Shown: positions 1 through 64,000 of the stretch, in pieces
Numbering within the stretch: the stretch's first letter is position 1
How the letters are laid out: the number at the start of each line of letters is the position of its first letter
Assembly (NCBI GenBank): GCA_001418405.1
Contig: LIQL01000244.1
Coordinates: 1-64,000 of the forward strand
Direction: 5' to 3'
Length of the DNA: 64,000 nucleotides
DNA from: Streptomyces diastatochromogenes
GTDB lineage: Bacteria; Actinomycetota; Actinomycetes; Streptomycetales; Streptomycetaceae
Position numbers and translations under genes: made by a program
Notes under the pieces: model-generated
The model's input: the letters and a program-made list of their open reading frames with translations, nothing else
Database searches by the model: none
Told to the model about the DNA's origin: nothing

Positions 1-3
1 AGG

Positions 4-50
4 AGTGGGGAAGCCTTGTCTGACGCCTCGTCCGACAAGGCTTCCTCACT
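4..50. repeat. Strong inverted repeat (hairpin)
   Basis: Arms at 4-20 and 34-50 pair at 16 of 17 positions around a 13-base loop; the core GAAGCCTTGTC is perfectly mirrored. No T-run follows, as is common for Streptomyces terminators. It overlaps the apparent first codons of the DUF317 reading frame, which suggests that this reading frame does not truly begin here. Confidence 0.6.
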
Positions 51-589
51 CAACCCGGACGAGGCCGCTACCAGAAACGGACTTAACGTCCACTCAGACC
101 CTGCGCATCGAACGCGACCACTCGGCCCCCGCCACCGAGACCGCCTGGACCGTCGCCGCCTACCAGACGCCCGTCTCCGACCGGATGTGGCACCTGACCG
201 CGACCGGCGCCACGCCCATCCCCATGCTCCAAGACCTGCTGCACGAACTCGCCGACGGCCACGGGTGGGACACTCCGGTCGGCCAGTTCCTCGACGAGGC
301 GTCCATCATCGAGGCCACCCAACCCGCCACCGAAGCCGGCTGGAAGCACACCGTCGAAGGCCGTTGGATGCACTGGACCGCACCCAACGGCGAGGCCGGC
401 ATCCAATTCGACGCCTTCGCCGCCCAACGCCCCAACGGAGTCCTACCCACCTGGCTCCTGCGGGCCGGCCCCACCATCGACCACCCCACGTGGGAAATCA
501 CCGCCTCGACCCACACTCCCAGCACCCTGCTGGCCGACCTCGCCGAAACCCTCGCCTACGAACCGGCACTGGCTCGGCCCAGACGGTGA
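5..589 (+). CDS. DUF317 domain protein, probably N-terminally truncated
   Basis: The translated frame carries DUF317 signatures: a TPIPMLQDLLHEL segment, a GW.HTV..RW..W core, a FDAFAAQ strand and a closing W.ITAS..TP..LLADLAETLA block. DUF317 proteins are Streptomyces proteins of unknown function, often on plasmids or integrative elements, and usually carry two such repeats. Here about one and a half are present. The frame is open to the left window edge, and its first 30 codons lie in a hairpin and read as low-complexity Pro/Arg/Thr, so the true start is unclear. It is probably the C-terminal part of a larger or broken gene. Family assignment is from motif pattern only. Confidence 0.6.
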   Translation: MGKPCLTPRPTRLPHSTRTRPLPETDLTSTQTLRIERDHSAPATETAWTVAAYQTPVSDRMWHLTATGATPIPMLQDLLHELADGHGWDTPVGQFLDEASIIEATQPATEAGWKHTVEGRWMHWTAPNGEAGIQFDAFAAQRPNGVLPTWLLRAGPTIDHPTWEITASTHTPSTLLADLAETLAYEPALARPRR

Positions 590-1198
590 GCCACAGACGC
601 AAAAGGACTCTCGGCACCGTGCCTGCGGCCGGCCCCCGCAGCCAGCCGTACACGCTGACCACCGGCGCGGCCGCGGGGGAACCTCACCACCCGGCACCTT
701 CAGACCTCGACGGTCTCGCCCGGCTCCCGGCACATGAGTGCAGGGCCCGCGACCCCGGACACCCGGTGCGGTGCGACAGGGAGTCGCCCTTGTTGACCAG
801 GCATGCTCGTGTCCGCATGGGGTGTTAGCCGTTCAACGATTTCGGGCAACAGAAGGGAGACTGCATCGACACGGCAACTTTCTCTTGTCGTCTCCGCGAT
901 GCCCGCCAGTCCCACGCCACCCCGCCCGCCAGATTCGCCACGGGGCCAAGTCGGCCATTCTTCAGCCCGGCACACCCCCGGACACACGCTCATCTGTTGA
1001 TCATATTAATGATTTCCATCGAAGTGAGAACACCCTTTCGAGGGACACCACCCAAGCCTTGCCGCGGTCTAAAATCTTGATCGTTCTCACACCACGTGAA
1101 AATTTCACTTTGGCGTGAAAACGCTTGTGAGTGTGTCCAGTTGAGGCAGTGCGGCGGTGAGGTGTCACCGCTGGCTACGGACAGAAGGCAGGCGCGAG
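590..1198. other. Non-coding stretch with AT-rich promoter zone
   Basis: No convincing gene is seen. The last 200 bases are clearly AT-richer than the surroundings, including the dyad at 1096, and probably hold the promoter of the DUF397/HTH pair. Confidence 0.5.
1096..1120. promoter_or_regulatory. Palindrome plus extra half-site upstream of DUF397 gene
   Basis: GTGAAAATTTCAC at 1096-1108 is a perfect dyad with a central A, and the half-site GTGAAA recurs at 1115-1120. It lies about 80-100 bases upstream of the DUF397 start in AT-rich DNA and may be an operator for the HTH protein encoded just downstream (inference). Confidence 0.45.
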
Positions 1199-1435
1199 AT
1201 GAGCAAGTGGGAAAACGGAATGATTGCCGACCGGATCACCGGCGCGCGATGGCAGAAGGCCAGGGCCAGCGACGCGAAGAACGACTGTGTCGAAGTCGCG
1301 CGTCTCAGTGAGAATGAATACGCCGTCCGCAACTCGCGGTTCCCCGACGGGCCGGCGCTCATCTACACGAAGGACGAGTTCGACGCGTTCGTCGACGGAG
1401 TGGGGAAGGGAGAGTTCAGCAACATGCCTGTCTAA
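1199..1435 (+). CDS. DUF397 domain protein
   Basis: This 78-residue protein shows the DUF397 pattern: an N-terminal W..A....NDCVEVA strand, YAVRNSRFPDGPALIYT and a C-terminal FDAFVDGVGKGEF helix. The ATG at 1199 gives the usual family length; a longer frame from 1157 reads as non-homologous sequence. DUF397 proteins are the small partners of Scr1-type HTH/DUF5753 regulators in Streptomyces and are often described as toxin-antitoxin-like. Here the DUF397 gene precedes its HTH partner, the reverse of the common order, with an 89-base gap. Function is inferred from family and neighbour only. Confidence 0.85.
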   Translation: MSKWENGMIADRITGARWQKARASDAKNDCVEVARLSENEYAVRNSRFPDGPALIYTKDEFDAFVDGVGKGEFSNMPV

Positions 1436-1524
1436 AAAGAGGCGGGCAGCGCTTGCCCCCGAACCATCGGACTGTCCATCCTGGGCACGCGGCGAGAGAC
1501 CGTCGTTCACCGCGAGGAGACCGG

Positions 1525-2481
1525 ATGTCCACTCAGGTTCTGGCCCTGGTAGGCCGGCAGGGGCAAGCGCCCCCAGCAACACCGTTCGCCGCAGCACAGC
1601 TCATCGGGGCTCTGCTGCGGCATCTGCGCACCCAGCACGGGCTGACGCTGGAGCAGGTGGCCGCCTGCAAAGACCCGGAGATCGGTGCCCTCGCGACGGT
1701 GCAGCGGTGCGAGACGGTCACCACCAAGAAGCTGAAGGAGGAGCGCATCCGCGCCCTGCTCCGCTACTACGAGGCTCCTGTTGAGATCTGCGAGGAAGTG
1801 GACACGTTGCTGGAGCAGTCCCGCGGCGAACAATGGTGGACGCACTTCTCCGACGTCACCGGCGAGATCATGGGCTGCCTACTGGCCCTTGAGGCCCAGT
1901 CCAAGGTGATCAAGACGTGCCACCACCTCCTCATTCCTGGCCTGCTCCAGACCGCGGGCTACACCCGGGCGGTAATGGAGGACTTCTACAACACCTACCC
2001 GGACCCGAAAACACGCGAGAAGAACCGGGCGGCCATGGAGCGGCGACTGGAGCTGCGCCTGCGCCGTCAGCACCTGCTCGACCAGCAGGACGGGCCTGAA
2101 CTCACCGCAGTGATCCACGAAATGGCCGTCAGGCAGATTCTGGGCAGCAAGAACGTCATGCGCGAGCAGTTGCGGCAGCTGCACAACTTCGCCGAGAATA
2201 AGCCCAACGTACACATCCGCATCCTGCCGGCCGCCGCCACGCGATCCAAACTTCCCGTCCATCCTGCGATGACGCTGCTCAAGCCGCACGACAGCGCCAC
2301 TGGACGGACCATCTATCTGGAAGACATGAACCGCGGCGGCACCTTTTACTCCGAGCCGAGCGAAGTGGAGGTCTACCAGGCGTCGATCGACAAATGCTGG
2401 AAAATGACGCTGTCGAAGCAGCAGTCCCTCGACTTCCTTCTGGAGTGCATCGCCGAACTGTCCGCCGGACCGGCCGAGTAG
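1525..2481 (+). CDS. Scr1-type HTH regulator with DUF5753 domain
   Basis: A 318-residue protein with an XRE-like helix-turn-helix at about residues 25-85 and a DUF5753 region at about 115-305, recognisable from LLIPGLLQTAGYTRAV. The start at 1525 is chosen because GAGGAGA lies at a proper distance upstream; a longer frame from 1453 adds an implausible Arg/Pro leader. Proteins of this type are abundant in Streptomyces, pair with DUF397 proteins and regulate development or secondary metabolism. The HTH here is somewhat divergent, with an ACKDPEIG insert. The gene ends one base before the stop of the convergent methyltransferase, leaving no room for a separate terminator. Confidence 0.88.
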   Translation: MSTQVLALVGRQGQAPPATPFAAAQLIGALLRHLRTQHGLTLEQVAACKDPEIGALATVQRCETVTTKKLKEERIRALLRYYEAPVEICEEVDTLLEQSRGEQWWTHFSDVTGEIMGCLLALEAQSKVIKTCHHLLIPGLLQTAGYTRAVMEDFYNTYPDPKTREKNRAAMERRLELRLRRQHLLDQQDGPELTAVIHEMAVRQILGSKNVMREQLRQLHNFAENKPNVHIRILPAAATRSKLPVHPAMTLLKPHDSATGRTIYLEDMNRGGTFYSEPSEVEVYQASIDKCWKMTLSKQQSLDFLLECIAELSAGPAE

Positions 2482-3243
2482 TCACCTGATACGGGCCACG
2501 GCACCGAACTCGATCCACTCTGGGTTCGAGGTCTGACGCGGAGCCAAGTCACTGTCCGGCAGCCAGCACGAGACCTCGACGGGGCCCGACGTCTCCAGCA
2601 CTTCCAGGTGCTCGAAATACCGCTCCGTCTCCTCCGTCGAACGGACGCGGCCCCACCGTCCGCCAACGGCCTGCTGCATGAACTGAGTGATCTGGCGGCG
2701 CAGTTCAGGGTTGTCGCTCACCAACTGCGAGATCACCATGTAGCTACCGCGGGGCAACTGCCGGGCGACTCTGTTCACCAGCTCCCACGGGTCATCGTCA
2801 TCCGGGATGCAGTGCAAAACACTCACGAACAGGGCCGCTACGGGCTGATCGTCCCGTAACAGGCGTCTGACTTCCTCGCTCTGGAAGATCGCGTCCGTCT
2901 CGCGCATGTCGGCGCCGAGGACAGCCGTCGTCTCCGGGTCCTCTGCCAGCATCATGCGGCCGTAACTGAGGACATCGGGATCGTTGTCGACGTAGACCAC
3001 TTCGCTGGTCTCGTCGACCTCCTGCGCGACCTGGTGAACGTTCGGCCGCGTCGGCAGGCCAGAACCGTGGTCGAGGAACCGGCGCACGCCGTGCTGGCGG
3101 GCGAGATAGCGGACCGCCCGGACGAGGAACGCCCTATTTACTAGCGCTAACTCCCGCGTGCTGGGGGCAAGGCGGAGCAACTCATCGCATGCCTCCCGAT
3201 CTACGACGTAATTGTCCGTGCCGCCGAGGAGGTGGTCGTACAT
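2482..3243 (-). CDS. SAM-dependent methyltransferase, DUF574 family
   Basis: The protein matches the DUF574 (PF04672) family of Streptomyces methyltransferases: MYDHLLGGTDNY at the N-terminus, SAM-binding RFLDHGSGLPT...NVH, then VYVDNDPDVLSYGR, and a C-terminal WIEFGAVARI strand. Substrates are mostly unknown. The listed start is the first ATG, but the same frame continues upstream with DTSKPSVAR, which is part of the family's conserved N-terminus. No ATG, GTG or TTG exists between there and the in-frame TAG further up. An ATC at 3276 preceded by GGGGAG at normal spacing may be the true start. The gene is convergent with, and directly abuts, the HTH gene. Confidence 0.88.
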   Translation of the reverse strand: MYDHLLGGTDNYVVDREACDELLRLAPSTRELALVNRAFLVRAVRYLARQHGVRRFLDHGSGLPTRPNVHQVAQEVDETSEVVYVDNDPDVLSYGRMMLAEDPETTAVLGADMRETDAIFQSEEVRRLLRDDQPVAALFVSVLHCIPDDDDPWELVNRVARQLPRGSYMVISQLVSDNPELRRQITQFMQQAVGGRWGRVRSTEETERYFEHLEVLETSGPVEVSCWLPDSDLAPRQTSNPEWIEFGAVARIR

Positions 3244-3474
3244 TCGGGCAACGCTGGGTTTGCTGGTATCAACGATGAGCTGCTCCCCACGCTTGGTTCC
3301 CCGTACCTACCTGCGCCGACGCGGGGCGTCAACGGCGGGCCCATGCTAAGGGAGTTGCCCGCGTGTTTGCTACCGGAGACTCCAACGGGTGATGCAACTA
3401 CGCATCAAATTAGCCGCTGCTTACCGTGTTTGATACGCCGACGCGCAGCAGCTTGGCATTCGACAGCGTCATAT

Positions 3475-3963
3475 TCATCGCCCGAGACTAAGCACTGCCC
3501 GGCTGTGCAGCAGCTCGAAGTCCGCCTCCGCCAATCCCATCGCATAGCCGGCCTGGCTCGGCGTCAGTCCCATCTTGTGGCGCAGTACGAGCGTGTCGGC
3601 CTCAAGGCGATGGAGCACGCGGTGCAGCCGAGCCGCCGGCCCCGTCCGCCGGGCGGCGCACTCCTGCGACAGCAGATCCCAGGCCGCTGCCGCGAGGGAT
3701 GCGCTTCCCAGCAGTACCGGCCAGCGAGCAGCGATCTCCCGCAGGGCAGCGCGGGCGAGTTCACCGCCTCGGTGCGAAGACCCGGCGACGGCGCTGCCGA
3801 ACCGCCAGTAGACCGGCCAGTGATCATGGCAGAAGGCCGTATACGCGAGGGGGGCATTCACTGGCGGCGCCAGCGGACGGTGAACCAGTGCGGGAACGAG
3901 GTAGTCCAGTTCGAAGGTCGCGCGCGACCCACCAGGGTCGTGGCACTGCAGCATGGTGTTCAC
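3475..3963 (-). CDS. Sigma-factor-like hypothetical protein
   Basis: A 162-residue protein not assigned to a named family. The C-terminus (LEADTLVLRHKMGLTPSQAGYAMGL) resembles sigma-70 region 4: a hydrophobic helix, RHK.GLT, then a degenerate HTH. The middle (ARAALREIAARWPVLLGSASLAAAAWDLL) resembles the truncated sigma-like proteins scattered through Streptomyces genomes. There is no recognisable region 2, so it is unlikely to act as a complete sigma factor. A longer antisense frame on the plus strand has no family resemblance and is treated as a shadow. Confidence 0.5.
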   Translation of the reverse strand: MNTMLQCHDPGGSRATFELDYLVPALVHRPLAPPVNAPLAYTAFCHDHWPVYWRFGSAVAGSSHRGGELARAALREIAARWPVLLGSASLAAAAWDLLSQECAARRTGPAARLHRVLHRLEADTLVLRHKMGLTPSQAGYAMGLAEADFELLHSRAVLSLGR

Positions 3964-4065
3964 CCCACAGGGTTGGAAGATGGCCGCGCCAGCTCCCGCT
4001 TGAGGGCAGGGTCGTGCGCCGAGCGCAGGTGCCGTGGTGGCGTATCCGTCAGGTGAAGAGACAAG

Positions 4066-4101
4066 CGGGCGTCTGCTCGAAAAGCTCCGAGCAGACGCCC
4101 G
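4066..4101 (-). terminator. Perfect 14-bp hairpin
   Basis: Arms 4066-4079 and 4088-4101 (CGGGCGTCTGCTCG and its complement) pair perfectly around an 8-base loop. It lies just beyond the 3' end of the minus-strand small membrane protein gene and before the sigma-like gene, where an intrinsic terminator would be expected. Confidence 0.7.
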
Positions 4102-4155
4102 AGCCCTGGCGCGACCTGGTACGGCCGGGACGCGGGCTGATCGGCTACCGGTTTG

Positions 4156-4422
4156 TCAGCCGGCGTAGCGGATTTTCACGAAGGAGATGGCACTGCGATC
4201 CGACAATGCCGAAGCCGTGATCACCATCTGCACTTCCGGCGGCAGAGCCCCAGGCCAAATGATCGCCGCCGCCATGACCGCGACAATCAGGGCGGATCCG
4301 AACCGCAACGTGAGCAGGCAAACGCTGCTAACGGCCGTTTGGAACAGTACCGCCAGCGGAATGCTACTCACGGGCGCCGCCGGCAACAGGCTTGCCAGCG
4401 CCCTGCGAACGTGCTGAATCAA
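4156..4422 (-). CDS. Small membrane protein of unknown function
   Basis: About 88 residues. After a short basic N-terminus (IQHVRRALASL) two hydrophobic segments follow (SIPLAVLFQTAVSSVCLL and FGSALIVAVMAAAIIWPGAL), then a polar tail ending FVKIRYAG. The TTG at 4422 is chosen because GGAGG lies 8 bases upstream; no ATG in the frame is as well placed. A strong hairpin follows the stop. No family was recognised; the composition suggests a two-helix inner-membrane peptide. Confidence 0.5.
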   Translation of the reverse strand: MIQHVRRALASLLPAAPVSSIPLAVLFQTAVSSVCLLTLRFGSALIVAVMAAAIIWPGALPPEVQMVITASALSDRSAISFVKIRYAG

Positions 4423-4920
4423 CTTCCGTACCTCCGGTGCGTTGGATGACGAAGCACGAGGAGATGGGCCCCGACGCGAGCGCCAGCCAACTTGGGGCCC
4501 TTCTTCGTGCAGTCGCACGCTAGACGCGCCGCACGGACTACAGCACGAGCTGACAATCGTGAAAACGGAGGCGGGAACTCTCGGTGAAGGCGGACGCGGA
4601 AGCGCGCACCGGACACTTCACACCAGAAGAACGCCCCCACACTCTCATTAGGCTCCGCGATTCGATCAAATCCGAACAGAAAATCCCCGTGCCCCTGAAA
4701 AATCCAGCCCCGTCCTGCCTCAAGGACCACCCTTTTAGGTGAAGGTCACACCCGTCGTAACGCGAAGCCTGAATTTACCCAAGCCCTCGCGCCAGGCGAT
4801 TCCCACGCCGGGAGGGACAGAGGAAAACCAGCAAGTCGTGCGTGTGGTTCATGGGGCAGCAGGCGAGGGAGGTCCAGCCTCGCCCGTCGGCCCCGCCAGT
4901 CTTCAGCTAGAGAAGCGGGG
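4423..4920. other. No gene recognised
   Basis: Nothing convincing between the small membrane protein and the cas3 relic. Short open frames on both strands have no family resemblance. The part next to 4920 may be decayed cas3 tail. Confidence 0.4.
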
Positions 4921-5940
4921 CAACATAGCGCAGGTACGCCCGTTGGCCAAACCGGCGTCAACCCCTTCAAAAGATCCTCGGAGTCCAAGTCCACGGCGCT
5001 GTGATGCTCCGGGACGACGGCTTCCTCGTTGGAGGACGCATCGGGGTCGAGCAGGTCGCAGTAGACCGCGGCATTCTGCTCCGTAATCGAGATGAAAGGC
5101 ACCGCGAGGACAACCCGCCTCATGCCGTTCGCCGCCGCATGCCGCAGCGCGAACGCCCCTGCAGCCATGGTCTTGGCACCACCCGTCGGCACGTGCAGCA
5201 CATACATCCCCGGCTCCCCCGAGGCGGCCACGCACGCCTGCTCGTACACCCTCTCCCGGATCGCGTCCACGGGAGAAGGGTCTCGGACGGCCAACAACTT
5301 CGCCCGCCGCGACTCATCACGCTCGGCCAACGCCGCCATTTCCACCGGTTCACGCAGGCGTACGGCAGCGCCATCGAAGTGCGCCGCGGTGTCGAGAAAG
5401 TCCGCATCGACCACACAGCTGAACAGCATCCGCACCAACAGATCCAACCCCAGACGCCCCTGCCCCGAGGGCGCACCCAGCCATCCCGGGAGCGCTGGCC
5501 TCGGATCAGGATGGATCTCCGGCACCACTGCCTCCACAGCGCGGATCGCCTCTACAACCCGCTGCGCCTCCTCCCCACCTGCCATCGCACGCACCAGCTC
5601 ATCCTTGAGCCGTTCCATATCCGGCATGCCGCCGTGGTGCCCGAAGACCACTGCCCCGAAGGGCAACTTCGTGTATTTCTCCGCGAGAAACGTACCCGCG
5701 TGCTTGTGCCCCACCCCCACCCGTCCGCCACCTTCACGGTCGACGGCCCGGAGACGGTCCTGCCACACACGCCCCCTTACCGACATCGTGAATCAAAGCC
5801 AGGTACCCAGCCAGCTCCCCACAACCAAACACCTCACCGAACCGTCGCGCCAGCGAAGCCGATCCCCGCAGACGCTCCTCCAACAAGTGCCACACACCAG
5901 CTGAACTGCGACTATGAGCGAACAACTCCCGTGCAGGCAT
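4921..5940 (-). pseudogene. cas3: Decayed cas3 (HD nuclease and start of helicase)
   Basis: Two frames together give a Cas3 N-terminal half. From ATG 5940 the first frame reads FAHSRSSAGVWHLLEERL, then FGCGELAGYLALIHDVGKG, with the HD metal-binding motif. Near 5768 the frame shifts, and the second frame continues WQDRLRAVDREGGGRVGVGHKHAGTFLAEKY..FGAVVFGHHGGMPDM with further HD-domain histidines, then the helicase Walker A region YVLHVPTGGAKT and a motif Ia-like RVVLAVPFISITEQN. After DLLKG, near 5000, similarity is lost and no DEAH box is seen. About 335 of an expected 700-900 residues remain. No other cas gene or repeat array is visible nearby, so it is an orphan remnant of a type I system. 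Confidence 0.8.
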
Positions 5941-6575
5941 GCGGCGTTACCTCAATCCACCATCAACTTGGTCGGCCGAGACGACCATAGAGGCCACCAC
6001 TGACACCGCACGGCGACCTCAGCGACGCTGGCCACGTAGCTACCGGGCCCGGCGATCCCTAGCTGTCCAAGCTGAGCCCGCTACCGCCCTTGCACGCGAG
6101 GGGAGAGCGTTCAAGAGGATCAACGACGGCCCCGATGTACTGTTTCGGTCGCTGCGGGGGCGGATGCCCCGGCAGAAGTGACAACCGCCACGCCGGCCGT
6201 CAGATCGCGGCACCCAAGGACACGTCTTCTCCGCTGCTCACGGTGGTGGAGCGGCGCCCGAAAATCCGTTGGCACCCGCCTCGGAGCTGTTGTTACTCTT
6301 GCGGAGTTCCTTCGGTCTGCTCTGGGCTTTCTGTGCCCTGGAAAAGAGTTTGATGTTCCGGCCCGCGCCGAGCGCGCCTCGCTGCACCGCCTAGCTGTCC
6401 GTCTCCTTGATGCCGTCCCTCGCGGACGGTGACCGGACGTGATTTTCCGGTGCTCTGATCCAGCCCACGCTCCTTTTCGGCACGTCTGCCGCTGCGTACG
6501 GGGTGGGCACCTTCGTCGAGGCCGCTCGGCCTGCTCTTGCTGTCATTACAGACTTCTCAGCAAGGAGCACCCCGG
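5941..6575. other. No gene recognised
   Basis: About 630 bases with only unsupported open frames. This may be eroded DNA left of the former CRISPR locus; nothing identifiable was found on either strand. Confidence 0.4.
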
Positions 6576-6956
6576 GTGTCCAGCACCAATAAATCTCTTC
6601 CAAGCACTCCGCGCACCATCCTGACCGGCACGTTCACCTGTGCCTGGTGCGGGCTCACCGTGTCCGCCGCGGCGGGCGACGGCACGCGGCGGAACCACTG
6701 CCCGTCGTGTCTGCACTCCCAGCACGTTCTCGACCACGTCGAGGGCGGCCGAAGTGACTGCCAGGGCCGGATGTTGCCGATCGCCATCGCCGTGCTGCGC
6801 ACCGGCGACTGGATGGTCATCCACCGTTGTGTGCGCTGCGACGAGCTGACCTCCAACCCCGTCTGCGCTGACGACAACCAGCTCATCTTGATGCGCATGG
6901 CCGTGCGGCCGCTGGCACAACCGCCCTTCCCGCTCGAAGCCTTCGGCGACCTCTAA
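6576..6956 (+). CDS. RNHCP domain zinc protein (first copy)
   Basis: A 126-residue RNHCP-family (PF12647) protein. It has a first zinc pair in FTCAWCGLTV, the signature TRRNHCPSCL, then CQGRMLPI, WMVIHRCVRCDEL with a second CxxC, and the closing DDNQLILMRMAVRPLA. The GTG at 6576 is preceded by AAGGAG at 8 bases; a longer frame from 6537 has no ribosome binding site. Family function is not established; the cysteine/histidine pattern predicts two zinc sites. It is followed 22 bases later by a second RNHCP gene and then by an FBP zinc-finger gene, so the three are probably co-expressed. Confidence 0.88.
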   Translation: MSSTNKSLPSTPRTILTGTFTCAWCGLTVSAAAGDGTRRNHCPSCLHSQHVLDHVEGGRSDCQGRMLPIAIAVLRTGDWMVIHRCVRCDELTSNPVCADDNQLILMRMAVRPLAQPPFPLEAFGDL

Positions 6957-6978
6957 ACGCGGAAGGAGAAGACCGGCC

Positions 6979-7461
6979 ATGCCAAGAAGAGTGAACAGCC
7001 CCCGCCGTCGCGCGCAGGCAGCACGTCGGCCGCAGCGGTACAAGGACGTCCTCCACAGCCAGCACGGGCACCGAGGTCGCGATTTCCGGTGTGTGGGCTG
7101 CCGACTGGACGTGTCCCTGGACGCGCCCGGCACCACGCACCGCAACCACTGCCCGAACTGCCTGGCCAGCCTGCACGTCGACCGCCGGATCCCCGGCGAC
7201 CGGGCCGCCACCTGCCACGGCCGAATGGAAGCGCTGAGCATGTCGGTACAGCCCGACGGGGAGTGGATGATCATTCACCATTGCCTGTCCTGCGGTGAGC
7301 TCAGTGCCAACCGCATCGCCGGCGACGACAACGCACTGGCCCTGGTCCGGCTGGCGCTCAAACCACTGCGAGACGCCAGCATCGCCCAGCGCACGCTGCT
7401 GGCCCTATGCCCCAGGCCGACCTCGCGGCGTCGCGTCACAGGACACCCCCGACGAACGTGA
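6979..7461 (+). CDS. RNHCP domain zinc protein (second copy)
   Basis: A 160-residue RNHCP paralogue of the gene before it: FRCVGCRLDV, THRNHCPNCLASLHVD, CHGRMEAL, WMIIHHCLSCGELSANRI, DDNALALVRLALKPL. It differs by a longer basic N-terminus (PRRVNSPRRRAQAARRPQRY) that could contact RNA or ribosomes, and by a basic C-terminal tail. GAAGGAGAAG lies upstream of the ATG. The two copies match only in the motif core, so this is an old duplication rather than a recent one. Role unknown. Confidence 0.88.
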   Translation: MPRRVNSPRRRAQAARRPQRYKDVLHSQHGHRGRDFRCVGCRLDVSLDAPGTTHRNHCPNCLASLHVDRRIPGDRAATCHGRMEALSMSVQPDGEWMIIHHCLSCGELSANRIAGDDNALALVRLALKPLRDASIAQRTLLALCPRPTSRRRVTGHPRRT

Positions 7462-7599
7462 TCGGTTCGTGCCGCGGTCGCCAACCCGTGCACCCCTGCG
7501 ACACACGGTGAGCAGGCGTGGCGACGCCTCTACGCACCGGATCCCCCAGAACCTCACCCGACACACGTTGCACCAGGGTGCAACGCGCAAGGAGCAACC

Positions 7600-8121
7600 A
7601 TGCGCCCCATGACCAGAGAAGAGGTACGCGCCTCGATCGTGAACCTGGGCCCGACCGAGAAGAAGGTTCGGCTACCGGCCTGGTTCGACGACGCCCCATG
7701 GCACCGGATCGACTACCTCGGGTGGCGAGACATGCGCGCGCCGAAACGCGCCTACCTCGTCACCGAGGCCGACGACCAGGCGCTGGGAGTGCTGCTGCGG
7801 CAGGCCCCGAACGATGCGGCACACACATCGCGCGCATTGATGTGCGACCTGTGCCGCTCCACCCGCCGGTTCAACGAGGTTTCACTGTTCACCGCTCAAC
7901 GCCCCTCACGTGACAAGCGCGAACGCCTGAACACACTCGGCCTCCACCTATGCACCGACCTCGACTGCGCGGTGAAGATGCACACCAAGCCGATCCGCCA
8001 GACCTTCGATCCCCTGGTCGACGACATCATCGCTACGCGTCGTGAAGGCATGCGCTCGCGCACAATCGCCTTCATCCGTTCGGTGTCCGACGCGCAACGA
8101 ACCACACGACGCCAGAGGTGA
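7600..8121 (+). CDS. FBP-domain (EF-G-binding type) zinc finger protein
   Basis: A 173-residue protein of the FBP C-terminal treble-clef zinc-finger family. It has a helical N-terminal half, then ALMCDLCRSTRRFNEVSLFTA with the first CxxC and LGLHLCTDLDCAVKMHTK with the second cysteine pair. Relatives include FusB-type proteins that bind elongation factor G and influence ribosome release, so a translation-linked role is likely but not shown here. AAGGAG precedes the ATG. It lies 138 bases downstream of two RNHCP genes in the same direction. Confidence 0.85.
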   Translation: MRPMTREEVRASIVNLGPTEKKVRLPAWFDDAPWHRIDYLGWRDMRAPKRAYLVTEADDQALGVLLRQAPNDAAHTSRALMCDLCRSTRRFNEVSLFTAQRPSRDKRERLNTLGLHLCTDLDCAVKMHTKPIRQTFDPLVDDIIATRREGMRSRTIAFIRSVSDAQRTTRRQR

Positions 8122-8198
8122 TGTGATCGAGAGCTCTCCGCAGGCGGATTCCACGGGACTCCGACCATAGCCCCGGCTATGACGAACAGCCAGTTCAC

Positions 8199-8470
8199 TT
8201 ATGCATCCTTGTCCTTGTCCTTGTCCTTGTTCCGTCCGACGTAGCGCTTGACCTCAACCTCGTCGAGTATGACCAGGCCCTCGTGGATCAACTCGCGGAG
8301 TCGGGGCAGGAAGGCGCGGATGCGTTCTTCGGCGTCGACAACGATGATCGCCACGGGTAAGTCTTCGCTGAGGGAGGGGAGGCGGGCGGTGTGGATGAGG
8401 GAGGAGGCGCCGTACGTCTCGGCCCGATGGCACACCGCACCTCGTGCCAGTGGGCGTCACCTACGAGCAC
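8199..8470 (-). pseudogene. DUF190 protein, internally deleted
   Basis: The minus frame from 8435 reads [40 protein letters not shown], the typical C-terminal half of DUF190 (PF02641). The expected N-terminus survives only as LVGDAHWHE in another frame at about 8438-8470; some 25 residues and the frame have been lost between them. The C-terminus ends in a Lys-Asp repeat encoded by a hexamer repeat. DUF190 genes often accompany fluoride channel genes (crcB); none is present here. Confidence 0.7.
8207..8230. repeat. CCTTGT hexamer repeated four times
   Basis: Four perfect tandem copies of CCTTGT encode the alternating Lys-Asp tail of the DUF190 relic on the minus strand. Expansion in hexamers keeps the frame. 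Confidence 0.9.
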
Positions 8471-8479
8471 GGCATTCGC

Positions 8480-8757
8480 ATCGCCCGGGTCATCAGCAGC
8501 GCCACCAGGAATTGGGTGCGCAACCTCCGCTCAGCCGCCCCGGCCTCGTCGTCGCCGACAGCCAGGCCGAAGGCCGACGCTGATGCACGCTGGAAGACAC
8601 CGCCGTCGTCAAGGACGACCCGGAAGCCGTTGCCGGCGCCGAACGCTCCAAACCTCTGCGGTCCAACCCCCAACGCGTCGTGATCAACCCCCAACGCGTC
8701 GTGATTGCGATCGACGTCACCCACGCCATGGGGACCGCCAAGCAACCGGGTTGGTAG
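8480..8757 (+). pseudogene. PPOX-family F420-dependent enzyme remnant
   Basis: Pieces in successive plus frames match the C-terminal half of pyridoxamine-phosphate-oxidase-like F420 enzymes: VRNLRSA, then GLVVADSQAEGR, then TLEDTAVVKDDPEAVAG, then NPQRVVIAIDVTHAMGT before a stop. The order is as in the family but the frame changes twice, and a 21-base tandem duplication repeats the NPQRVVI segment. The N-terminal half is absent. Assignment rests on motif order only. Confidence 0.55.
8664..8705. repeat. 21-base tandem duplication
   Basis: The unit at 8664-8684, starting CAACCCCCAACGCGTCG, is repeated exactly at 8685-8705. It duplicates seven codons within the PPOX remnant, a scar of slippage in a gene no longer under selection. 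Confidence 0.9.
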
Positions 8758-8920
8758 CCCGGCGGCAGATGACTGGCCCTTTCGCATCTGGCTGCCGGGC
8801 CACGAGCGTGGGTGCCAACGCCGACGGCGACATCGTCGTGCTGGCGGGTCGCCCCGCGAGTCGGCCGACCGACGCGCCCCCTCGGCTGCGGCGGTAGACG
8901 CTGCCTTTTAGGCTGCGGCC

Positions 8921-9556
8921 ATGACCAAGAACCAGACGCCCCGCGATGCCTTCGACTTGCTCATGGCCGGTAACCAGCGCTTCGTCGCCGGTACCCCCGA
9001 GTACCCGAACCAAGACGCCGCCCGCCGCACAGAGATCGCACCGTCCCAGCAGCCCTTCGCCGTGCTGTTCGGATGCTCCGACTCCCGACTGGCGGCCGAG
9101 ATCATCTTCGACCGCGGCCTGGGCGACCTCTTCGTGGTGCGCACCGCCGGCCACGTCGCCGGTACCGAAGTGCTCGGGTCGATCGAGTTCGGCGTGAGCG
9201 TCCTCAAGGCGCCGCTGGTCGTCGTCCTCGGCCACGACTCGTGCGGTGCAGTCGCCGCCGCCTGCTCCGCCCTCGAGGACGGCCAGACGCCGGGCGGCTT
9301 CGTCCGTGATGTTGTCGAACGAGTGACCCCGAGTGTGCTGGCTGCCCGCGCCGCTGGGCGCGAGACGGCCGAGGAGATATTGGCCGAGCACATCGAGCAC
9401 ACCGTGGACTTGCTGCTGGAGCGCTCCCGCGTCCTGGCCGAGGCGGTAGCCGCCGGCCGTCTCGGCATGGTGGGGCTGTCCTACCGGCTGGCCGACGGCA
9501 GCGCACAGGTCGTCGCCACCCGCGGCCTGGACGCGGCGGTCCCCACCGCTTCCTGA
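8921..9556 (+). CDS. Beta-class carbonic anhydrase
   Basis: A 211-residue cytosolic enzyme interconverting CO2 and bicarbonate. The beta-class zinc site is complete: C52-S-D54-S-R56 and H105-x-x-C108 within VVVLGHDSCGAVAA. FFx-type strands and the C-terminal helical pair are intact, and the length is normal for the short bacterial form. The ATG is the first in the frame. It is convergent with the Sua5 gene 20 bases away. It looks fully functional, in contrast to the relics upstream. Confidence 0.95.
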   Translation: MTKNQTPRDAFDLLMAGNQRFVAGTPEYPNQDAARRTEIAPSQQPFAVLFGCSDSRLAAEIIFDRGLGDLFVVRTAGHVAGTEVLGSIEFGVSVLKAPLVVVLGHDSCGAVAAACSALEDGQTPGGFVRDVVERVTPSVLAARAAGRETAEEILAEHIEHTVDLLLERSRVLAEAVAAGRLGMVGLSYRLADGSAQVVATRGLDAAVPTAS

Positions 9557-9575
9557 CCAGCCCGGCCGTGGCCGC

Positions 9576-10553
9576 TCACGCGGAGGACCGGGGCCCCGCG
9601 GCCCGGTGAAGGCGATTGGCGATCGCCAGCCCCAGTCCCTCCTCCGCCGGCAGGGAGGCGACGATGAGGTCGCACCCTTGCTGGTCGAGCTCACGCAGGA
9701 ACCCGTACAGCCCGTGCGCGTAGGAGTCCATCGAACCGGGGAGGGTCACCACGGCGTGCGCCGTCATCGCAGTGCCGGTGAGGGAAGCGGGAAGGAGGAC
9801 TCCCACCCGGTGCCCCCGTTCCTGTGCTGTCTTCGCTTCGGCGACGACCTTCTCCGGCTCGACCAGGACGACCCGCGCACGCGGCGCGTAGTGCGACGGG
9901 TGCTGCCCCGGCACCCGAACATGGCTCGTGGAGGGGACGCCGATCGGGATCCCCAGCACCGCTTCAAGGTCTTCGCGCGTCACCCCGCCGGGCCGCAGGA
10001 TGCTCGGGAACTCGCCTGTGACATCGACGATGGTCGACTCGACGCCGACCTGGCAGGGGCCGCCGTCCAGTACGAAGTCGACTGCATCGCCGAGCTCCGT
10101 ACGGACGTGGTCCGCGGTGGTGGGGCTGACCGAGCCGAAACGGTTGGCGGACGGGGCCGTGACGCCGCCGCCGAAAGCCGACAGCAGCGCGAGGGCGACG
10201 GGGTGGCCGGGCACACGGACGGCCACCGTCTCCAGCCCACCGGTCGCCTCCAACGGCACGCGTCGGCCGCGCCGCAGGACCAGGGTCAGCGGCCCCGGCC
10301 AGAAGTGTTCGGCCAGCAGGCGCGCGGTCACAGGCACCTCCTCGACCCAGTCGTCCAACTGGTCCACGTCGGCGATGTGGACGATCAGAGGGTGGGATGG
10401 CGGACGTCCCTTGACCTGGAAGATCCGCGCGATGGCGGCGGGGTCCTCGGCGTTGGCGCCCAGACCGTAGACCGTCTCGGTCGGCAGGGCCACCAGACCC
10501 CCGGCCCGCAACCAACCGGCCGCCCTATCGATGTCACTGCTGGTTGCCGTCAC
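9576..10553 (-). CDS. L-threonylcarbamoyladenylate synthase, Sua5 type
   Basis: A 325-residue two-domain Sua5 protein. The YrdC domain (about 8-195) has the start GGLVALPTETVYGLGANA, the KGRPPSHPL nucleotide/lysine motif, WPGPLTLVL and PSANRFG; the C-terminal Sua5 domain (about 205-325) begins after GQHPSHYAPRA. It makes threonylcarbamoyl-AMP from threonine, bicarbonate and ATP for t6A modification of tRNAs reading ANN codons. Bicarbonate is a substrate, which makes the convergent carbonic anhydrase neighbour suggestive. An accessory-region copy may be a second copy beside a core gene elsewhere. Confidence 0.93.
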   Translation of the reverse strand: MTATSSDIDRAAGWLRAGGLVALPTETVYGLGANAEDPAAIARIFQVKGRPPSHPLIVHIADVDQLDDWVEEVPVTARLLAEHFWPGPLTLVLRRGRRVPLEATGGLETVAVRVPGHPVALALLSAFGGGVTAPSANRFGSVSPTTADHVRTELGDAVDFVLDGGPCQVGVESTIVDVTGEFPSILRPGGVTREDLEAVLGIPIGVPSTSHVRVPGQHPSHYAPRARVVLVEPEKVVAEAKTAQERGHRVGVLLPASLTGTAMTAHAVVTLPGSMDSYAHGLYGFLRELDQQGCDLIVASLPAEEGLGLAIANRLHRAAGPRSSA

Positions 10554-10983
10554 CTTCGTGCTTCCCTCTCACCGCTCGCTCAGACTGTGATCTCGCCGCG
10601 GCATCACGACGCGACCACGCACGTCCTACGCCCCTCATGATGCCGCCTAGGACCACCGGCCCGCGCCAGCCCCCATCACACGGCCAAGGACACCGCGTAC
10701 AACGCGAGCCCCCTCGCCGGAATGGCCCCCGAACGACCGAAGGACCGGCCGGCGCCCAGCCCCGACGCCGGACATCCGCACACGGCGCAGACCCGACTGC
10801 GCGACCAGCCAACACCGATGCAGACCGGAGGGGATCGACCGAAGACGCTGCAGCCCCGGGCGCCGGCAAGTACTTGGGCGACCGACCTTCACAAGTCCAC
10901 GAGCGCCTGCTACGCCCCGTGCACGCGACACCACACCAACGCCACCGTTCCGGCAAGGACACGATCGGCGTCAACACCGCAGC
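10554..10983. other. No gene recognised
   Basis: Only shadow frames on both strands; no family or ribosome binding site supports a gene here. Confidence 0.4.
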
Positions 10984-11363
10984 GTGTCCTCCCCTCCCGG
11001 GACGATACGCCGCAAGCAGCCGCTGCCCGCCGGCCTGGTGCCCGACACCACCGCGGTCGCCGCCTGCAATGCCGCCCACAAGCAGGCCAAGAACCAACAC
11101 ACGGTGTTCATCACCGTCGAGAACCTGGGCCGGCGCTGGACGGTGAAGGCCGGCACACTCTCCCCCGGCTCGGACCAGACCGTAGCCGACCAGGCTTACG
11201 ACACGGTGCGCAGCGCCTCATCCACCAGATCCGCGCCCAGGAGATCCGCTCCGACTCCTACACCGGCCCGGTCCACTTCGTGCTTTACGACGTCAAGACC
11301 GACCACCACGCCCGTGAACTCGCCGCCGCGCCGCCCGCCACCGTGCCCGAGACCTCACCCTGA
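10984..11363 (+). pseudogene. Hypothetical protein with one-base frameshift
   Basis: The first frame (from GTG 10984) reads plausibly through KQAKNQHTVFITVENLGRRW and ADQAYDTVR, then collapses to Ser/Arg/Pro repeats. At 11208-11211 the next frame takes over with QRLIHQIRAQEIRSDSYTG and VHFVLYDVKTDHHARELA. Restoring one base joins them into one protein of about 127 residues. No family was recognised. It may be a true frameshift or a sequencing error in a GC run. Confidence 0.5.
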
Positions 11364-11637
11364 CACCCACTCGCACCGCGCACGAGCCGCTGAAACCGGC
11401 TGATGATCGAGGAGATGAGACTCCCCACCTCGGGCCGAGCCGAGCTGACCACCGATCCAAAGAATCTGGCCTTCCAGCTCCCGGGCGTGGGCGCCGATAG
11501 ACCGAGTGGCACCGAAAGCACGGGGGTGGTGTGCTGAAGGAGGGGGAGCCCCCTCTCCGCGATACCGATCTGGCGCGCCGCTGCGCAGGATGGGAAGAGG
11601 CGGGTGCGCCCCTTTCCCCCTCGACACTGGAGCAACC

Positions 11638-11904
11638 ATGCTCGTGAAGAAGCTGCACGACGCTGGTCTGACCAGCGACCACGCCTTCAATGCGGCGTTC
11701 GCCTCCATCGGTCTTTCCTTCGCTTCCTGGCTCATCTCGGTGAAGGCCGAAGCCCGCGGCATCGAGCGCGCCGACAGGTGGGGCATTTTCATCGGCGAGT
11801 GGGCCCCTACCTTCTTCGGCCTCGGGCTGGCCCTGGCCCACTACGAACGCGAGGACATCATCACGCCCGACAAGGTGACCGGAGCAGCGCCCTCCTACTC
11901 CTGA
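11638..11904 (+). CDS. Small membrane protein
   Basis: An 88-residue protein with two hydrophobic helices (AFNAAFASIGLSFASWLISV and FIGEWAPTFFGLGLALAHYE) and charged loops. The ATG at 11638 is used because the longer frame from 11506 has no family character. A GC-rich leader of about 100 bases with several self-complementary runs precedes it. Similar small proteins occur in actinobacteria, but no function is known to me. Confidence 0.6.
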   Translation: MLVKKLHDAGLTSDHAFNAAFASIGLSFASWLISVKAEARGIERADRWGIFIGEWAPTFFGLGLALAHYEREDIITPDKVTGAAPSYS

Positions 11905-11997
11905 CTTCACCGCGCCCGCTCCTGGGTGGACGACCCCGGCGAGGTATCCCCGGGCGTGCGCCTCTGGCGAGGCGAGCGCGATGGAAACGGCCTCCGC

Positions 11998-12501
11998 ATG
12001 AAGACGATGAGGTGCGCCATCCCCCTCGACGAGTCGTCGGTGATCTATGCGGCGACCGGAGCGACGGTGGCAGCCGTGGCGGTGATCGGATCGCGGGCGG
12101 TGGCCCCCGACAGCCGGTGGTACCGCTCGCTCCACAAGCCGTCCTGGCAGCCCCCAAGCAGGGCCTTCGGCGCTGTGTGGCCCCCGCTTTATGTGTCGAT
12201 CGCCTGGGCTGGGGGCCACGCTCTGTCGAATACTCGGTGGCGGGCCCGCCGCGGCTTGGCCATCAGCCTGGGAGCGAACCTCACACTCAACGCGGCCTGG
12301 AGCTGGATGTTCTTCGGCCTGCGCAGCCCCCAGGCCGGTTTGCTCGCAACGGTCCTACTGGACGTGAGCAACCTGGAACTGCTCCACCGCACTGCCCGCA
12401 CCGATCCCCCTGCGGCCCTGGCGCTTTTGCCCTACGCCACCTGGTGCGCCTTCGCCACCGCCCTCAGCTCCAGCATCGCCCGCCGCAATCCCTCCCGGTA
12501 G
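11998..12501 (+). CDS. TspO/MBR family protein
   Basis: A 167-residue membrane protein with five predicted helices and TspO hallmarks: WYRSLHKPSWQPPSRAFGAVWPPLY in the first loop (longer than 20, so read as WYRSLHKPSWQPP then AFGAVWPPLY), NLTLNAAWSWMFFG and the closing LPYATWCAFATAL. TspO proteins bind tetrapyrroles and cholesterol-like ligands and act in stress responses. The ATG at 11998 or the one at 12007 could be the start; the upstream frame to 11926 lacks family similarity. Confidence 0.85.
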   Translation: MKTMRCAIPLDESSVIYAATGATVAAVAVIGSRAVAPDSRWYRSLHKPSWQPPSRAFGAVWPPLYVSIAWAGGHALSNTRWRARRGLAISLGANLTLNAAWSWMFFGLRSPQAGLLATVLLDVSNLELLHRTARTDPPAALALLPYATWCAFATALSSSIARRNPSR

Positions 12502-12779
12502 CTGGGCCCGGACGGAGGAGCTGCTGCTCGGCCACACGTCGAATTCCTTCACGCGCAGCGGGAGGAGACTCCCCTGCTGGTGTGTCGAGACGCTTCAAAT
12601 TTGCGCGGAGGCTACGCTCATCAGGCCGGTCGCTGCTGCGCACTTATCGGCGCTCTTGAGGCGCGGGAGCGGGGGCCGGGCCCCTTCTCGGCATCGCGGG
12701 CTCGTGCCGACGGCCACCCCAGCCGGGCCAGGGGTGGCCGTTGCAGCGTGGGTGCCGTACCCGCCCGCAGGGCGCAGCG

Positions 12780-13154
12780 AAGGCTTGGTCACCGTTTCCG
12801 CTCGAAGCGCCCGGCCCATGAGGTCGTTGGGCTTCGTGCGGGGGTGGTGGACGACGGTGGCAAACACCGTGCGCCCCGACGTCGAAGCGAAGGGCCTTGC
12901 GCCTTCGGGGGCGGATGACGGGCGGTCTGGTGCCGTCGAGGACGCGCCGCACCGCAAGGTGGTCGCAGACAACGACACTGGCCAGCCGGCGCGCCCCTGC
13001 TCGATCTTCCAGTCGACGTACGCGCCCATCCGGCCCGGGGCCTCGCGGCGCGCGATGGCCACGACACGGACTGTCCCGGCGACGCAGGCCACGTCCAGCG
13101 GGCCCGCAGCAGCCGGGCGAGGCGCCCTTGCTCGACCTGTACCTGAACGGTCAT
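12780..13154 (-). pseudogene. Phage HK97-gp10-like minor structural protein relic
   Basis: Three minus-strand frames in order give a decayed HK97 gp10-type protein: TVQVQVEQGRLARLLR, then GRMGAYVDWKIEQGR, then RRVLDGTRPPVIRPRRRKAL, then VFATVVHHPRTKPNDLMGRA. The combination of GTRPxVIRPRRxKALRF and HHPxTKPN is characteristic of this phage head-tail family. At least two frameshifts separate the pieces, near 13105 and 12960. No other phage gene is recognisable nearby, so this is a last trace of a prophage. Confidence 0.6.
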
Positions 13155-13282
13155 CCCCGTCCTCCCAAGTCAGCGGGCCCACCACTGCGCCCGCTCCGCA
13201 GAACGTCCAGGCTGGTCCAGGCAGGCGGCACCGCACACGTTCTCCAGGTGCAGTCCCCAACGACGCGAGAGAGCCTGAACAC

Positions 13283-13465
13283 ATGCCGGAAAAGAAGAAT
13301 CCTCCCGGAGAGACTCCACCCGTGGAGGGCTCGATCGCCGAAGCGCACGAAGAGAAGCCCGACCCCCGCCGCATCTGGGAACACGTGGGCATCTGGCCGG
13401 TCCTGATCTTCCTCGGAGCGTGCCTGGTCGCGCTGTTCTTCGTGGCCCGCATCTTCGGCTGGTAG
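13283..13465 (+). CDS. DUF6480 small membrane protein
   Basis: A 60-residue protein with the DUF6480 layout: an N-terminal NPPGETPPVEGS motif, a hydrophilic stretch and a single C-terminal membrane helix (GIWPVLIFLGACLVALFFVA). Family function is unknown; it is common in Streptomyces near stress genes. The ATG follows a purine-rich stretch (GAGAGAGCC). Confidence 0.75.
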   Translation: MPEKKNPPGETPPVEGSIAEAHEEKPDPRRIWEHVGIWPVLIFLGACLVALFFVARIFGW

Positions 13466-14244
13466 ACACTCGCCACCAGCCCGTCGATCGTCATCGCAGT
13501 GCCCCTGGTGTTCTGTACCGGTGAAGGTCAGAACTCGCAGCCGGACCTCGTCGCTCAGGTGAGGCGCGAGGGTGGTGGACGCCGGGGGCGCGAGCTACCT
13601 CCGCCGTCCCACGGCCGACGGGGGCACGAACTTGTTGGTTCAGCCAAGGTTGAATCGAAGCCTCACCTGCGTGCCGACCAGTTCGTAGCCAGCAAGGCCG
13701 GGGCACCGAACGGGTTGGGCAGGACGGTAATGGCGCGGCGTTTACGGTCGAACACATGTGAGCGATGGGAACCGCGTCGCACGGACCAGACAAGGTCTAT
13801 CTCGCCGCTGCCGCTGATGGATGCCTTGACCTAGACATACGTGGCGTGACCGTCGTGGATGAGAAAGTCGTAGCCAAGCCGGTCGTCCCCTGGCTGGCCG
13901 CCTGCCAGCCCATGACCCACCGGTGCCCACTCTTGTCCGGCACTACCTGTTAGCCGGCCCTCCTGGCCCGGTCAAGGGCCGCCGCGACATCCCCGTCCTG
14001 ATGCCGTCCCTTGTAAATCCCCCTTCTCACCGCGGCACCGAGTGCGCAGCCAGTAACGCGCCGCGCAGGCCAACTCCAACGAGAACCAGCCGATGCGACG
14101 GGGAGGCTGCATCCAGTCTGGCGCCGGCATAGCGCAGCCCGGGCCTCGGAGGTGAAGCCGAGCACCGCCTGCATCATCGCCAACGACACCGACTCCGCGT
14201 CGCTGAGTGCGGCACAATGCCACGGCCGGACATCGCGGGGCGGA
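13466..14244. other. No gene recognised
   Basis: About 780 bases with unsupported frames on both strands, probably degenerate accessory DNA. Confidence 0.4.
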
Positions 14245-14313
14245 TTACGACGAGTCCTTCAGCAGGTCGTCGGTCTTCACATGGAGTGCGGTCGCGAGGG
14301 TGTCCAGCTTGCT
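14245..14313 (-). pseudogene. C-terminal tail of an XRE helix-turn-helix gene
   Basis: Just before a stop, the minus frame reads SKLDTLATALHVKTDDLLKD, the last helix of many XRE-type HTH domains. The frame upstream is antisense to the GNAT gene and unrelated. Only about 22 codons remain. Confidence 0.4.
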
Positions 14314-14366
14314 CGTCACAGGCTGACTTTGGGCGCCCTCGCGTCGTCCGTGCTGCGCAAAGTCAC

Positions 14367-14840
14367 TCAGCTGGGCTCCACTGGCTGTTCGAGGAGTTCG
14401 CCCGGTCCGTCGAAGCCGCAGCGCCGGTACAGCGGCGTACTTCGCTCGGACGGCCACACAATCAACGTATCCAGGCGGTGAGCGTGCGCATACCGGGTCA
14501 CCTCGTCGAGGAGGGCCTTGCCCAGGCTGCGGTTGCGCTGTTCTGGGGTGACGTAGAAGTTCGTCACGTAACCGAGGGCCTCCGAGTCCGGGTATGGACT
14601 CGGGACCTTCTCCACCAGACACACGAATACGTGACCACAAGGTCGACCGCCCACTTCCGCGAGCCAGACACGCCATGGCCCGGTCATTCGGGCACGAAGC
14701 CACCCCTCACACTCAGCGATGAACTCCGTTTCTTCCTGGGGGACTTCATCACTGTCCTCCTCCACCTTGAATCGCCAGCGCATGGCCGCCAGCGCTGGCG
14801 CATCGTCGAGCTCGGCCCGACGGATAACGAAGTCGCTCAT
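14367..14840 (-). CDS. GNAT family N-acetyltransferase
   Basis: A 157-residue single GNAT domain. Motif A is clear: YVTNFYVTPEQRNRSLGKALLDEV, that is, beta-4 followed by the R-x-x-S-x-G-K acetyl-CoA loop. The closing beta-5/alpha-4 reads LIVWPSERSTPLYRRCGF. The N-terminus (FVIRRAELDDAPALAAMR) is also typical. ATG 14840 or GTG 14846 may start it. Substrate unknown. It stands alone, with no operon partner. Confidence 0.9.
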   Translation of the reverse strand: MSDFVIRRAELDDAPALAAMRWRFKVEEDSDEVPQEETEFIAECEGWLRARMTGPWRVWLAEVGGRPCGHVFVCLVEKVPSPYPDSEALGYVTNFYVTPEQRNRSLGKALLDEVTRYAHAHRLDTLIVWPSERSTPLYRRCGFDGPGELLEQPVEPS

Positions 14841-14846
14841 GGCCAC

Positions 14847-15191
14847 ACTCTCGCAGGCTGATCCGCCAGGTCTGAAACCGCATCACGAAGGACGACCACA
14901 CCCTGGAATTAATCATCTAGCCCGGTGTCGCGCCGCGGTCGCCCCAGTCACCGTCCTGCGGGAAACCCAACACCTCTTCCTCCTCGCGCCCGGCGCCGCC
15001 GTCGTGACGTCGCCCTCATCAGACCTCCACCGGCGCCCGCACCTGAACAGCTCATCCACAGCGTGAAATTGGAGCCTGTGTCGTCTACGCCGCCGACCTC
15101 CGCTCACCGCGCCGACCACGCGCCCTCTCGGCCACTTCCTCGGCACACACGACGACTGGTACTGGCGGCAAACCTGGTCCGAAGACGTCAT
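14847..15191. other. No gene recognised
   Basis: About 345 bases. A plus-frame run GHFLGTHDDWYWRQTWSED at roughly 15130-15180 looks protein-like but has no start, no context and no family that I can name. Confidence 0.35.
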
Positions 15192-16019
15192 CTACGCCGC
15201 CGACGCATCCCCACTCGGTTCCACCGCCGTCACGAGGACTGCGACGGTCACCGGGCCGGGGGCGTCCCCTTCCGCTGCCGCGGCCACCGCCGCGCGGACG
15301 GCGAGGGAGACATCCAGGACGCGATGACTGTCGGATACGGCCAGATGGATCTGGATGTGGCGCCCCGGGGGCTCGTTGCTGTCTTCGATCCGGACGGGGT
15401 GAGCGACTACTCCCCTGGCCATGGACGCCGGCAGTCCCGGACCGGTGGCGAGGTGGGCTACGCCGGGGACAGCCATGGCAACGGTGGCCAGCTCCTCTGC
15501 CGGGTCCCGCACCGGCACCGGGCCGGGCGAAGGATGCCCGGGCTTGGTGACCGTGAGGTGCGGGGCACTGGTTTCTCCGGCTGCGCTTTCGGAGGCTTCG
15601 GCCGCGGTCGGCTGCTGCTCCGACGCCTGCAGCAGGTCCGTCACATGCAGATCGACCTCGACCACTACCAGCCCAAGACGTTCGGCAGCCGCTGCGAGGA
15701 GCGTCTGCCGCAGATGCTCCGCGACCTGGGGCAGGGGCTGACGTGCCGGTGCCGAGAAGTCCGCCTCGATCTGCAGTGGTCCCGGCGGCAGTGCGGTCCA
15801 GGGCGCCGGGACGCTCGGCTCCGGCGCTGCTTCCGGGTCGGCCAGGCGGATTCGCAGGGTGCCCGGCCGAATCCCGGGTACTCCGAAGGCTGCGCGGCGC
15901 AGTGTTCCGCTGGCGGCTTGTTCGGTGATCCAGGACCCGTCTTCGGGCCCGCCGAGCGGCAGTAGTCGGCCCATGCCGAGCTGCTGCCGTACGGCCTGGG
16001 GCCATCGGTCACCCGTCAT
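15192..16019 (-). CDS. P10-family protein of the Asp23 cluster
   Basis: A 275-residue protein of the type annotated in Streptomyces as nucleopolyhedrovirus P10 family. Residues 1-60 include GSWITEQAASGTLRRAA, and two similar alpha/beta stretches follow (PLQIEADFSAPARQPLPQVAE..LRQTLLAAA, and HIQIHLAVSDSHRVLDVSLAVRAAVAAA) separated by a Pro/Ala linker. Each half has the look of an Asp23-like domain (inference). It is divergent from the Asp23 operon, sharing a 200-base promoter region. Molecular role unknown; the name does not imply a viral function. Confidence 0.75.
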   Translation of the reverse strand: MTGDRWPQAVRQQLGMGRLLPLGGPEDGSWITEQAASGTLRRAAFGVPGIRPGTLRIRLADPEAAPEPSVPAPWTALPPGPLQIEADFSAPARQPLPQVAEHLRQTLLAAAAERLGLVVVEVDLHVTDLLQASEQQPTAAEASESAAGETSAPHLTVTKPGHPSPGPVPVRDPAEELATVAMAVPGVAHLATGPGLPASMARGVVAHPVRIEDSNEPPGRHIQIHLAVSDSHRVLDVSLAVRAAVAAAAEGDAPGPVTVAVLVTAVEPSGDASAA

Positions 16020-16220
16020 CGGCTCTCACCCTTTCACCCACCGTGTGCCGTCACTGCTGTGTAGCCCAGACTGCCGGAACCGCCCCGTTGCGGCTGCTCA
16101 GGCCACCTGTTCGGTGGCCCGGTCCCACGTCTGCCGTATCCCTGGAGCAGCACCAGAAAAACGGACCTAAGGTGGAAAAGCAGGCGGCAGTCTCCTCTTT
16201 CGCGAAAGGGACGACCGGCT

Positions 16221-16706
16221 ATGACCGAGAGCGGACAGTGGAACCGGCCCGAGGCATCCGGCGCGGAGTCCATGGGCCAGGGTGTCAGGAAGAACACCGA
16301 GGTGAAGCGCGGTGACCCGGGCACGCGGGGTCGGACCACGATCGCCGATTCTGTGGTCGAGAAGATCGCGGGGATGGCGGCCCGTGATGTTGCCGGTGTC
16401 CATGCATTGGGAAGCGGCATCTCCCGGGCCTTCGGTGCCGCGCGGGAACGCGTGCCCGGCACCACCAAATCCGTTTCGCGGGGAGTCAAGGTCGAAGTCG
16501 GCGAGACGCAGACGGCGATCGATCTGGAGATCGTTGTCCTCTACGGCGTATCGATCACAGATCTGGCGGGCGCCGTGCGCGAGAGCGTGATCTCCGCCGT
16601 CGAGTGGATGACGGGCCTGGAGGTCGTCGAAGTCAACATCGCGGTGAGCGACGTGGAGCTTCCCGACGAGGAGGAAGAAGAGGAAGCGCAGCCGCGGCTG
16701 CGGTAG
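16221..16706 (+). CDS. Asp23/Gls24 family envelope stress protein (first)
   Basis: A 161-residue Asp23/Gls24 protein: TTIADSVVEKIAGMAARDVAGV, KVEVGETQTAIDLEIVVLYG, then LAGAVRESVISAVEWMTGLEVVEVNI, and an acidic tail. In Staphylococcus, Asp23 is a membrane-associated alkaline-shock protein held by AmaP. Here an AmaP-like gene ends the same operon, so a comparable envelope-stress complex is inferred. It is followed by four more same-strand genes with short gaps or overlaps. Confidence 0.92.
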   Translation: MTESGQWNRPEASGAESMGQGVRKNTEVKRGDPGTRGRTTIADSVVEKIAGMAARDVAGVHALGSGISRAFGAARERVPGTTKSVSRGVKVEVGETQTAIDLEIVVLYGVSITDLAGAVRESVISAVEWMTGLEVVEVNIAVSDVELPDEEEEEEAQPRLR

Positions 16707-16730
16707 CTGGCGGAACACTAAGGGGACACG

Positions 16731-16922
16731 ATGAGCATGGCCATGCTGGGCCTGGTTGCCGGGATGGCACTCGGCTTTGCCGGGTACTTCGGCGGCTTCG
16801 GGGCCTTTGTCCTGGTGGCGGCGCTGGGCGCCGTCGGATTCGTCGCAGGGCGGTTCATGGACGGCGACCTAGAGCGTGGCGACTTCTTCCGGACGCACGA
16901 GCGCGTCGACCGGCGACGGTGA
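16731..16922 (+). CDS. Small membrane protein of the Asp23 operon
   Basis: 63 residues with two Gly/Ala-rich hydrophobic helices (MLGLVAGMALGFAGYFGGFG and AFVLVAALGAVGFVAGRFMD) and a charged C-terminus, GDLERGDFFRTHERVDRRR. The layout matches DUF2273-like small proteins found beside Asp23 genes. AAGGGGA lies upstream of the ATG. It lies 24 bases after the first Asp23 gene and 3 bases before the second. Confidence 0.8.
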   Translation: MSMAMLGLVAGMALGFAGYFGGFGAFVLVAALGAVGFVAGRFMDGDLERGDFFRTHERVDRRR

Positions 16923-16925
16923 TCA

Positions 16926-17378
16926 GTGACCCAACCAGAGGCAGCCGCCGCCGAGACTGTGCCTGCAGGCGACCGGGGTGCGACGCGCGTCGCCGACAGG
17001 GTCGTCGCGAAGATCGCCTCCCGAGCGGCTCGTGAGGCACTGCGCGGATTCAGTGCGTCCGCCCATCTCCTCTCTGACCGCCACTCCATGCCGCACGCGA
17101 CGGCATCGGTTCGCCCCGCGCCCGAACGCGAAACCGTGCGGGACGCTGCCGACGCGGATGCTGCCGGGCGGAGGGCCGTGCTCGGCCAGGCGCGGGTGCA
17201 CATGGCCGTGCACCTGGGCTACCCGTCCGACATCGGCGCACAGTGTGGTGCGCTGCGTCGCGCAGTCACCGAGAAGGTGAGCGCCCTAGCAGGCATGGAC
17301 GTGCACACCGTCGTGGTCTCAGTCGAACAGCTGCATTCGGCGCACACACGGGGCCCGGGACCGCGGAGGGTGAGATGA
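16926..17378 (+). CDS. Asp23/Gls24 family protein (second)
   Basis: A 150-residue, more divergent Asp23-type protein: GATRVADRVVAKIASRAAREAL at the start, QARVHMAVHLGYPSDI in the middle, and VTEKVSALAGMDVHTVVVSVEQL at the end. A variable Arg/Ala/Asp linker interrupts the domain. It starts at GTG, 3 bases after the previous stop, and its TGA overlaps the next ATG in an ATGA junction, so translational coupling is likely. Confidence 0.85.
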   Translation: MTQPEAAAAETVPAGDRGATRVADRVVAKIASRAAREALRGFSASAHLLSDRHSMPHATASVRPAPERETVRDAADADAAGRRAVLGQARVHMAVHLGYPSDIGAQCGALRRAVTEKVSALAGMDVHTVVVSVEQLHSAHTRGPGPRRVR

Positions 17379-18061
17379 GCGAACAAGAGCCGGAGCCGGT
17401 CACCCAGCCCGTGCCGGCTACCAAAAGCGATCTTCCTTCTGGAAACGGCCGCTCGTCCACCCCGGCAGGTACGCCCGCACTGGGCACGACGGCAGGTGAC
17501 GACTCCGGTCGGCATGTGCATCGATTCTGGTCCGCGCGACGCGTGCCCGCGACGGTCGTGGCCATGCTCGCGGCAGCGGGCACAGGGCTCTTCCTGTACG
17601 ACTTGGCCGCCGTACGGGCCGGCCAGCCCGCGATGCGCTGGCGTCATCGTCTCGCAGACGAACTGGCGACCCGGCCCCTCGACGACCCCTGGCTGATCGC
17701 CGGCGCCGCGCTGATCATGGCCATTGGGCTGTGGCTGATGATCCTCGCGCTCACCCCCGGTCTTCGCGGACTGCTCCCGATGCGGCCCCCCGCTGAGGCC
17801 GCAGACGTGCACGCGGGGCTGGACCGCTCCGCCGCCGCGCTCGCGCTGCGTGACCGGGCCATGGAGGTGGAGGGCGTCCAATCCGCGCGGATCGACGTCG
17901 GCCGTCGCAAGATCAAGGCAAGGGCGCGCTCCCACTTCCGCGAGCTCGACGAGGTCCGGGCCGACCTGCAGGCGGCACTGGAGGACGGCGTACGCCAGCT
18001 CGGGCTGGCCCGGCCACCCGCCTTGTCCACCGTGGACGTTCGTCGCCCGAAGAAGGGGTGA
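17375..18061 (+). CDS. DUF6286 membrane protein
   Basis: A 228-residue protein with a Pro/Thr-rich cytosolic N-terminus, two membrane helices (ATVVAMLAAAGTGLFLYDLA and PWLIAGAALIMAIGLWLMIL) and a C-terminal Asp23-like alpha/beta domain (SAAALALRDRAMEVEGVQSARI..). This is the DUF6286 layout found in actinobacterial Asp23 clusters. It overlaps both neighbours by 4 bases (ATGA and GTGA), showing tight coupling. Confidence 0.85.
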   Translation: MSEQEPEPVTQPVPATKSDLPSGNGRSSTPAGTPALGTTAGDDSGRHVHRFWSARRVPATVVAMLAAAGTGLFLYDLAAVRAGQPAMRWRHRLADELATRPLDDPWLIAGAALIMAIGLWLMILALTPGLRGLLPMRPPAEAADVHAGLDRSAAALALRDRAMEVEGVQSARIDVGRRKIKARARSHFRELDEVRADLQAALEDGVRQLGLARPPALSTVDVRRPKKG

Positions 18062-18666
18062 GCCCACGCATGCTCAGGACTGTCAACCGGGTGCTGCTAG
18101 GTTTGATCGGGCTGTGCTTGTTCGCCCGGGGCGGCGCTGTGTTGCTCGGCGGGCTCGACCTCCAGCATCACTGGGGCTTCCAAGTGCCCAACTGGTGGCC
18201 CTTCAGGGGACCGACCGACGTGATCCTCGGGGACGAGGGACGAACCCGTTTCCGCGACAACGGATGGTGGTGGCCGGTCGTCTTCGCGACGCTCGGCGTA
18301 CTCCTCGCGCTCCTGCTGTGGTGGCTGCAGGCCCAACTGCGCAGGCACCGCCTGTCCATGGCCCTGGTCGACAGCGGGGACGAGGCAGGAGCACGGTTGC
18401 GGGGACGGGCACTCGAAGACGTCCTGGCCGCTGAGAGTGAAGCAATGGAGGGCGTCGCGCGGGCGCACGTACGACTGGCAGGCCGTTCCACGGCCCCACA
18501 GGCACAGATCCATCTGGTACTCGACCCGCATGCCGAACCGAAGGTCACGCTGGAGCGCCTGAGCCGAGAGGCGTTGCGCAACGCCCGAGACTCGACGGGC
18601 TGGAACAGTCTCCCGGCCGAGGTCCGACTCCGGGCGGTCCACCACGCAGCTCGCCGCGCAACCTGA
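18058..18666 (+). CDS. amaP: AmaP-like alkaline shock membrane anchor
   Basis: A 202-residue protein: an N-terminal helix (VLLGLIGLCLFARGGAVLLG), a loop, a second helix (WWPVVFATLGVLLALLLWWL) and a soluble C-terminal domain ending ALRNARDSTGW. This is the AmaP topology; AmaP tethers Asp23 to the membrane. GTG 18058 overlaps the upstream stop; ATG 18070 is an alternative start. It is the last gene of the operon, with a minus-strand gene converging 30 bases later. Confidence 0.85.
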   Translation: MSPRMLRTVNRVLLGLIGLCLFARGGAVLLGGLDLQHHWGFQVPNWWPFRGPTDVILGDEGRTRFRDNGWWWPVVFATLGVLLALLLWWLQAQLRRHRLSMALVDSGDEAGARLRGRALEDVLAAESEAMEGVARAHVRLAGRSTAPQAQIHLVLDPHAEPKVTLERLSREALRNARDSTGWNSLPAEVRLRAVHHAARRAT

Positions 18667-18695
18667 ATAATTCACAGGGGCGTTGACTAGGAACG

Positions 18696-19106
18696 TCAAT
18701 CCGACTTTGAGCGTGGTTCTTGCGGATTGACTCCTGTGGAAGCCTCTGCGTCTTTGCTGCCGCTTGGGCGTTGGGAGCGGCCGCGGCGCCCTTCGTCGTG
18801 CATCCCTTTCTCCTTGGATCTGCCGCCTTGCTGCTCTCCTCGGCGAGAAGAACTCTTGACCGTGTCGCCCGTGACGCCCTCTGCCTCTTCTCGGGCGGTA
18901 GCCTTTGCGGGCCCGGGCTTGGGTGCGTACTTTTCAGGGTGGAACGAGCGGTGAGCGCTCGGATTGTCCTGCTGTCGGGTTTCATCGACATCATCGGCCC
19001 AGCCGTGATGTTTAGTTTCCTTCCGGCGCCCTTCCCCTTGGCCCTGCGAGGACTTGGATTCATTTTGGCCCTGCGAGGACTTGGATTCCTTTTCATGCCT
19101 ACTCAT
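18696..19106 (-). CDS. Hydrophilic low-complexity protein
   Basis: 136 residues, almost free of hydrophobic residues and dominated by Lys, Ser, Gly, Glu and Arg. The N-terminus contains a nine-residue tandem repeat (ESKSSQGQ-type) encoded by a 27-base DNA repeat. The start ATG at 19106 has a strong GAGGAGGAG upstream, good evidence that it is translated. The composition resembles hydrophilin or disordered stress proteins. No family named. It is convergent with amaP. Confidence 0.6.
   Translation of the reverse strand: MSRHEKESKSSQGQNESKSSQGQGEGRRKETKHHGWADDVDETRQQDNPSAHRSFHPEKYAPKPGPAKATAREEAEGVTGDTVKSSSRRGEQQGGRSKEKGMHDEGRRGRSQRPSGSKDAEASTGVNPQEPRSKSD
19038..19088. repeat. 27-base-period direct repeat within a coding region
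   Basis: A 24-base block occurs identically at 19038-19061 and 19065-19088, duplicating nine codons near the N-terminus of the hydrophilic protein. Confidence 0.9.
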
Positions 19107-19257
19107 GAGCCAGCTCCTCCTCTGTATCCGCCGCAAATACCGGCGTATGCGCGTGGCACCAATGGCGAGGTAGTTAACATACTGCCACGACGGTGATGCT
19201 TATTTGCGCATTGCCGTTATCAGGGGGTATGGAATCACACCCCCTACCTATGTGCTC

Positions 19258-20172
19258 CTACTCCTCTTCGTCGTATTCGGTTTCCTCGTCTTCACCTTCT
19301 TCGGGCGCCTCCTCGAATTCGCCATCTTCTTCGTCGCCTTCGACGTCTTGGTCCTCTTCGTCTTCGAGCCCCTCTTCGTGGGTTCGCACCACTTCCCCGT
19401 CGCGTATCTCGCCGCGCCAGCCTTCGAGGTCTTCATCGTCGGTGAGCGTGACGTACCGCTGGAAGTGCTTGAGGTCCAGGCGGAGACGGCGGCCCTGCGC
19501 GCGCCAGATGTTGCCGGTCTTCTCGAAGAATCCGGAGGGGTAGTACTCGACAACGGCGATGACGCGAGTGAGGTCCGGGGTCATCTCGTGGAAGCTGACG
19601 GCGCCATGCGTGGTGCCTTTGCCTCCTTCGGAGGTCCAGACGATCCGTTCGTCGGGCACCTGCTCTTGGACGGTTGCCTTCCAGCTGCGGCTGGAGAAGG
19701 CAACTTTCAGCTTCCAGTCACTCTCGATATCGCCCGACTTCGAAACGCTCTTGACGCCCTTGGTGAAACTGCTGAACTTTTCGAGCTCCGTCCAGCAGTC
19801 ATAGACAGTGCGCAGAGGCTTACCTATGTCGATCACCTCGACGATATTTATCACCTTGTTGGTCCCGGACTTTCCGCCACCACCGAAGGCGCTCTTCACC
19901 GTATCGATGGCCTTGTCTTTGAGGTCCCCGACCTTCTCCCCAAGAAAGGCTTTTATGGGTGACTCTCCTCCGAGAACGCGCTTCCCGACGTTGAGGAGGG
20001 TACTGTTTCCATCAGCGACATCGCCCAGCCCCTGCGCCAAATCACTGATTTTATCTCCGGCTTTGTCCACCAGTCGCTGGCCCTGCGCTTCGGCGAATTC
20101 GGCAAGCTGGCCTTTGAGCAAGTCGAGGCCGGAGGGGCTGTCTTGAGTCACACTTTCCCCCTTCTTAGCCAT
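19258..20172 (-). CDS. SRPBCC family protein with acidic tail
   Basis: 304 residues. An amphipathic helical region (1-95, including LKGQLAEFAEAQGQRLVDKA) leads into a START/polyketide-cyclase-like SRPBCC fold (about 105-250: VINIVEVIDIGKPLRTVYDC, WTELEKFSSF, RIVWTSEGG) and ends in about 40 mostly Glu/Asp residues. Proteins of this shape accompany gas-vesicle genes in Streptomyces. It starts 4 bases after the stop of the helical gene upstream, so the two form an operon. Role unknown; vesicle assembly or stress binding is inferred from context. Confidence 0.85.
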   Translation of the reverse strand: MAKKGESVTQDSPSGLDLLKGQLAEFAEAQGQRLVDKAGDKISDLAQGLGDVADGNSTLLNVGKRVLGGESPIKAFLGEKVGDLKDKAIDTVKSAFGGGGKSGTNKVINIVEVIDIGKPLRTVYDCWTELEKFSSFTKGVKSVSKSGDIESDWKLKVAFSSRSWKATVQEQVPDERIVWTSEGGKGTTHGAVSFHEMTPDLTRVIAVVEYYPSGFFEKTGNIWRAQGRRLRLDLKHFQRYVTLTDDEDLEGWRGEIRDGEVVRTHEEGLEDEEDQDVEGDEEDGEFEEAPEEGEDEETEYDEEE

Positions 20173-20175
20173 GAC

Positions 20176-20853
20176 CTACCTCCTGCGACTGGTACTGGTC
20201 CGGTCAGATTTCTTCTTGGCAGGTGACTTCCGTGCCGTGGTCTTCCCGGAAGCCGCCTTCTTCACCGGCGCCTTCTCGGCAGACGTCCTTTTCGCCGCGG
20301 ACCTCCGGCCTTCGGTCTTCTTCGCCGGGGCCTTCGTCTCGCGGGGCTGCTGCGCACGAGACCGCTTCGCGACGGCCGTCCTCCTCGGCCGTCGACGCGA
20401 GGGCTTCGCTTCGCCGTCCTCGTCGGCCTCTTCCTCCTCGTCTTCCTCCTCGTCTTCTTCCTCGTCGGTCGGCTCTTCGTCTTCTTCCTCGTCGGCCTCT
20501 TCTTCGTCGGTCGGCTCTTCGTCTTCTTCCTCGTCGTCCGGCGATTCCTGGAGGGCCTTCGTGCGCTTCTGTAGGGCACCGGCGAACGATTCGAAGCCGC
20601 GGTCAGCCGTCGCGGACAGCGCGGAACGACCGGACTCCAGGAGTTCCCCGCGCATCTGCTCGATGAGCTGTGCGGCTTGGGGAGTCTCGGCCAGCTTGCG
20701 TATCCCCTGGCCTACGAGCTCTCGTGGACTCAAGATCCCCTGGCCTGCAAGCATCGAGCCGACCCCGATGGCGAGTTTGCCTTTCTTGGTCCGCCCCAGC
20801 ACGTAACCGGCCGCTATCGCCGCCGCCAGCGCGGCTTTCTTTTCGGTCTCCAT
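20176..20853 (-). CDS. Helical protein with acidic then basic tail (gas-vesicle cluster)
   Basis: 225 residues: a hydrophobic Ala/Gly start (AALAAAIAAGYVLGRTKKG), helices to about residue 110 (LAETPQAAQLIEQMRGELLE), then about 40 residues of nearly pure Glu/Asp, then about 65 rich in Lys, Arg, Pro and Ala with histone-H1-like KKA..KTTARKSPAKKK repeats. Such charge-split proteins occur in actinobacterial gas-vesicle clusters. ATG 20853 is chosen because the sequence before it is non-homologous. Nucleic-acid binding by the basic tail is possible but unproven. Confidence 0.75.
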   Translation of the reverse strand: METEKKAALAAAIAAGYVLGRTKKGKLAIGVGSMLAGQGILSPRELVGQGIRKLAETPQAAQLIEQMRGELLESGRSALSATADRGFESFAGALQKRTKALQESPDDEEEDEEPTDEEEADEEEDEEPTDEEEDEEEDEEEEADEDGEAKPSRRRPRRTAVAKRSRAQQPRETKAPAKKTEGRRSAAKRTSAEKAPVKKAASGKTTARKSPAKKKSDRTSTSRRR

Positions 20854-21352
20854 AGGTGGCCTCGTGTCCCGTTCACGGGGCGTCTGCGCAGGCGCCACGC
20901 AGTGGCCTGCCACTGCCGCCGGCTCCTCGTACACCCGCGCGGCGCCTCTCGATCGAGCTGGCAGTACGCCCGTTTCCACCTTCACCCCACACCTGCGGGA
21001 ACGCATCTCCCCGCGAGTGCGCCGGGGCGCCGGGTACGCCTGGAGCGGCATCGCCGTACCGTGTCCGTAGGCACTCCACCAGTTCGTCTCCGTCGGACCG
21101 CCAAAGTGGCTGCACAGTCATGGCGTTGCCCCGAACCTTGGTGAGGCGCCTCAAATTTCGTCGACGGCCTGGACCGCGTGGAGAAGAGCCGACCCGCCCC
21201 CGGCCGCCAATCCGCAGCTGACGGAGAAAGAGGCAGCCGGGTACGAGCCCTCTGGCCGCCGCTAGCAGCGGCCAGAGGTTGGCGCCGCTTGCCATCCCCA
21301 TGTGAGGGGATGACAGTGGAAGGGAACATCCGCACGAGAAGGGAACGGGATC

Positions 21353-21508
21353 GTGATCGTTCTCGGGATCATTCTCCTCGTCGTCGGTTTCGTGCTCGGC
21401 ATCGCCATCTTGTGGACCATCGGAGCAGTCCTCGTCGTACTTGGACTGATTTTCTGGATTCTTGGCGCGATGGGTCACGCGGTCTTCGGGCGAAGGCACT
21501 ATTGGTAG
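21353..21508 (+). CDS. DUF6131 very small membrane protein
   Basis: 51 codons from GTG 21353: a nearly continuous hydrophobic stretch (IVLGIILLVVGFVLGIAILW, then AVLVVLGLIFWILGAMGHA) and a polar end, FGRRHYW. This matches the DUF6131 family of tiny Streptomyces membrane proteins. A purine-rich AGAAGGGAACGGGA precedes the start. It is short enough to be missed by automated calling. Confidence 0.7.
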   Translation: MIVLGIILLVVGFVLGIAILWTIGAVLVVLGLIFWILGAMGHAVFGRRHYW

Positions 21509-21775
21509 ACGTCCGCGCCTGCCCAATATCGACCGTCTACCGACGTGCGACGAGGCGCCGTACGGCGGTCACCGACAGCCCAAGCTCAACAGGACCTGCC
21601 TCTGGCCGAGTTGAACGCGCTGACGTCACCGACTGCTCCACGACGAACCGCGACCAACTCCTCAAGGGCCGTCGTCGAGGAACTGGCCAAGCAGGGCAGC
21701 CCGACACGGTGCGTGCTGGCGAGCGAGGCATCCTGAGGGCCGGCTCCCCGATGGCGCGACGCATTTCGCGATGGG

Positions 21776-22489
21776 TCAGCCGGGGGCGACTCGATGAATG
21801 GCCAGCACGTCCAACCGACGCATTTTGGCGTCGGATGGCGCACATGCGAGACCTCCGTCCCGGAGTGAGAGGGTGGGCAGCGGCCGCTCGCCCCGCAGTG
21901 CATCCTTGACGAACGTCTGTAGGCGTTGCCCGCACCGACGGTAGAAGCGCAGCTGAGTGCGGCGGCCGAACAGGCGCCACCCGAGGAGAGTGATCCAGTC
22001 CAGGGTGGGGGCCCCTTGTGAATGGCATGAGATGAGGAACTGCACCTCACCGGTGTCCTGGCGCTTCACCACCTCGTAGGTGACCTTCCCCCGTTCCAGG
22101 TGTCCCTCCAAGGTCTCGTACGCCCACCCCCAGATGCGCTGTGTGTGGTCTCGGACCTCGTCCACCACCTCGGTGACGCGCACGCCGCAGTAGAAGTGCA
22201 TGCCGTGGAAGCGAGCTTCGAGCAGCATGATGCGTCCAAGCAGTGATGCGGACGGGTCGTACAGCGCCCGGACGATCTCCGGCGGCGAGAACTCGTAGTC
22301 GCGGACCAGGCGGCAGGCGTGCTCCCAGGAACCCCCCGGTTCCGGAGAGCCTGGGCGCTCCGCCGGCAAAGTGGTGCAGTGGGTGTCGATGTTCCAGGAC
22401 GGTCGACGTACCTCGTCCGCCGAGTAGTTGACAGGCACGTTCGCGAGGGCCCTGAGCAAGGGTGCGGCATCGAGCCGCCCAAAGGTCAT
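21776..22489 (-). CDS. DUF1990 family protein (first)
   Basis: About 237 residues with DUF1990 features: an N-terminal NVPVNYSADEVRRPSWNIDT, a central ALYDPSASLLGRIMLLEAR, GVRVTEVVDEV, then AYETLEGHLERGKVTYEVVK and LLGWRLFGRRTQLRFYRRC. DUF1990 proteins adopt a lipocalin/START-like fold with unknown ligand. ATG 22489 is preferred to GTG 22507, which overlaps the preceding gene. It follows a small membrane protein gene with coupled translation. Confidence 0.82.
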   Translation of the reverse strand: MTFGRLDAAPLLRALANVPVNYSADEVRRPSWNIDTHCTTLPAERPGSPEPGGSWEHACRLVRDYEFSPPEIVRALYDPSASLLGRIMLLEARFHGMHFYCGVRVTEVVDEVRDHTQRIWGWAYETLEGHLERGKVTYEVVKRQDTGEVQFLISCHSQGAPTLDWITLLGWRLFGRRTQLRFYRRCGQRLQTFVKDALRGERPLPTLSLRDGGLACAPSDAKMRRLDVLAIHRVAPG

Positions 22490-22490
22490 T

Positions 22491-22712
22491 TCACCCAACG
22501 GGATCACTCGGGTCCCTCAGCGATTCACCAATCAGCCACAGCATGGGTGGCCACAGGCCCACGAAGATCGCCCGGCGCTCGGCGTTGCCCCGCTGCTCCT
22601 GGTCGACGGTCTTCGCGCGTACCCACAGTGTCAGGCACAGGCCGATCGTGGCGATCGAGGCTAGGCGCAGACAGGCAGTAGGCGCGGCCTTACCACTCAG
22701 TAGCGGGACCAT
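22491..22712 (-). CDS. Small membrane protein upstream of DUF1990 gene
   Basis: About 73 residues from ATG 22712, chosen because GGAGG lies 5 bases upstream. Two hydrophobic stretches (ACLRLASIATIGLCLTLWVR and AIFVGLWPPMLWLIGESL) flank a charged QEQRGNAERR loop. The stop nearly touches the DUF1990 start, suggesting coupling. No family named. Confidence 0.55.
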   Translation of the reverse strand: MVPLLSGKAAPTACLRLASIATIGLCLTLWVRAKTVDQEQRGNAERRAIFVGLWPPMLWLIGESLRDPSDPVG

Positions 22713-22747
22713 GCGGGCCTCCGGGCTCGTGCGTTTGCTTCCTCGTA

Positions 22748-22768
22748 GCATTGCGCTCATCGCAATGC
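22748..22768. promoter_or_regulatory. Inverted repeat between divergent DUF1990 units
   Basis: GCATTGCG and its complement flank a 5-base spacer, 36 bases upstream of the minus-strand start and 56 bases upstream of the plus-strand start, next to the AT-rich TATACACGCATTTATAT run. It is a candidate shared operator. Confidence 0.5.
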
Positions 22769-22823
22769 AGGGTATACACGCATTTATATCTAGTTATGGC
22801 ATTTCCCGTCTGGGAGGGCATGG

Positions 22824-23570
22824 ATGACGCGGCCGCCCTCTGCTCGGGCACTTACCGTGCTGGCGCGGTGGTTCCTGGGCACTGTGCTGATCACCTGGCG
22901 CTATCTCTGGGATACAACCCCTTTGCAACGTGGGGGCGAGCGCCAAGGCGATGCGAGCGACCGTCCACCGCATCTGCCCCCCGAAGCTGTCGACGACCGG
23001 GTGCAGTTGGCGGAGGACGGCTGCGGTCCCATGTTCCACCGCCTGTTCCGGGTACGCATCGCCTCGGCCGAAATCGACGCGTGCCAACTCATTGAGCGGG
23101 TCTGCCACGACTTCGAGAACTTCGTTCCCTCCGAGGTCGTCGGCATCCGCATCGGTGAACTCCGCGAGCAGGGATTGGACGTTGCGGACGAGCTGCTGGT
23201 GGAGATGCCGGGGCCCTGGAACGGGCCCGTCAGGGTCGTCCACCGCGCCCCGGGGTGCCTGCACCTGGTGACCCTGCGCGGCCACATGGAGGCCGGGCAG
23301 GTGCAGTTCCGTGCGCGAGACGAAGATGACCTGCTGACGTTCGAGATTGAACTTTGGGCCTGCCCGGCCAGCCGCTTGGTGCATCTGCTGTACTCGCGTC
23401 TTCGGCTGGCGAAGGAAATCCAGCTCAACATGTGGGTCCGGTTCTGCCTTTCCGCTGCCGCGATCTCGGGCGGCCGGCCCGTCGACGGGGTACACATCTC
23501 CACCCGCCGGCTCCAGTCCCCCGGCAGAACACTGGCTCCCCCGGCCTCCGGAACCAAAAAGGCTCCCTGA
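22824..23570 (+). CDS. DUF1990 family protein (second, divergent)
   Basis: 248 residues. After a hydrophobic N-terminus (ALTVLARWFLGTVLITWRYL) that could anchor it in the membrane, the DUF1990 pattern follows: GPMFHRLFRVRI, VPSEVVGIRI, ELLVEMPGPWNGPVRVV, TFEIELWACPASRLVHLLYS, and a final EIQLNMWVRFC. It is only distantly similar to the minus-strand DUF1990 neighbour. GGGAGG precedes the ATG. It lies directly upstream of gvpO. Confidence 0.8.
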   Translation: MTRPPSARALTVLARWFLGTVLITWRYLWDTTPLQRGGERQGDASDRPPHLPPEAVDDRVQLAEDGCGPMFHRLFRVRIASAEIDACQLIERVCHDFENFVPSEVVGIRIGELREQGLDVADELLVEMPGPWNGPVRVVHRAPGCLHLVTLRGHMEAGQVQFRARDEDDLLTFEIELWACPASRLVHLLYSRLRLAKEIQLNMWVRFCLSAAAISGGRPVDGVHISTRRLQSPGRTLAPPASGTKKAP

Positions 23571-23828
23571 GCGCGCCCGAAAGCAGGAAGTCACCTGGCC
23601 GAAGCCAGCCTCGGAGCGCAGCTCGCACGGCCGGGCACCGAGGGGAACACGATCGGTCAACGCCGGATGTCGTACCGCTGCTGAGAGCGGGACGCTTTTC
23701 GGGAGGACGAACTCGTCGAGGACGATTGCCACGCGATGGCCACAGGAATGGCGAAGCCAGGCCGTCTATCATGTAGGGGCGCATGGTGTGAGTGGCGGCA
23801 GCGTGTCGTCTCCGATTACGGAGAGAGC

Positions 23829-24227
23829 ATGGCCGCAGGCGAAACGGACGAGACTGGGCACGTACGGCGTCCGTCCGGAAAAAGGGCCGGACCCAAGGGC
23901 ATGAGGACGACCGGCGGTGCTCAAACCGACAAGGCGAAGAGCGAGAGCGGGGCGGAGCACCCCGTCCGCCGCGTTTCGGTGGCGCGGGCCATGCGGTGCG
24001 CGACCCAGCAACTCCAAGAGCTTCTGGGACGCGCCCCTGAGGCGGTTTCCGCGGTGAAGCCCACGGATGACGGCTGGCTGGTGGACGTGGACGTCCTGGA
24101 GCTGGCACGTGTCCCGTCGACGACCAGTGTGCTGGCGACCTACCGCGTGGCGTTGGACGAGCAGGGCGAGCTGGTGGCTTATGAGCGCATCCGCCGCTAC
24201 ACCCGAGGGCAGATAGACCGCCGCTGA
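23829..24227 (+). CDS. gvpO: Gas vesicle protein GvpO
   Basis: 132 residues: a Lys/Gly-rich N-terminus of about 45 residues, then the GvpO domain (ARAMRCATQQLQELLGRAPE, GWLVDVDVLELARVP, LATYRVALDEQGELVAYERI and the closing YTRGQ). In actinobacteria GvpO is the first gene of the vesicle cluster and is thought to aid assembly or regulation. ATG 23829 follows GGAGAGAG. It is followed by gvpA 87 bases later. Confidence 0.9.
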   Translation: MAAGETDETGHVRRPSGKRAGPKGMRTTGGAQTDKAKSESGAEHPVRRVSVARAMRCATQQLQELLGRAPEAVSAVKPTDDGWLVDVDVLELARVPSTTSVLATYRVALDEQGELVAYERIRRYTRGQIDRR

Positions 24228-24314
24228 AGCTTCCCGGCGCGCACGACCACCGTTCACCAGGTGAAGGACGCGGCAGCTCCGTCCAGGCGGGGCAAGCCGC
24301 AGAAGGGAGGCACC

Positions 24315-24797
24315 ATGACTGTGGTGCCGCAAGGCGCAGGACCCGTCGCCAGAGGCGGCGGCGGAGGCTCGGGCAGTCTCTACGACATCCTCGATCTGAT
24401 TCTGGACCGCGGGCTCGTGATCGACATCTTCGCGCGGGTGTCGTTGGTCGGCATCGAGATCCTCAAGATCGACGCCCGTATCGTCGTGGCCAGTGTCGAT
24501 ACGTACCTGCGCTTCGCCGAAGCGTGCAACCGCCTCGATCTGGAGGAGGGGCGCAAGGCACCCTCCCAGCTGACCGACCTCGTCGGCGAAGTCACCGAAG
24601 GCGGGGCGCACGGCAAGACCAAGGGAGCCCTCAGCGGAGCCGCGGAGGCGGTGTCCAACGCCCTGACGGGCGGAGACGCGGAACAAGAGGACGACGAAGA
24701 GCAAGAGGAAGAGGACGAGCCTGCGGAGCGGCGCAAGGAGCCCGTGGGGAAGCGCGAGCGGCCGGCTCGTCGCCCGGCCCGGCGCCGGAGGGAATGA
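24315..24797 (+). CDS. gvpA: Gas vesicle structural protein GvpA/GvpJ type
   Basis: 160 residues. The GvpA fold occupies about residues 20-80: [57 protein letters not shown]. This small hydrophobic protein assembles the ribbed vesicle wall. Unlike minimal GvpA (about 70 residues) it has a Gly-rich N-terminus and an 80-residue tail with an acidic run followed by an Arg/Pro-rich basic end. The tail makes a classical wall protein less certain; a GvpJ-like role is possible. A perfect AAGGGAGG precedes the ATG. Confidence 0.9.
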
Positions 24798-24800
24798 GCC

Positions 24801-25514
24801 ATGGCTGTGTACGTGTACTCCATCGTCGCGACCTCCCATCCGCTGCTCCTGGAGGGCGTCGACGGAGTGGGCGATCCACCCGCCACCTTGCGGGCGGTTT
24901 ACGCCGGCGAGCTCTCCGCAGTCGTCAGCGACGCCCCACAGGAGCTACGGCCCAAACGTCGTGACCTCGGTGCGCACCAGGCTGTCCAGGAACGGCTGAT
25001 GGCCGACGGCACGGTTCTGCCGTTGCAGTTCGGTTTCACGGCCACGGGCGACGAGGCCGTACGCACAGTGCTGGAGGAACGCGCGGACGAGTTCAGCGAA
25101 CGGTTGCGGGCGCTGGAGGACTGCGCCGAATACCACCTGAAGGCCGCGCAGGACGAGGACGCGCTGCTGCGCCAGATCCTTCGGGAGGACGACGAGGCGC
25201 GTGAGCTGAACGAGCAGATCACCAGCGGCTCCACCAACCCGGAACTGCCGCTCGCACTTGGTGAACTCGTCGCACAGGAAGTACAGGCACGCCAAGATCG
25301 ACTCGCCACTGCGGTCGTCGAGGCGCTGCGCACATTCGCTCGCGAGGAAGTGCTGTCACGGCCGAGCGGCAACGACTTCGTGAGCGTGTCCTTCCTGGTG
25401 GACCGGGACCACGAAGACGGATTCCGCACTGCGGAGAAGGACCTCATCGACGAACTGGGCAGCGACTTCGATCTGAGGCTGCGCGGGCCGCTGCCCGCCT
25501 ACAGTTTCGTGTAG
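24801..25514 (+). CDS. gvpF: Gas vesicle protein GvpF/GvpL
   Basis: 237 residues of the GvpF/L family: an N-terminal VYVYSIVATSHPL strand, HQAVQERLMADGTVLPLQFG, a central EYHLKAAQDEDALLRQIL helix and a C-terminal VSVSFLVDRDHEDGF followed by LRGPLPAYSFV. GvpF lines the inner vesicle surface or nucleates GvpA. It starts 3 bases after the gvpA stop. The usual following genes (gvpG, J, L, S, K) are not found here. Confidence 0.93.
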   Translation: MAVYVYSIVATSHPLLLEGVDGVGDPPATLRAVYAGELSAVVSDAPQELRPKRRDLGAHQAVQERLMADGTVLPLQFGFTATGDEAVRTVLEERADEFSERLRALEDCAEYHLKAAQDEDALLRQILREDDEARELNEQITSGSTNPELPLALGELVAQEVQARQDRLATAVVEALRTFAREEVLSRPSGNDFVSVSFLVDRDHEDGFRTAEKDLIDELGSDFDLRLRGPLPAYSFV

Positions 25515-25787
25515 GGAGGCCCACGGATCCAATCGGGCGCCAGCCACACCACGGCCGCCCTCGGCAGCAACCGCGCAGGAATTGGCGCGGCGTAAATTCT
25601 GATAGGCACCGCGCCGACCCAATCATAAACATGCCTTCATGACGCCATCGCTCCACGCAACCAGCGGCACACGAAGAGACAGGCCCCCAGCCCACACTCA
25701 TAGAATTCCTTGTTGCCTTCACCTTTTCGCCGTAGTGTCGAAAGCGTCGCGGCAGAGCACTCGCGACCCGATGCATAGGAGGCGGAG

Positions 25788-25943
25788 ATGACCTTCAAGG
25801 CATTCTTCCCCCGCCACCGCAAGAACGACGGAGACCGCTGGGGCTGCGGAGACTGGAACGGCTACGGACGTGGTTGTGGCGACGACGGCTACCGTCACCG
25901 CGGCCGAGGCCGCGGTGATCGTGTCGTCATCATCATCACGTAG
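25788..25943 (+). CDS. Gly/Arg/Asp-rich mini-protein
   Basis: 51 codons from ATG 25788, with AGGAGGCGGAG immediately upstream, one of the best ribosome binding sites in the window. The product starts MTFKAFFPRHRKN, continues with Gly/Arg/Asp/Trp (CGDWNGYGRGCGDDGYRHRG) and ends in a hydrophobic VVIIIT. It contains two cysteines. No family recognised. It lies alone downstream of gvpF. Confidence 0.5.
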   Translation: MTFKAFFPRHRKNDGDRWGCGDWNGYGRGCGDDGYRHRGRGRGDRVVIIIT

Positions 25944-26288
25944 CGGCCCTGTCTTGGCCACACCCAGATCCCAGGTAGTTGGCACGCCCACTTACGGGGC
26001 CGACGAAAGCAGAGCGGCAACACCCTCACAATGATTGTTCTGTTCGCGGAACACCTCAGACAGCCTCGGACCGGTCGACCGGAGAAGACTTCGACCGGCC
26101 GAGAGCTGCTGACGCCACGATAGGCGGGCCAGCACAGCTGCGAATTCCTCGCACGCCCTTCGACATGCCTCAATCACCCTCTCGCAGGCTGGATCGACGC
26201 TGCCGCCCAGGAGACGGGATGCTGTAGAAGCGCCCAGAGAAGGGCTTGGCTTTATGCTTGACGAGGGGCCTTCCATGAGGAGGTTGCT
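25944..26288. other. No gene recognised; promoter of next gene
   Basis: 345 bases without a credible gene; the last 30 bases contain the AGGAGG site of the following TTG-started gene. Confidence 0.4.
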
Positions 26289-26846
26289 TTGTCAACAGGA
26301 ACTCTTCTGGCGATCATCATCCCCGTCGTAGTGATCATCGCGCTCTTTGCCATGGGGATAGCACTTCTCCATCGGCGGCGGGGCCTTCAAAACCGCTTCG
26401 GCCCGGAATACGAGCGGACAGTCGAAAACGCCGATGGTCGCATGGCCGGCGAGCGTGAACTGCGGGCTCGGGAGAAGCGGCATGATGCGTTGGACATCAA
26501 GCCGCTGGCGCCGACCGCACGGGAACGCTACAGCCGCGAGTGGACGGGCGTGCAGGACGACTTCGTCGACCACCCCGAGCGTGCCGTCCACGAGGCAGAC
26601 CTGCTGGTCACTTCGCTCATGCATGACCGGGGTTATCCGACCGAAGGCTTCGAGCAGCAGATGAGGGACCTTTCGGTCGAGCACGGCCGCACGCTGGAGC
26701 ACTACCGCTCGGCCCATGAGGTCGACGCCCTACGCACCGAACACAGAGCCACCACTGAACAGCTACGCGGCGCCATGCTCCACTACCGCAGCCTGTTCGA
26801 CGAACTGCTCTCCGACGGCGGCTCGACACGACACGCACACGCCTGA
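26289..26846 (+). CDS. Membrane-anchored protein, unknown family (paralogue A)
   Basis: 185 residues starting at TTG with AGGAGG at normal distance. One N-terminal helix (LLAIIIPVVVIIALFAMGIA) is followed by a basic HRRRG stop-transfer and a soluble helical domain: REWTGVQDDFVDHPERAVHE, ADLLVTSLMHDRGYPTEGF, then LRGAMLHYRSLFDELL. The soluble domain is shared with the next gene, where it lacks the membrane anchor. Family unknown to me; the conserved W..(I/V)Q..FVD.P..(A/S)V..AD.LV pattern defines it. Confidence 0.7.
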   Translation: MSTGTLLAIIIPVVVIIALFAMGIALLHRRRGLQNRFGPEYERTVENADGRMAGERELRAREKRHDALDIKPLAPTARERYSREWTGVQDDFVDHPERAVHEADLLVTSLMHDRGYPTEGFEQQMRDLSVEHGRTLEHYRSAHEVDALRTEHRATTEQLRGAMLHYRSLFDELLSDGGSTRHAHA

Positions 26847-26888
26847 GTACACCTCCGAACACGCCGTCCCGAGCGGACAGGAGGAGCT

Positions 26889-27347
26889 ATGCAGCACGAC
26901 CACACACCCGGCACCGGACAGATCGGTCTGTCCACGGAAGACCTCGCCGCACCGCAGCGCCCCCCGGCAGAGGACACGCCACAACCACCCCCAAAATCCA
27001 CAGCCCTGGGCGACAGCACCCCCGAAGCAACGGCACAGACGTCTGCCCACGGCTCTACGGCGGACGATGAGGAATCGGCCCCGCAGCTACTTTCAGCCGA
27101 CCAGTCCCAAGACTTCCAGGCACGCTGGCAGGACATCCAAAACGGCTTCGTGGACAGCCCCCGCGACTCCGTACACGCCGCCGACGCCCTCGTGGCCAAG
27201 CTGATGCAAACGCTCGCCCAGACCTTCACCGAGCACAAGCACAGCCTCGAAGAACAATGGAACCGCGGCGAGCAAGTAGACACCGAGGGCCTACGGAAAG
27301 CCCTTCGCCAATACCGCTCCTTCTTCAACCGCCTACTCGTCGAATAG
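26889..27347 (+). CDS. Soluble paralogue of the upstream membrane protein (paralogue B)
   Basis: 152 residues. A disordered Pro/Thr/Ala N-terminal half leads into the same domain as the previous gene: RWQDIQNGFVDSPRDSVHAA, DALVAKLMQTLAQTFTEHK, then LRKALRQYRSFFNRLL. AGGAGGAGC precedes the ATG. Gene order and homology suggest a membrane-bound and a soluble partner made together, 42 bases apart. Function unknown. Confidence 0.7.
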   Translation: MQHDHTPGTGQIGLSTEDLAAPQRPPAEDTPQPPPKSTALGDSTPEATAQTSAHGSTADDEESAPQLLSADQSQDFQARWQDIQNGFVDSPRDSVHAADALVAKLMQTLAQTFTEHKHSLEEQWNRGEQVDTEGLRKALRQYRSFFNRLLVE

Positions 27348-27394
27348 CACCGCCCGATCGAAACAACGCTCGCCACCAGCCTGAGCGCCGGCCA

Positions 27395-28288
27395 TCACGC
27401 TGCGGCGTAGCTGAGGCGGAACAGGTCTTGGGCGCGCTCCAGGTCCCGCTCGGTGCGCAGTTGGACTTCGAGGTTGCCGGTGCCGTGGTGGCCGACCTTT
27501 GTCACGTTGCGGGTGAAGCCGGGGATGAGTTCGACGTTCTTCGGGTTGGCCTTGAGGTAGATGAGGAGTTTGGTCTGCTGCGGCGGGGTGACGCAGGCGA
27601 AGTTGCACAGTCGCTGGTAGGCGACGTACTGCTTGCGCTGCACCCGCGTGACACCGTCCCCAACACCGAGCAGCACCTCGTCGACCGCCTCGGCCAGCTC
27701 CGCAAGCGCTCCGCCCTGCTGGCGAACACCCCGCTGCGCGGACTCCCGGCGACGGCTCCGCTTGGCCGTGCCCGAGAGCCCCGTGACGGAAGCCACGGTC
27801 TCCAAGCCGATGTGGTCGTCGCCGTAGTACCGGTAGCGGACCAGGTCGATGCTGCGCCGGTGCTCGCGCACCGCGTGGGCGTCGTAGCGGGTGAAGTCGC
27901 CGGCAATGCAGATCAGCCGCGGTGCGCTCCACAGGATCTGGGACGCGGCCGTCGCTCCCAGTCGCTCGCGGACCAGGGCGCGGAAGGCGTCCCGGTGTGC
28001 CAGGAGCCAGGAGAGGTAGTACAGGCCCTGGTTGATCACTCCGGAGTCAGTGCCCCGCTTGTACTCGACGACGACGGGCGATCCGTTCTCGTCGATACCC
28101 AGCGAGTCGATGCGCCCGCCGTCGCCATCGCAGCCGATGACGTACTCGCTGGCCAGAATCGTCACGCCCAGCATCGTGTCCATGTGTGCCTCGACGAGGC
28201 CCTGCACATCCGCCTCAACCTCGGCAAGACGCGAAACAACCTCGACGACGCCACCATCCGTTGCGTGGAACAGCTTCAGGCCCGACAC
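27395..28288 (-). CDS. NucS-like nuclease with DUF5655 domain
   Basis: About 297 residues. The N-terminal part is a PD-(D/E)XK nuclease-like domain: MDTMLGVTILASEYVIG, then GGRIDSLGIDENGSPVVVEY with the D...E-x-K catalytic signature, then NQGLYYLSWLLAHR. The C-terminus is DUF5655 (YLKANPKNVELIPGFTRNVT, VGHHGTGNLEVQLRT, DLERAQDLFRLSY). Such proteins are predicted endonucleases, possibly in defence or repair. GTG 28288 (SGLKLF) matches the usual family start; the frame extends to 28456 without similarity. Substrate unknown. Confidence 0.82.
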   Translation of the reverse strand: MSGLKLFHATDGGVVEVVSRLAEVEADVQGLVEAHMDTMLGVTILASEYVIGCDGDGGRIDSLGIDENGSPVVVEYKRGTDSGVINQGLYYLSWLLAHRDAFRALVRERLGATAASQILWSAPRLICIAGDFTRYDAHAVREHRRSIDLVRYRYYGDDHIGLETVASVTGLSGTAKRSRRRESAQRGVRQQGGALAELAEAVDEVLLGVGDGVTRVQRKQYVAYQRLCNFACVTPPQQTKLLIYLKANPKNVELIPGFTRNVTKVGHHGTGNLEVQLRTERDLERAQDLFRLSYAAA

Positions 28289-28493
28289 CTCCCCCTCATC
28301 GACTGGACCGGTGACAACACCGAAGAGAGGCAGATCTATTTCCACGTAGAGGTCCCGGCCACGAAGACCTCGTGAGACGCTGGCGATACGGAACCCCACG
28401 AGCCGCCTACATCCCGTGAGTTCGAGACAGCCTCTCATCCCACATACGTCCCACAAGACTCATGACGCCCTGCCAGATATCTAAGACGGCGTC

Positions 28494-29287
28494 TCATTTG
28501 GTGAGTCTGCGGTAGCAGATGAGGCTGCAGGCGATGGCGGTGAAGGCGAGGAAGTGTTCGGCCTTGCGCTCGTAGCGGCGGTGCAGGCGGCGGCAGCCGG
28601 CGAGCCAGGACATGGTGCGCTCGATCGTCCAGCGGTGCCGGCCCAGTCGGGTGGAGGACTCGATGCCTCTGCGGGCGATGCGGTGCCGGATGCCTCGTCC
28701 GCGGAGCCATCGGCGCAGGTCGTTGTAGTCGTACCCCTTGTCCGCATGGAGCTTGGCGGGCCGTCGTCGGCGTGGCCCGCGTCGCGAGCGGATCGGTGGG
28801 ATGCCCCGGACGAGCGGCTTGAGTGCCTGACTGTCGTGAAGGTTCGCGCCGGAGATCCCGATGGACAGGGGTAAACCGGTCCGTTCCGTAATCAAGTGGA
28901 TCTTCGATCCCTTCTTGCCCCGGTCGACAGGATTCGGACCTGTCAGCTCCCCCCTTTCAGAGCCCGCATGTTCACCGAGTCGATGGCGCAGCGCGACCAG
29001 TCCAGGTCCCCGCGCGATCCCAGTTCGTCGAGGATGACGCGGTGGAGCTTGGCCCAGACCCGGGCGGTGGTCCACTCGGTGAAGCGCCGGTGGGCGGTCG
29101 GCCCTGACGGGCCGAAGACCGGCGGCAACTGCCGCCAGGTGCAGCCCGTCGTGGCCACGAAGATGATCGCCGCGAGGACCTCACGGTCACCGTACCGGCG
29201 TCGCCCCCCGCCCTGCGGCCGTGACGGAGCGGGTGGCACCACCCGCAGGAACAGGTCGGACAGCTCGTCCGGCACCAAGCGTTCCAC
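28494..29287 (-). CDS. IS5-family transposase, two frames joined by slippage
   Basis: Frame A (GTG 29287 to the stop near 28943) encodes ERLVPDELSDLFLRVVPP, GDREVLAAIIFVATTGCTWR and HRRFTEWTTARVW, the IS5 N-terminal half with the first catalytic Asp in CAIDS. Frame B continues with RGKKGSKIHLITERTGLPLS, LHADKGYDYNDLRRWL (second Asp) and WTIERTMSWLAGCRRLHRRY (Glu), down to 28494. The frames overlap at a slippery A-and-G run, so a fused DDE transposase is made by ribosomal frameshifting. All three catalytic residues are visible, so the element may be active. Confidence 0.85.
28949..28957 (-). other. Slippery heptamer-type site for transposase frameshift
   Basis: On the coding strand AAAGGGGGG lies at the junction of the two transposase frames. 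A one-base backward slip joins RALK/ERG reading frames without passing the stop of frame A, the usual arrangement in IS5-type elements with two ORFs. Confidence 0.7.
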
Positions 29288-29337
29288 GATCAGCACGAGC
29301 ACCAGACTACCGACGAGCCCAAATGAGACGACTTCTA

Positions 29338-30446
29338 AGAGGACGTTCATGCTATTGACGTGCGGGTTTGACCGTTTTATTGCCCGCCTGAAATCGTCTG
29401 GTTGAGGCTGCTCATGCCGAATGCGTCGGGGTGATGTCGGCTGTCAGGCTCGCGTTTCATCATGATTCGCCCAGTAGATCCTGTCCGGTTCGAACTCGCG
29501 AAGAGCGCCCACCTCAGGTAACTCCGACGAGTGATACCTCACCGCGACTCCCTGCCGCATCAGTGATGTTGTGACGACAAAGCCACCCCGCAAGTCCTAT
29601 CCGAGCGACCTGTCCGACGCCCGCTGGGCCCTGATGGAGCCAACACTGACCGCCTGGCGCACTGAGCGACAGAAGACCTCGCTCAACCTCGGCGGCAAGG
29701 TCACTGACCTGCGAGAAGTCCTCAATGCGATCCTCTACGTCAACCGGACTGGGATCCCCTAGCGTTACCTACCGCATGACCTTCCGCCGCACACCACGGT
29801 CTTCTCCTACTTCAGTGCCTGGACCGCCGACGGGACCATCGAGAAGCTCGGCGTCCACCTACATCGGATCGTCCGAGAGCGGGAAGGACGCACTGCCGAG
29901 CCAACTGCCTGCGTCATCGATGCCCAGAGCGTGAAAACCGCTCCCAGTGTGCCCACCAGCACCCAAGGCACCGACGCCGGCAAGAAAATCGTGGGCCGCA
30001 AACGCAGCATCGTCACAGACACCCTCGGCCTGTTACTGCTGGTCATGGTCACCGCGGCCAGCGTCTCCGACAACCAGGCAGGCAAACAACTCCTCACCCA
30101 AGTCGCCGCCAACCACCCCACCATCACCAAGGCATGGGCCGACACCGGATACAAGACCCAGGCCATCGAACACGGCGCCGCCCTCGGCATCGACGTCGAG
30201 GTCGTGCCGCGAAACACACAGGTCAAAGGCTTCTCAGTGCTACCGCGGCGCTGGGTGGTGGAGCGAAGCTTCGGCTGGCTCATGATGCACCGCCGCCTGG
30301 CCCGAGACTACGAAACCAAACCCCAACACTCCGAGAGCATGATCCGCCTGGCCATGCTCTCCAACCTCGCCAAACGAGCAACCGGCGAAACGACCACAAC
30401 CTGGCACAACCCATGAACTAACACGCACCTGAACAGGACGTCCTCT
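29338..30446. mobile_element. IS5-type insertion sequence (element 2), inactivated
   Basis: AGAGGACGT at 29338-29346 is mirrored at 30438-30446, with further partial matching inward (GTGCGGGTT against GTGCGTGTT). About 1.1 kb. The transposase frame inside is broken by an amber codon. The left end overlaps the right flank of element 1, so one element inserted at the very edge of the other. No clean target duplication could be assigned. Confidence 0.6.
29571..30416 (+). pseudogene. IS5-type transposase with amber mutation
   Basis: One frame of 281 codons encodes a complete DDE transposase: YPSDLSDARWALMEPTL, EVLNAILYVNRTGIP, then TAG at 29760, then RYLPHDLPPHTTVFSYFSAW, CVIDAQSVKT (Asp), AWADTGYKTQAIEHGAALGI (Asp) and VVERSFGWLMMHRRLARDYE (Glu). 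In relatives the stop position is Trp (GIPWRYLPHD), so a single TGG-to-TAG change inactivated it. The rest of the gene is intact, pointing to recent inactivation. Confidence 0.88.
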
Positions 30447-30629
30447 CAGGGCTGTATACACGGGCCCACCGGCCGCCTCGCGGGGCGACGGGCCGGGTTG
30501 GCCGGAACTATTTCAAGTGCCTACCTGGCTTGACGTCAGGTCGCCGGTGATGACAAAGGTGAGGACCCGGGACGCCACTTGCCAGACGATGAAGGCGATC
30601 AGCAGAGCCCTCAGCAGGATGCGCAGCCA

Positions 30630-31238
30630 TCAGGACAGGCGGAAGCGAACGCGGCCGGGCCCCTCGGGGGCGACGCGGTGGCGCCACAGCCACACGAGCG
30701 TGCCCGCGCGGACCGCGACCGTGATGACGTCGAGGGTGACCCCGAAGGGCTGGCCCCACCCGGCTGCGTGGCCGATGGCGCTCAGGAGCATATGGGGCAG
30801 GATGAGCCACGCGACGGTGATCCACTTGCGTGAGGTGGTCCACCAGGCGGACAGGTACATGGCGAGCAGGCCGGCGAGGGTGAGGACGAGCGCCGGGAGG
30901 ACGGCCGGGCCGACGAGGGTCCCCCATTCGTGCACGTCGAGCAGGCTGACAGCGGAGCCGAGAGTCAAAAGCACCAGGACGGCGCGCGGGCTGCCCTGCC
31001 GCCGGCCAGGGGCGTCGGCAGCCCCTTCCTCGCGCAGCGCGGTGGCGGCGATCTCCTCGGGGTCACCGAGCTCGGTGAGGATCTGGGCAAGTTGGCCGGG
31101 ACGTTCCGCCAGGGCAACGTCGATGTGCTCGCCGAGGTCGGCCACCAGTTCCCTGCGCCGACCGCCGGGAAGAGCGGAGGCAGCGCGGTCAACGGCGGCT
31201 AGGTAGCGGCGGATCTCAGGGTGGGTGTCGGCCTTCAT
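30630..31238 (-). CDS. HAAS-domain membrane protein, C-terminally truncated
   Basis: 202 residues: an N-terminal HAAS signalling domain (EIRRYLAAVDRAASALPGGR, RRELVADLGEHIDVAL, LAQILTELGDPEEIA) and four membrane helices. HAAS proteins are encoded with PadR regulators and are thought to sense or transmit envelope signals. The TGA at 30630 is followed in the same frame by WLRILLRALLIAFIVWQVAS and ends at 30513, a further membrane helix. The TGA may therefore be a nonsense mutation of a Trp codon. The start overlaps the PadR stop by 4 bases (ATGA). Confidence 0.8.
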   Translation of the reverse strand: MKADTHPEIRRYLAAVDRAASALPGGRRRELVADLGEHIDVALAERPGQLAQILTELGDPEEIAATALREEGAADAPGRRQGSPRAVLVLLTLGSAVSLLDVHEWGTLVGPAVLPALVLTLAGLLAMYLSAWWTTSRKWITVAWLILPHMLLSAIGHAAGWGQPFGVTLDVITVAVRAGTLVWLWRHRVAPEGPGRVRFRLS

Positions 31239-31591
31239 CGCCCTCTCCGGTCAAGGTCTTCGTGGGGAGATATGAGGCGGTCGACCGCAGCCGCGAAGTC
31301 CACCCACACCGAGGTGAAATCGTCGAGCGCCGCCCGACCGGTGCCGGTCAGCGCGTAGTAGCGCCGGGGCGGGCCGCTCGGGGATTCGCTCCAGTCGGTG
31401 GTCACCAGTTCCTCGCGGCGCAACCGAGCCAGCAGCGGATACACCGTCCCCTGACTGGTGGCCAGGGCCCCGGTGTTCGCCAGCTCTCTGAGGAGTTCGG
31501 TGCTGTAGCGCGGCCCGTCCCGCAGCAGGGACAGCACGCAGTACTCAAGGACCCCCTTGCGGAGCTGGCTCAATGTTGCGCCAGGTTCCAT
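31235..31591 (-). CDS. PadR family transcriptional regulator
   Basis: About 118 residues with the PadR winged helix: LSQLRKGVLEYCVLSLLRDG, YSTELLRELANTGALATSQG, TVYPLLARLRREELVTTDW, PPRRYYALTGTGRAAL. It probably represses its own operon with the HAAS gene. ATG 31591 gives the family-typical length; 31600 is also possible. Neither has a Shine-Dalgarno sequence, so the mRNA may be leaderless. An inverted repeat lies 20 bases upstream. Confidence 0.88.
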   Translation of the reverse strand: MEPGATLSQLRKGVLEYCVLSLLRDGPRYSTELLRELANTGALATSQGTVYPLLARLRREELVTTDWSESPSGPPRRYYALTGTGRAALDDFTSVWVDFAAAVDRLISPHEDLDRRGR

Positions 31592-31610
31592 GTAATGCAT
31601 GCTATGTGGC

Positions 31611-31633
31611 GGTACCTTGCAGCACAAGGTTCC
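31611..31633. promoter_or_regulatory. Inverted repeat upstream of PadR gene
   Basis: GGTACCTTG and the mirrored CAAGGTTCC (8 of 9 pairs) flank a 5-base spacer, 20 bases upstream of the PadR start, the expected position for an autoregulatory operator. Confidence 0.45.
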
Positions 31634-32140
31634 CCTGGCCGACAGTTCCGGCTGCCCTCACTGTTCCCCACCTGGCGCCCCTAGTTCGCGCCGGGCAGAG
31701 GTTCGAGAACAGCGTCCGAGTCGAGCTTGAGGAGGACAGTCGCAGCCTGACCATGCGTCACCCAATCCACATCTATTGACAATTGCTCCTCGCCGAGCGT
31801 CAGGCGGATTGGGTCGTGACGGCGGATGAGCTGGATCGCTGCAGCGCCGGCGCACGGACCTGTAGCGCTCGGCGAAGGCCGATGTCGTGCGGATGCCGGA
31901 CCCCGGCGAGTCTTCGTCACTGCGCCCTGCGGGGACCGGCCTCCCGAAGGTGCCGGCCGCCCCTTGCTGAATCCCCCGGGATCACCGACGCCACGTGAAT
32001 TTCGATAATCTTGCGTTCTGTCGATAAACGTCTAGACTGAAGGAACGCGGTCCGTGAGGCCGTTGCCGCTCAGACGAAGCCGTCGCCCCGCATCGTCGGT
32101 GGTGCAGGGCGATGTCGGACAAGGAACGGGAGTGTGCAGG
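31634..32140. other. Intergenic, possible small minus-strand frame; promoter of catabolic operon
   Basis: A minus-strand frame at 31681-31920 (79 codons; IQLIRRHDPIRLTLGEEQLS) is weakly protein-like but has no family or ribosome binding site. The right half holds the direct-repeat operator at 32000 and the operon promoter. Confidence 0.35.
32000..32030. promoter_or_regulatory. Direct-repeat operator in front of catabolic operon
   Basis: TCGATAAT and, 20 bases later, TCGATAAACG form a direct repeat of CGWTAA. The 31-base site aligns with the site at 36039 in front of the GntR gene at 21 of 31 positions, with the repeats best conserved. It is probably the binding site of that GntR protein. Confidence 0.6.
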
Positions 32141-32992
32141 ATGAGTGATCCGCGCCGGGTGATGTGGAACGGAACCGTTCGGTCACTGTCGCTGGCCGAC
32201 CAGTTGCTAGCAGCGCAGACCGCCGGCTGTGAAGCCCTTGCAATCACCCCGTCCGACTACAACAGGTGGCTCGGAACGGGCATCAGCACGCGCGAGATGC
32301 GCGGCATGGCGGCCGATGCCGGGGTCGGTCTCACCCATCTCGATCCTCTCGTTCGATGGGTAGATGCCTGGGAACCGCATCTGCCGGGCGGCGAGGAGTT
32401 CCCCGTCGAGACCGTCGCCTTCGACGAAGACGACTTCTTCCGGATGGCCGCCGCACTCGGCGTCGAGTCGTTCACGGCTTGGGCGGGTTTCCCGCCCGGG
32501 AGGTACAGCCGTGAGCAACTCGTTGACGCCTTCGGAGGTCTGTGCCGCCGGGCCGCCATGGAGGGACTGCGTTGTGACCTGGAGTTCATTCCGGTGTTCG
32601 GCATCCCCGACTTGCGCAGCGCTTGGGACGTCGTCCGGAGTGCGGACGCGGCCAACAGCGGCATCGTCTTCGATCTGTGGCACTACATGAGGGGCGGGCG
32701 CGACGATGCCCTGCTGGCGACGATTCCCGGTGAGCGCATCACCGGAGTCCAACTGTGCGACGCCGACGCGGAGGTCCCGGAAGGGATGTCCCTCGCCTAC
32801 GACGGCCTCAACAACCGCAAGGCACCGGGCGAAGGCGACTTCCCGGTCTCGGAGATCGTCGACGTCCTGCGTGCTATAGGCGGGCTGAATAGCGTTGGCC
32901 TTGAGGTGTTCTCCCCTGCCTTCGACGCGATGTCAGCCGAGGAGGTTGGTGTGAGGACGCGGGCCGCTCTGGACGCCGTCCTCGCAACCTGA
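32141..32992 (+). CDS. Sugar phosphate isomerase/epimerase-like TIM barrel
   Basis: 283 residues of the xylose-isomerase-like/AP-endonuclease-2 TIM-barrel family: LADQLLAAQTAGCEALAITP, VGLTHLDPL, LGVESFTAWAGFPPG, LRCDLEFIPVFGIPDL, NSGIVFDLWHYMRGG (metal-ligand strand) and GLEVFSPAFDAM at the end. Family members isomerise or dehydrate small hydroxy-acids and sugars. It is the first gene of an operon with a ring-cleavage-type dioxygenase and an FAH-like hydrolase. Exact substrate unknown. ATG 32141 follows a weak purine stretch. Confidence 0.85.
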   Translation: MSDPRRVMWNGTVRSLSLADQLLAAQTAGCEALAITPSDYNRWLGTGISTREMRGMAADAGVGLTHLDPLVRWVDAWEPHLPGGEEFPVETVAFDEDDFFRMAAALGVESFTAWAGFPPGRYSREQLVDAFGGLCRRAAMEGLRCDLEFIPVFGIPDLRSAWDVVRSADAANSGIVFDLWHYMRGGRDDALLATIPGERITGVQLCDADAEVPEGMSLAYDGLNNRKAPGEGDFPVSEIVDVLRAIGGLNSVGLEVFSPAFDAMSAEEVGVRTRAALDAVLAT

Positions 32993-33048
32993 CTCTCCAG
33001 CGCGCGGTGTGCGGGTACCCACCGCCCGGTGACACGGAAAGGAGCGAT

Positions 33049-33438
33049 ATGAGCACGACGCAGAAACCGTCCCCACCCCAGGCGGCATGGGACTCGGGCC
33101 TGCTGGGGACGTGGTCTCTGCACAGCATCCGCGAGCTGAACGCCGACGGCACCCTCCTGGCCGAGCCGTATGGGCAACAGCCGCCGGGGAGGCTGTACTA
33201 CGGACCGGCGCACCAGGTGGCAGTGGTGATCCCCGGCCACGCGGACGCACCCGCGGTGGCGTACATCGGCGAATACCAAGCCGATCGCGATGGCGTCCTG
33301 CGGCACGTCGTCCGCGTCGGATTGCCGCCCTTCACCGAGGACCAGGTCCGGTGGGCGCGGCTCGACGGCGACTGCCTGACCCTGTCCACCGACCACGAGG
33401 GGCGGAGCCGCATCGAGTTGCAGTGGACGCGCGCCTGA
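33049..33438 (+). CDS. Lipocalin-like domain protein
   Basis: 129 residues with a lipocalin-like (PF13924 type) pattern: LLGTWSLHSIRELNADGTLL, GRLYYGPAHQVAVVI, AYIGEYQADRDGVLRHVV and a final SRIELQWTR. These small beta barrels may bind hydrophobic molecules; in catabolic operons some act as isomerase-like accessory proteins. AAAGGAGCGAT precedes the ATG. Second gene of the operon, 56 bases after the first. Confidence 0.8.
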   Translation: MSTTQKPSPPQAAWDSGLLGTWSLHSIRELNADGTLLAEPYGQQPPGRLYYGPAHQVAVVIPGHADAPAVAYIGEYQADRDGVLRHVVRVGLPPFTEDQVRWARLDGDCLTLSTDHEGRSRIELQWTRA

Positions 33439-33551
33439 GGCACGGCCCGCTCAGAACCGGCCCTCTCGATCAACGACACATGTGGCAGTTGGTACTTGGG
33501 CAACCGTTGGCAACCCGCGGACGTGTGCCCCCTCATCAGAAGGAGAACGCG

Positions 33552-34484
33552 ATGGCCCTGCACCGCCTGACCTCGATCACCCTCGGCGTCCCGGACGTCG
33601 AGGCCGCGGCCGGCTACTACGAGGAATTCGGTCTGACACCGGTGGGCGACGGGCCGGTTCGCCGCTTCGCCACCCAGGAGGGCGGCGAGCAGTTGAAGCT
33701 CGCCCACTCCGCACAGCGTCGGCTTGTCGAACTCGGCGTCGGCGTGGACGACCAGGACGACCTGGACCGCGTGGCCGCCAGCCTGTCGAAGCTGGACGTG
33801 CCTGTGCAGCGGGAGGCGACGTCCCTGCGAGTCGTCGACCCGAACTCCCACCTGACGGTGATCCTGGAGATCGCCTCGCACCTGGAGCAGACCCCGACCG
33901 AGCAGGTGCCGTACAACGGTCCCGGCCGCCCCTCCCGCCCCAACGGCCGCGCCCCCGGAGTGGAGCGGACGCACCGGGTGCGGCCGCGCAAGCTCGGTCA
34001 CGTGGTGATCGGCTCGCGTGACCAGGACGCGAGCCAGCGCTTCTTCACCGAGGGCCTCGGCTTCAAGGCCTCCGACCACGTGCCCAGTCTGGCCAGCTTC
34101 CTGCGCTGTTCCACCGACCACCACAACATCCTCGTCCAGAGGGCTCCGGTGGACTTCCTCCATCACACCGCGTGGGAGGTGGACGACGTGGACGAGGTCG
34201 GCCGCGGCGCGACGGCCATGCTGGAGGAACACCCCGAGCGGCATGTCTGGGGACTGGGCCGGCACCACATCGGGTCCAACTTCTTCTGGTATCTCAAGGA
34301 CCCGGCAGGCAACTTCACCGAGTACTACAGCGACCTCGACTGCATCGTCGACGAGCAGGTGTGGAAGCCCTCCGTCGTCGACGGAGCCCGCGGGGTCTAC
34401 AGCTGGGGCCCGCCGCTCCCGCCGTCCTTCATCAAGCCGGAGGACCTCGCCGCTCTGATGACCGGCACGCACAGCCCCCGTTGA
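33552..34484 (+). CDS. Two-domain VOC protein, extradiol dioxygenase type
   Basis: 310 residues with two vicinal-oxygen-chelate modules: a degenerate first module (about 5-118) and an active second one (about 145-275). The second carries the 2-His-1-carboxylate metal site: H150 in KLGHVVIG, H205 in FLHHTAWEV and E257 in GNFTEYYSD. This is the layout of type I extradiol ring-cleaving dioxygenases, which open catechol-like rings with Fe(II). AGAAGGAG precedes the ATG. The FAH-family gene directly downstream fits processing of the ring-cleavage product. Substrate not deducible. Confidence 0.88.
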   Translation: MALHRLTSITLGVPDVEAAAGYYEEFGLTPVGDGPVRRFATQEGGEQLKLAHSAQRRLVELGVGVDDQDDLDRVAASLSKLDVPVQREATSLRVVDPNSHLTVILEIASHLEQTPTEQVPYNGPGRPSRPNGRAPGVERTHRVRPRKLGHVVIGSRDQDASQRFFTEGLGFKASDHVPSLASFLRCSTDHHNILVQRAPVDFLHHTAWEVDDVDEVGRGATAMLEEHPERHVWGLGRHHIGSNFFWYLKDPAGNFTEYYSDLDCIVDEQVWKPSVVDGARGVYSWGPPLPPSFIKPEDLAALMTGTHSPR

Positions 34485-34516
34485 CGTCCACGTCACGCAC
34501 ACCCACAGGAGCAGTC

Positions 34517-35380
34517 ATGCGCATGGGCAGGATCGACGGCAGGCTCGCACTGCTGCACAACGACCGAGCATTGGACGTAGAGAGGGCGAGCAACGGCAAG
34601 TTCGCGGCCGAGCCCGACCGTGTCTTCGAGCGGTGGGACGAGTTCGCCCAGTGGGGCGAGGGCCGCTCGCTGGACGATGCCGTACCCTTCTCGCCCGCGC
34701 AGGTCGGCGCCCCAGTCCTGCGACCGTCCCAGGTCTTCGCCATCGGCCTCAACTACCAAGCGCACGTCGCCGAGGCCGGCGTAGCGCCGAAGATCACCTC
34801 ACCGGCGGTGTTCACCAAGTTCGTCACCAGCATCACCGGCCCGTACGACACCGTCATGCTGCCCAGCGACAGGGTCGACTGGGAGGTCGAACTGGTCGCG
34901 GTCATCGGGCGGCCGGGCCACCGGGTGCGGGAGAAGGACGGGTGGAGCCACGTGGCGGGCCTGACCGTGGGCCAGGACCTGTCCGAACGGACGGTACAAC
35001 TGGCCGGACCGGTTCCGCAGTTCTCCCTCGGCAAGTCCTACCCGGGATTCAGTCCGATCGGCCCCTCGCTCGTGAGCGTCGACGAGTTCGCCGACCCCGA
35101 CGACCTGGCACTCTCCTGTGCCCTGGACGGCGAGGTCCTTCAGGACGGCAGGACCAAGGATCTGATCTTCTCCGTGCCCGAGCTCGTCGCACGGCTCTCC
35201 GCGGTCGTCCCGCTCGTTCCCGGGGACCTCATCTTCACCGGCACCCCGTCCGGGGTGGGCATGGGCCGGGACCCGGAGCGCTACCTGCAGCCGGGCGGCA
35301 CCCTGGTCAGCACTGTCGAGGGCATCGGCTCACTGACCAACCAGCTGGTGGCGGAATCGAGCGCGCACGGCGCTGCCTGA
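34517..35380 (+). CDS. Fumarylacetoacetate hydrolase family protein
   Basis: 287 residues: a short N-terminal domain, then the FAH fold from about residue 70 (VFAIGLNYQAHVAEAG with H83). Metal ligands E123 and E125 lie in DWEVELVAVIG and D154 in GLTVGQDLSER; SPIGPSLVSV and FTGTPSGVGMG are typical. FAH-family enzymes cleave C-C bonds or isomerise beta-keto-acid products of aromatic ring cleavage. It follows the dioxygenase gene by 32 bases with CAGGAGCAG before ATG 34517. Confidence 0.92.
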   Translation: MRMGRIDGRLALLHNDRALDVERASNGKFAAEPDRVFERWDEFAQWGEGRSLDDAVPFSPAQVGAPVLRPSQVFAIGLNYQAHVAEAGVAPKITSPAVFTKFVTSITGPYDTVMLPSDRVDWEVELVAVIGRPGHRVREKDGWSHVAGLTVGQDLSERTVQLAGPVPQFSLGKSYPGFSPIGPSLVSVDEFADPDDLALSCALDGEVLQDGRTKDLIFSVPELVARLSAVVPLVPGDLIFTGTPSGVGMGRDPERYLQPGGTLVSTVEGIGSLTNQLVAESSAHGAA

Positions 35381-35458
35381 CCGGGCCTCAGCCCCTCATC
35401 AACGACACGAGAGCACAGTTCGAGAAGCCGAATTCGTTCGGCGGAGAGGAAGACAGGT

Positions 35459-35860
35459 ATGAGCAACCAGACACGCGACGTGGTGAACGAACTCCTCAAG
35501 CGCATCGGAGAAGGCGACGTCCCGGCCGTGGTGGAGCTGTTCGCGGACGACGCCCACTGGGAGATCCCCGGGGACCCGGGGATCGTGCCCTGGGTGGGCC
35601 GCCGCACGGTCGCCGGTATCCCGGACTTCTTCCGGACGATGAACAGGCTCACCATCCGCGAGCTCTTCGAGATCGAGCGCGTTGTCGTCGATGGCCCCAA
35701 TGCGGTGCTGATCGGACGGGCACGGGTCGTGGTGCGCTCCACGGGCAAGGTGATCGACACGCCGTTCGCGGTGGACATCGTCGTGAACCCCGAGGGTCGC
35801 ATCAGCCGCTACTACATGTTCGAAGACTCCTGGGGCGTCGCCCGGGCAGTGCGGCCTTGA
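35459..35860 (+). CDS. NTF2-like (SnoaL-type) protein
   Basis: 133 residues with the NTF2-like cone fold: VNELLKRIGEGDVPAVVELF, ADDAHWEIPGDPGIVPWVG, FFRTMNRLTIREL and RISRYYMFEDSWGVARA. Members are isomerases, dehydratases or binding proteins for small cyclic substrates. GGAGAGGAAGACAGG precedes the ATG. Last gene of the catabolic operon; it may act on the sugar-isomerase or dioxygenase product (inference). Confidence 0.85.
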   Translation: MSNQTRDVVNELLKRIGEGDVPAVVELFADDAHWEIPGDPGIVPWVGRRTVAGIPDFFRTMNRLTIRELFEIERVVVDGPNAVLIGRARVVVRSTGKVIDTPFAVDIVVNPEGRISRYYMFEDSWGVARAVRP

Positions 35861-36038
35861 GCAAGGCGCGCGCCGCCCGGCATCGACGAAGCCCCTGTTC
35901 GACGTACTGGTACGGACGGATGCGGTACCGGGCCCACTCCAGGAAGCCCCCTCTTTGATCAGCGCCCAGGGCCGGAGTCGGCGCTCCGACGAACGTCGTG
36001 AGCTACGACACCGGCCCTGGGCGTTACAGAAGCCTAAA

Positions 36039-36069
36039 TATCGTTAATTGTAAATTATTGCGTTAAACG
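36039..36069. promoter_or_regulatory. Direct-repeat operator in front of GntR gene
   Basis: TCGTTAATTG and, 20 bases later, GCGTTAAACG form a direct repeat of CGWTAA in AT-rich DNA ending 14 bases before the GntR start. It matches the site at 32000, so the regulator probably controls itself and the operon. Confidence 0.6.
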
Positions 36070-36083
36070 GCTAGGGTGTTCCG

Positions 36084-36785
36084 GTGGTCAAGGGGAATTC
36101 AACGCGTACTGAAGAGGTCTTCGAGGGGATCCGCAGCGACCTGCTCAACGGGGACCTCGCTCCGGGGCAGCGGCTCAAGTTGATCGCCCTCGCGGAGCGA
36201 TTCGGCGTGAGCATGTCGGTAGTTCGTGAGGCACTCACCCGGCTCGCCGAGCAGGGGCTCGTCGTGTCGAACCCGCAGCGCGGGTTCAGCGTGATGCCCC
36301 TGTCGGTCGATGATCTGTCCGACCTGACGCAGACGCGGGTGCAGTTGGAGTCGCTCGCGCTGCGGCAGGCGATCGCCCTGGGCGGTCTGGAATGGGAGTC
36401 CGCGGTCGTGGCGGCGCACCACACGCTTGAGCGCACTGCGGTCGACGGGGCCGACGGGCGGCTGAACGAAGACTGGCCCGCCGTCCACAAGACCTTCCAT
36501 CAGGTGCTGCTTTCGGGTGCGCAGAGCCCGCGCTTGGAGGGGATCGTCAACTCCCTGCGCGACAACGCCGAGCTCTACCGACGCTGGTACTGGGCCTTGA
36601 CCGAAGATCAGGTACGCGACCTGGTCGCTGAGCACCGTCAACTGCGGGATCTCGCCCTGGCCCGGGACGCGGATGCCGCGGTGGCCGCCCTGGCCGAGCA
36701 CATCGGCCGGGCGCCTCGTAAGCTCATCGCCTACGCCCGCGAACACGACCTGGAAGACCCCACGCGCAGGTCAACTGGGGCTTGA
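36084..36785 (+). CDS. GntR family regulator (FCD/FadR type)
   Basis: 233 residues: a winged helix at about 10-75 (VFEGIRSDLLNGDLAPGQRL, ALAERFGVSMSVVREALTRL) and an FCD ligand domain at about 85-220 (LTQTRVQLESLALRQAI, DNAELYRRWYW, LVAEHRQLRDLALARDADAA, IGRAPRKLIAYA). FadR-type regulators respond to organic-acid metabolites. It lies at the end of the putative ring-cleavage operon and shares its operator. Start GTG or ATG 36084. Confidence 0.92.
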   Translation: MVKGNSTRTEEVFEGIRSDLLNGDLAPGQRLKLIALAERFGVSMSVVREALTRLAEQGLVVSNPQRGFSVMPLSVDDLSDLTQTRVQLESLALRQAIALGGLEWESAVVAAHHTLERTAVDGADGRLNEDWPAVHKTFHQVLLSGAQSPRLEGIVNSLRDNAELYRRWYWALTEDQVRDLVAEHRQLRDLALARDADAAVAALAEHIGRAPRKLIAYAREHDLEDPTRRSTGA

Positions 36786-36892
36786 GCCCTGGCACCTCCG
36801 CTCGGTACCAGGGGCTCGTGGCCCCTCGCGCTCATCGCTGCCGACGCGCTCGGCTTCGGCGGCTTGCGGCGTGCTCCCGCGCGGCGTGTCGA

Positions 36893-37501
36893 TCAGTCGA
36901 GGGCGTGAGAGCGCACGGTCTGCAGGATCTCCTCGGAGAGGTCGGGTCGAACCTTGCGCACGGCGCGGGCGAGTACCATCGCGCCGACCAGTTCGCTGAG
37001 CAGGCGGGTCGCCCGCTCGCGCGCCTCGCTCGGGCCTATCGGTTGTCCGCTCTCCTCTGCTGCGCGGACGATCTCGCTGGCGAACCCGGCGAGGTAGCCC
37101 TCGACGCCTTTGGTATACGCGGCTTGCACGTGCTGACTCTGCCTCCCGGCATCGGTGACCAGCGACGCCGAGGGGCATCCGCCGTCTTCAGCGTCGCGGT
37201 GCACCGTGGACAGGTAGTCGGCGACGACCCGCTCAAGCGGGGATCCTGCTGAGTCCGAGCCCTGCTCGACCGCCTCGGCCAGCACGCCGAGCGAGGCGGC
37301 GAAGGAGGCGTTGCACACCTCGACCACCAGGGCGTCCTTGGACGCGAAGTGGTTGTAGAAACCGCCGTGGGTCAGCCCGGCTTCTTTCATCAACTCGGCG
37401 ATGCCGACAGCGTCGATTCCATGGGAACGAAACATCCGGCCAGCGGCGTCCACGATGTTCCGCCGGTTTCGCGCCTTGTCTTCCTTGGTGATTCGCGGCA
37501 T
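36893..37501 (-). CDS. TetR/AcrR family regulator
   Basis: 202 residues. HTH at about 12-60: NIVDAAGRMFRSHGIDAVGI, AELMKEAGLTHGGFYNHFAS. The C-terminal domain (DGGCPSASLVTDAGRQS, VKGVEGYLAGF-like) matches the group controlling divergent oxidoreductases. GGGAGG lies before ATG 37501. It is divergent from an MDR oxidoreductase gene; two palindromes in the gap probably bind it. Confidence 0.93.
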   Translation of the reverse strand: MPRITKEDKARNRRNIVDAAGRMFRSHGIDAVGIAELMKEAGLTHGGFYNHFASKDALVVEVCNASFAASLGVLAEAVEQGSDSAGSPLERVVADYLSTVHRDAEDGGCPSASLVTDAGRQSQHVQAAYTKGVEGYLAGFASEIVRAAEESGQPIGPSEARERATRLLSELVGAMVLARAVRKVRPDLSEEILQTVRSHALD

Positions 37502-37536
37502 GACCTCCCCCCACCTCCCTTTCGGCTTGCATTTTG

Positions 37537-37584
37537 TGATGATGCTCATCATCATAGTGAATAGTTCCAATGACGCTCGTCATT
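37537..37584. promoter_or_regulatory. Two related palindromes between TetR and MDR genes
   Basis: TGATGATG-CT-CATCATCA at 37537-37554 and AATGACG-CT-CGTCATT at 37569-37584 share the core ATGAyGCTCrTCAT. They are probable TetR operators controlling both divergent promoters. Confidence 0.7.
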
Positions 37585-37611
37585 AATAGGCGCCCTGCGA
37601 ATGGGGACAAT

Positions 37612-38622
37612 GTGCGTGCTATCACCTTCGACCGGCAGGGGCCAGCGACAGAAGTCTTGCGGCTGGCCGAACAGGCTCCGCCCGCAGCCCCCAGAGCGGG
37701 GCAGGTCGTAGTCCGGGTGCTGTCCCGGCCGATCCATCCTGGCGACCTGGTGGGCGTGGAGGGCCTCTCCGGCGTTCCGCGCCAGCGGCACAGCTTCCCT
37801 GTCAGTCCAGGTCTGGAGGGTATGGGGGTCATCGAGGCGGCCGGTGAAGGGAGCGACGCGTTGCGCCCCGGGCAACGCGTGGCGTTCTTCCCGGTGCCGG
37901 GGTCCTGGAGCGAACTGGTCACCGTACCGGCCGAGTTCGCGGTCCCGGTACCGGCCGGTGTGAGAGACGAGACGGCCGCTTTGATGCTGGTCAATCCGCT
38001 CACCCTGCTGATCCTGATGAGGGCGGTCGAGCAAGCCGTTGCGGAAAGCGCGGGCGGGCCTGTGGTACAGACGGCCGCCGGATCCACGATCGGCAAGCTG
38101 GTCAGCTCTGCCGCCAAGCGCCACGGCCTCCCCCTCATCAACCTGGTGCGCAGCGACGCGGGGGCGCGCGCACTGCAAGACCGCTTCCCCGACCACCCTG
38201 CCATCTCCACAGCGGACCCCGGCTGGCGCACACAGGTCCGCGAAGCTGCTGGCAACCGGGGCGTACCCGTGGTGCTGGACGCCGTCGGCGGCTCGCTGAC
38301 CCGCGACCTGACCTCGCTGATGGCCGACGGGGGCACGCTGATCGTCTACGGCATGCTCGGCTCCGGAAGCACGGCTTTGGAGTCGCTGGCGCTAACCCCG
38401 CGGGAACTGACGGTGCAGGGTGTCTCCGTGAGCCGATGGCTGTCGCGCACCCCGGGTCAGCGCGCGGAGGACGTGGCCTTCGCCGCAAGCCTCGCCGAGA
38501 CCGACCCCGACCTGTTCGAGGTCGCCGGCAGCTACGACCTGGCCGACTACGCCGCGGCCATCGCCCATGCCCGGCGTCCCGGCAAAACCGGAACCGTCCT
38601 GCTCGCCAGCCCTGCCCCGTGA
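37612..38622 (+). CDS. Zinc-type MDR oxidoreductase
   Basis: About 336 residues of the medium-chain dehydrogenase/reductase superfamily: AITFDRQGPATEVLRL, PGLEGMGVIEAAGEGSDALR, GQRVAFFPVPGSWSELVTV, a Rossmann stretch at about 145-260 (VVQTAAGSTIGKLVSSAAKR, VVLDAVGG) and the closing HARRPGKTGTVLLA. It resembles enoyl/quinone-reductase-like members rather than zinc alcohol dehydrogenases; no structural zinc cysteines are seen. GTG 37612 with GGGGA is preferred to ATG 37570, which falls inside an operator palindrome. Confidence 0.9.
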   Translation: MRAITFDRQGPATEVLRLAEQAPPAAPRAGQVVVRVLSRPIHPGDLVGVEGLSGVPRQRHSFPVSPGLEGMGVIEAAGEGSDALRPGQRVAFFPVPGSWSELVTVPAEFAVPVPAGVRDETAALMLVNPLTLLILMRAVEQAVAESAGGPVVQTAAGSTIGKLVSSAAKRHGLPLINLVRSDAGARALQDRFPDHPAISTADPGWRTQVREAAGNRGVPVVLDAVGGSLTRDLTSLMADGGTLIVYGMLGSGSTALESLALTPRELTVQGVSVSRWLSRTPGQRAEDVAFAASLAETDPDLFEVAGSYDLADYAAAIAHARRPGKTGTVLLASPAP

Positions 38623-38644
38623 CCATCTGACGGAAGGAACCCGA

Positions 38645-39247
38645 ATGAACATCGGAACGCTCGGCGCGGGTACCGTCGCACAAGCCATCGCCCGCCACGC
38701 TGTCGCGCAGGGCCATCAAGTCGTTTTGAGCAACAGCCGCGGCCCCGCCTCGCTGTCCGCCGTGGTCCGGAGCCTGGGCCCGCTTTCCCGCGCCAGCACC
38801 CCCGAGGAAGCCGCAGCCGCCGAACTGGTCGTGCTGGCTATCGGCTGGCCTCAGGTACCGCAAGCGGTGGCAACGCTACCGCCCTTCGAAGGACGCATCG
38901 TCATCGATGCGACCAACCAGTTCGCCACCCCGCCTCCCCATCCGAAGATCGCCGACCTGGGAGAACTGACCGGAAGCGAGTTCATCGCCGCGCGGCTGCC
39001 CGGGGCCCGCGTCGTGAAGGCTTTCAACACCCTCTACGGCCAGTACATCGCCGCCGATCCACGACACACGGCCGGCCGTCAGGTACTGTTCCTCGCCGGC
39101 GACGATGCCGACGCCAAGGCCACCGTCACAGATCTGACCGCCAGTTTCGGGTTCGCCCCAGTCGACCTCGGTTCGCTTCGTGAAGGCGGCCGTCTCATGC
39201 AGCTCGGCGGCCCGCTGTCCGGGCTGCACGTCCTCAAGCAGGACTGA
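38645..39247 (+). CDS. NADPH-dependent F420 reductase-like protein
   Basis: 200 residues: an N-terminal Rossmann fold (IGTLGAGTVAQAIARHAVAQ, HQVVLSNSRG), a middle ELVVLAIGWPQVPQAV, VIDATNQFATP, VVKAFNTLYGQYIAADPRH and LREGGRLMQLGGPLSGLHVL. This is the F420:NADP oxidoreductase-like family (NADP_oxidored F420). AAGGAACCCG precedes the ATG. It follows the MDR gene by 22 bases, so the pair is co-transcribed under the TetR. Confidence 0.9.
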   Translation: MNIGTLGAGTVAQAIARHAVAQGHQVVLSNSRGPASLSAVVRSLGPLSRASTPEEAAAAELVVLAIGWPQVPQAVATLPPFEGRIVIDATNQFATPPPHPKIADLGELTGSEFIAARLPGARVVKAFNTLYGQYIAADPRHTAGRQVLFLAGDDADAKATVTDLTASFGFAPVDLGSLREGGRLMQLGGPLSGLHVLKQD

Positions 39248-39317
39248 TCCCGCCACGCCCTCCCCATGCTGCTGCTCAGGGCCGCTTCAACAGCACTCCG
39301 AGGAAGACACCCGTGAC

Positions 39318-39541
39318 GCGTCAGAGCACTGCCACATCCCAGCCCTTGCTTCAGCCCGTGCACCCGGAGGGCGCTGGACCTGCCGAACCGCATCCTCATA
39401 GCCCCATGACCCGCACTCGCGCCCGGAATACCGATCTGGTCCCCACCGGGCTCATGGAGGACTACGACACCCAGCGCGCCTCCACCGGCCTTCTCCAACC
39501 TGCCTCTGCCGCGCGCCGAACGAATCGTCCCCCTACCGCGC
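39318..39541 (+). pseudogene. Chimeric relic: Old Yellow Enzyme piece joined to CoA-transferase piece
   Basis: Frame 1 ends LDLPNRILIAP and frame 2 continues MTRTRARNTDLVPTGLMEDY, DTQRAS, the N-terminus of an alkene reductase (Old Yellow Enzyme) with one base lost at APM. From 39490 the DNA switches to a block nearly identical to the CoA-transferase relic near 54015 (about 27 identical bases, then roughly 80 percent). The relic follows the F420-like gene. Confidence 0.6.
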
Positions 39542-39925
39542 CGACCCAGCGGGCGGGATCCCTGCACCGGCTGACGGTCGCAACGGTTTGGGCACCGTCA
39601 GACTCCATCGTGAACGTGCGTCCCTCGGAATCCTCCAGACTCGTCACCGCCTCAACCCAGTGCCACGGTGATCCGGCCCGAGTCACCGGTGTGTCTGGAG
39701 GGCTACCAGCCCTGCACCGGTGGCGGGTTGAGAAGAGGCCACAGGCTTGCACGCCGTGGCCTCCCACGTCATGCTCCAGCACGCGGATGGCCTGAGAGGG
39801 TGACGGCTGCGCCAGGTGGGGCGCCGATGTTGCGCGGTTGAGCCCACCATGGTCGACAACAGCCTAGACGTAAGCCGTCTGACTTCCATCACCGCGCCTG
39901 CCGATTCAGAAACCCTTAATAGGCT
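39542..39925. other. No gene recognised
   Basis: About 380 bases after the chimeric relic. Minus frames contain scattered protein-like runs but no family. Confidence 0.35.
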
Positions 39926-39940
39926 CACCCTATAAGGGTG
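39926..39940. promoter_or_regulatory. Palindrome upstream of dehalogenase-like gene
   Basis: CACCCTATAAGGGTG is a perfect dyad with centre ATA, 52 bases before the hydrolase start. A related AACCCTTAATAGG lies just upstream. A MerR- or ArsR-like operator shape is possible; no regulator gene adjoins. Confidence 0.5.
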
Positions 39941-39991
39941 GTTGGTTCTCCGTCTTGGACCGGCGCACTCCCCGGCTGCTGTGATCGAGGC

Positions 39992-40882
39992 ATGACCGAC
40001 CTCCTCCCTGAGTTCTCACATCGCACCGTCGATGCCGAGGGTGTGCGCATCAACGTACGGATCGCGGGAGAAGGCCCCCCGGTCCTGCTGCTGCACGGCT
40101 ATCCGCAGACACATCTCATCTGGCACCAGGTCGCCCCCCATCTGGCAGCCGGACACACCGTGGTGCTGACCGACCTACGCGGCTACGGCGACAGCGACAA
40201 GCCCCTCTCCGGCCCGGACCACGCCACCTACGCCAAACGCTGGATGGCGCTCGACCAACTACTGGTGATGCGTGAATTGGGCTTCGACCGCTTCGCCGTG
40301 GCCGGCCACGACCGCGGCGGCAGGGTCGCACATCGGCTGGCTCTGGACCATCCGCATGTCGTCACCGCGCTTGCAGTCCTGGACATCGTGCCGACCCGCC
40401 ACGCCTTCCAGCACGCCGACGCCGACTTCGGACGCGGTTACTACCACTGGTATTTCCTCGCAGCCGGCAACAACATCCCTGAGCACCTCATCGGCGCCGA
40501 CCCCGGATTCTGGGTCCGCACCCGCATGAGCGCCCGCCACCACGGCGGGACCCCTTTCAGCTCCGTGGCGCAGGACGAATACGTGCGCTGCTTCTCCGAC
40601 CCCGCAGCCATCCACGCCTCATGCGAGGACTACCGCGCGGCCGCGAGCATCGACCTTGTCCACGACGAGGCAGATGCAACCGCAGGCCGCCGCGTCACCT
40701 GCCCGCTGCTGGCCCTGTGGGGCGAACACAGCTTCGTCGGCCGGCACTACGACGTACTCGACGTCTGGCGCGCGTACGCCACCGACGTACGCGGCCAGGC
40801 GCTTCCATGCGACCACTACGTTCCCGAAGAAGCACCCGAGGCGACCACGAGACTGCTCCAGGCATTTCTCCGCGATCGGTAA
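39992..40882 (+). CDS. Alpha/beta hydrolase, haloacetate dehalogenase type
   Basis: 296 residues. LLLHGYPQTHLIWHQVAP carries the oxyanion region; TDLRGYGDSDKP and the nucleophile elbow VAGHDRGGRVAH place Asp107, not Ser, as nucleophile, as in fluoroacetate dehalogenases and epoxide hydrolases. The cap contains YHWYF, the His-Trp halide site of haloacetate dehalogenases. The final His is in CDHYVPEEAPE. It likely hydrolyses a haloacid or similar; epoxide hydrolysis is the alternative. ATG 39992 follows GATCGAGG. Confidence 0.9.
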   Translation: MTDLLPEFSHRTVDAEGVRINVRIAGEGPPVLLLHGYPQTHLIWHQVAPHLAAGHTVVLTDLRGYGDSDKPLSGPDHATYAKRWMALDQLLVMRELGFDRFAVAGHDRGGRVAHRLALDHPHVVTALAVLDIVPTRHAFQHADADFGRGYYHWYFLAAGNNIPEHLIGADPGFWVRTRMSARHHGGTPFSSVAQDEYVRCFSDPAAIHASCEDYRAAASIDLVHDEADATAGRRVTCPLLALWGEHSFVGRHYDVLDVWRAYATDVRGQALPCDHYVPEEAPEATTRLLQAFLRDR

Positions 40883-41079
40883 CGAAGGAACGGCCATTCC
40901 TCGCCGCCCAGCGCACTTGCGCCCCGCGCCAGCCCGCCGGGCTGTGGAAGCAACGCCACATCCACCCCAGCGAGCTCGCCACCCAGCCCGCCGTGTCCGG
41001 CCCTACGGCAGGCAGGCCCCCGGATGGTCCAGTGCACTCGCCCATGAACGAACGACGGCGGAAGGCCCCGGCGGCGGAC

Positions 41080-41290
41080 CGAAAAGCGCAGCAGCGCCGT
41101 CAACTTCTACCCTCTCTCGGCGCCGGCCTCGCCATCCTCCACCTCACCACTGCCTGCCTCGTAATCACCCACCTCACCCGTCGCATCCGGGACTTCGAGA
41201 CCCTGCTCGTCCCTGCTCAGGACAACACCGCCAAGCCCGCCGCGTGGATCACCGAAGCGCGGTCTAAAGGCCTTCCCCACCTGCACAGCT
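41080..41290 (+). pseudogene. ISL3-type transposase fragment
   Basis: The plus frame reads HLTTACLVITHLTRRIRDFE, TLLVPAQDNTAKPAAWITEA, RSKGLPHLHSF, matching the late region of ISL3 transposases (an L..F..M stretch, then WI..V....LP.LHSF). Both sides lack continuation, so only about 70 codons remain. Confidence 0.5.
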
Positions 41291-41538
41291 TTCACTACGG
41301 CTCGAAAAACCGAACGCGCCACCGTCGGAGCCGGCCGCACGCTTCTTCGGAGCGGCGGCCACCCGGAAGGCGGTCACTACCTCAGGCTTGCCCCGTAGAC
41401 GATCTTCGAGTTGGTGTGGAGGTGGGCAGCCGTTGTCCGGTCACACTCGCTGGACAGCAGGAACGCGCAGAGCGCGAAGCCGTCGATCGATGGGGCGAGC
41501 AAGGCGGTTACTGTCCGAGTGCGAGCGGTTCTGCAGGC

Positions 41539-42168
41539 TCAGAGGTGGCCCTGGGCGAGGAGGGCCAGGAACGCTACCGCTGTGTCGTCTGCGTGAGCTA
41601 GCAGAGTTGACCGGGGTGGCGGGGGCGCGCCCATGAGGACGTTCTCGAAGATGCCCGAGTACAGCAGGCTCGCGAACGTGCGGGCCGCACGGGAAGTGTC
41701 GTGGACCGTGTACGGGGGCCTGTTCCGCCACGACTCGATGTATCGGGCTACCGCTTCGTAGCGCTGGCCGAGGACATCGCGTTGGTAGCGGGCTCCGAGT
41801 TCAGGGAACCGGTGGGACTCGGAGGCGAGCACGCGGTACAGGTCCATCTGGCTGGCGGACAGTACCTGTTCCAGGTGCTCCGTGCCGCAAAGGGCCAGTC
41901 CTTCCCGCGGCGGCATTTCGGTCCACTGAGCTGCCGTTTCCGAGGGTGTGTCGCAGGCGTCATGGACGACCGCGACGAAGAGGTCTTCCTTGCTGTCGAA
42001 GTGTCGGTACAAGGTCTTGATGGAGACGCCGGCTGCGGCTGCGATTCGGTTGACCGAGCTGCCCGCGTACCCCTCGTTCAGGAACGCCGCGAGTGCCGCA
42101 TCGAGCAGCACGCGTCGCTTCTGCTCCATGAGACGCGCTTTGGGCGCGTTCTCACTCCATGTGCGCAC
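41539..42168 (-). CDS. TetR/AcrR family regulator
   Basis: 209 residues. HTH: VLLDAALAAFLNEGYAGSSV, RIAAAAGVSIKTLYRHFDSK. The C-terminal domain (HLEQVLSASQMDLYRVLASE) resembles AcrR-type regulators. GTG 42168 has GGGAGG at normal spacing; ATG 42129 is an alternative. It is divergent from an NmrA-like gene; two identical-type palindromes lie between. Confidence 0.92.
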   Translation of the reverse strand: MRTWSENAPKARLMEQKRRVLLDAALAAFLNEGYAGSSVNRIAAAAGVSIKTLYRHFDSKEDLFVAVVHDACDTPSETAAQWTEMPPREGLALCGTEHLEQVLSASQMDLYRVLASESHRFPELGARYQRDVLGQRYEAVARYIESWRNRPPYTVHDTSRAARTFASLLYSGIFENVLMGAPPPPRSTLLAHADDTAVAFLALLAQGHL

Positions 42169-42197
42169 AGTTTCCTCCCTCGACTTGACAGCAGCAT

Positions 42198-42242
42198 ACG
42201 ACAGCAATCACTGTCGTTCCATGCGACAGCGATTGCTGTCGC
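42198..42242. promoter_or_regulatory. Two CGACAG-N6-CTGTCG palindromes
   Basis: ACGACAG-N6-CTGTCGT at 42198-42217 and GCGACAGC-GATT-GCTGTCGC at 42223-42242. Both have the same 6+6 core with 6-base spacing, placed between the TetR gene and the NmrA-like gene; probable TetR operators. Confidence 0.75.
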
Positions 42243-42265
42243 AAGGGATTGGGATCGGAGCTGTC

Positions 42266-43145
42266 ATGCAGATCGTTCACGCCCCGCGGATCGTCGTGCT
42301 CGGCGCGACGGGGCTCACCGGCGGGCGAGTCGCCGCCCGCCTGGTCGACGCGCCGGTAGACGCGGTGCTGGCCTCGCGGAACCCGTCGACGGTCCGGCGC
42401 TGGAAAGGCGAGGGCCCGGTCCGCCGTGCACCTGGACCTCGATGACCCGAGGACGTTCCCGGCAGCGTTGGAAGGGGCGGATCGGCTGTTTCTCGCCACG
42501 CCCTACTCGGGCGCCATGACCCACCAGTCGAAGACAGTGGTCGATGCTGCCGCCGACGCCGGGGTGCAGCACATCGTCCACCTCGGCATCTTCGGTGACG
42601 GGCGTGCGACTGATCCGCACTTCGCCTGGCACGAGTTGGTCGAGCGCTACATCGAGGGCAGCGGCGTTGCGTGGACCCACCTGCACCCGCATACGTTCAT
42701 GGAGGTGCTGCTGACGACGTCACGGATCGTGGACGACTCGGTGACGTGGCCGGTGGGGGACAAGCCCATGGGGTTTGTGGCCAACGAGGACCTTGCTGCG
42801 GTGGCAGCGAAGGTGCTGGTCGAGGGGCCCGGTCGTCATGGAGGAAAGGGCTACTGGCTCTCGACGGATGTTGTGGACGGGCCGGGGATGGCAGCGATCT
42901 TGAGCGAGGCGCTGGGCCGTTCGATCGCCGCCAAGGTCGTCACGCCGGAGGCAGCCGAGCAGGCGCCGGCCTTCATGGACTCGGCCTACGCCGCCAGCAT
43001 CCTTGAGTACCTCCGGCAAAACCATGACGGCCGGATGGACTTTTCACAGGTCGTCACGCCCACGGTGGCGGACCTGCTGGGGCGCGACCCCATCAGGCTG
43101 GGCGACTGGGCGAAGGCGCACAAGCGAGAGCTGCTCGCGGCCTGA
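42266..43145 (+). pseudogene. NmrA-like NAD(P)-binding protein, frameshifted
   Basis: The first frame from ATG 42266 gives the Rossmann start RIVVLGATGLTGGRVAARL and VDAVLASRNPSTVRRW, then derails. From about 42426 another frame continues VHLDLDDPRTFPAALEGADR, LFLATPYSGAM, VDAAADAGVQHIVHLGIFG, and so on to a normal end. About two bases are missing in a CG run near 42420. The rest is intact (about 290 codons). It may be a sequencing error or a recent mutation. Family: NmrA/SDR-a5 type oxidoreductase-like. Confidence 0.8.
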
Positions 43146-43191
43146 GCGAGGTCATTCCGCGGGAGCCGGAGAGGCTGCACCAGGGGCGTAC

Positions 43192-43797
43192 TCACGCCTT
43201 CATGGCTGCGACGATCTTGGCGGCCAGACGGTCGATGTGGTCGTCTCCGACAGGAACCCTGACAACTGCTACACGCCAGTACACCGGCCCTGCCAGGAAG
43301 TCCAGGTTGAGTTCGATGTCCGTGTCAGGAGGGAGCTCTCCACGTTCGACGGCTCCGTGAATGATGTGCGCGGCGCTCTTGCGACGCGAGTCCCGGACGT
43401 GGGAGAGCAGGGTCTCCGCCAGTTCTTCGTTGCGTGCGGCTTCGGCCAGGAGGTCAGGGGCGATCTTCGAGACGATCGGGTGGCTCAGCGCGACCAGCGA
43501 GTCGCGGACGAACCGGGTCACGTCATCGCGGAGGTTGCCCGTGTCCGGGGTGCCGATCGCTTCAATGGCGACCTGTGAGACCAGTTCTGCCGTCATCGCC
43601 TGCTTCGACGGCCAGCGTCGGTAGATGGCCGCCTTGCCGGCCCCGGCCCGGCGGGCGACCGCCTCCAGGGACAGCTTGCCGTAGCCGGCAGCGGCAAGTT
43701 CTTCGAAGAACGCCGTTCGCAGGGCGAGTGTGACGTCCTCCTGCAACACCGGGCCGCCGGGGCGGCGTCGTGAAGTCGGTATGGCGGCTCTGTTCAT
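43192..43797 (-). CDS. TetR/AcrR family regulator
   Basis: 201 residues: ALRTAFFEELAAAGYGKLSL, AVARRAGAGKAAIYRRWPSK (HTH), and a C-terminal TetR_C domain (SHPIVSKIAPDLLAEAARNE). It is divergent from the alpha/beta hydrolase gene; a strong palindrome in the gap is its likely operator. The NmrA-like gene converges on it 46 bases away. Confidence 0.93.
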   Translation of the reverse strand: MNRAAIPTSRRRPGGPVLQEDVTLALRTAFFEELAAAGYGKLSLEAVARRAGAGKAAIYRRWPSKQAMTAELVSQVAIEAIGTPDTGNLRDDVTRFVRDSLVALSHPIVSKIAPDLLAEAARNEELAETLLSHVRDSRRKSAAHIIHGAVERGELPPDTDIELNLDFLAGPVYWRVAVVRVPVGDDHIDRLAAKIVAAMKA

Positions 43798-43858
43798 ACG
43801 CCCACTCTATACGGAACGGAACGGTTGCGTCTCGACTAGCGATGGCGTATGTTCCGTT

Positions 43859-43885
43859 GTCGAGACGGAACGGACCCGTCTCGAC
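43859..43885. promoter_or_regulatory. Perfect 10-base inverted repeat before hydrolase gene
   Basis: GTCGAGACGG at 43859-43868 and its complement at 43876-43885, spacer 7. A further half-site (CGTCTCGAC) lies near 43828. It is the likely TetR operator in the divergent promoter. Confidence 0.75.
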
Positions 43886-43901
43886 AATGGAGGGAAGTCC
43901 A

Positions 43902-45110
43902 ATGAAGTTCCTCTTCGACGACGAGTCGTTCTCCTTCGAAACCCTGCGTGCCGCGGGGTTCGCCAACTATGGGGGTGCCGACCTGGGCGAGGTCATCGTC
44001 ACCGCGCGCGCCATCAAGGAGGGCGACGAGCAGAGCTGGCACCACGAGTGGAAGGCGACGGCCGAGCGCGTACGGGCCATCGGTGAAGCATCTCGCCGCG
44101 CCGGCCACCGAGTCAGCGCGCGGGAGGCGCTGCTCCGGGCGTCGAACTACTACCGGACGGCCGAGTTCTTCCTCCGGGAACACCCGGCGGACGATCCGGA
44201 GGTCGCCCACCTGTCCAGGCTCTCGCACGACACATTCGCCACGGCGGCCGAACTGTTCGACACCCCGGTGGAGGCGCTGGAGATCCCTTACCAGGACACG
44301 ACCCTTCCTGGGTACCTCTATCTGGTCGACGACTCAGGCGCCCCGCGCCCGACGGTGGTATACACCAGCGGCTACGACTCGACCCTTGAGGAGTCGTACT
44401 TCGCCATCGCCGCTGCCGCGCTGCGGCGCGGCTACAACGTGCTCGCGTTCGACGGCCCAGGCCAGGGCTCCGCACTGCGGAACCAGAAGCTCGTGTTCCG
44501 CCCTGACTGGGAAGCAGTTGCTTCCCCCGTCATCGACTACGCCGTCAGCCGCCCCGAGATCGACTCCGAGAGGATCGCGCTGTTCGGGTACAGCCTCGGT
44601 GGCTACCTCGTGGCACGGGCCGCGGCGTTCGAACACCGCATTGCCGCGCTCATTCTCGACGACGGCATCCACGACTTCCACAGGGCCTTCACCGGAGTCC
44701 TGCCACCGGCGCTGGCCGCATGGATCGAGGAGGAACGGGACGACGTCGCTGACCCCGTGCTCGGCATGCTCACGGCCGTCAGCACCCAGGTCCGGTGGGC
44801 GCTGCGCAACGGCACGTGGGCCATGGGCGCCGCCTCCTTCGCGGACCTTGTCCGCAAGACTCGCAACTACACGCTCGACGGCATTGCGAACAAGATCACC
44901 GCACCCACCCTGATCATGGACGCCGAGAACGACCAGTTCCTCAAGGGGCAACCGCACGAGGTGCAGAAGGCTCTCACGAACGCCGACACCACCCTCGTCA
45001 CCCTCACTGAAAACGAAGGCGCCGGCGAGCACTGCCACATGGGCGCGATGAGCCGAGCCCACCAGACGATGTTCGACTGGCTCGACTCCACCTTCAACCA
45101 GACCACCTGA
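43902..45110 (+). CDS. Alpha/beta hydrolase (FrsA/pseudooxynicotine hydrolase-like)
   Basis: 402 residues with a helical N-terminal cap (about 1-135: HHEWKATAERVRAIGEAS, EALLRASNYYRTAEFFLREH) and an alpha/beta hydrolase core. Nucleophile elbow ALFGYSLGGYLVARAAAF (Ser), acid in MDAENDQFLKGQ (Asp), base in GAGEHCHMGA (His). The layout matches 2,6-dihydropseudooxynicotine-hydrolase-like C-C hydrolases and FrsA relatives. AGAATGGAGGGAAG precedes ATG 43902. It is regulated by the divergent TetR. Substrate unknown. Confidence 0.9.
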   Translation: MKFLFDDESFSFETLRAAGFANYGGADLGEVIVTARAIKEGDEQSWHHEWKATAERVRAIGEASRRAGHRVSAREALLRASNYYRTAEFFLREHPADDPEVAHLSRLSHDTFATAAELFDTPVEALEIPYQDTTLPGYLYLVDDSGAPRPTVVYTSGYDSTLEESYFAIAAAALRRGYNVLAFDGPGQGSALRNQKLVFRPDWEAVASPVIDYAVSRPEIDSERIALFGYSLGGYLVARAAAFEHRIAALILDDGIHDFHRAFTGVLPPALAAWIEEERDDVADPVLGMLTAVSTQVRWALRNGTWAMGAASFADLVRKTRNYTLDGIANKITAPTLIMDAENDQFLKGQPHEVQKALTNADTTLVTLTENEGAGEHCHMGAMSRAHQTMFDWLDSTFNQTT

Positions 45111-45377
45111 CTCAGGGGCATTTCGACAGCGGACACCGCTGGCCAGTGCTCCAGCCCCAAGCGGCGCAGCTTCCTCACGGCGCCGCCCCATCAGCCCGCC
45201 CCCTAACAACCCGCTGATACCTGTCAGGCACGAGTCCAACATGACAAACATGCCTGACACTCAATCTGCAAGCCCTTAGATCGAGGGGACCAGGCGCCAG
45301 ATGCTTTGCCGCGCCGGCTTCGAACTCCTCCGCTACCACCTCGTGCTCAGCTGACAACGACTCAACGTCACCACTGA

Positions 45378-46727
45378 TCACGGAACAGGGCCGTTGAGAG
45401 GACACGCCCAGAAATGCCGGCGGCGTTCGATGAAGGAAGCCACGGCCTCGATGAGTTCCCGGCATTCCGAGGACCCAACAGGCAGGGAAAGGGCAATCAT
45501 CCCGCGCCTGGCCAGGTAGATGCCGGCAGAAAGCATGTCGAAGAAGAACAACTCCTTGAGCTCCTGGTCACCGGCTGCCACGTCGGCTCCGCACCGGACC
45601 GTCCGCTCGGTGAAGTGGACGGTCATCAGTGAGCCCAGGCCCGTGAAGACCATGGGCGCCCCGGACTGCTCGCACAGGTGGTTCAGCTCTGTGCGCAGCT
45701 GGTCTCCGCGCGCGGTGAGTTGGTCGGCAGCGTCCGGAGTGAATTCGTCGAGTGCCGCAAGCCCCGCGCTCATGCTGAGGACGTTGTTGTTGAAGGTGCC
45801 GGCGTGTGCCAGGAATTCGGGTGTCCGCGGATCGTACGCCGCCATGAGCTCCGAGCGGCCTCCGAAGGCGCCGAAGGACAGGCCGCCGCCGAGGTACTTG
45901 CCGAGTGTGGTGAGGTCGGCCTGGATGTCCAGCATGCCCTGACGGCCCCCGGCCGCGAGGCGCGAGGTCATGACCTCGTCGAGGATGAGCAGGGCCCCGG
46001 ATTCCCTGGTGTGTTCGCGCAGGAGCTGTAGGAATTCCGGGTCGGCCGGCACACAGCCTCCGGAGCCGAGCATCGGCTCCACCAGGACGGCGGCGAGGGA
46101 CCTGCCATGCGCGTCGAGGAGAGCCTCGGTGCCGTCGATGTCGTTGTAGGTGCCGATCACCCACTCGTGGGGGACGTTGGTCGGCCTCGCTCCGCCGGTG
46201 AAGGCAATCACGCTGCCGTGGTAGGCGCCGTCGAAGACCAGGATTTTACTCCGGCCGGTCGTTGCGGTGGCTGTTGCCAGTGCGAGCAGGTTGGCCTCGG
46301 TACCGGAGTTGGTGAAGCGGACGGAATCGATGGTGGGAAAGCGCTCACAGATCCGAGCCGCGAATCGTGCCTCAAGTTCGTTGTGCCCCGACAACGAGAT
46401 GCCGTTCGCCAGAGCGGCGCTGACGGCGGAGGCGATGGCCGGGTTGGTGTGCCCGAACAGTCCGGCCGTGAAGTCGCCGAGGAAGTTCACGTATTCGTGC
46501 CCGTCCGCATCCCAGAGGCGGCAGTCCTGGCCTCGGGCGACGCGCAGCGGAAACGGGCTGTGGAAGAGCACTGTTCGGGTGTTGCCTCCTGGCATGTGCG
46601 CACAGGCTGCGTCGAACTGTTGTTGGCTCTTTGGATTCGCCCGCGTATATGCGTCCCGAGCCTGCTGCAACGCCTCAGCGAGCGCCTCGCGGCTCGGCTC
46701 CGCGACGTTCTGGATGGACGTCGTCAT
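45378..46727 (-). CDS. Class III aminotransferase (glutamate-1-semialdehyde aminomutase-like)
   Basis: 449 residues of fold-type I PLP enzymes: HMPGGNTRTVLFHSPFPLRV, DADGHEYVNFLGDFTAGLFG, RFTNSGTEANLLALATA, FDGAYHG, LLILDEVMTSRLA, and the PLP lysine in TTLGKYLGGGLSFGAFGG. It resembles HemL-type aminomutases but the context is catabolic, so it more likely acts on another amino-ketone or diamino substrate. GGAGGCAAGAACG precedes ATG 46727. It stands alone. Confidence 0.9.
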   Translation of the reverse strand: MTTSIQNVAEPSREALAEALQQARDAYTRANPKSQQQFDAACAHMPGGNTRTVLFHSPFPLRVARGQDCRLWDADGHEYVNFLGDFTAGLFGHTNPAIASAVSAALANGISLSGHNELEARFAARICERFPTIDSVRFTNSGTEANLLALATATATTGRSKILVFDGAYHGSVIAFTGGARPTNVPHEWVIGTYNDIDGTEALLDAHGRSLAAVLVEPMLGSGGCVPADPEFLQLLREHTRESGALLILDEVMTSRLAAGGRQGMLDIQADLTTLGKYLGGGLSFGAFGGRSELMAAYDPRTPEFLAHAGTFNNNVLSMSAGLAALDEFTPDAADQLTARGDQLRTELNHLCEQSGAPMVFTGLGSLMTVHFTERTVRCGADVAAGDQELKELFFFDMLSAGIYLARRGMIALSLPVGSSECRELIEAVASFIERRRHFWACPLNGPVP

Positions 46728-47251
46728 CGTTCTTGCCTCCTGGGCCCGGCGCATGCCGCCGGAAAGGGGGATTCCGTGCCGTGAACTGGTCGCCGACGAC
46801 TGCGATCCCGCCCGCGCCGGCGGGCTCCGTCGCCGTATCGCTCAGTCGATGCCGTGCGGGCGTCATCTGTCACCGTCCAACGAAAGTCGCTGATGTGGAG
46901 GGGAGTTGATGTAGCGGGCGGACCTGCATAGCTGAAGCGGGGGACTATCGCGGGGGCTGTCGCCGAAGTGGCCGGAAGCATCTCTTCCGCCCACGTCTTG
47001 CGACTTCCGAAGCACCTCGCGCTGTGCCGCCCGGAGCAGCGAACTCAGGTCGACGCCGCAATCGCCGGCGAGTCGCCTGCGCACTTCCTGGTGGATCGTC
47101 GGGGCTTGCGCTTGCGGGATATGTACACGGCTACTACCTCCGTCAGAGGCGGTGCGGCGGGCTGTTCAAAGGCGAGGAGGATGGTGGCAATCGATCTGGG
47201 CCAGGACTCGACGCGGGCCGTGGAGCTGCTCAAGCCTGACGAGGTGGGTTC
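46728..47251. other. No gene recognised
   Basis: About 520 bases with overlapping low-quality frames. It lies between two minus-strand genes, so the aminotransferase promoter is expected in its left part. Confidence 0.4.
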
Positions 47252-47848
47252 CTACGCCGAGGGAGCTCCAGGTGCCAAGGCGACCAGGGCGAGGTCCACG
47301 ATGGCATTCACGTACTCGGCATCCACGGGTTGGCCCGAGACCAGCAAGCGGTAATGCAGCGGTGCGAAGACGAGATCGAGTGCGGCGTCCGCTGCTACGT
47401 CGGTCCTGATGGCACCCGCTTTCTGGGCTTCATGCAGCGCCTGCCGGACCGGTGCGCGGCGCGGTTCGAACCACTGCCCGACCATGGCGCGGGCCAGGTC
47501 GGGATCGGTCTGCGCCGCTCCGATCAGCTCCCGGAGACGTGTTCCCGCGGGCCCTTCCACATACAGGGCCCGGAACCCATGGGCGAAGGCGCGTAGTTGC
47601 GCGGGGAAGTCCTCGCCTCCGTCCAGGAAGGAGCCGATGTTCGTCTTGTCGAGGAAGACCTCGAAGACAACCGCCGCCTTGGAGGGCCACCAGCGGTAGA
47701 GCGTCTGTCGGCCCACGCCTGCCCGGGCCGCGATCGCGCCCATGGTGACCGATTCGTAACCGCCCTCCTCCAGGAGTTCGAAGGTGGCGTCGAGGATGGC
47801 CCGCCAGGACTCGTGGCTGCGTCGTGCGGGATCGGGTTCAGCAGGCAT
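47252..47848 (-). CDS. TetR/AcrR family regulator
   Basis: 198 residues: AILDATFELLEEGGYESVTM, AIAARAGVGRQTLYRWWPSK (HTH), then FGFRALYVEGPAGTRLREL-like and QWFEPRRAPVRQAL. ATG 47848 is the family-typical start; the open frame continues far upstream only as antisense of the glycosidase gene. It is divergent from that gene. Confidence 0.93.
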   Translation of the reverse strand: MPAEPDPARRSHESWRAILDATFELLEEGGYESVTMGAIAARAGVGRQTLYRWWPSKAAVVFEVFLDKTNIGSFLDGGEDFPAQLRAFAHGFRALYVEGPAGTRLRELIGAAQTDPDLARAMVGQWFEPRRAPVRQALHEAQKAGAIRTDVAADAALDLVFAPLHYRLLVSGQPVDAEYVNAIVDLALVALAPGAPSA

Positions 47849-47869
47849 GGCCCTACCATACAGGAAGCG

Positions 47870-47887
47870 AGACGAGGCATCTCGTCT
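47870..47887. promoter_or_regulatory. Palindrome between TetR and glycosidase-like gene
   Basis: AGACGAG-GCAT-CTCGTCT, a perfect dyad 22 bases upstream of the TetR start and 73 bases before the plus-strand gene. Likely operator. Confidence 0.7.
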
Positions 47888-47959
47888 TGCCGTCGCGAAC
47901 TCCAGGTGCTTAGCTCGGGCCGAGCGCAAGCCTTTGTCCACCCGAGGGGATGGCACCCG

Positions 47960-49072
47960 ATGACGCGCCCCACCCGTCCGGCCTTCACTGTCGACCGCCG
48001 ACACCGCTGGCGACTGCGTACGCCGGACGGCGACCCGTTCCTGTCGGTGGGCATCGTCCATGCCGACGACACCAACCTGCGCTATCCGCACAATCTCGCC
48101 ATCTACCAGTCCCGGTACGGGGGTTCGCGACAGCGGTGGCTGCAGGAGGGCCTCGTTCGCGACCTGAAGGACTGGGGATTCAACACCCTGGGCTGGACGT
48201 CGGAGTACGTCAGCGGCACGGGTCTCGCCGTGGAGGGCGTTCCCATCGATCTGGGCCATTCCGAGGGCCTGTCGCCCGAGGAACTGGCCGGCGCCGGCAT
48301 CCCCTACACACTGTCGCTGCGTGCGGTCGAGATCGAGTACTGGAACGGCTTCCCCGCCTATCGCGACCCCCGCGAGCCCGCGTTCGCCCAGTGGTGCGAT
48401 CACCTCGCCAGGACGGTGTGCCGCCCGGACGACCCGAACCTTCTGGGCTACTTCCTCGTCGACGCACCCTGTTGGAACCGCCATCCCGCCGGCGCAGGGT
48501 ATCCGGCCTCCGAACTCCCGGCGATCGCCGAGGCCTACTACCGCATCACCACCGAGGCGATCCGACGACACGACCCGAACCACCTGATCCTGGGCGACCG
48601 TTACGGCACCCGGGCTGGCGTGCCCGAGGTCGTGCTCGACGCGATGGCTCCCCACGTCGACGTGTTGTCGGTGCAGACCTTTCCGGGACCGGACCCCGCG
48701 AGCCTGGACGCGGCCCTGGAACAGATCGGCCGCTGGCACGAGCGGACGAACCGCCCCGTCCTGATCGCCGACACCGGCAACTGGTGCCCCACGGTGATGA
48801 GCCCCGAGCGCACGGGGTCCGCGCGCGACCAGCGCGAACGCGGTGCCGGGTACACCGCTTCCGCGGAGGCGTTCGCGGCGCGCCCATGGTGCCTGGGCTG
48901 GCACTGGTGCGGCTGGCTGGAGAACCCGCAACGCGGCTTCGGACTCAAGGACCCGTGGGACGAGCCCTACAGGGATCTCACCGACCAAGTCACCGAGACC
49001 AACCGCCACCTGCAGGAACGGGCCAATCACGACGAGAGCGACCGGACCGCTCCTTCCACACCCCTCCGATGA
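47960..49072 (+). CDS. Glycoside-hydrolase-like (agarase-type) protein
   Basis: 370 residues resembling a TIM-barrel glycosidase of the agarase group: PFLSVGIVHADDTNLRY, LKDWGFNTLGWTSEYV, LLGYFLVDAPCW, ITTEAIRRHDPNHLILGDRY, PHVDVLSVQTF, RPVLIADTG and WCLGWHWCGWLENPQRGFGL. There is no signal peptide, so the enzyme acts inside the cell. At the two catalytic positions where agarases have Glu this protein shows Asp (FLVDAP and LIADTG). Substrate is therefore uncertain. ATG 47960 follows GAGGGG at 11 bases. Confidence 0.75.
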   Translation: MTRPTRPAFTVDRRHRWRLRTPDGDPFLSVGIVHADDTNLRYPHNLAIYQSRYGGSRQRWLQEGLVRDLKDWGFNTLGWTSEYVSGTGLAVEGVPIDLGHSEGLSPEELAGAGIPYTLSLRAVEIEYWNGFPAYRDPREPAFAQWCDHLARTVCRPDDPNLLGYFLVDAPCWNRHPAGAGYPASELPAIAEAYYRITTEAIRRHDPNHLILGDRYGTRAGVPEVVLDAMAPHVDVLSVQTFPGPDPASLDAALEQIGRWHERTNRPVLIADTGNWCPTVMSPERTGSARDQRERGAGYTASAEAFAARPWCLGWHWCGWLENPQRGFGLKDPWDEPYRDLTDQVTETNRHLQERANHDESDRTAPSTPLR

Positions 49073-49421
49073 CCACGCAGGGGCGGGCCGCCTCCTGGGG
49101 GCGCCCTGGCCAATGCGCCCCTGAACAACGCGCTCCCCGCCGATGAGGTCGCAGGGCCCGGGGGCGGTCGTGGGCAGCTTGACGAGGAGGCACCGGATCC
49201 GGTTCGGCGGACCAGCGCCGCCTGACGCTGACCCGCTGTCCGCATCGGCGCGGGCAGCAGGTCTGGTTCCGCACGGTAGACCGCGGCGTACGGGAACTCG
49301 GCCTGGACCGGCTGGGCTCACGCGGCGTTCGCGTTCGGCCTCCACACCCGCGCGGTCGTGGGCTGACATCTCAGGCATCCGAGTGATGGGCACCCCGAAC
49401 CCAGAAAGGCACGATGCCTCT
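49073..49421. other. Promoter region of PucR gene, no gene seen
   Basis: About 350 bases between the glycosidase-like gene and the PucR gene; upstream continuations of the PucR frame lack similarity. Confidence 0.4.
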
Positions 49422-50453
49422 ATGCATCACGTTGTGGCCAGGCTCGACGCTCTCGACCCGGAAGCGGGCGCAGCGATTCGAGTCATCGGGCGATTCGACG
49501 AACTCGTAGCGGGCCGCGCGGGGCTGGAGCCGATCCTCGCCGCGGTGGCGGGACTGACCGGCTCGCCTGCGCGTCTGATCGATGCGCGCCTCCGCGTCGC
49601 CCTGCGCGCGGACGTGGAGGGGCGCGTCGCGAGGGCGCGTGGTCCGGCCGATCCTCGTTGGCCGGCGGCGCCGCTGGAGCCGGCTGGCGCACCCGCCTTG
49701 TGGCTCGAACACCTCGGCCCGCCCTCCTTGCTGGCGGGCATGGTCCTTGACCGGGGCGCCTTCGCCGCCCGAGAGGTACTGCGCCGCACCCGCGGCGTGT
49801 CACGTATGGCCCCGGCGACCTTCCCCGACGATCCCGCCGCTGTCGAGGTACTGCTCGACAGCGATGCGAGCGACGACGATCGGCGGCACGCGGCAGGGCT
49901 GCTGGACCTGCCGGAGGACGCGATGGCGCGGGCGGTCGCTCCCGCTGACGGAGCCGCGACGATCGTCACTGCCGACAATGCCTCCAACGACGGCACGGCG
50001 CGTCGGTGGGAGGGCATCGGACGGGTCGGCTTCGGCCCGATCGTGACTTTGCTGGACCTGCCGCGCTCGTGGGCCCAGGCGCGCACGGCCTTGCGCTTCG
50101 CGGCGCAGGGCACGGACGACGATCCGGGGCCGAGCACGGTCTACGCCGATGCGCTCGGCGCCGTGATGCTGCTGGCGGGCGGGCTCGACCCGGCTTCGCC
50201 GCCCGCTGACGTCCGTGCACTGGAGCGAGCGGCCCGATCCGGTCCCGGCGTGCTGCGCACCCTGGTGGAGTTCACCTCGCACGCCAGCCTCCGACTCTCG
50301 GCGGCAGCGCTCTACCTCCACCACTCCACGCTCACCGACCGGATCGCGGCCATCGAACACGACCTCGGCTTCCCCGTCCGCGACCCCCAGGGCCGGCTGC
50401 GGGTACAGACCGCGCTCGCCGTGCGGCGCCTGCTGCTGCACCCGGCCGACTGA
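49422..50453 (+). CDS. PucR family regulator
   Basis: 343 residues. An N-terminal sensor half (ARLDALDPEAGAAIRVIGRF, LEPILAAVAGLTGSPARLID), a middle GGDEF-like portion (IVTLLDLPRSWAQARTALRF), and the PucR C-terminal HTH (GVLRTLVEFTSHASLRLSAA, LYLHHSTLTDRIAAIEHDLG, DPQGRLRVQTALAVRRLLL). PucR-type regulators often activate purine or aromatic catabolism. ATG 49422 or the in-frame ATG 49386 is the start. No obvious target gene adjoins. Confidence 0.85.
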   Translation: MHHVVARLDALDPEAGAAIRVIGRFDELVAGRAGLEPILAAVAGLTGSPARLIDARLRVALRADVEGRVARARGPADPRWPAAPLEPAGAPALWLEHLGPPSLLAGMVLDRGAFAAREVLRRTRGVSRMAPATFPDDPAAVEVLLDSDASDDDRRHAAGLLDLPEDAMARAVAPADGAATIVTADNASNDGTARRWEGIGRVGFGPIVTLLDLPRSWAQARTALRFAAQGTDDDPGPSTVYADALGAVMLLAGGLDPASPPADVRALERAARSGPGVLRTLVEFTSHASLRLSAAALYLHHSTLTDRIAAIEHDLGFPVRDPQGRLRVQTALAVRRLLLHPAD

Positions 50454-50539
50454 CCGTCTTGACTCCTGCTGCGTAACGGCTGGTCTTGCCAGGTCGCGGA
50501 CCGACGCGCGATCGAGCGGGACGAGGATGCGGTGGGCGG

Positions 50540-50758
50540 GTGGATCAAGGGGCGTCCCTGCCGCCCTCCGCGCCCGACCTCAACCCTGTCGAGGTGTCTG
50601 CTCCCCGCTGTCTGCGGCGGGGCTGGCCCTCCCGCGTCGCTTTCAGCACGCCAGAACACCTCGTCCAGCGCATCCGGCGCGGCCCGCGCCACGTCCAGTA
50701 CCACGGCGACCTCACAGGCGGCTACCTCATCGCAACGGGCCTGATCCTCAGCACATGA
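50540..50758 (+). pseudogene. IS630-type transposase C-terminal remnant
   Basis: The plus frame reads LPPSAPDLNPVE, then FSTPEHLVQRIRRGPRHVQY, then LIATGLILST and a stop, the C-terminal end of IS630 DDE transposases (LPxYAPxLNPVE is their third catalytic motif). The N-terminal three quarters are gone, and the WSLL segment is replaced by a frame-damaged stretch. Confidence 0.6.
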
Positions 50759-50843
50759 CCACCACGAGGACGCGTCCAACCTCGTAGGCCCAACGATGGG
50801 GATTGGGCGACACAGCTGGCCATCACGCAATGATCAGCACTGA

Positions 50844-50876
50844 ATGGGCAATGCCGTGTCATATTGCCCATATAAT
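50844..50876. promoter_or_regulatory. Long inverted repeat and TATAAT box
   Basis: ATGGGCAAT at 50844-50852 and its complement at 50863-50871 with a 10-base spacer, directly followed by a consensus -10 hexamer TATAAT at 50871-50876, 22 bases upstream of the hydrolase start. A repressor bound here would cover the promoter. Confidence 0.6.
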
Positions 50877-50897
50877 CCCTCTGTAAAAGGAAATGTC

Positions 50898-51584
50898 ATG
50901 GCGGGCAAGCCCAGCATTGTCTTCGCTCACGGGCTCTGGGCGGATGGGTCGTGCTTCAACAAGCTCATCCCCACGCTCCAGGCTGAAGGGCACGAGGTTT
51001 TCGCCTCACAGCACGGCCTCGACTCGCTCGAAAGCGACGTCGCGTGCGTCAACTTCACGCTCAACCACGTCCCCGGCCCGATCGTCCTCGTCGGCCACTC
51101 CTACGGCGGGACCCTGATCACCAAAGCGGGTACCCACGACCGCGTCGGAGCCCTGGTGTACATCGCCGCGCTCGCCCCGGACGAGGACGAGACGTCGCAG
51201 CAACAGCAGGACAAATTCCCCCGCACGCCCATCTTCGAGCACGTCGACGTCGCTGACGGCCGCGTGTGGCTCAAGCCCTCGGGCGTCCCGCACTTCTGCG
51301 GCGACCTCCCGGAAGCAGAGCAGAAGCTCGTCCTCGCTACGGGCGCTGTGCCCGTGGCGGACCTGTTCAACCAGCAGGTTCCCGGCACTGCCTGGCGGAC
51401 GAAGCCAAGCTGGTACATCGTCGCCAACAACGACCACACCGTGCACCCCGACCTGGAGCGGTCCGCCGCCGAGCGCATGGGCGCCACCATCCGTCCCGTG
51501 GACAGCAGCCACGTTCCCATGCTCTCGCATCCCGACTTCGTCCTCGATGTGATCCGTGAGGCCGCGAAGTCCCTCAACGCCTAG
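50898..51584 (+). CDS. Alpha/beta hydrolase
   Basis: 228 residues: SIVFAHGLWADGSCFNKLIP, VNFTLNHVPGPIVLVGHSYG (Ser nucleophile in GHSYGG), YIVANNDHTVHPDLER (Asp) and DSSHVPMLSHPDFV (His). This small AB-hydrolase type is often a salicylate-esterase/lactonase-like enzyme. AAAAGGAAA precedes ATG 50898. It is preceded by an inverted repeat and followed by a strong terminator. Substrate unknown. Confidence 0.9.
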   Translation: MAGKPSIVFAHGLWADGSCFNKLIPTLQAEGHEVFASQHGLDSLESDVACVNFTLNHVPGPIVLVGHSYGGTLITKAGTHDRVGALVYIAALAPDEDETSQQQQDKFPRTPIFEHVDVADGRVWLKPSGVPHFCGDLPEAEQKLVLATGAVPVADLFNQQVPGTAWRTKPSWYIVANNDHTVHPDLERSAAERMGATIRPVDSSHVPMLSHPDFVLDVIREAAKSLNA

Positions 51585-51618
51585 GCCGAGCCGACAACGA
51601 CCGGCCGCAGCGCAACAC

Positions 51619-51658
51619 GCAAGGAGGCGGCCCCGGACCGACCGGGCCGCCTCCTTGC
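51619..51658. terminator. Bidirectional terminator hairpin
   Basis: GCAAGGAGGCGGCCC at 51619-51633 pairs perfectly with 51644-51658 around a 10-base loop, between two convergent genes. Confidence 0.9.
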
Positions 51659-51679
51659 AACGACCTCGCGCTGTCAAGC

Positions 51680-53425
51680 TCAGTAACGGCGGATGACCGG
51701 CAGGGTCACTCGGCTGGGATATTCCGCGCCGCGGTGGACCCGGTTGACCGCGACGGCCATCTCGGCAAGGTGCTCCTGCGCGATGACCTTGCCGGTGTTG
51801 GAATTACGGTCGTAGCGCGGGAAGTTACTGCTGGAGACCTCCACCATGATCTGGTGGCCCGGCAGGAAGACGTTGGCCGTGGCGATCAGATCGATCGCGA
51901 TCTCGTACACCGTGTCCGGGGTGAGGGGCTCGGGCTCCGTGAGTGAGTTCCGGTAGCGCATGCGTTGAATCCCCTCGCACAAGATGATCGCGCGGCCGTC
52001 CGGATGCACGTCGACGAGCTTCGCCGTGAAATCCGTGTCGGGCGCCGAGGAGCTGACGAACAGCGTGGCCGTGACGGGTCCCGTGACCTCCAGGGACTCG
52101 TCCAGCACGTCGGAGACGAACACGAGCACATCGTCGCGATCGTGCACCGGCCGCTGGTCGGCAGGGCCGTCGTAGCCGCCCATGTTCATCATCGTGCCGC
52201 CCAGAGAGGGTACGGGCCGGCGAGGGTCGTAGAGGTAGGTGTCGACGAACTCGTCCGTCGGCTCGGCCGGCGAGAGTGCGCCCGCGCCGCCCGCGGTGTT
52301 GGCCGGCCCGGCGCCGCGCAGGTAGTAGGACGTGTACTCGGTGTCCGGCAACGGCCAGTCCGGCTCGTCGCGCCACTGATCGACGCCCATCACGAACAGG
52401 CGCACCGGTTCCCGGCCATCCAACGCGTCCGCCTGCCTCTTCAACCACCGGTCGAAGAAGGCGATCTGCGGCTCGGTCAGCAGCGCGGCATCCGCGCTCG
52501 CCGTGATCCCGAAGCCGCGGTCGGGAAAGTATCCGAGGAACCCGCTGGCGTTGTGGCTCCACGGACCGACGATCAACCGTTGGCCCGAGCGTGCCTGCTC
52601 CGATCCGGCGTGCGCCTTCATCTCGGTGTAGGCCCGCAGGGTCTCACCGATGAACACGTCGTACCAGCCGCCGATGTGCAGCGCCGGCGTCGTGATCGAC
52701 TCGACCGCGTCCAGCGCGGCAACCTGCTCCCAGGCTTCATCACGGCTGGCATGCCCGATCGCGATGTCGGCGATCCACGGCAGGTACTTGCTGATCAGCG
52801 GGTGCTCGGCAACCGGGGTGTGCTCGGTCAGCAGCGTGCGGTCCGCCAAGGACGCGGCCAACTGCGGGATGTTCAACCCCGCGTCGCGTCCCTCAGCAAC
52901 GGCGCGCCGGGCCTCGTTGAGGGACATCATCGTCGCCCAGGCGAGCGTCGTGTCCAGCGACATGGCGCCACCGGGGGAGTGCCACGGCGCCCGGTAGAGG
53001 TCGGCGGAGGTCACCGCGGGAGCGATCGCCTTGAGCGCGGGCACGCCGGTCGCGGCGGCCTGCCACTGCACGAAGCCGAGGTAGGAAGGCCCCCACATGC
53101 CCACGTTGCCGTTGCACCATTCCTGAGCCGCCAGCCACGAAATCGTGTCGGCGCCGTCCGCCGCGTCGTGGACGTGGGGGACGAAGATCCCGTCCGAACC
53201 GAAGGTTCCCCGACAGTCCTGAAAGGCCACGGCATACCCGGCGCGCATCATCGCGAACAAGTTCGGTGAGGTGCCACCCAACTGCCCGATCGTCTCCTTG
53301 CTGTAGGGCGTACGCACCAGCAGCACCGGCACCGGCTCCGGTGTCATCGGCCGCCAGACGTTGGTCGACAGCTCGGTACCATCCGTCATCCGTACCGGAA
53401 CGTCGAAAGCGACATCGAACCGCAT
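51680..53425 (-). CDS. CocE/NonD family hydrolase
   Basis: 581 residues of the cocaine-esterase/X-prolyl-peptidase family: MTDGTELSTNVWRP, VPVLLVRTPYSKETI, YAVAFQDCRGTFGSDGIF, ISWLAAQEWCNGNVGMWGPS, SYLGFVQWQA (Ser nucleophile in GPSYLG), HIGGWYDVFIGETL (Asp region), IVGPWSHNASG (His), and a C-terminal jelly-roll (TDFTAKLVDVHPDGRAI). It hydrolyses ester or amide bonds; no signal peptide, so cytosolic. It is convergent with the small hydrolase. Complete length for the family. Confidence 0.93.
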   Translation of the reverse strand: MRFDVAFDVPVRMTDGTELSTNVWRPMTPEPVPVLLVRTPYSKETIGQLGGTSPNLFAMMRAGYAVAFQDCRGTFGSDGIFVPHVHDAADGADTISWLAAQEWCNGNVGMWGPSYLGFVQWQAAATGVPALKAIAPAVTSADLYRAPWHSPGGAMSLDTTLAWATMMSLNEARRAVAEGRDAGLNIPQLAASLADRTLLTEHTPVAEHPLISKYLPWIADIAIGHASRDEAWEQVAALDAVESITTPALHIGGWYDVFIGETLRAYTEMKAHAGSEQARSGQRLIVGPWSHNASGFLGYFPDRGFGITASADAALLTEPQIAFFDRWLKRQADALDGREPVRLFVMGVDQWRDEPDWPLPDTEYTSYYLRGAGPANTAGGAGALSPAEPTDEFVDTYLYDPRRPVPSLGGTMMNMGGYDGPADQRPVHDRDDVLVFVSDVLDESLEVTGPVTATLFVSSSAPDTDFTAKLVDVHPDGRAIILCEGIQRMRYRNSLTEPEPLTPDTVYEIAIDLIATANVFLPGHQIMVEVSSSNFPRYDRNSNTGKVIAQEHLAEMAVAVNRVHRGAEYPSRVTLPVIRRY

Positions 53426-53682
53426 CGTTCACCTGCCTGTCTCATACCGTCTCAAGTATCCGGACCCGTTGAGCAGGCAGGCTAGGCGAGAGCACCCTTG
53501 CCAGGTGGTGGGAATCTCCCGCCATTTGGCGAGCGACGAGTCGCGCGGGCGAAGCCAAGTGCCTTGCGTGAGGCGTGCCCTCGGCTGCCGGAGTGGGCAC
53601 CGGAGCACGCACCCCTCGGCCTCCGGTCGCGCCGCATCAGCTGCGCCACGCGCGCGAGACCTCGGGCCCCTCGCATGGAGCA

Positions 53683-54100
53683 GTGCGCGCACCTCGACCA
53701 GCGCGACCCCGCCCAGCTCGGCCGCATACGGCAACTGGCAACCGAAGCCGACGTGTTCACCACCACCTGGCGTCCGGACGTCAACGATCGGTTCGGCCTG
53801 ACCCCCGCCGAGCTCGCGGCCGGGAGTGCGCACGGCATCGTGTACATGAGCGCCAACGCCTACGGCCACCAGGGCCCTTGGGCCCGCCGGCCAGGATTCG
53901 ACCAGAACGGACAGGTCGCTTCCGGCTTCGCCGCACGCGAGGGGGCGCCGGGGCACGGACGGTCACGTTCGACACGTCCTACGGCGCCGTCGCCAACCTC
54001 GCCCCGCCGTTGAACTTCTCCAACCTGCCTCTGCCGCGCGCTGAGCGACTCGTCCCCTACGGTGCGGATCCGGCGACCTGGAAGCCTCGAACCAGCTGAC
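53683..54100 (+). pseudogene. CaiB/BaiF CoA-transferase fragment
   Basis: The first frame gives RIRQLATEADVFTTTWRPDV, NDRFGLTPAELA, GIVYMSANAYGHQGPWARRP, GFDQNGQVASG, typical of family III CoA-transferases. Near 53950 it shifts to VTFDTSYGAVANLAPPLNFS, NLPLPRAERLVPYGADPA. Both ends of the gene are missing. A short piece of the same sequence is fused to another relic near 39490. Confidence 0.7.
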
Positions 54101-54370
54101 GGCATCGACGATGGAGCACCGTCGCCGACTTGTCGATCTTCCCGTCAGTCCTGGACCGCGGGGCGTACGACACGCTCGTCGACTGGGAACGCATCCTCTT
54201 CGTTCTGCACACTCCCGAGGCTGGTTCTTCCGGTGCAGCATGTTGGGTGTGGATCCAGGCGCGACGGCGGTCGTGCGCTTTCCTGCCCCCTTGGGCCTGC
54301 CGCTCAAAACTGCCGAGCGTCGAGGCAGACGGACCTTGTCCGTAGGGCTCCCGTGGCGGCCGTTCGTGAT

Positions 54371-54727
54371 TCAGACCTGGTTGTTCCACATGCGGAACAT
54401 GGTGCACGTGGCGTTCTGGTCGAAGGTCACGGTCCAGAGGTTGGCGAAGGTGCCCAGGTCCTTGTAGCGGCCGAGGCCTTCGATCGCGGCGGTGTCGCCG
54501 TTGAGGGTGAGGAGCGACCACTCGAATTCCCAACCGCCCTCCTGCCACGGTGTGCGACCGAGCCAGCCGTCGATGATCGCCTCGCGGCCGACCCAGGCGG
54601 TCTCGTAGGGCCATTCGTGGTACTCGGCCCGCGGGGTGAACAACGCGGCGATGTCCTTCTTGCTGTTGGTGGTCCAGGCCCGCACGTATCCTCCGACCCA
54701 GTCGCGCACCTGCTGTTCGGTCACCAT
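54371..54727 (-). CDS. NTF2-like (SnoaL-type) protein
   Basis: 118 residues: VRDWVGGYVRAWTTNSKKDI, AALFTPRAEYHEWPYETAWV, GREAIIDGWLGR, EFEWSLLTLNGDTAAIEGLG, then TFDQNATCTMFRMWNNQ. Such proteins bind or isomerise small substrates. ATG 54727 follows AAGGCAGCACCG. It lies 34 bases downstream of an SDR gene in the same operon. Confidence 0.85.
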   Translation of the reverse strand: MVTEQQVRDWVGGYVRAWTTNSKKDIAALFTPRAEYHEWPYETAWVGREAIIDGWLGRTPWQEGGWEFEWSLLTLNGDTAAIEGLGRYKDLGTFANLWTVTFDQNATCTMFRMWNNQV

Positions 54728-54761
54728 CGGTGCTGCCTTCCGCGACGCATGTACGGGTCCT

Positions 54762-55505
54762 TCAGCCTTGGGCCGTGGGCCGGACGACGAGTTCGTTGAC
54801 GTCCACGTCGGCTGGTTGGGTGATGGCGTAGTGGACAGCTTCGCCGATCGCGGCGGCGGGGATCGCGATGCCCATCTGTCCCTCCACCGCGCCCTTGACC
54901 GCACTGTCGCCGATGGACCCGGTCAGCTCGCTGCGGGTCAGGCCCGGGCTGATCACGGTGACCCGCAACTCCCGGCTCTCCTGGCGCAGTCCCTCCGACA
55001 GGGCGCGGACGGCGTGCTTGGTGGCGCTGTAGACGGCCGCGGTCGGGTCGACCCTCAGTCCGGAGACGGAGGAGACGTTCACGATGTGTCCGCTGCGCTG
55101 GGCCTGCATGAGCGGCAGGACGGCGGCGATGCCGTGCAGGACCCCGCGCAGGTTCACGTCGATCATGCGGTTCCACTCGTCGACCCGCAGTGCGTCCAGA
55201 CGCGACAACGGCATGACGCCGGCGTTGTTGACCAGGACGTCGACGCGTCCGTACCGGTCGTGGGCGGCTGCGACGAAGGACCGCACGCTGGTCGGGTCGG
55301 TCACGTCCAGGGCGTGCGGGACGGCGCTGCCCGCCCGGGCCCCGATGTCCTCGGCGAGGGCTGCGAGGCGGTCGGTGCGACGCGCCCCGAGAAACAGGTG
55401 GTGGCCCGCGGCGGCGAGCCGTCTGGCGGTGGCCTCGCCGATGCCGCTGCTGGCCCCGGTGATCAGGACCACCTTCGGAGCGACTGTGGGGGACGGGTGG
55501 GACAT
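54762..55505 (-). CDS. Short-chain dehydrogenase/reductase
   Basis: 247 residues of classical [23 protein letters not shown] (TGxxxGIG), [39 protein letters not shown] with Tyr-x-x-x-Lys as YSATKHA, and [15 protein letters not shown]. An NAD(P)-dependent oxidoreductase of unknown substrate. GAAGGGAAGAAC precedes ATG 55505. It is divergent from the XRE regulator. Confidence 0.93.
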
Positions 55506-55647
55506 GTTCTTCCCTTCGAGGTGTGAGGCGTCGACCGAGGCATGGTGCGTCGGCCGGTGCTGCCAGGATGCGGGCGATCGCGCGCAGGGGGCAGGACGGG
55601 TCTTCCTGGGTGCGGTGCTCCTAGGAACCGCCGCGTACGATCCAGGG

Positions 55648-56496
55648 GTGAGCGGCAACGAACTGGGGCAATTCCTGCTGGCGCGACGCTCCCGGCTCAG
55701 CCCGGCCGACGTGGGCCTGCCCCGGTCCCGGGGACGCCGGGTCAGCGGGCTGCGGCGCGAGGAGGTGGCCGTCCTGGCGGGGGTCAGCGCGGACTACTAC
55801 GCCCGTCTGGAACAGGGTCGCGAGCGGCATCCCTCCGGTCAGGTCGTCGATGCCCTCGCGCGAGCCCTGCACTTGGACGCCGATGCCTGTTGGCACGCCT
55901 ACCGCCTGGCCGGGTTGGTGCCGGCGCCCCGTACCTCGTCCGCGTGCGAGGACCAGGTCGCGCCGGAACTGCTGCGGCTGATGGACGCCTTCCCCGCGGC
56001 GGTGGCCTACGTGATCAACCGACGCCTGGACGTGCTCGCCTCGAACGCCTTGGCCGATGCCCTGCTCTCCCCGCTCGCGGACCCGCGCTGCATGGCCCGT
56101 TCCCTGTTCTGCGACCCCGCAGCCCGGGAGTTGTTCGCCGACTGGCACACAGTGGCCTGTGACACCGTCGCCGCGCTGCGGCTGGCCCACGGCCACGAGC
56201 GGCACGACCCCCACATGTCGGCCCTGATCGATGGCCTGCGCGCGGAGAGCGAGGAGTTCGCGGCGCTGTGGAGCCGCCAGGACGTCGCCCGCCTGGGCAG
56301 CAAGACCAAGACCTTCCGCCATCCGCAAGCGGGCCTCCTGACCCTCGTCTACCAGACCTTCGAGGTACAGGACGCACCCGGCCAGTGCCTGTTGGTCGGC
56401 ACCGCGGAGCCCGGAAGCCCTGACGCCCACCGCCTGGCCCTGCTCGACGCCCACGGCGCGGGGGGCGACCAAGGCGTCGTCGCGGGGCAGCGGTAG
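55648..56496 (+). CDS. XRE family regulator, MmyB-type
   Basis: 282 residues: an N-terminal HTH ([72 protein letters not shown]) and an MmyB-like ligand domain ([40 protein letters not shown], and [20 protein letters not shown]). It likely represses the divergent SDR/NTF2 operon. GTG 55648 is the family-typical start. Confidence 0.93.
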
Positions 56497-56537
56497 CGGC
56501 AACCGCAACGGAAATCCTCGGGGGCTTGCCGCGGGTA

Positions 56538-56560
56538 GTCGTAACCATTAGAGTTACGAC
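56538..56560. promoter_or_regulatory. Rrf2 operator, first copy
   Basis: GTCGTAAC-CATTAGA-GTTACGAC, a perfect inverted repeat with 8-base arms, 23 bases upstream of the Rrf2 start. Its core GTAAC-N7-GTTAC recurs at 57077. Confidence 0.75.
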
Positions 56561-56582
56561 ATGGATGGAGGTGAGGGGCTAC

Positions 56583-57014
56583 GTGAGCGCCAACAGTAGA
56601 TTGACCGTCGCCGCACACGCCCTGACCTGGATCGGGCTGTATCAGCGCCGCGGCCACGAGGTCGCCACGTCCGAACAGATCGCGACGAGCGTCAACACCA
56701 ACCCGGTGGTGGTCCGCCGCCTGCTGGGCCAACTGCGCAAGGCCGGCCTGGCCGACTCGCGCAGGGGTGCCGGTGCCGGCTGGACGCTGTCACGGGACCT
56801 CTCGGCGATCACCCTGCTCGACGTCTACGAGGCGGTGGAGTCAGGGCCGATCTTCGCCCTCCATTCCGCCACGCCCGACCCCGAGTGCGTCGTCGGTCAC
56901 GGCATCACGCCGGCGATGACCGCCGTCTACGAAGGGGTTGAGGCGACCCTCCGCAAGGAGTTGACGAGAACCACCCTCGAAGACGTACTGCGCGACGTCC
57001 TGAAGGCCACCTAG
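56583..57014 (+). CDS. Rrf2 family regulator
   Basis: 143 residues: [60 protein letters not shown] and [20 protein letters not shown]. Only one cysteine is present (PECVVGH), so it cannot hold an IscR/NsrR-type cluster and more resembles single-cysteine redox or electrophile sensors. GTG 56583 with GAGGGG at 5 bases is chosen over the ATG 56562 upstream. A palindrome precedes it. Confidence 0.9.
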
Positions 57015-57076
57015 TTCCGCTCATCACACCCTGTCGGCGCCGGGAACTCCCGTGCCGCTTCCTGCGCCCCAAAATG

Positions 57077-57093
57077 TAACAAGAACAGTTACG
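57077..57093. promoter_or_regulatory. Rrf2 operator, second copy
   Basis: GTAAC-AAGAACA-GTTAC, same core and spacing as at 56538, 21 bases upstream of the SDR start. It links the SDR to the Rrf2 protein. Confidence 0.75.
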
Positions 57094-57113
57094 TCAAGGA
57101 TTCGGAGAACGTC

Positions 57114-57860
57114 ATGGGACAGCTGGACAACAAGACCGCCCTCATCACCGGGGCCTCCACCGGCATCGGCCTGGCCATGGCCCGCCGGTTCGCCGCCGAG
57201 GGGGCGACCGTCTACCTCACCGGCCGCCGCAAAGCCGAGCTGGAGGCCGCCGTCGAACAGGTCGGCGACCGAGCCATCGGCATCCGAAGCGACGTGTCGC
57301 AACTCGACGACCTCGACCGGCTCTTCACCGAGATCACCGAGCGCAGCGGTCAACTCGACATCGTCGTGGCCAACGCCGGCGTCGGCGACTTCGGCCCGCT
57401 CGGGGAGATCACTGAGGAATCGTACGACCGCACCACGGCAATCAACCTCAAGGGCACCGTCTTCACCGTCCAAAAGGCGCTCCCGCTGCTGTCGGCCGGC
57501 GCTTCGGTGATCCTGCTCTCCTCCAGCGCGGCCCTGCGCGGCGCCCCGGGCCTCGGTGTCTACGCCGCCACCAAGGCCGCAATCCGCAGCCTCGCCCGCA
57601 CCTGGGCCGCCGAACTCGCCGACCGCGGCATCCGCGTCAACGCCCTCACCCCCGGCCCCGTCACCACCCCCGGCGCCGACGAACTGCGCGCCGCCTTCCC
57701 GCAAGACGGACAGGCCGCCGAGCCCGCCGCTCCAACCCCGCTCGGTCGAGCGGGGCGTCCCGACGAGGTCGCCGCCACCGCCCTCTACCTCGCCGGAGAC
57801 CAGAGTTCCTTCACCACCGGCGCGGAACTGTTCGTCGACGGCGGCGCCACCCAGCTCTAG
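57114..57860 (+). CDS. Short-chain dehydrogenase/reductase
   Basis: 248 residues of classical SDR: TALITGASTGIGLAMARRFA, YLTGRRKAELEAA, DIVVANAGVGDFGPL, VILLSSSAALRGAPGLGVYA, ATKAAIRSLARTWAAELADR, VNALTPGPVTTPG, and the C-terminal FTTGAELFVDGGATQL. It uses NAD(P)H; the substrate is unknown. It lies directly downstream of the Rrf2 gene and shares its operator, as in many quinone- or aldehyde-stress circuits. Confidence 0.94.
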   Translation: MGQLDNKTALITGASTGIGLAMARRFAAEGATVYLTGRRKAELEAAVEQVGDRAIGIRSDVSQLDDLDRLFTEITERSGQLDIVVANAGVGDFGPLGEITEESYDRTTAINLKGTVFTVQKALPLLSAGASVILLSSSAALRGAPGLGVYAATKAAIRSLARTWAAELADRGIRVNALTPGPVTTPGADELRAAFPQDGQAAEPAAPTPLGRAGRPDEVAATALYLAGDQSSFTTGAELFVDGGATQL

Positions 57861-58141
57861 CCGGAGCACCGGACCGCATCCCTCACCGACCCCAGCACGA
57901 TCGAGACCCACGCCGAACTGCTGCGCGACACCGCGGTCGCCGCCGACGGGGACCTGTTCGGTCCCTGGCGGCGGGGGCCGTGCAGCAAGTGACGGTTACG
58001 GGCTTCGCCGCGGTTGCACCAGGCCGATGACAGAACCCGAGAGGACCGCCGTTGCGCGCGGCCCTCGGAATCTGATCGCACTGTCGGGGTAGCGCCGAGG
58101 TAAGCCCAAAAGCCGCCAGTTCTTGATCTTGGTGGGTCTTT

Positions 58142-59050
58142 TCAGCTCCCGGCGTGAGCCCCGAGACCGTTGACGCGGTTCTCGTACTCGCGGCGGGCCT
58201 TGCGCTGGGCCGGGACCGCCGGGGTGCCGTCGAGGACCTGGCAGCGGTCGAGGAGTTGGCGATGAACCGCGGGTACGGCAGTGACGCGCAGGGTGTAGCC
58301 CTGGCCGCGCCGTACGGCCTGGCCCTCGTCGAGCGCGGCTCGCTCGGCGTTGTCCAGCTCGGCGGCGCGGAGGAAGTCGGCGACCTTGCCCGGCATGTCG
58401 AGGACGATCTGCGTTTCCGGGGCCGGGGCCCCTGGGTCGGCGGCCGTGTAGTCGGGCAGGAGGTCGGCGACGGCGGTACGGATGGCGCCGCGGCTGACCT
58501 GGTGGGCGCGGGCAAGGGCCGCGATGGACTGGCCGTCCAGGTACGCGGTGCGCACGTCGTCGGTCTTGTCGGCCGGGATGGCGGGGCGGCGCCCGCCTTT
58601 GTTGCCCTTGGCCTCGGCGGCCCGCAGCCCGTCGTAGGTCAGCTCTCGCTGGAGTTCGCCGGCGGCCGCGAGGGTCTGCACCATGAACTTCACGGTGGAC
58701 AGCAGCTCTCCGGTGCGCGGGTGGCGGGCGGTGAGGTCCATCGCGGAGAACGCGCCGTCGTGGATGCGCAGGGCGAGACGGTCACGGTGCAGGATGTCGA
58801 GGACGTCGAGAATATGGCCCGTGCCCCGTACGAGGCGGAACATCTCGGAGATGTGCACGGTGTCGCCAGGCCGCGCGTACGCGAGGAGGTCGCCGAACTT
58901 CGGGCGCTCCAGCGGGTGAAGGCGACTGGAGGTGCCGGGCTCTTCCTCGAAGACGACGGGGTCCTCGATCCCGGCCTCGTCCAGAACGAGGTTCTGGCGG
59001 TCGGTCGACTGCTGGTCGGTCGACGCCCGCTTGTAGACCAGATTGGCCAC
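58142..59050 (-). CDS. tnpR: Serine recombinase (Tn3-type resolvase)
   Basis: 302 residues. A serine-resolvase catalytic domain at the N-terminus (NLVYKRASTDQQSTDRQNLV with the nucleophile Ser10, then LERPKFGDLLAYARPGDTVH, GELQRELTYDGLRAAEAKG), a hinge with an HTH (KTDDVRTAYLDGQSIAALAR, HQVSRGAIRTAVADL), and an extra C-terminal part of about 90 residues. It is longer than a typical 185-residue TnpR. GTG 59050 matches the usual start; the frame extends upstream to 59092. Role: resolving cointegrates at the res-like repeats nearby. Confidence 0.88.
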   Translation of the reverse strand: MANLVYKRASTDQQSTDRQNLVLDEAGIEDPVVFEEEPGTSSRLHPLERPKFGDLLAYARPGDTVHISEMFRLVRGTGHILDVLDILHRDRLALRIHDGAFSAMDLTARHPRTGELLSTVKFMVQTLAAAGELQRELTYDGLRAAEAKGNKGGRRPAIPADKTDDVRTAYLDGQSIAALARAHQVSRGAIRTAVADLLPDYTAADPGAPAPETQIVLDMPGKVADFLRAAELDNAERAALDEGQAVRRGQGYTLRVTAVPAVHRQLLDRCQVLDGTPAVPAQRKARREYENRVNGLGAHAGS

Positions 59051-59098
59051 GCTGTCCTCGCTTCTGTCGGCGCATCGGACCTCACCTGTCATCTAACC

Positions 59099-59211
59099 CT
59101 GTCGTCAACCGCCATCGGATCTCATTGGACCTGAGCAGTCGTCAGGCCCAGGAATCACCGGGTTCATTGGACGCCCGCGGCGGCTGTCGTCATTCGATCG
59201 TTTGACGACAG
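59099..59211. promoter_or_regulatory. res-like site with repeated GTCGTCA motifs
   Basis: GTCGTCA occurs at 59101, 59138 and 59186, and its complement at 59203. The last two form a perfect dyad, CTGTCGTCA-N10-TGACGACAG (59184-59211), centred on TTCGATCGTT. The cluster lies just upstream of the resolvase, as res sites do. Confidence 0.6.
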
Positions 59212-59293
59212 GCAGCGGCTGCGTCAGACCAGTCAGGCAGGGGGACAGTCGAGGGCGGAGCTCCCGACCAGGTCCATCTACTCCTTCTTGCTA

Positions 59294-59328
59294 AGTACCG
59301 GTAGTCAGCGTTACGGTCTACCGGTACT
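59294..59328. promoter_or_regulatory. PadR operator (11-base inverted repeat)
   Basis: AGTACCGGTAG at 59294-59304 and its complement at 59318-59328 flank 13 bases, 36 bases before the PadR start. The arms are themselves palindromic around ACCGGT. Likely operator of the PadR-DUF1048 operon. Confidence 0.75.
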
Positions 59329-59363
59329 CAGTAGCACTGAATACCTCGGGAAGGATGTGCCCC

Positions 59364-59693
59364 ATGGCCAAGCTGCTGACGGAGATGCTCAAGGGCACGC
59401 TGGACGGCCTCATCCTCGCGTCCCTGTCCGGCCGGCCCGCGTACGGCTACGAGATCACCGCACGGCTGCGGGAACAGGGCTTCTCCGACATCGCCGAAGG
59501 CACCATCTACGCGCTGCTCCTGCGGATGGAAAAGCGCGGCCTGGTCGACGTGGAGAAGGTGCCCTCCGAGAAGGGCCCGCCGCGCAAGGTGCACTCCCTG
59601 AACGCGCAGGGGCGGGAGTACCTCGAAGAGTTCTGGAGGACATGGAGCTTCCTCACAGAACGACTGGAACAGCTCCGTGAAGGGGGAAAGTAA
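59364..59693 (+). CDS. PadR family regulator
   Basis: 109 residues: LLTEMLKGTLDGLILASLSG, AYGYEITARLREQGFSDIAE, GTIYALLLRMEKRGLVDVEK, KGPPRKVHSLNAQGREYLEE. A winged-helix repressor that usually responds to small hydrophobic compounds. GGAAGGATG precedes ATG 59364. It is followed 2 bases later by DUF1048 and then a serine hydrolase, a common passenger set. Confidence 0.94.
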   Translation: MAKLLTEMLKGTLDGLILASLSGRPAYGYEITARLREQGFSDIAEGTIYALLLRMEKRGLVDVEKVPSEKGPPRKVHSLNAQGREYLEEFWRTWSFLTERLEQLREGGK

Positions 59694-59695
59694 CC

Positions 59696-60088
59696 ATGTC
59701 CGAGGTTGAAAAGAGCGGTTTCCTCTCGAAGGTGATCGGGCCCAAGAAGCGCTGGCGTGCGTACAAGGCGCGCGTCAGGACGCTTCCCGCGAACCACCGG
59801 ACCGCGGTCGAGGCGATCGAGAAGTACTTGATGCACTTCGTACCGATCGATGAAGACAGCAATGCGTCGATGTTCGAAGACCTCGCCGACCTGTTTGAGC
59901 AGGCTGCGGCGGATGGCACACCGATCCGCGAGATCGTCGGAGAGGACCCGGTGGAGTTCGCCGAGGCGTTCGCACAGAACTACTCCGAGGGCGGTTACGT
60001 GCCCGCCCGCGCACGGACCCAGCTGACCGACGACATCGAGCGTGCCGCCGCCGGTAACGAGGCCGGAACCGAGGACAAGACGGCCTGA
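59696..60088 (+). CDS. DUF1048 protein
   Basis: 130 residues with the DUF1048 pattern: IGPKKRWRAYKARVRTLPAN, HRTAVEAIEKYLMHF, FEDLADLFEQAAADGTPIRE, IVGEDPVEFAEAFAQNYSEG. All-helical; family function unknown, regularly encoded after PadR genes, where it may modulate the repressor. Coupled to the PadR gene (2-base gap). AGGGGGAAAG precedes the ATG. Confidence 0.9.
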   Translation: MSEVEKSGFLSKVIGPKKRWRAYKARVRTLPANHRTAVEAIEKYLMHFVPIDEDSNASMFEDLADLFEQAAADGTPIREIVGEDPVEFAEAFAQNYSEGGYVPARARTQLTDDIERAAAGNEAGTEDKTA

Positions 60089-60234
60089 TCACGCCGCAGC
60101 ACATCGCCCTCCAAGGGCCGAGCACCACTTTCATCGACCGCCTGCCCCGCACGGCCGCCGGCCAACGACCGGCCGGCGGCCTCCCGCGCATGCCCGCGGC
60201 ACCGTCGAGACCGACAAAGCGCGCAAGGAGATAC

Positions 60235-61473
60235 ATGATGGGAAACGGCAACAACGGCTTCTCCGAAGCAGGGCTCCGCAGGCTGCGCGAGGTGCTGGAA
60301 CGGCATGTGGAGTCCAAGAAGATTCCCGGGCTCGTTGCCCTGGTCGGCCGGGGCGAGGAGACCCATGTCGAGGCGATCGGGACAATGCGCCATGACGACG
60401 GCACCCCCATGCGCCGGGACACCATCTTCCGCATGGCATCCACGACCAAGCCCGTCGCGGTCGCCGCGACCATGGTTCTGCTGGACGAGTGCCGGCTGCG
60501 ACTGGACGACCCGATAGACCAGTGGCTGCCCGAACTCGCCGACCGGCGGGTCCTCAAGCGCGCAGACGGCCCGCTGGACGAGACCGTACCGGCGCGGCGT
60601 CCGATCACCGTACGCGACCTGCTCACCTCGACCTGCGGCCTCGGACTGGACATGACGGCGATGGGCTCCCCGATGATGGGCGCGTACTTCGAGCAGAGGG
60701 TCTACGGCGAGAACGGATGGATGCTGCCGGCCGTGGAGCCGGACGAGTGGATGCGCCGCCTGGGCGCACTTCCGCTGATGTACCAGCCCGGAGAGCGGTG
60801 GCTGTACAACGTCAGCGACGACGTGCTGGGCGTGCTCGTCGCCCGAGTGACCGGCCAGTCCTTCGAGGCGTTCCTGCGCGAGCGCATCTTCGACCCGCTG
60901 GGCATGAAGGACACCGGCTTCCACGTGCCCGCCGACAAGATCGACCGGCTGCCGCCCCTCTACGCCCCCGATCCGCAGACCGGCGAGTTCACGGTGGAGG
61001 ACCCGGCCGCAGGGGGACACCACAGCAAGCCCCCAGCGTTCCAGTCCGGCGGCGGTGGACTCGACTCCACCGTCGACGACTACCACGCCTACTTCCGGAT
61101 GCTGCTCAACCACGGAATGCACGGCACCGAACGGATCCTGTCCCGGCCCGCGGTCGAGCTGATGACCACCAACCGCCTCACACCGGAGCAGACGGCCGCC
61201 CTGCAGTCCTGGGCCCGCAGCGTCGTCCACCTGTCACATGGTCAGGGGCAGACCGGTGGCTGGGGCTTCGGGATGACGGTGCGCACCTACCGCGGCGACT
61301 ACGCGCCGATTGGTCAGTTCGGCTGGGACGGCGGAGCCGGCACCACGACATACGCCGACCCGCACAACCAGCTCGTCGGCATCTTGCTCACCCAGACCGG
61401 GATGTCCACCCCGGACTCGGCACGGGCCATGCAGGACTTCTGGACCACCCTCTACCAGGCCATCGACGACTGA
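60235..61473 (+). CDS. Serine hydrolase of the beta-lactamase/esterase family
   Basis: 412 residues of class C beta-lactamase fold: PGLVALVGRGEETHVEAIGT, then the S69-x-x-K72 nucleophile in FRMASTTKPVAVAATMVL, LDDPIDQWLPELADRRVL, ITVRDLLTSTCGLGLDM, LYNVSDDVLGVLVARVTGQS, FDPLGMKDTGFHVP, and GGWGFGMTV/FGWDGGAGTTT at the end. No signal peptide, so a cytosolic esterase or amidase is likelier than a secreted beta-lactamase. AAGGAG lies before ATG 60235 or 60238. Last passenger gene. Confidence 0.92.
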   Translation: MMGNGNNGFSEAGLRRLREVLERHVESKKIPGLVALVGRGEETHVEAIGTMRHDDGTPMRRDTIFRMASTTKPVAVAATMVLLDECRLRLDDPIDQWLPELADRRVLKRADGPLDETVPARRPITVRDLLTSTCGLGLDMTAMGSPMMGAYFEQRVYGENGWMLPAVEPDEWMRRLGALPLMYQPGERWLYNVSDDVLGVLVARVTGQSFEAFLRERIFDPLGMKDTGFHVPADKIDRLPPLYAPDPQTGEFTVEDPAAGGHHSKPPAFQSGGGGLDSTVDDYHAYFRMLLNHGMHGTERILSRPAVELMTTNRLTPEQTAALQSWARSVVHLSHGQGQTGGWGFGMTVRTYRGDYAPIGQFGWDGGAGTTTYADPHNQLVGILLTQTGMSTPDSARAMQDFWTTLYQAIDD

Positions 61474-61687
61474 CCTGCCTACCTGGCCAAGGCCGGTCCG
61501 GCAACGGAACGGTTTGAGGTGCTTGGTCATCGGCATGGTCGTTGGCGGCCGTCGGCAGCGGCGTGACGTTCTTGGAGACCTCGTTGAGGGCGTGCAGGCT
61601 GCACGCCAGCGCGAGCACGTGGCCTTCGTCCTGTCCAAGGTCGGTGGCGTCGACGCTGGTCCAGCGTCCGTACTGTTCAGCGGGCAT
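61388..61687 (-). CDS. Hypothetical small ORF after tnpA, truncated
   Basis: The first 64 codons from ATG 61687 (YGRWTSVDATDLGQDEGHVL, ALACSLHALNEVSKNVTPLP) look protein-like; beyond about 61495 the frame is merely antisense to the hydrolase gene. AAGGA lies 10 bases upstream of the ATG. It may be a transposon gene cut by insertion of the passenger operon. No family known. Confidence 0.35.
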   Translation of the reverse strand: MPAEQYGRWTSVDATDLGQDEGHVLALACSLHALNEVSKNVTPLPTAANDHADDQAPQTVPLPDRPWPGRQVSRRWPGRGWSRSPAWPVPSPGWTSRSG

Positions 61688-61705
61688 GCGCGGGTCCTTC
61701 GGTGC

Positions 61706-62746
61706 TCAGGCGGCCGTGCCGAAACCCTCGGCGTGCAGGTCCTGGTCGCGGAGCTGGGTGAAGTCGACGTCGAGCTTGGGGTCGTATGCCTCGGGCTGGA
61801 TGCCGAGTTCGTGGGTGGAGTACTCGCCGAATCGTTTGATGTGCTCGGTCAGGTATGGCGAGATGTGCGCCAGGTCTTCCGGGTCGATCTCCCATCCCTC
61901 CTCCAGGAGCTGGCGGACGATCTCCGCGATGTCGAGGGCGTTGTGAAGGATGACGGCGTTGGTGAGCAGGGCGTTGAACTTCATCGCCTTCTCCTGCTCG
62001 ATGGGGTCGTTGTCGGCGAGGACGCCTTGGTTGCCGAAGCCGACCCACTGGGAGAACCGGTTGAACGACTCGACCTTGTTCGTCGCCGCGGTCACCCGCC
62101 GGCGAAGCAGCGCATCGGAGAGGTAGCGCAGCAGCTGCACGGTGCGGATCACGCGGCCGACCTCGCGGAACGCGGTGTAGGTGGAGTTCTTGTACGAGCC
62201 CGACCGCAGCCGCTTCAGCAGCGTGGAAGAGGAGATCGCGCCCTCGCGCACGGACACGGCCACCTTCATCAGGTGCCGGAACTGGGACTCGATCAGGTCC
62301 CAGTCGATGACGTTCTTGCCCGGCTCGCCGAACAGGGAGTCGATGTGGACGTACTCGCTCTGCTTGGACGGGCGGTAGAAGGTCAGGCCCTTCCAGTTCC
62401 TGATCCTGGGCATCAGGTCGAAGCCCAGCAGATGCGCCAGGGCGAAGACCGGCACGCTCTGGCCCTGGGTGTCGGCGTGCACGGTGGTCGGCTTGACCTC
62501 GGACGTGTTCTTGAGGAGGCCCTCGATGATGTAGACGGCCTCCCACACCCCGCACGGGATGAAGTGTGTGAACAGCGCGATGTAGGTGTCGGAGATGTGG
62601 TGGTAGGCGATCCCGCCCGCCTTGCCGTACCTGACGCTCGTCTCGGCGAGCAGGTTGTTGAGGTAGGTGTCCATGTGGGTGCCGTCCGCCGCCACGGCGG
62701 TGCCGTCGCCCCACGCCTGGGAGATGTCCAGGCGGGCGCCGCACCG
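61706..62746 (-). pseudogene. tnpA: Tn3-family transposase, C-terminal part only
   Basis: About 345 codons of the Tn3 TnpA catalytic region: ISQAWGDGTAVAADGTHMDT, YHHISDTYIALFTHFIPCGV, VHADTQGQSVPVFALAHLLG, MPRIRNWKGLTFYRPSKQSE, KVESFNRFSQWVGFGNQGVL, ADNDPIEQEKAMKFN with the catalytic Glu. A TGA lies in-frame at 62747-62749, and upstream the sequence no longer resembles TnpA. The remaining two thirds of the protein are absent, so it is not functional. Stop-to-stop limits are given; the first ATG is at 62695. Confidence 0.88.
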
Positions 62747-62867
62747 TCAGTAGAGAGCGTTCCGCACCGACGCCTGGACGCGGCCGGCGCCGCAGCCCCG
62801 CGAACCCGCCGAAGCTCTCCACGGCCTTGGTGACGGCCCCCAGGCCGCCGGCCTGCACCAGCTGGCC

Positions 62868-63042
62868 CTGCGACCGAGTTGGCCACCGAGGTCGGCATGG
62901 AGCAGTCCGCCTGCTCCCACCAGCTGCGTCTGCTGCGTAACCTCGGCCTCGTCGTCGGCACCCGCAAGGGCCGCTCGGTGGTCTACTCGCTCTACGACAA
63001 CCACGTCGCCGAACTCCTCGACCAAGCCATTTACCACATACC
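62868..63042 (+). pseudogene. ArsR-family regulator fragment
   Basis: The plus frame reads ATELATEVGMEQSACSHQLR, LLRNLGLVVGTRKGRSVVYS, LYDNHVAELLDQAIYHI, the winged-helix centre and end of an ArsR/SmtB metal sensor (SACSHQL recognition helix). The N-terminus is missing and the sequence runs into unrelated DNA. Confidence 0.75.
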
Positions 63043-63157
63043 CCCACCGGTGTGCCGTCGGCCGTGATCAGGACGGCGGTATGGCCTTCGTCCTCCAGCT
63101 GGGCGGCGACCGCGGTGGCCGGGTGCGTGCTGCCGGCCAGCAGCCGGGCCCCCGCGT
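63039..63157 (-). pseudogene. P-type ATPase nucleotide-domain fragment
   Basis: About 38 codons (HPATAVAAQLEDEGHTAVLI, TADGTPVGV) match the HP...A..LE.EG.TAVLV..DG.P.GV segment of heavy-metal P1B ATPases. It is fused in frame to the 3' end of a different fragment. Confidence 0.5.
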
Positions 63158-63413
63158 GGACGTCGACCTCGATGACCTGGCTCGCGCCGAGGTGGGCGAT
63201 GAACAGCAGGCCGCGGCCGGGGTCGAGGCTCGCGTAGTCGAGGCGGGAGTTGTCGCCGGGCAGGGCGATCTTGGCTACCTGGCGAAGCGGCAGTGCCACC
63301 TTGGGTGGCTCGCTGTCGCGGGTGAGCAGAACACCGGCCACCGCGGCGGCAACGGCGAGGAGCACTGCGGCGGCGAGGGCCAGCAGGGCGCGGGGGCTGA
63401 GGCGACAGGTCAT
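63158..63413 (-). pseudogene. Secreted beta-propeller-like protein, N-terminal fragment
   Basis: From ATG 63413: a signal peptide or anchor (LLALAAAVLLAVAAAVAGVL) then VALPLRQVAKIALPGDNSRL, DYASLDPGRGLLFIAHLGAS, QVIEVDV, the first blade of YncE-type beta-propellers. Cut after about 85 residues by the ATPase fragment. Confidence 0.6.
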
Positions 63414-63594
63414 GTGGGGAGCTTTCCGGGGTTGGAGATCAGGGCGGAGAGAGCGAGGAGGCGTCAGAGGATGACGCCGGCTTGTGGTGCGGAGCAGGCG
63501 GCCGACGCCGCGGGCGGCGATCTGACCGACGCTCTTCCGCCGAACGGATCACCGCCCGCCGCCTCCACCGCTATGGAGGCGGACGACCGGCCAC

Positions 63595-64000
63595 TCAGTT
63601 CAGGTGGCGTTGGGCGAGCAGGGGCGCGAGGGCGGTCAGGGGCGCGCAGCGGGCGCCGGTGCGGGTCGGCCGTGCGCCGAGCGCGTCGAGGCCGTGGCCG
63701 ATCCGGCTCCGGCCGGTCACGACGTGGGAGCCGGCGCGGCCGCGCATGAGCTGCATCTCTTCTTCGCTCCGACGCGGGAGGAGGCCGCGTCCGCCGAGGC
63801 CGGTGCCGTTCAGGGTGCCGGCGAACACTTCGTCCCCGGCCTCCTTCGCCACGGGCAGCGGTTCGCCGGTGATGGTGGCCTGGTCGACCTCGCTCGCCCC
63901 GCCCAGTACCCGGCCGTCGGCGCCGATGCGCTCACCGGGCCGTACCAGAATCGTGTCCCCCACGCGCAGTTGCCCGGTGGGGACGGTCTCCTCGCCGCCG
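63595..64000 (-). CDS. Heavy-metal P-type ATPase, partial at window edge
   Basis: The open minus frame continues past the window edge. It reads ETVPTGQLRVGDTILVRPGE, RIGADGRVLGGASEVDQATI, TGEPLPVAKEAGDEVFAGTL, NGTG, the actuator domain of a P1B metal-exporting ATPase with the TGEP loop. After NGTG, near 63790, similarity ends and an Arg-rich stretch of about 65 codons follows to the stop. The gene is therefore interrupted after the actuator domain, and the phosphorylation DKTG motif is absent. Confidence 0.8.
   Translation of the reverse strand, partial: GGEETVPTGQLRVGDTILVRPGERIGADGRVLGGASEVDQATITGEPLPVAKEAGDEVFAGTLNGTGLGGRGLLPRRSEEEMQLMRGRAGSHVVTGRSRIGHGLDALGARPTRTGARCAPLTALAPLLAQRHLN

Follow-up and report, generated by a model that had tools for sequence, protein, structure and literature searches.

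The hcdABC operon of Pseudomonas mandelii 7HK4 consists of three genes for 3-(2,4-dihydroxyphenyl)propionate. According to the available text of its report, HcdABC comprise a flavin hydroxylase, an extradiol dioxygenase, and an FAH-family hydrolase for a trihydroxyphenyl ring, and the products of HcdC were not detected (PMC6222606). The ipp cluster of Rhodococcus sp. D-6, for 2-isopropylphenol, encodes IppB, a 211 aa dioxygenase that the available text reports to open a hydroquinone (PMC12442392). In the fde (Herbaspirillum, naringenin) and ifc (Variovorax, isoflavone) systems, A-ring hydroxylation is followed by dioxygenation, and the available text reports A-ring dioxygenation by FdeC, a relative of putative glyoxalases (PMC11069340). 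Two other pathways were considered as models and rejected, each on the accessible part of its source. Riboflavin/lumichrome catabolism, which ends in acetoacetate and pyruvate, has a pyrone hydrolase, a cupin, and an aldolase as its last steps (PMC12746152), and the dioxygenase of 4-hydroxypyridine catabolism belongs to the amidohydrolase family (PMC7356986).

The locus compared here lies in a 64-kb stretch of DNA from the soil bacterium Streptomyces diastatochromogenes, referred to as the window. It contains six co-directional genes, all on the + strand. In order, these encode a TIM-barrel isomerase/lyase-like protein (xylose isomerase-like, AP_endonuc_2; 32141-32992, 283 aa, PF01261 E 5.6e-19), a lipocalin-like protein (Lipocalin_5; 33049-33438, 129 aa, PF13924 E 7.4e-9), a two-domain type I extradiol ring-cleavage dioxygenase (VOC; 33552-34484, 310 aa, PF00903), a fumarylacetoacetate-hydrolase-family (FAH) protein (34517-35380, 287 aa, PF01557 E 3.2e-62), a SnoaL/NTF2-like protein (35459-35860, 133 aa, PF12680 E 1.2e-12), and a GntR-FCD transcriptional regulator (36084-36785, 233 aa, PF00392 E 6.7e-18, PF07729 E 6.6e-18). 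The Pfam domains and the common strand confirm the co-directional TIM-barrel, lipocalin-like, dioxygenase, FAH, and NTF2-like genes named in the earlier note. The intergenic gaps are 56, 113, 32, 78, and 223 bases, with the 32-base gap between the dioxygenase and FAH genes. All six open frames are intact, and ribosome-binding-like sequences, read by eye, precede all five operon genes. Genes beyond the operon were called with a crude GC-frame script that gives some wrong starts; in Kutzneria, for example, the operator falls within the called gntR. Pieces of transposase are present at 28494-29350 and 29949-30416. Rfam and tRNA scans of the 64-kb window found nothing. The locus reads as an operon of catabolic type, with a pair of matched operators on which the neighbouring GntR protein would act.

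The window resembles hcdABC in that an extradiol dioxygenase gene adjoins an FAH-family hydrolase gene, a likeness at the level of gene family. Unlike the window, hcdABC has its own flavin hydroxylase and, in the available text, no TIM-barrel, lipocalin, or SnoaL gene; its main text does not mention a GntR, whereas the window has a GntR gene (PMC6222606). The ipp cluster resembles many relatives of the window in combining an extradiol dioxygenase, an FAH-domain protein, and an acetoacetyl-CoA-synthetase-like gene in one actinobacterial cluster. It differs from the window in having a two-component monooxygenase and, judging from its length, a one-domain IppB, and GntR is again unmentioned in the main text (PMC12442392, as available). 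Since IppB is reported to act on a hydroquinone, FAH plus an acetoacetyl-CoA-synthetase-like gene is no proof of a resorcinol-type ring. The fde and ifc systems share with the pathway predicted for the window, by description, a resorcinol/phloroglucinol-type ring and a putative-glyoxalase-type dioxygenase. They differ in their flavonoid substrates, their own monooxygenases, and an alpha/beta hydrolase reported in the ifc region; fumarylacetoacetate is unmentioned in the main text, whereas the window has an FAH gene (PMC11069340, as available). The window departs from Hcd/Fde-type hydroxylase-extradiol pathways in that its cluster, examined through the window and the next 12 kb, gave no match to a flavin monooxygenase.

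The dioxygenase fits the type I (VOC) two-domain class, whose C-terminal repeat carries a 2-His-1-Glu Fe(II) site. In an alignment of 85 sequences (window copy included), all 85 have H150, H205, and E257, which bears out the two-domain extradiol-type dioxygenase and the H150-H205-E257 triad called earlier. H191, H238, and Y247, aligned with 1han, are likewise invariant (85/85). These align with H195, H241, and Y250 of BphC, which we take to be second-shell acid/base residues. The catechol 2,3-dioxygenase and HpaD profiles span both halves of the protein, while Pfam Glyoxalase covers only residues 147-257. The protein falls below the NCBIfam cut-offs for catechol 2,3-dioxygenase (70.6 against 320.2 bits), HpaD (63 against 321.4), BphC (56.2 against 366.45), and HsaC (40.7 against 450). 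From these features, we infer a ring-cleavage reaction. The FAA_hydrolase domain of the FAH protein scores 210.4 bits against a gathering score of 23.9, and its solved-structure match is 6v77, 'Putative HpcE' (E 2.4e-91). It is also under the NCBIfam cut-offs for the HpaG C-terminal region (146 against 276.4 bits) and didehydro-deoxyrhamnonate hydrolase (187.5 against 500).

Related dioxygenase genes were surveyed in 80 loci of genome contigs. FAH is present in 77 and GntR in 42. A flavin monooxygenase is found in 62, being of the FAD type in 50 and acyl-CoA-dehydrogenase-like in 16. A beta-keto-acid CoA enzyme is found in 44 (acetoacetate-CoA-ligase-like in 40, CoA-transferase in three, BKACE in one). 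Ten of the 80 have neither a monooxygenase nor a CoA enzyme within the DNA covered. Not every plasmid relative keeps the set; near the dioxygenase of S. clavuligerus pF1D18A, FAH, GntR, and monooxygenase are all absent within 10 kb. On this census, a little-studied cassette that is widespread in actinobacteria has the dioxygenase and FAH, often joined by GntR, as its core. A search of the PMC literature found no named pathway or regulator for it, which is weak evidence of absence because only open-licence papers were covered. The earlier note could not place the combination in a pathway and allowed for a new ring-cleavage route. For the core, this is not supported, as the dioxygenase-FAH pair belongs to the cassette and an HcdABC-type operon has been characterised; the predicted core chemistry matches meta-cleavage of a trihydroxybenzene-type ring followed by FAH hydrolysis, as in HcdABC. 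The TIM-barrel, lipocalin, and SnoaL part and the missing monooxygenase fall outside this match.

The operator pair consists of two sites on the + strand. Operator 1 (31996-32027) contains TCGATAA repeats 19 bp apart and overlaps the operon promoter, for which -35-like TTGCGT (32011-32016) and -10-like TAGACT (32033-32038) hexamers were read by eye; a sigma-70 scan did not include these hexamers among its predictions. Operator 2 (36035-36067) contains TCGTTAA and GCGTTAA 19 bp apart and overlaps the gntR promoter, with -35-like TTGTAA (36048-36053) and -10-like TAGGGT (36072-36077) hexamers, also read by eye. The direct repeat CGWTAA-N13-CGWTAA lies at 32003-32027 and 36042-36066. This pattern, derived from the two sites themselves, matches the window twice; shuffled versions averaged 0.01 matches, and none of 100 shuffles reached two. 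The same two sites are its sole exact matches in the 9.1-Mb genome, with zero for a reversed-pattern control. A somewhat longer pattern allowing up to two mismatches gave six more places in the genome, each with two mismatches, and three for the control.

A model was also built from homologous loci with the window excluded. With promoter columns masked, it ranks operators 1 and 2 first and second of 127,942 positions in the window. Operator 2 scores 25.0 bits with masking, a choice made after its unmasked score of 5.1 bits (7.7 in a shifted frame) was seen, so the case for it depends on the direct repeat and on the columns of the operator proper. Column-permuted control models attained the operator 1 score on the window in 3 of 300 trials. 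A strong operator copy is present in 40 of 42 related loci with GntR and in 3 of 38 where GntR was not found, although most of the GntR loci are also among the 43 training regions of the model. The exceptions are L081 and L091, where GntR was found but the motif was not, and L033, L034, and L080, where the motif was found but GntR was not. In a prior count on 85 loci, made with its own gene caller and a lower threshold, the motif was present in 39 of 43 with GntR and 8 of 42 without. Of 43 homologous regions, 37 have GntR transcribed divergently from its neighbour, with the motif between them in nearly all. The window arrangement differs, since GntR follows the operon and a separate operator copy serves each of the two promoters. 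Window, genome, and homologue-trained model thus agree with the earlier claim of a CGWTAA direct repeat before both the operon and the GntR gene. The 31-base sites around it are similar as claimed, but the figure of 21 of 31 is not reproduced; the best count is 20 of 31, in register, with offsets tried. Some of the matching bases belong to the -10 element common to both promoters (TAGACT/TAGGGT) and not to the operator. As sequence elements, the two sites are well supported as an operator pair for the GntR protein.

The window GntR clusters with those of L032 and L044 (SH-aLRT 92). It shares its group and its operator with the FAH-VOC cassette relatives, operator 2 doing so only with masking. 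The GTG start of its gene is probably leaderless because the -10-like hexamer ends 6 bases before it.

Locus L032, from Kutzneria sp. CA-103260, is the sister of the window for both VOC (SH-aLRT 99) and FAH (SH-aLRT 98). Its VOC, FAH, and GntR are 83%, 74%, and 59% identical to those of the window, and its operator is the same. Unlike the window, it has an FAD monooxygenase immediately ahead of VOC, with a luciferase-like monooxygenase following FAH, and it has no match to the TIM, lipocalin, or SnoaL proteins. The TIM and lipocalin genes fill the Kutzneria monooxygenase position in the window. Neither gene occurs in any of the 80 related loci, and neither the window nor the 12 kb beyond it gave a match to a cassette-type monooxygenase or CoA enzyme. 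The best relatives in the whole 9.1-Mb genome are not close, at 40% identity for the FAD monooxygenase, 36% for the acyl-CoA-dehydrogenase-like enzyme, and 32% for the CoA ligase. These absences, together with the transposase pieces and a VOC that is 83% identical to Kutzneria and at most 68% to other streptomycetes among the matches listed, could reflect a recruited fragment or remnant. VOC, FAH, and GntR would then have been acquired horizontally without the monooxygenase and CoA enzyme, beside unrelated TIM, lipocalin, and SnoaL genes, and would work, if at all, with enzymes encoded elsewhere. We regard this as unlikely. The frames are intact, ribosome-binding-like sequences, read by eye, precede the operon genes, and the genome has the exact operators only at these two promoters, which suggests selection on a unit that includes the TIM gene after operator 1.

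The TIM protein aligns with Lmo2234 (2g0w) and with the N-terminal half of 5hmq (QuiC; E 6.8e-11). It keeps E148, D178, H181, Q204, and E254, aligned with the E/D/H/Q/E set of 5hmq; E148, D178, Q204, and E254 presumably correspond to metal-ligand residues of the QuiC TIM domain. QuiC, a 3-dehydroshikimate dehydratase, carries a fused C-terminal dioxygenase-like half that the window protein does not have. It is the best NCBIfam match of the TIM protein, yet at 51.7 of 1200 bits it is far under the cut-off. A single-sequence structure model (pLDDT 45.2) is too poor to use. Among 295 genus genomes, the TIM gene was found at E<=1e-40 only in its own. In other actinomycetes, relatives are found alongside genes for zinc alcohol dehydrogenase, SDR, and aldehyde dehydrogenase (one member of each family was named by Pfam), which is a polyol-like context. 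No VOC or FAH occurs in the 14 TIM neighbourhoods examined.

These residues, this context, and the place of the TIM and lipocalin genes where the sister locus has a monooxygenase would fit a route in which a cyclic polyol or ketone that is not yet aromatic is dehydrated by a QuiC/IolE-like, metal-dependent TIM protein together with the lipocalin- and SnoaL-like proteins. The resulting polyhydroxybenzene would be opened by VOC and split by FAH, with the monooxygenase step replaced. We consider this improbable. Lmo2234, the nearest solved structure, gives no function, the TIM gene and the VOC/FAH genes do not meet in the 80 loci or the 14 neighbourhoods, and the TIM protein could instead work on a sugar that has been cleaved off the substrate. 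The fuller proposal, that the operon makes its own phenol by aromatisation as an oxygen-sparing bypass of hydroxylation under a dedicated GntR repressor, is slightly more doubtful again.

The lipocalin-like protein is predicted as a beta-barrel (pLDDT 80, four-row alignment). Lipocalin-like chains (Z 9.9-10.7) are among the best matches of this model, and designed beta barrels are level at 10.8; the matches are general lipocalins and beta barrels that point to no function. The gene is present in two of 295 genus genomes, its own included (E<=1e-10). The SnoaL-like protein matches 7epn (E 1.4e-21). Separately, a literature search by PDB code gave no structure paper among the best 15 of 20 matches. 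Pairs of a TIM-barrel protein and a small beta-protein are known from C-deglycosylases. By that likeness, the TIM and small beta-barrel proteins might strip an O- or C-linked sugar or a side chain off a flavonoid-like polyphenol, after which VOC and FAH would open the freed ring; A-ring dioxygenation by FdeC, in the text available, would be in keeping with this (PMC11069340). We give this the least credence. No chain named C-deglycosylase is among the four solved-structure matches to the TIM protein (E<=0.01), the lipocalin sequence has no solved-structure match at E<=1, and no sugar-uptake family was found among the 26 scanned of 64 crudely called window genes.

The reading we favour, and hold to be somewhat more probable than not, is a locally regulated ring-cleavage operon in which VOC opens the ring, FAH splits the product, and GntR-FCD represses through both operators. 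VOC would be an Fe(II) type I extradiol dioxygenase acting on a di- or trihydroxylated ring that bears a further oxygen function, of the resorcinol, phloroglucinol, or hydroxyquinol type. Ring opening would give a 2,4,6-trioxo (1,3-diketone) acid, which the FAH-family enzyme would split into pyruvate (or a homologue) and a second acid. In many relatives, this second acid is probably a beta-keto acid, as suggested by the three different beta-keto-acid-capable enzymes among the cassette loci. GntR-FCD would repress the operon and itself through TCGNTAA-like repeats 19 bp apart, its binding would overlap the -35 region and spacer at each promoter, and a pathway intermediate would release it. The TIM-barrel, lipocalin-like, and SnoaL-like proteins may prepare or tautomerise the substrate or product. 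Because TIM and lipocalin occupy the monooxygenase place of the nearest relative, the operon may receive an already polyhydroxylated substrate or borrow a monooxygenase encoded elsewhere.

The operon most likely serves to open an aromatic ring bearing several hydroxyl groups and to cleave what results. For the cassette, the result provides a testable operator and regulon definition, which allows screening for inducers and, through them, for substrates. The copy in the window is unusual in having TIM-barrel and lipocalin partners where an oxygen-adding enzyme is the rule. The dioxygenase might be fed by an aromatisation route, and this copy, with no usual hydroxylase, is a good place to ask whether a step other than hydroxylation feeds ring cleavage.

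Six genes, all on the + strand as the earlier note described them, occupy positions 32141–36785. These are a TIM-barrel gene (TIM, 32141–32992), a lipocalin-like gene (33049–33438), a two-domain extradiol-type dioxygenase gene (VOC, 33552–34484), a fumarylacetoacetate-hydrolase-family gene (FAH, 34517–35380), a SnoaL/NTF2-like gene (35459–35860), and a GntR-FCD regulator gene (36084–36785). The intergenic gaps are, in this order, 56, 113, 32, 78, and 223 bases. The source assembly is 9.1 Mb in 937 contigs.

In a sequence alignment with BphC, VOC residues H150, H205, and E257 fall on the Fe(II) ligands, and H191, H238, and Y247 on second-shell residues. None of the six positions varies among the aligned VOC proteins (85 of 85, counting the window's). 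The H150-H205-E257 triad first read from the sequence is present and conserved. In a profile search, the VOC protein scores below the model cut-offs for catechol 2,3-dioxygenase, HpaD, BphC, and HsaC, so the substrate class cannot be read from homology. The FAH protein is near 6v77, ‘Putative HpcE’ (E 2.4e-91), whose function is itself putative.

Two predicted operators lie before the operon (site 1, 31996–32027) and before gntR (site 2, 36035–36067). The direct repeat CGWTAA-N13-CGWTAA occurs in the window only at 32003–32027 and 36042–36066 (two places versus a shuffle mean of 0.01). The same two places are the only ones genome-wide, with none for the reversed-pattern control. A longer form of the repeat, allowing up to two mismatches, has six extra places, each with two mismatches; the control has three. 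Promoter regions of 44 GntR genes (43 related loci and the window) were collected, and an EM motif search on 43, leaving out the window, gave AAAATaTCGAtATTtTgTTGACaTgTCGAt. In this motif a TCGA-centred palindrome is joined by a -35 box, and TCGA recurs 19 bases beyond its first occurrence. With promoter columns kept, site 1 ranks first in the window at 20.0 bits, and site 2 scores 5.1 bits, or 7.7 if the frame is shifted. With these columns masked, a step decided only once the unmasked result was known, sites 1 and 2 score 26.9 and 25.0 bits and rank first and second of 127,942 positions; the best place beyond them scores 10.4 bits. The site-1 score was attained in 0 of 60 simulated windows and by 3 of 300 column-permuted models. 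The matched CGWTAA pair proposed earlier is upheld, both as the sole exact copies in the genome and, with promoter columns masked for site 2, by a window-free model.

The VOC family has 323 loci in genome_contigs, and the best 80 were analyzed for gene content (tblastn, 1e-20; some loci are clipped by contig ends). An operator copy of at least 20 bits is present in 40 of the 42 loci with GntR, the majority of which also belong to the training set, versus 3 of the 38 without; 20 column-permuted models gave a mean of 0.1 of 80 loci. L033, L034, and L080 have the operator but no GntR of the same family within the DNA covered, and their regulator may be encoded elsewhere. GntR is divergent from its neighbouring gene in 37 of 43 related regions. 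In the window it lies downstream of the operon, with one operator copy at each promoter, the arrangement expected if the protein represses both. We infer such repression from operator–promoter overlap, with the promoter hexamers read by eye; a sigma-70 scan listed none of them. Extra copies (28.9–40.4 bits) are located at L038:11307, L044:14119 (Streptomyces griseorubiginosus), L109:1718, L061:1707, and, in three copies, L110. Four of these precede, respectively, a CoA-transferase, a monooxygenase-type, an alpha/beta-hydrolase-type, and a gntR gene. The regulon in related loci thus appears to cover several promoters. The regulator–operator part is the strongest of the finding, a predicted compact two-site regulon backed by an independent model.

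Within the genus, 31 of 295 genomes, this one counted, carry the VOC family at E<=1e-50. Among the best 80 of 323 loci, with family names taken from Pfam matches of representatives, FAH is present in 77, GntR in 42, an FAD monooxygenase in 50, an acyl-CoA-dehydrogenase-like monooxygenase in 16 (either type in 62), and a flavin reductase in 8. An acetoacetate-CoA-ligase-like gene is present in 40, an amidohydrolase in 26, a second, different CoA ligase in 8, a CoA-transferase in 3, and BKACE in 1. Lipocalin-like and SnoaL-like families distinct from the window's occur in 5 and 4 loci; the window's own TIM, lipocalin, and SnoaL families occur in none of the 80 at tblastn 1e-20. In six of seven actinobacterial plasmid records examined, FAH and a monooxygenase-type gene lie near VOC, and four of the six also carry GntR; in the seventh, S. 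clavuligerus pF1D18A, VOC stands by itself. One of the seven carries BKACE. In four streptomycete loci (L043, L050, L078, and L094), a different lipocalin-like gene, with 28–31% identity to the window's (three aligned), lies directly before FAH-VOC-monooxygenase. Lipocalin-like proteins would have entered the cassette more than once, or diverged far.

The window's VOC and FAH are sister to those of Kutzneria sp. CA-103260 (83% and 74% identity; SH-aLRT 99 and 98). The VOC tree places the window in a six-member clade in which VOC comes before FAH. The other five members have a flavin monooxygenase (5/5) and mostly a CoA ligase (4/5), whereas neither was found in the window or in the 12 kb that follow it. 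The closest FAD-type monooxygenase, acyl-CoA-dehydrogenase-type monooxygenase, and CoA ligase elsewhere in the genome have 40%, 36%, and 32% identity. In Kutzneria the monooxygenase immediately precedes VOC, whereas TIM and lipocalin genes take that place here.

The TIM protein is found at E<=1e-40 only in its own genome among 295 of the genus, and at E<=1e-25 in 12 of 394 genomes of the class, its own included, the remainder at 29–41% identity. No VOC or FAH (E<=1e-4) lies near its relatives in 11 neighbourhoods and 3 plasmid neighbourhoods. Residues aligned with the metal site of QuiC (3-dehydroshikimate dehydratase, 5hmq) are kept, so a dehydratase or isomerase acting on a cyclic ketone is conceivable. 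Beside TIM relatives in other actinomycetes (L159–L165) is a zinc alcohol dehydrogenase in 7/7 and an SDR gene in 5/7, as judged by clustering with one member per cluster named by Pfam.

Just upstream of the operon are transposase pieces in separate frames (28494–29350, -; 29949–30416, +), matching DDE_Tnp_1 and DUF4096 of IS4/5 type, which fits past mobility of this region. Adjoining them, 27395–28438 (-) has a strong match, at E 3.3e-133, to PDC-S18, a candidate defence model of PADLOC; it also matches DUF5655 and, weakly, the NucS C-terminus. A 370-aa frame at 47960–49072 (+), a crude gene call, has no match in Pfam or PADLOC.

Beta-keto acids are the substrates of acetoacetate-CoA ligase, 3-oxoacid CoA-transferase, and BKACE. 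The occurrence of such genes in the cassette (the CoA-transferase is a family-level call, its 3-oxoacid type assumed) suggests a beta-keto acid as the product released by FAH. For FAH to receive a 1,3-diketone, the ring would have to bear one further oxygen function, as trihydroxybenzenes do. The HcdABC pathway of Pseudomonas mandelii 7HK4 is an example: ring opening of 3-(2,3,5-trihydroxyphenyl)propionate yields a 2,4-dihydroxy-6-oxo diacid, which is lost in the presence of the FAH-family HcdC; simple catechol cleavage products are not decoloured by HcdC, and no products of HcdC itself were observed (PMC6222606). The ipp cluster of Rhodococcus sp. D-6 has FAH and an acetoacetyl-CoA-synthetase-like gene, yet its dioxygenase is reported to open a hydroquinone, which counts against a simple rule that FAH with a CoA gene means an extra-oxygen ring (PMC12442392).

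The earlier suggestion that the locus fits no known pathway does not hold for the ring-cleavage core, which is of a known kind; it stands for the accessory genes and the absence of a hydroxylase, which are unusual. Judged by gene content, these two features would make the locus a new variant of the ring-cleavage cassette.
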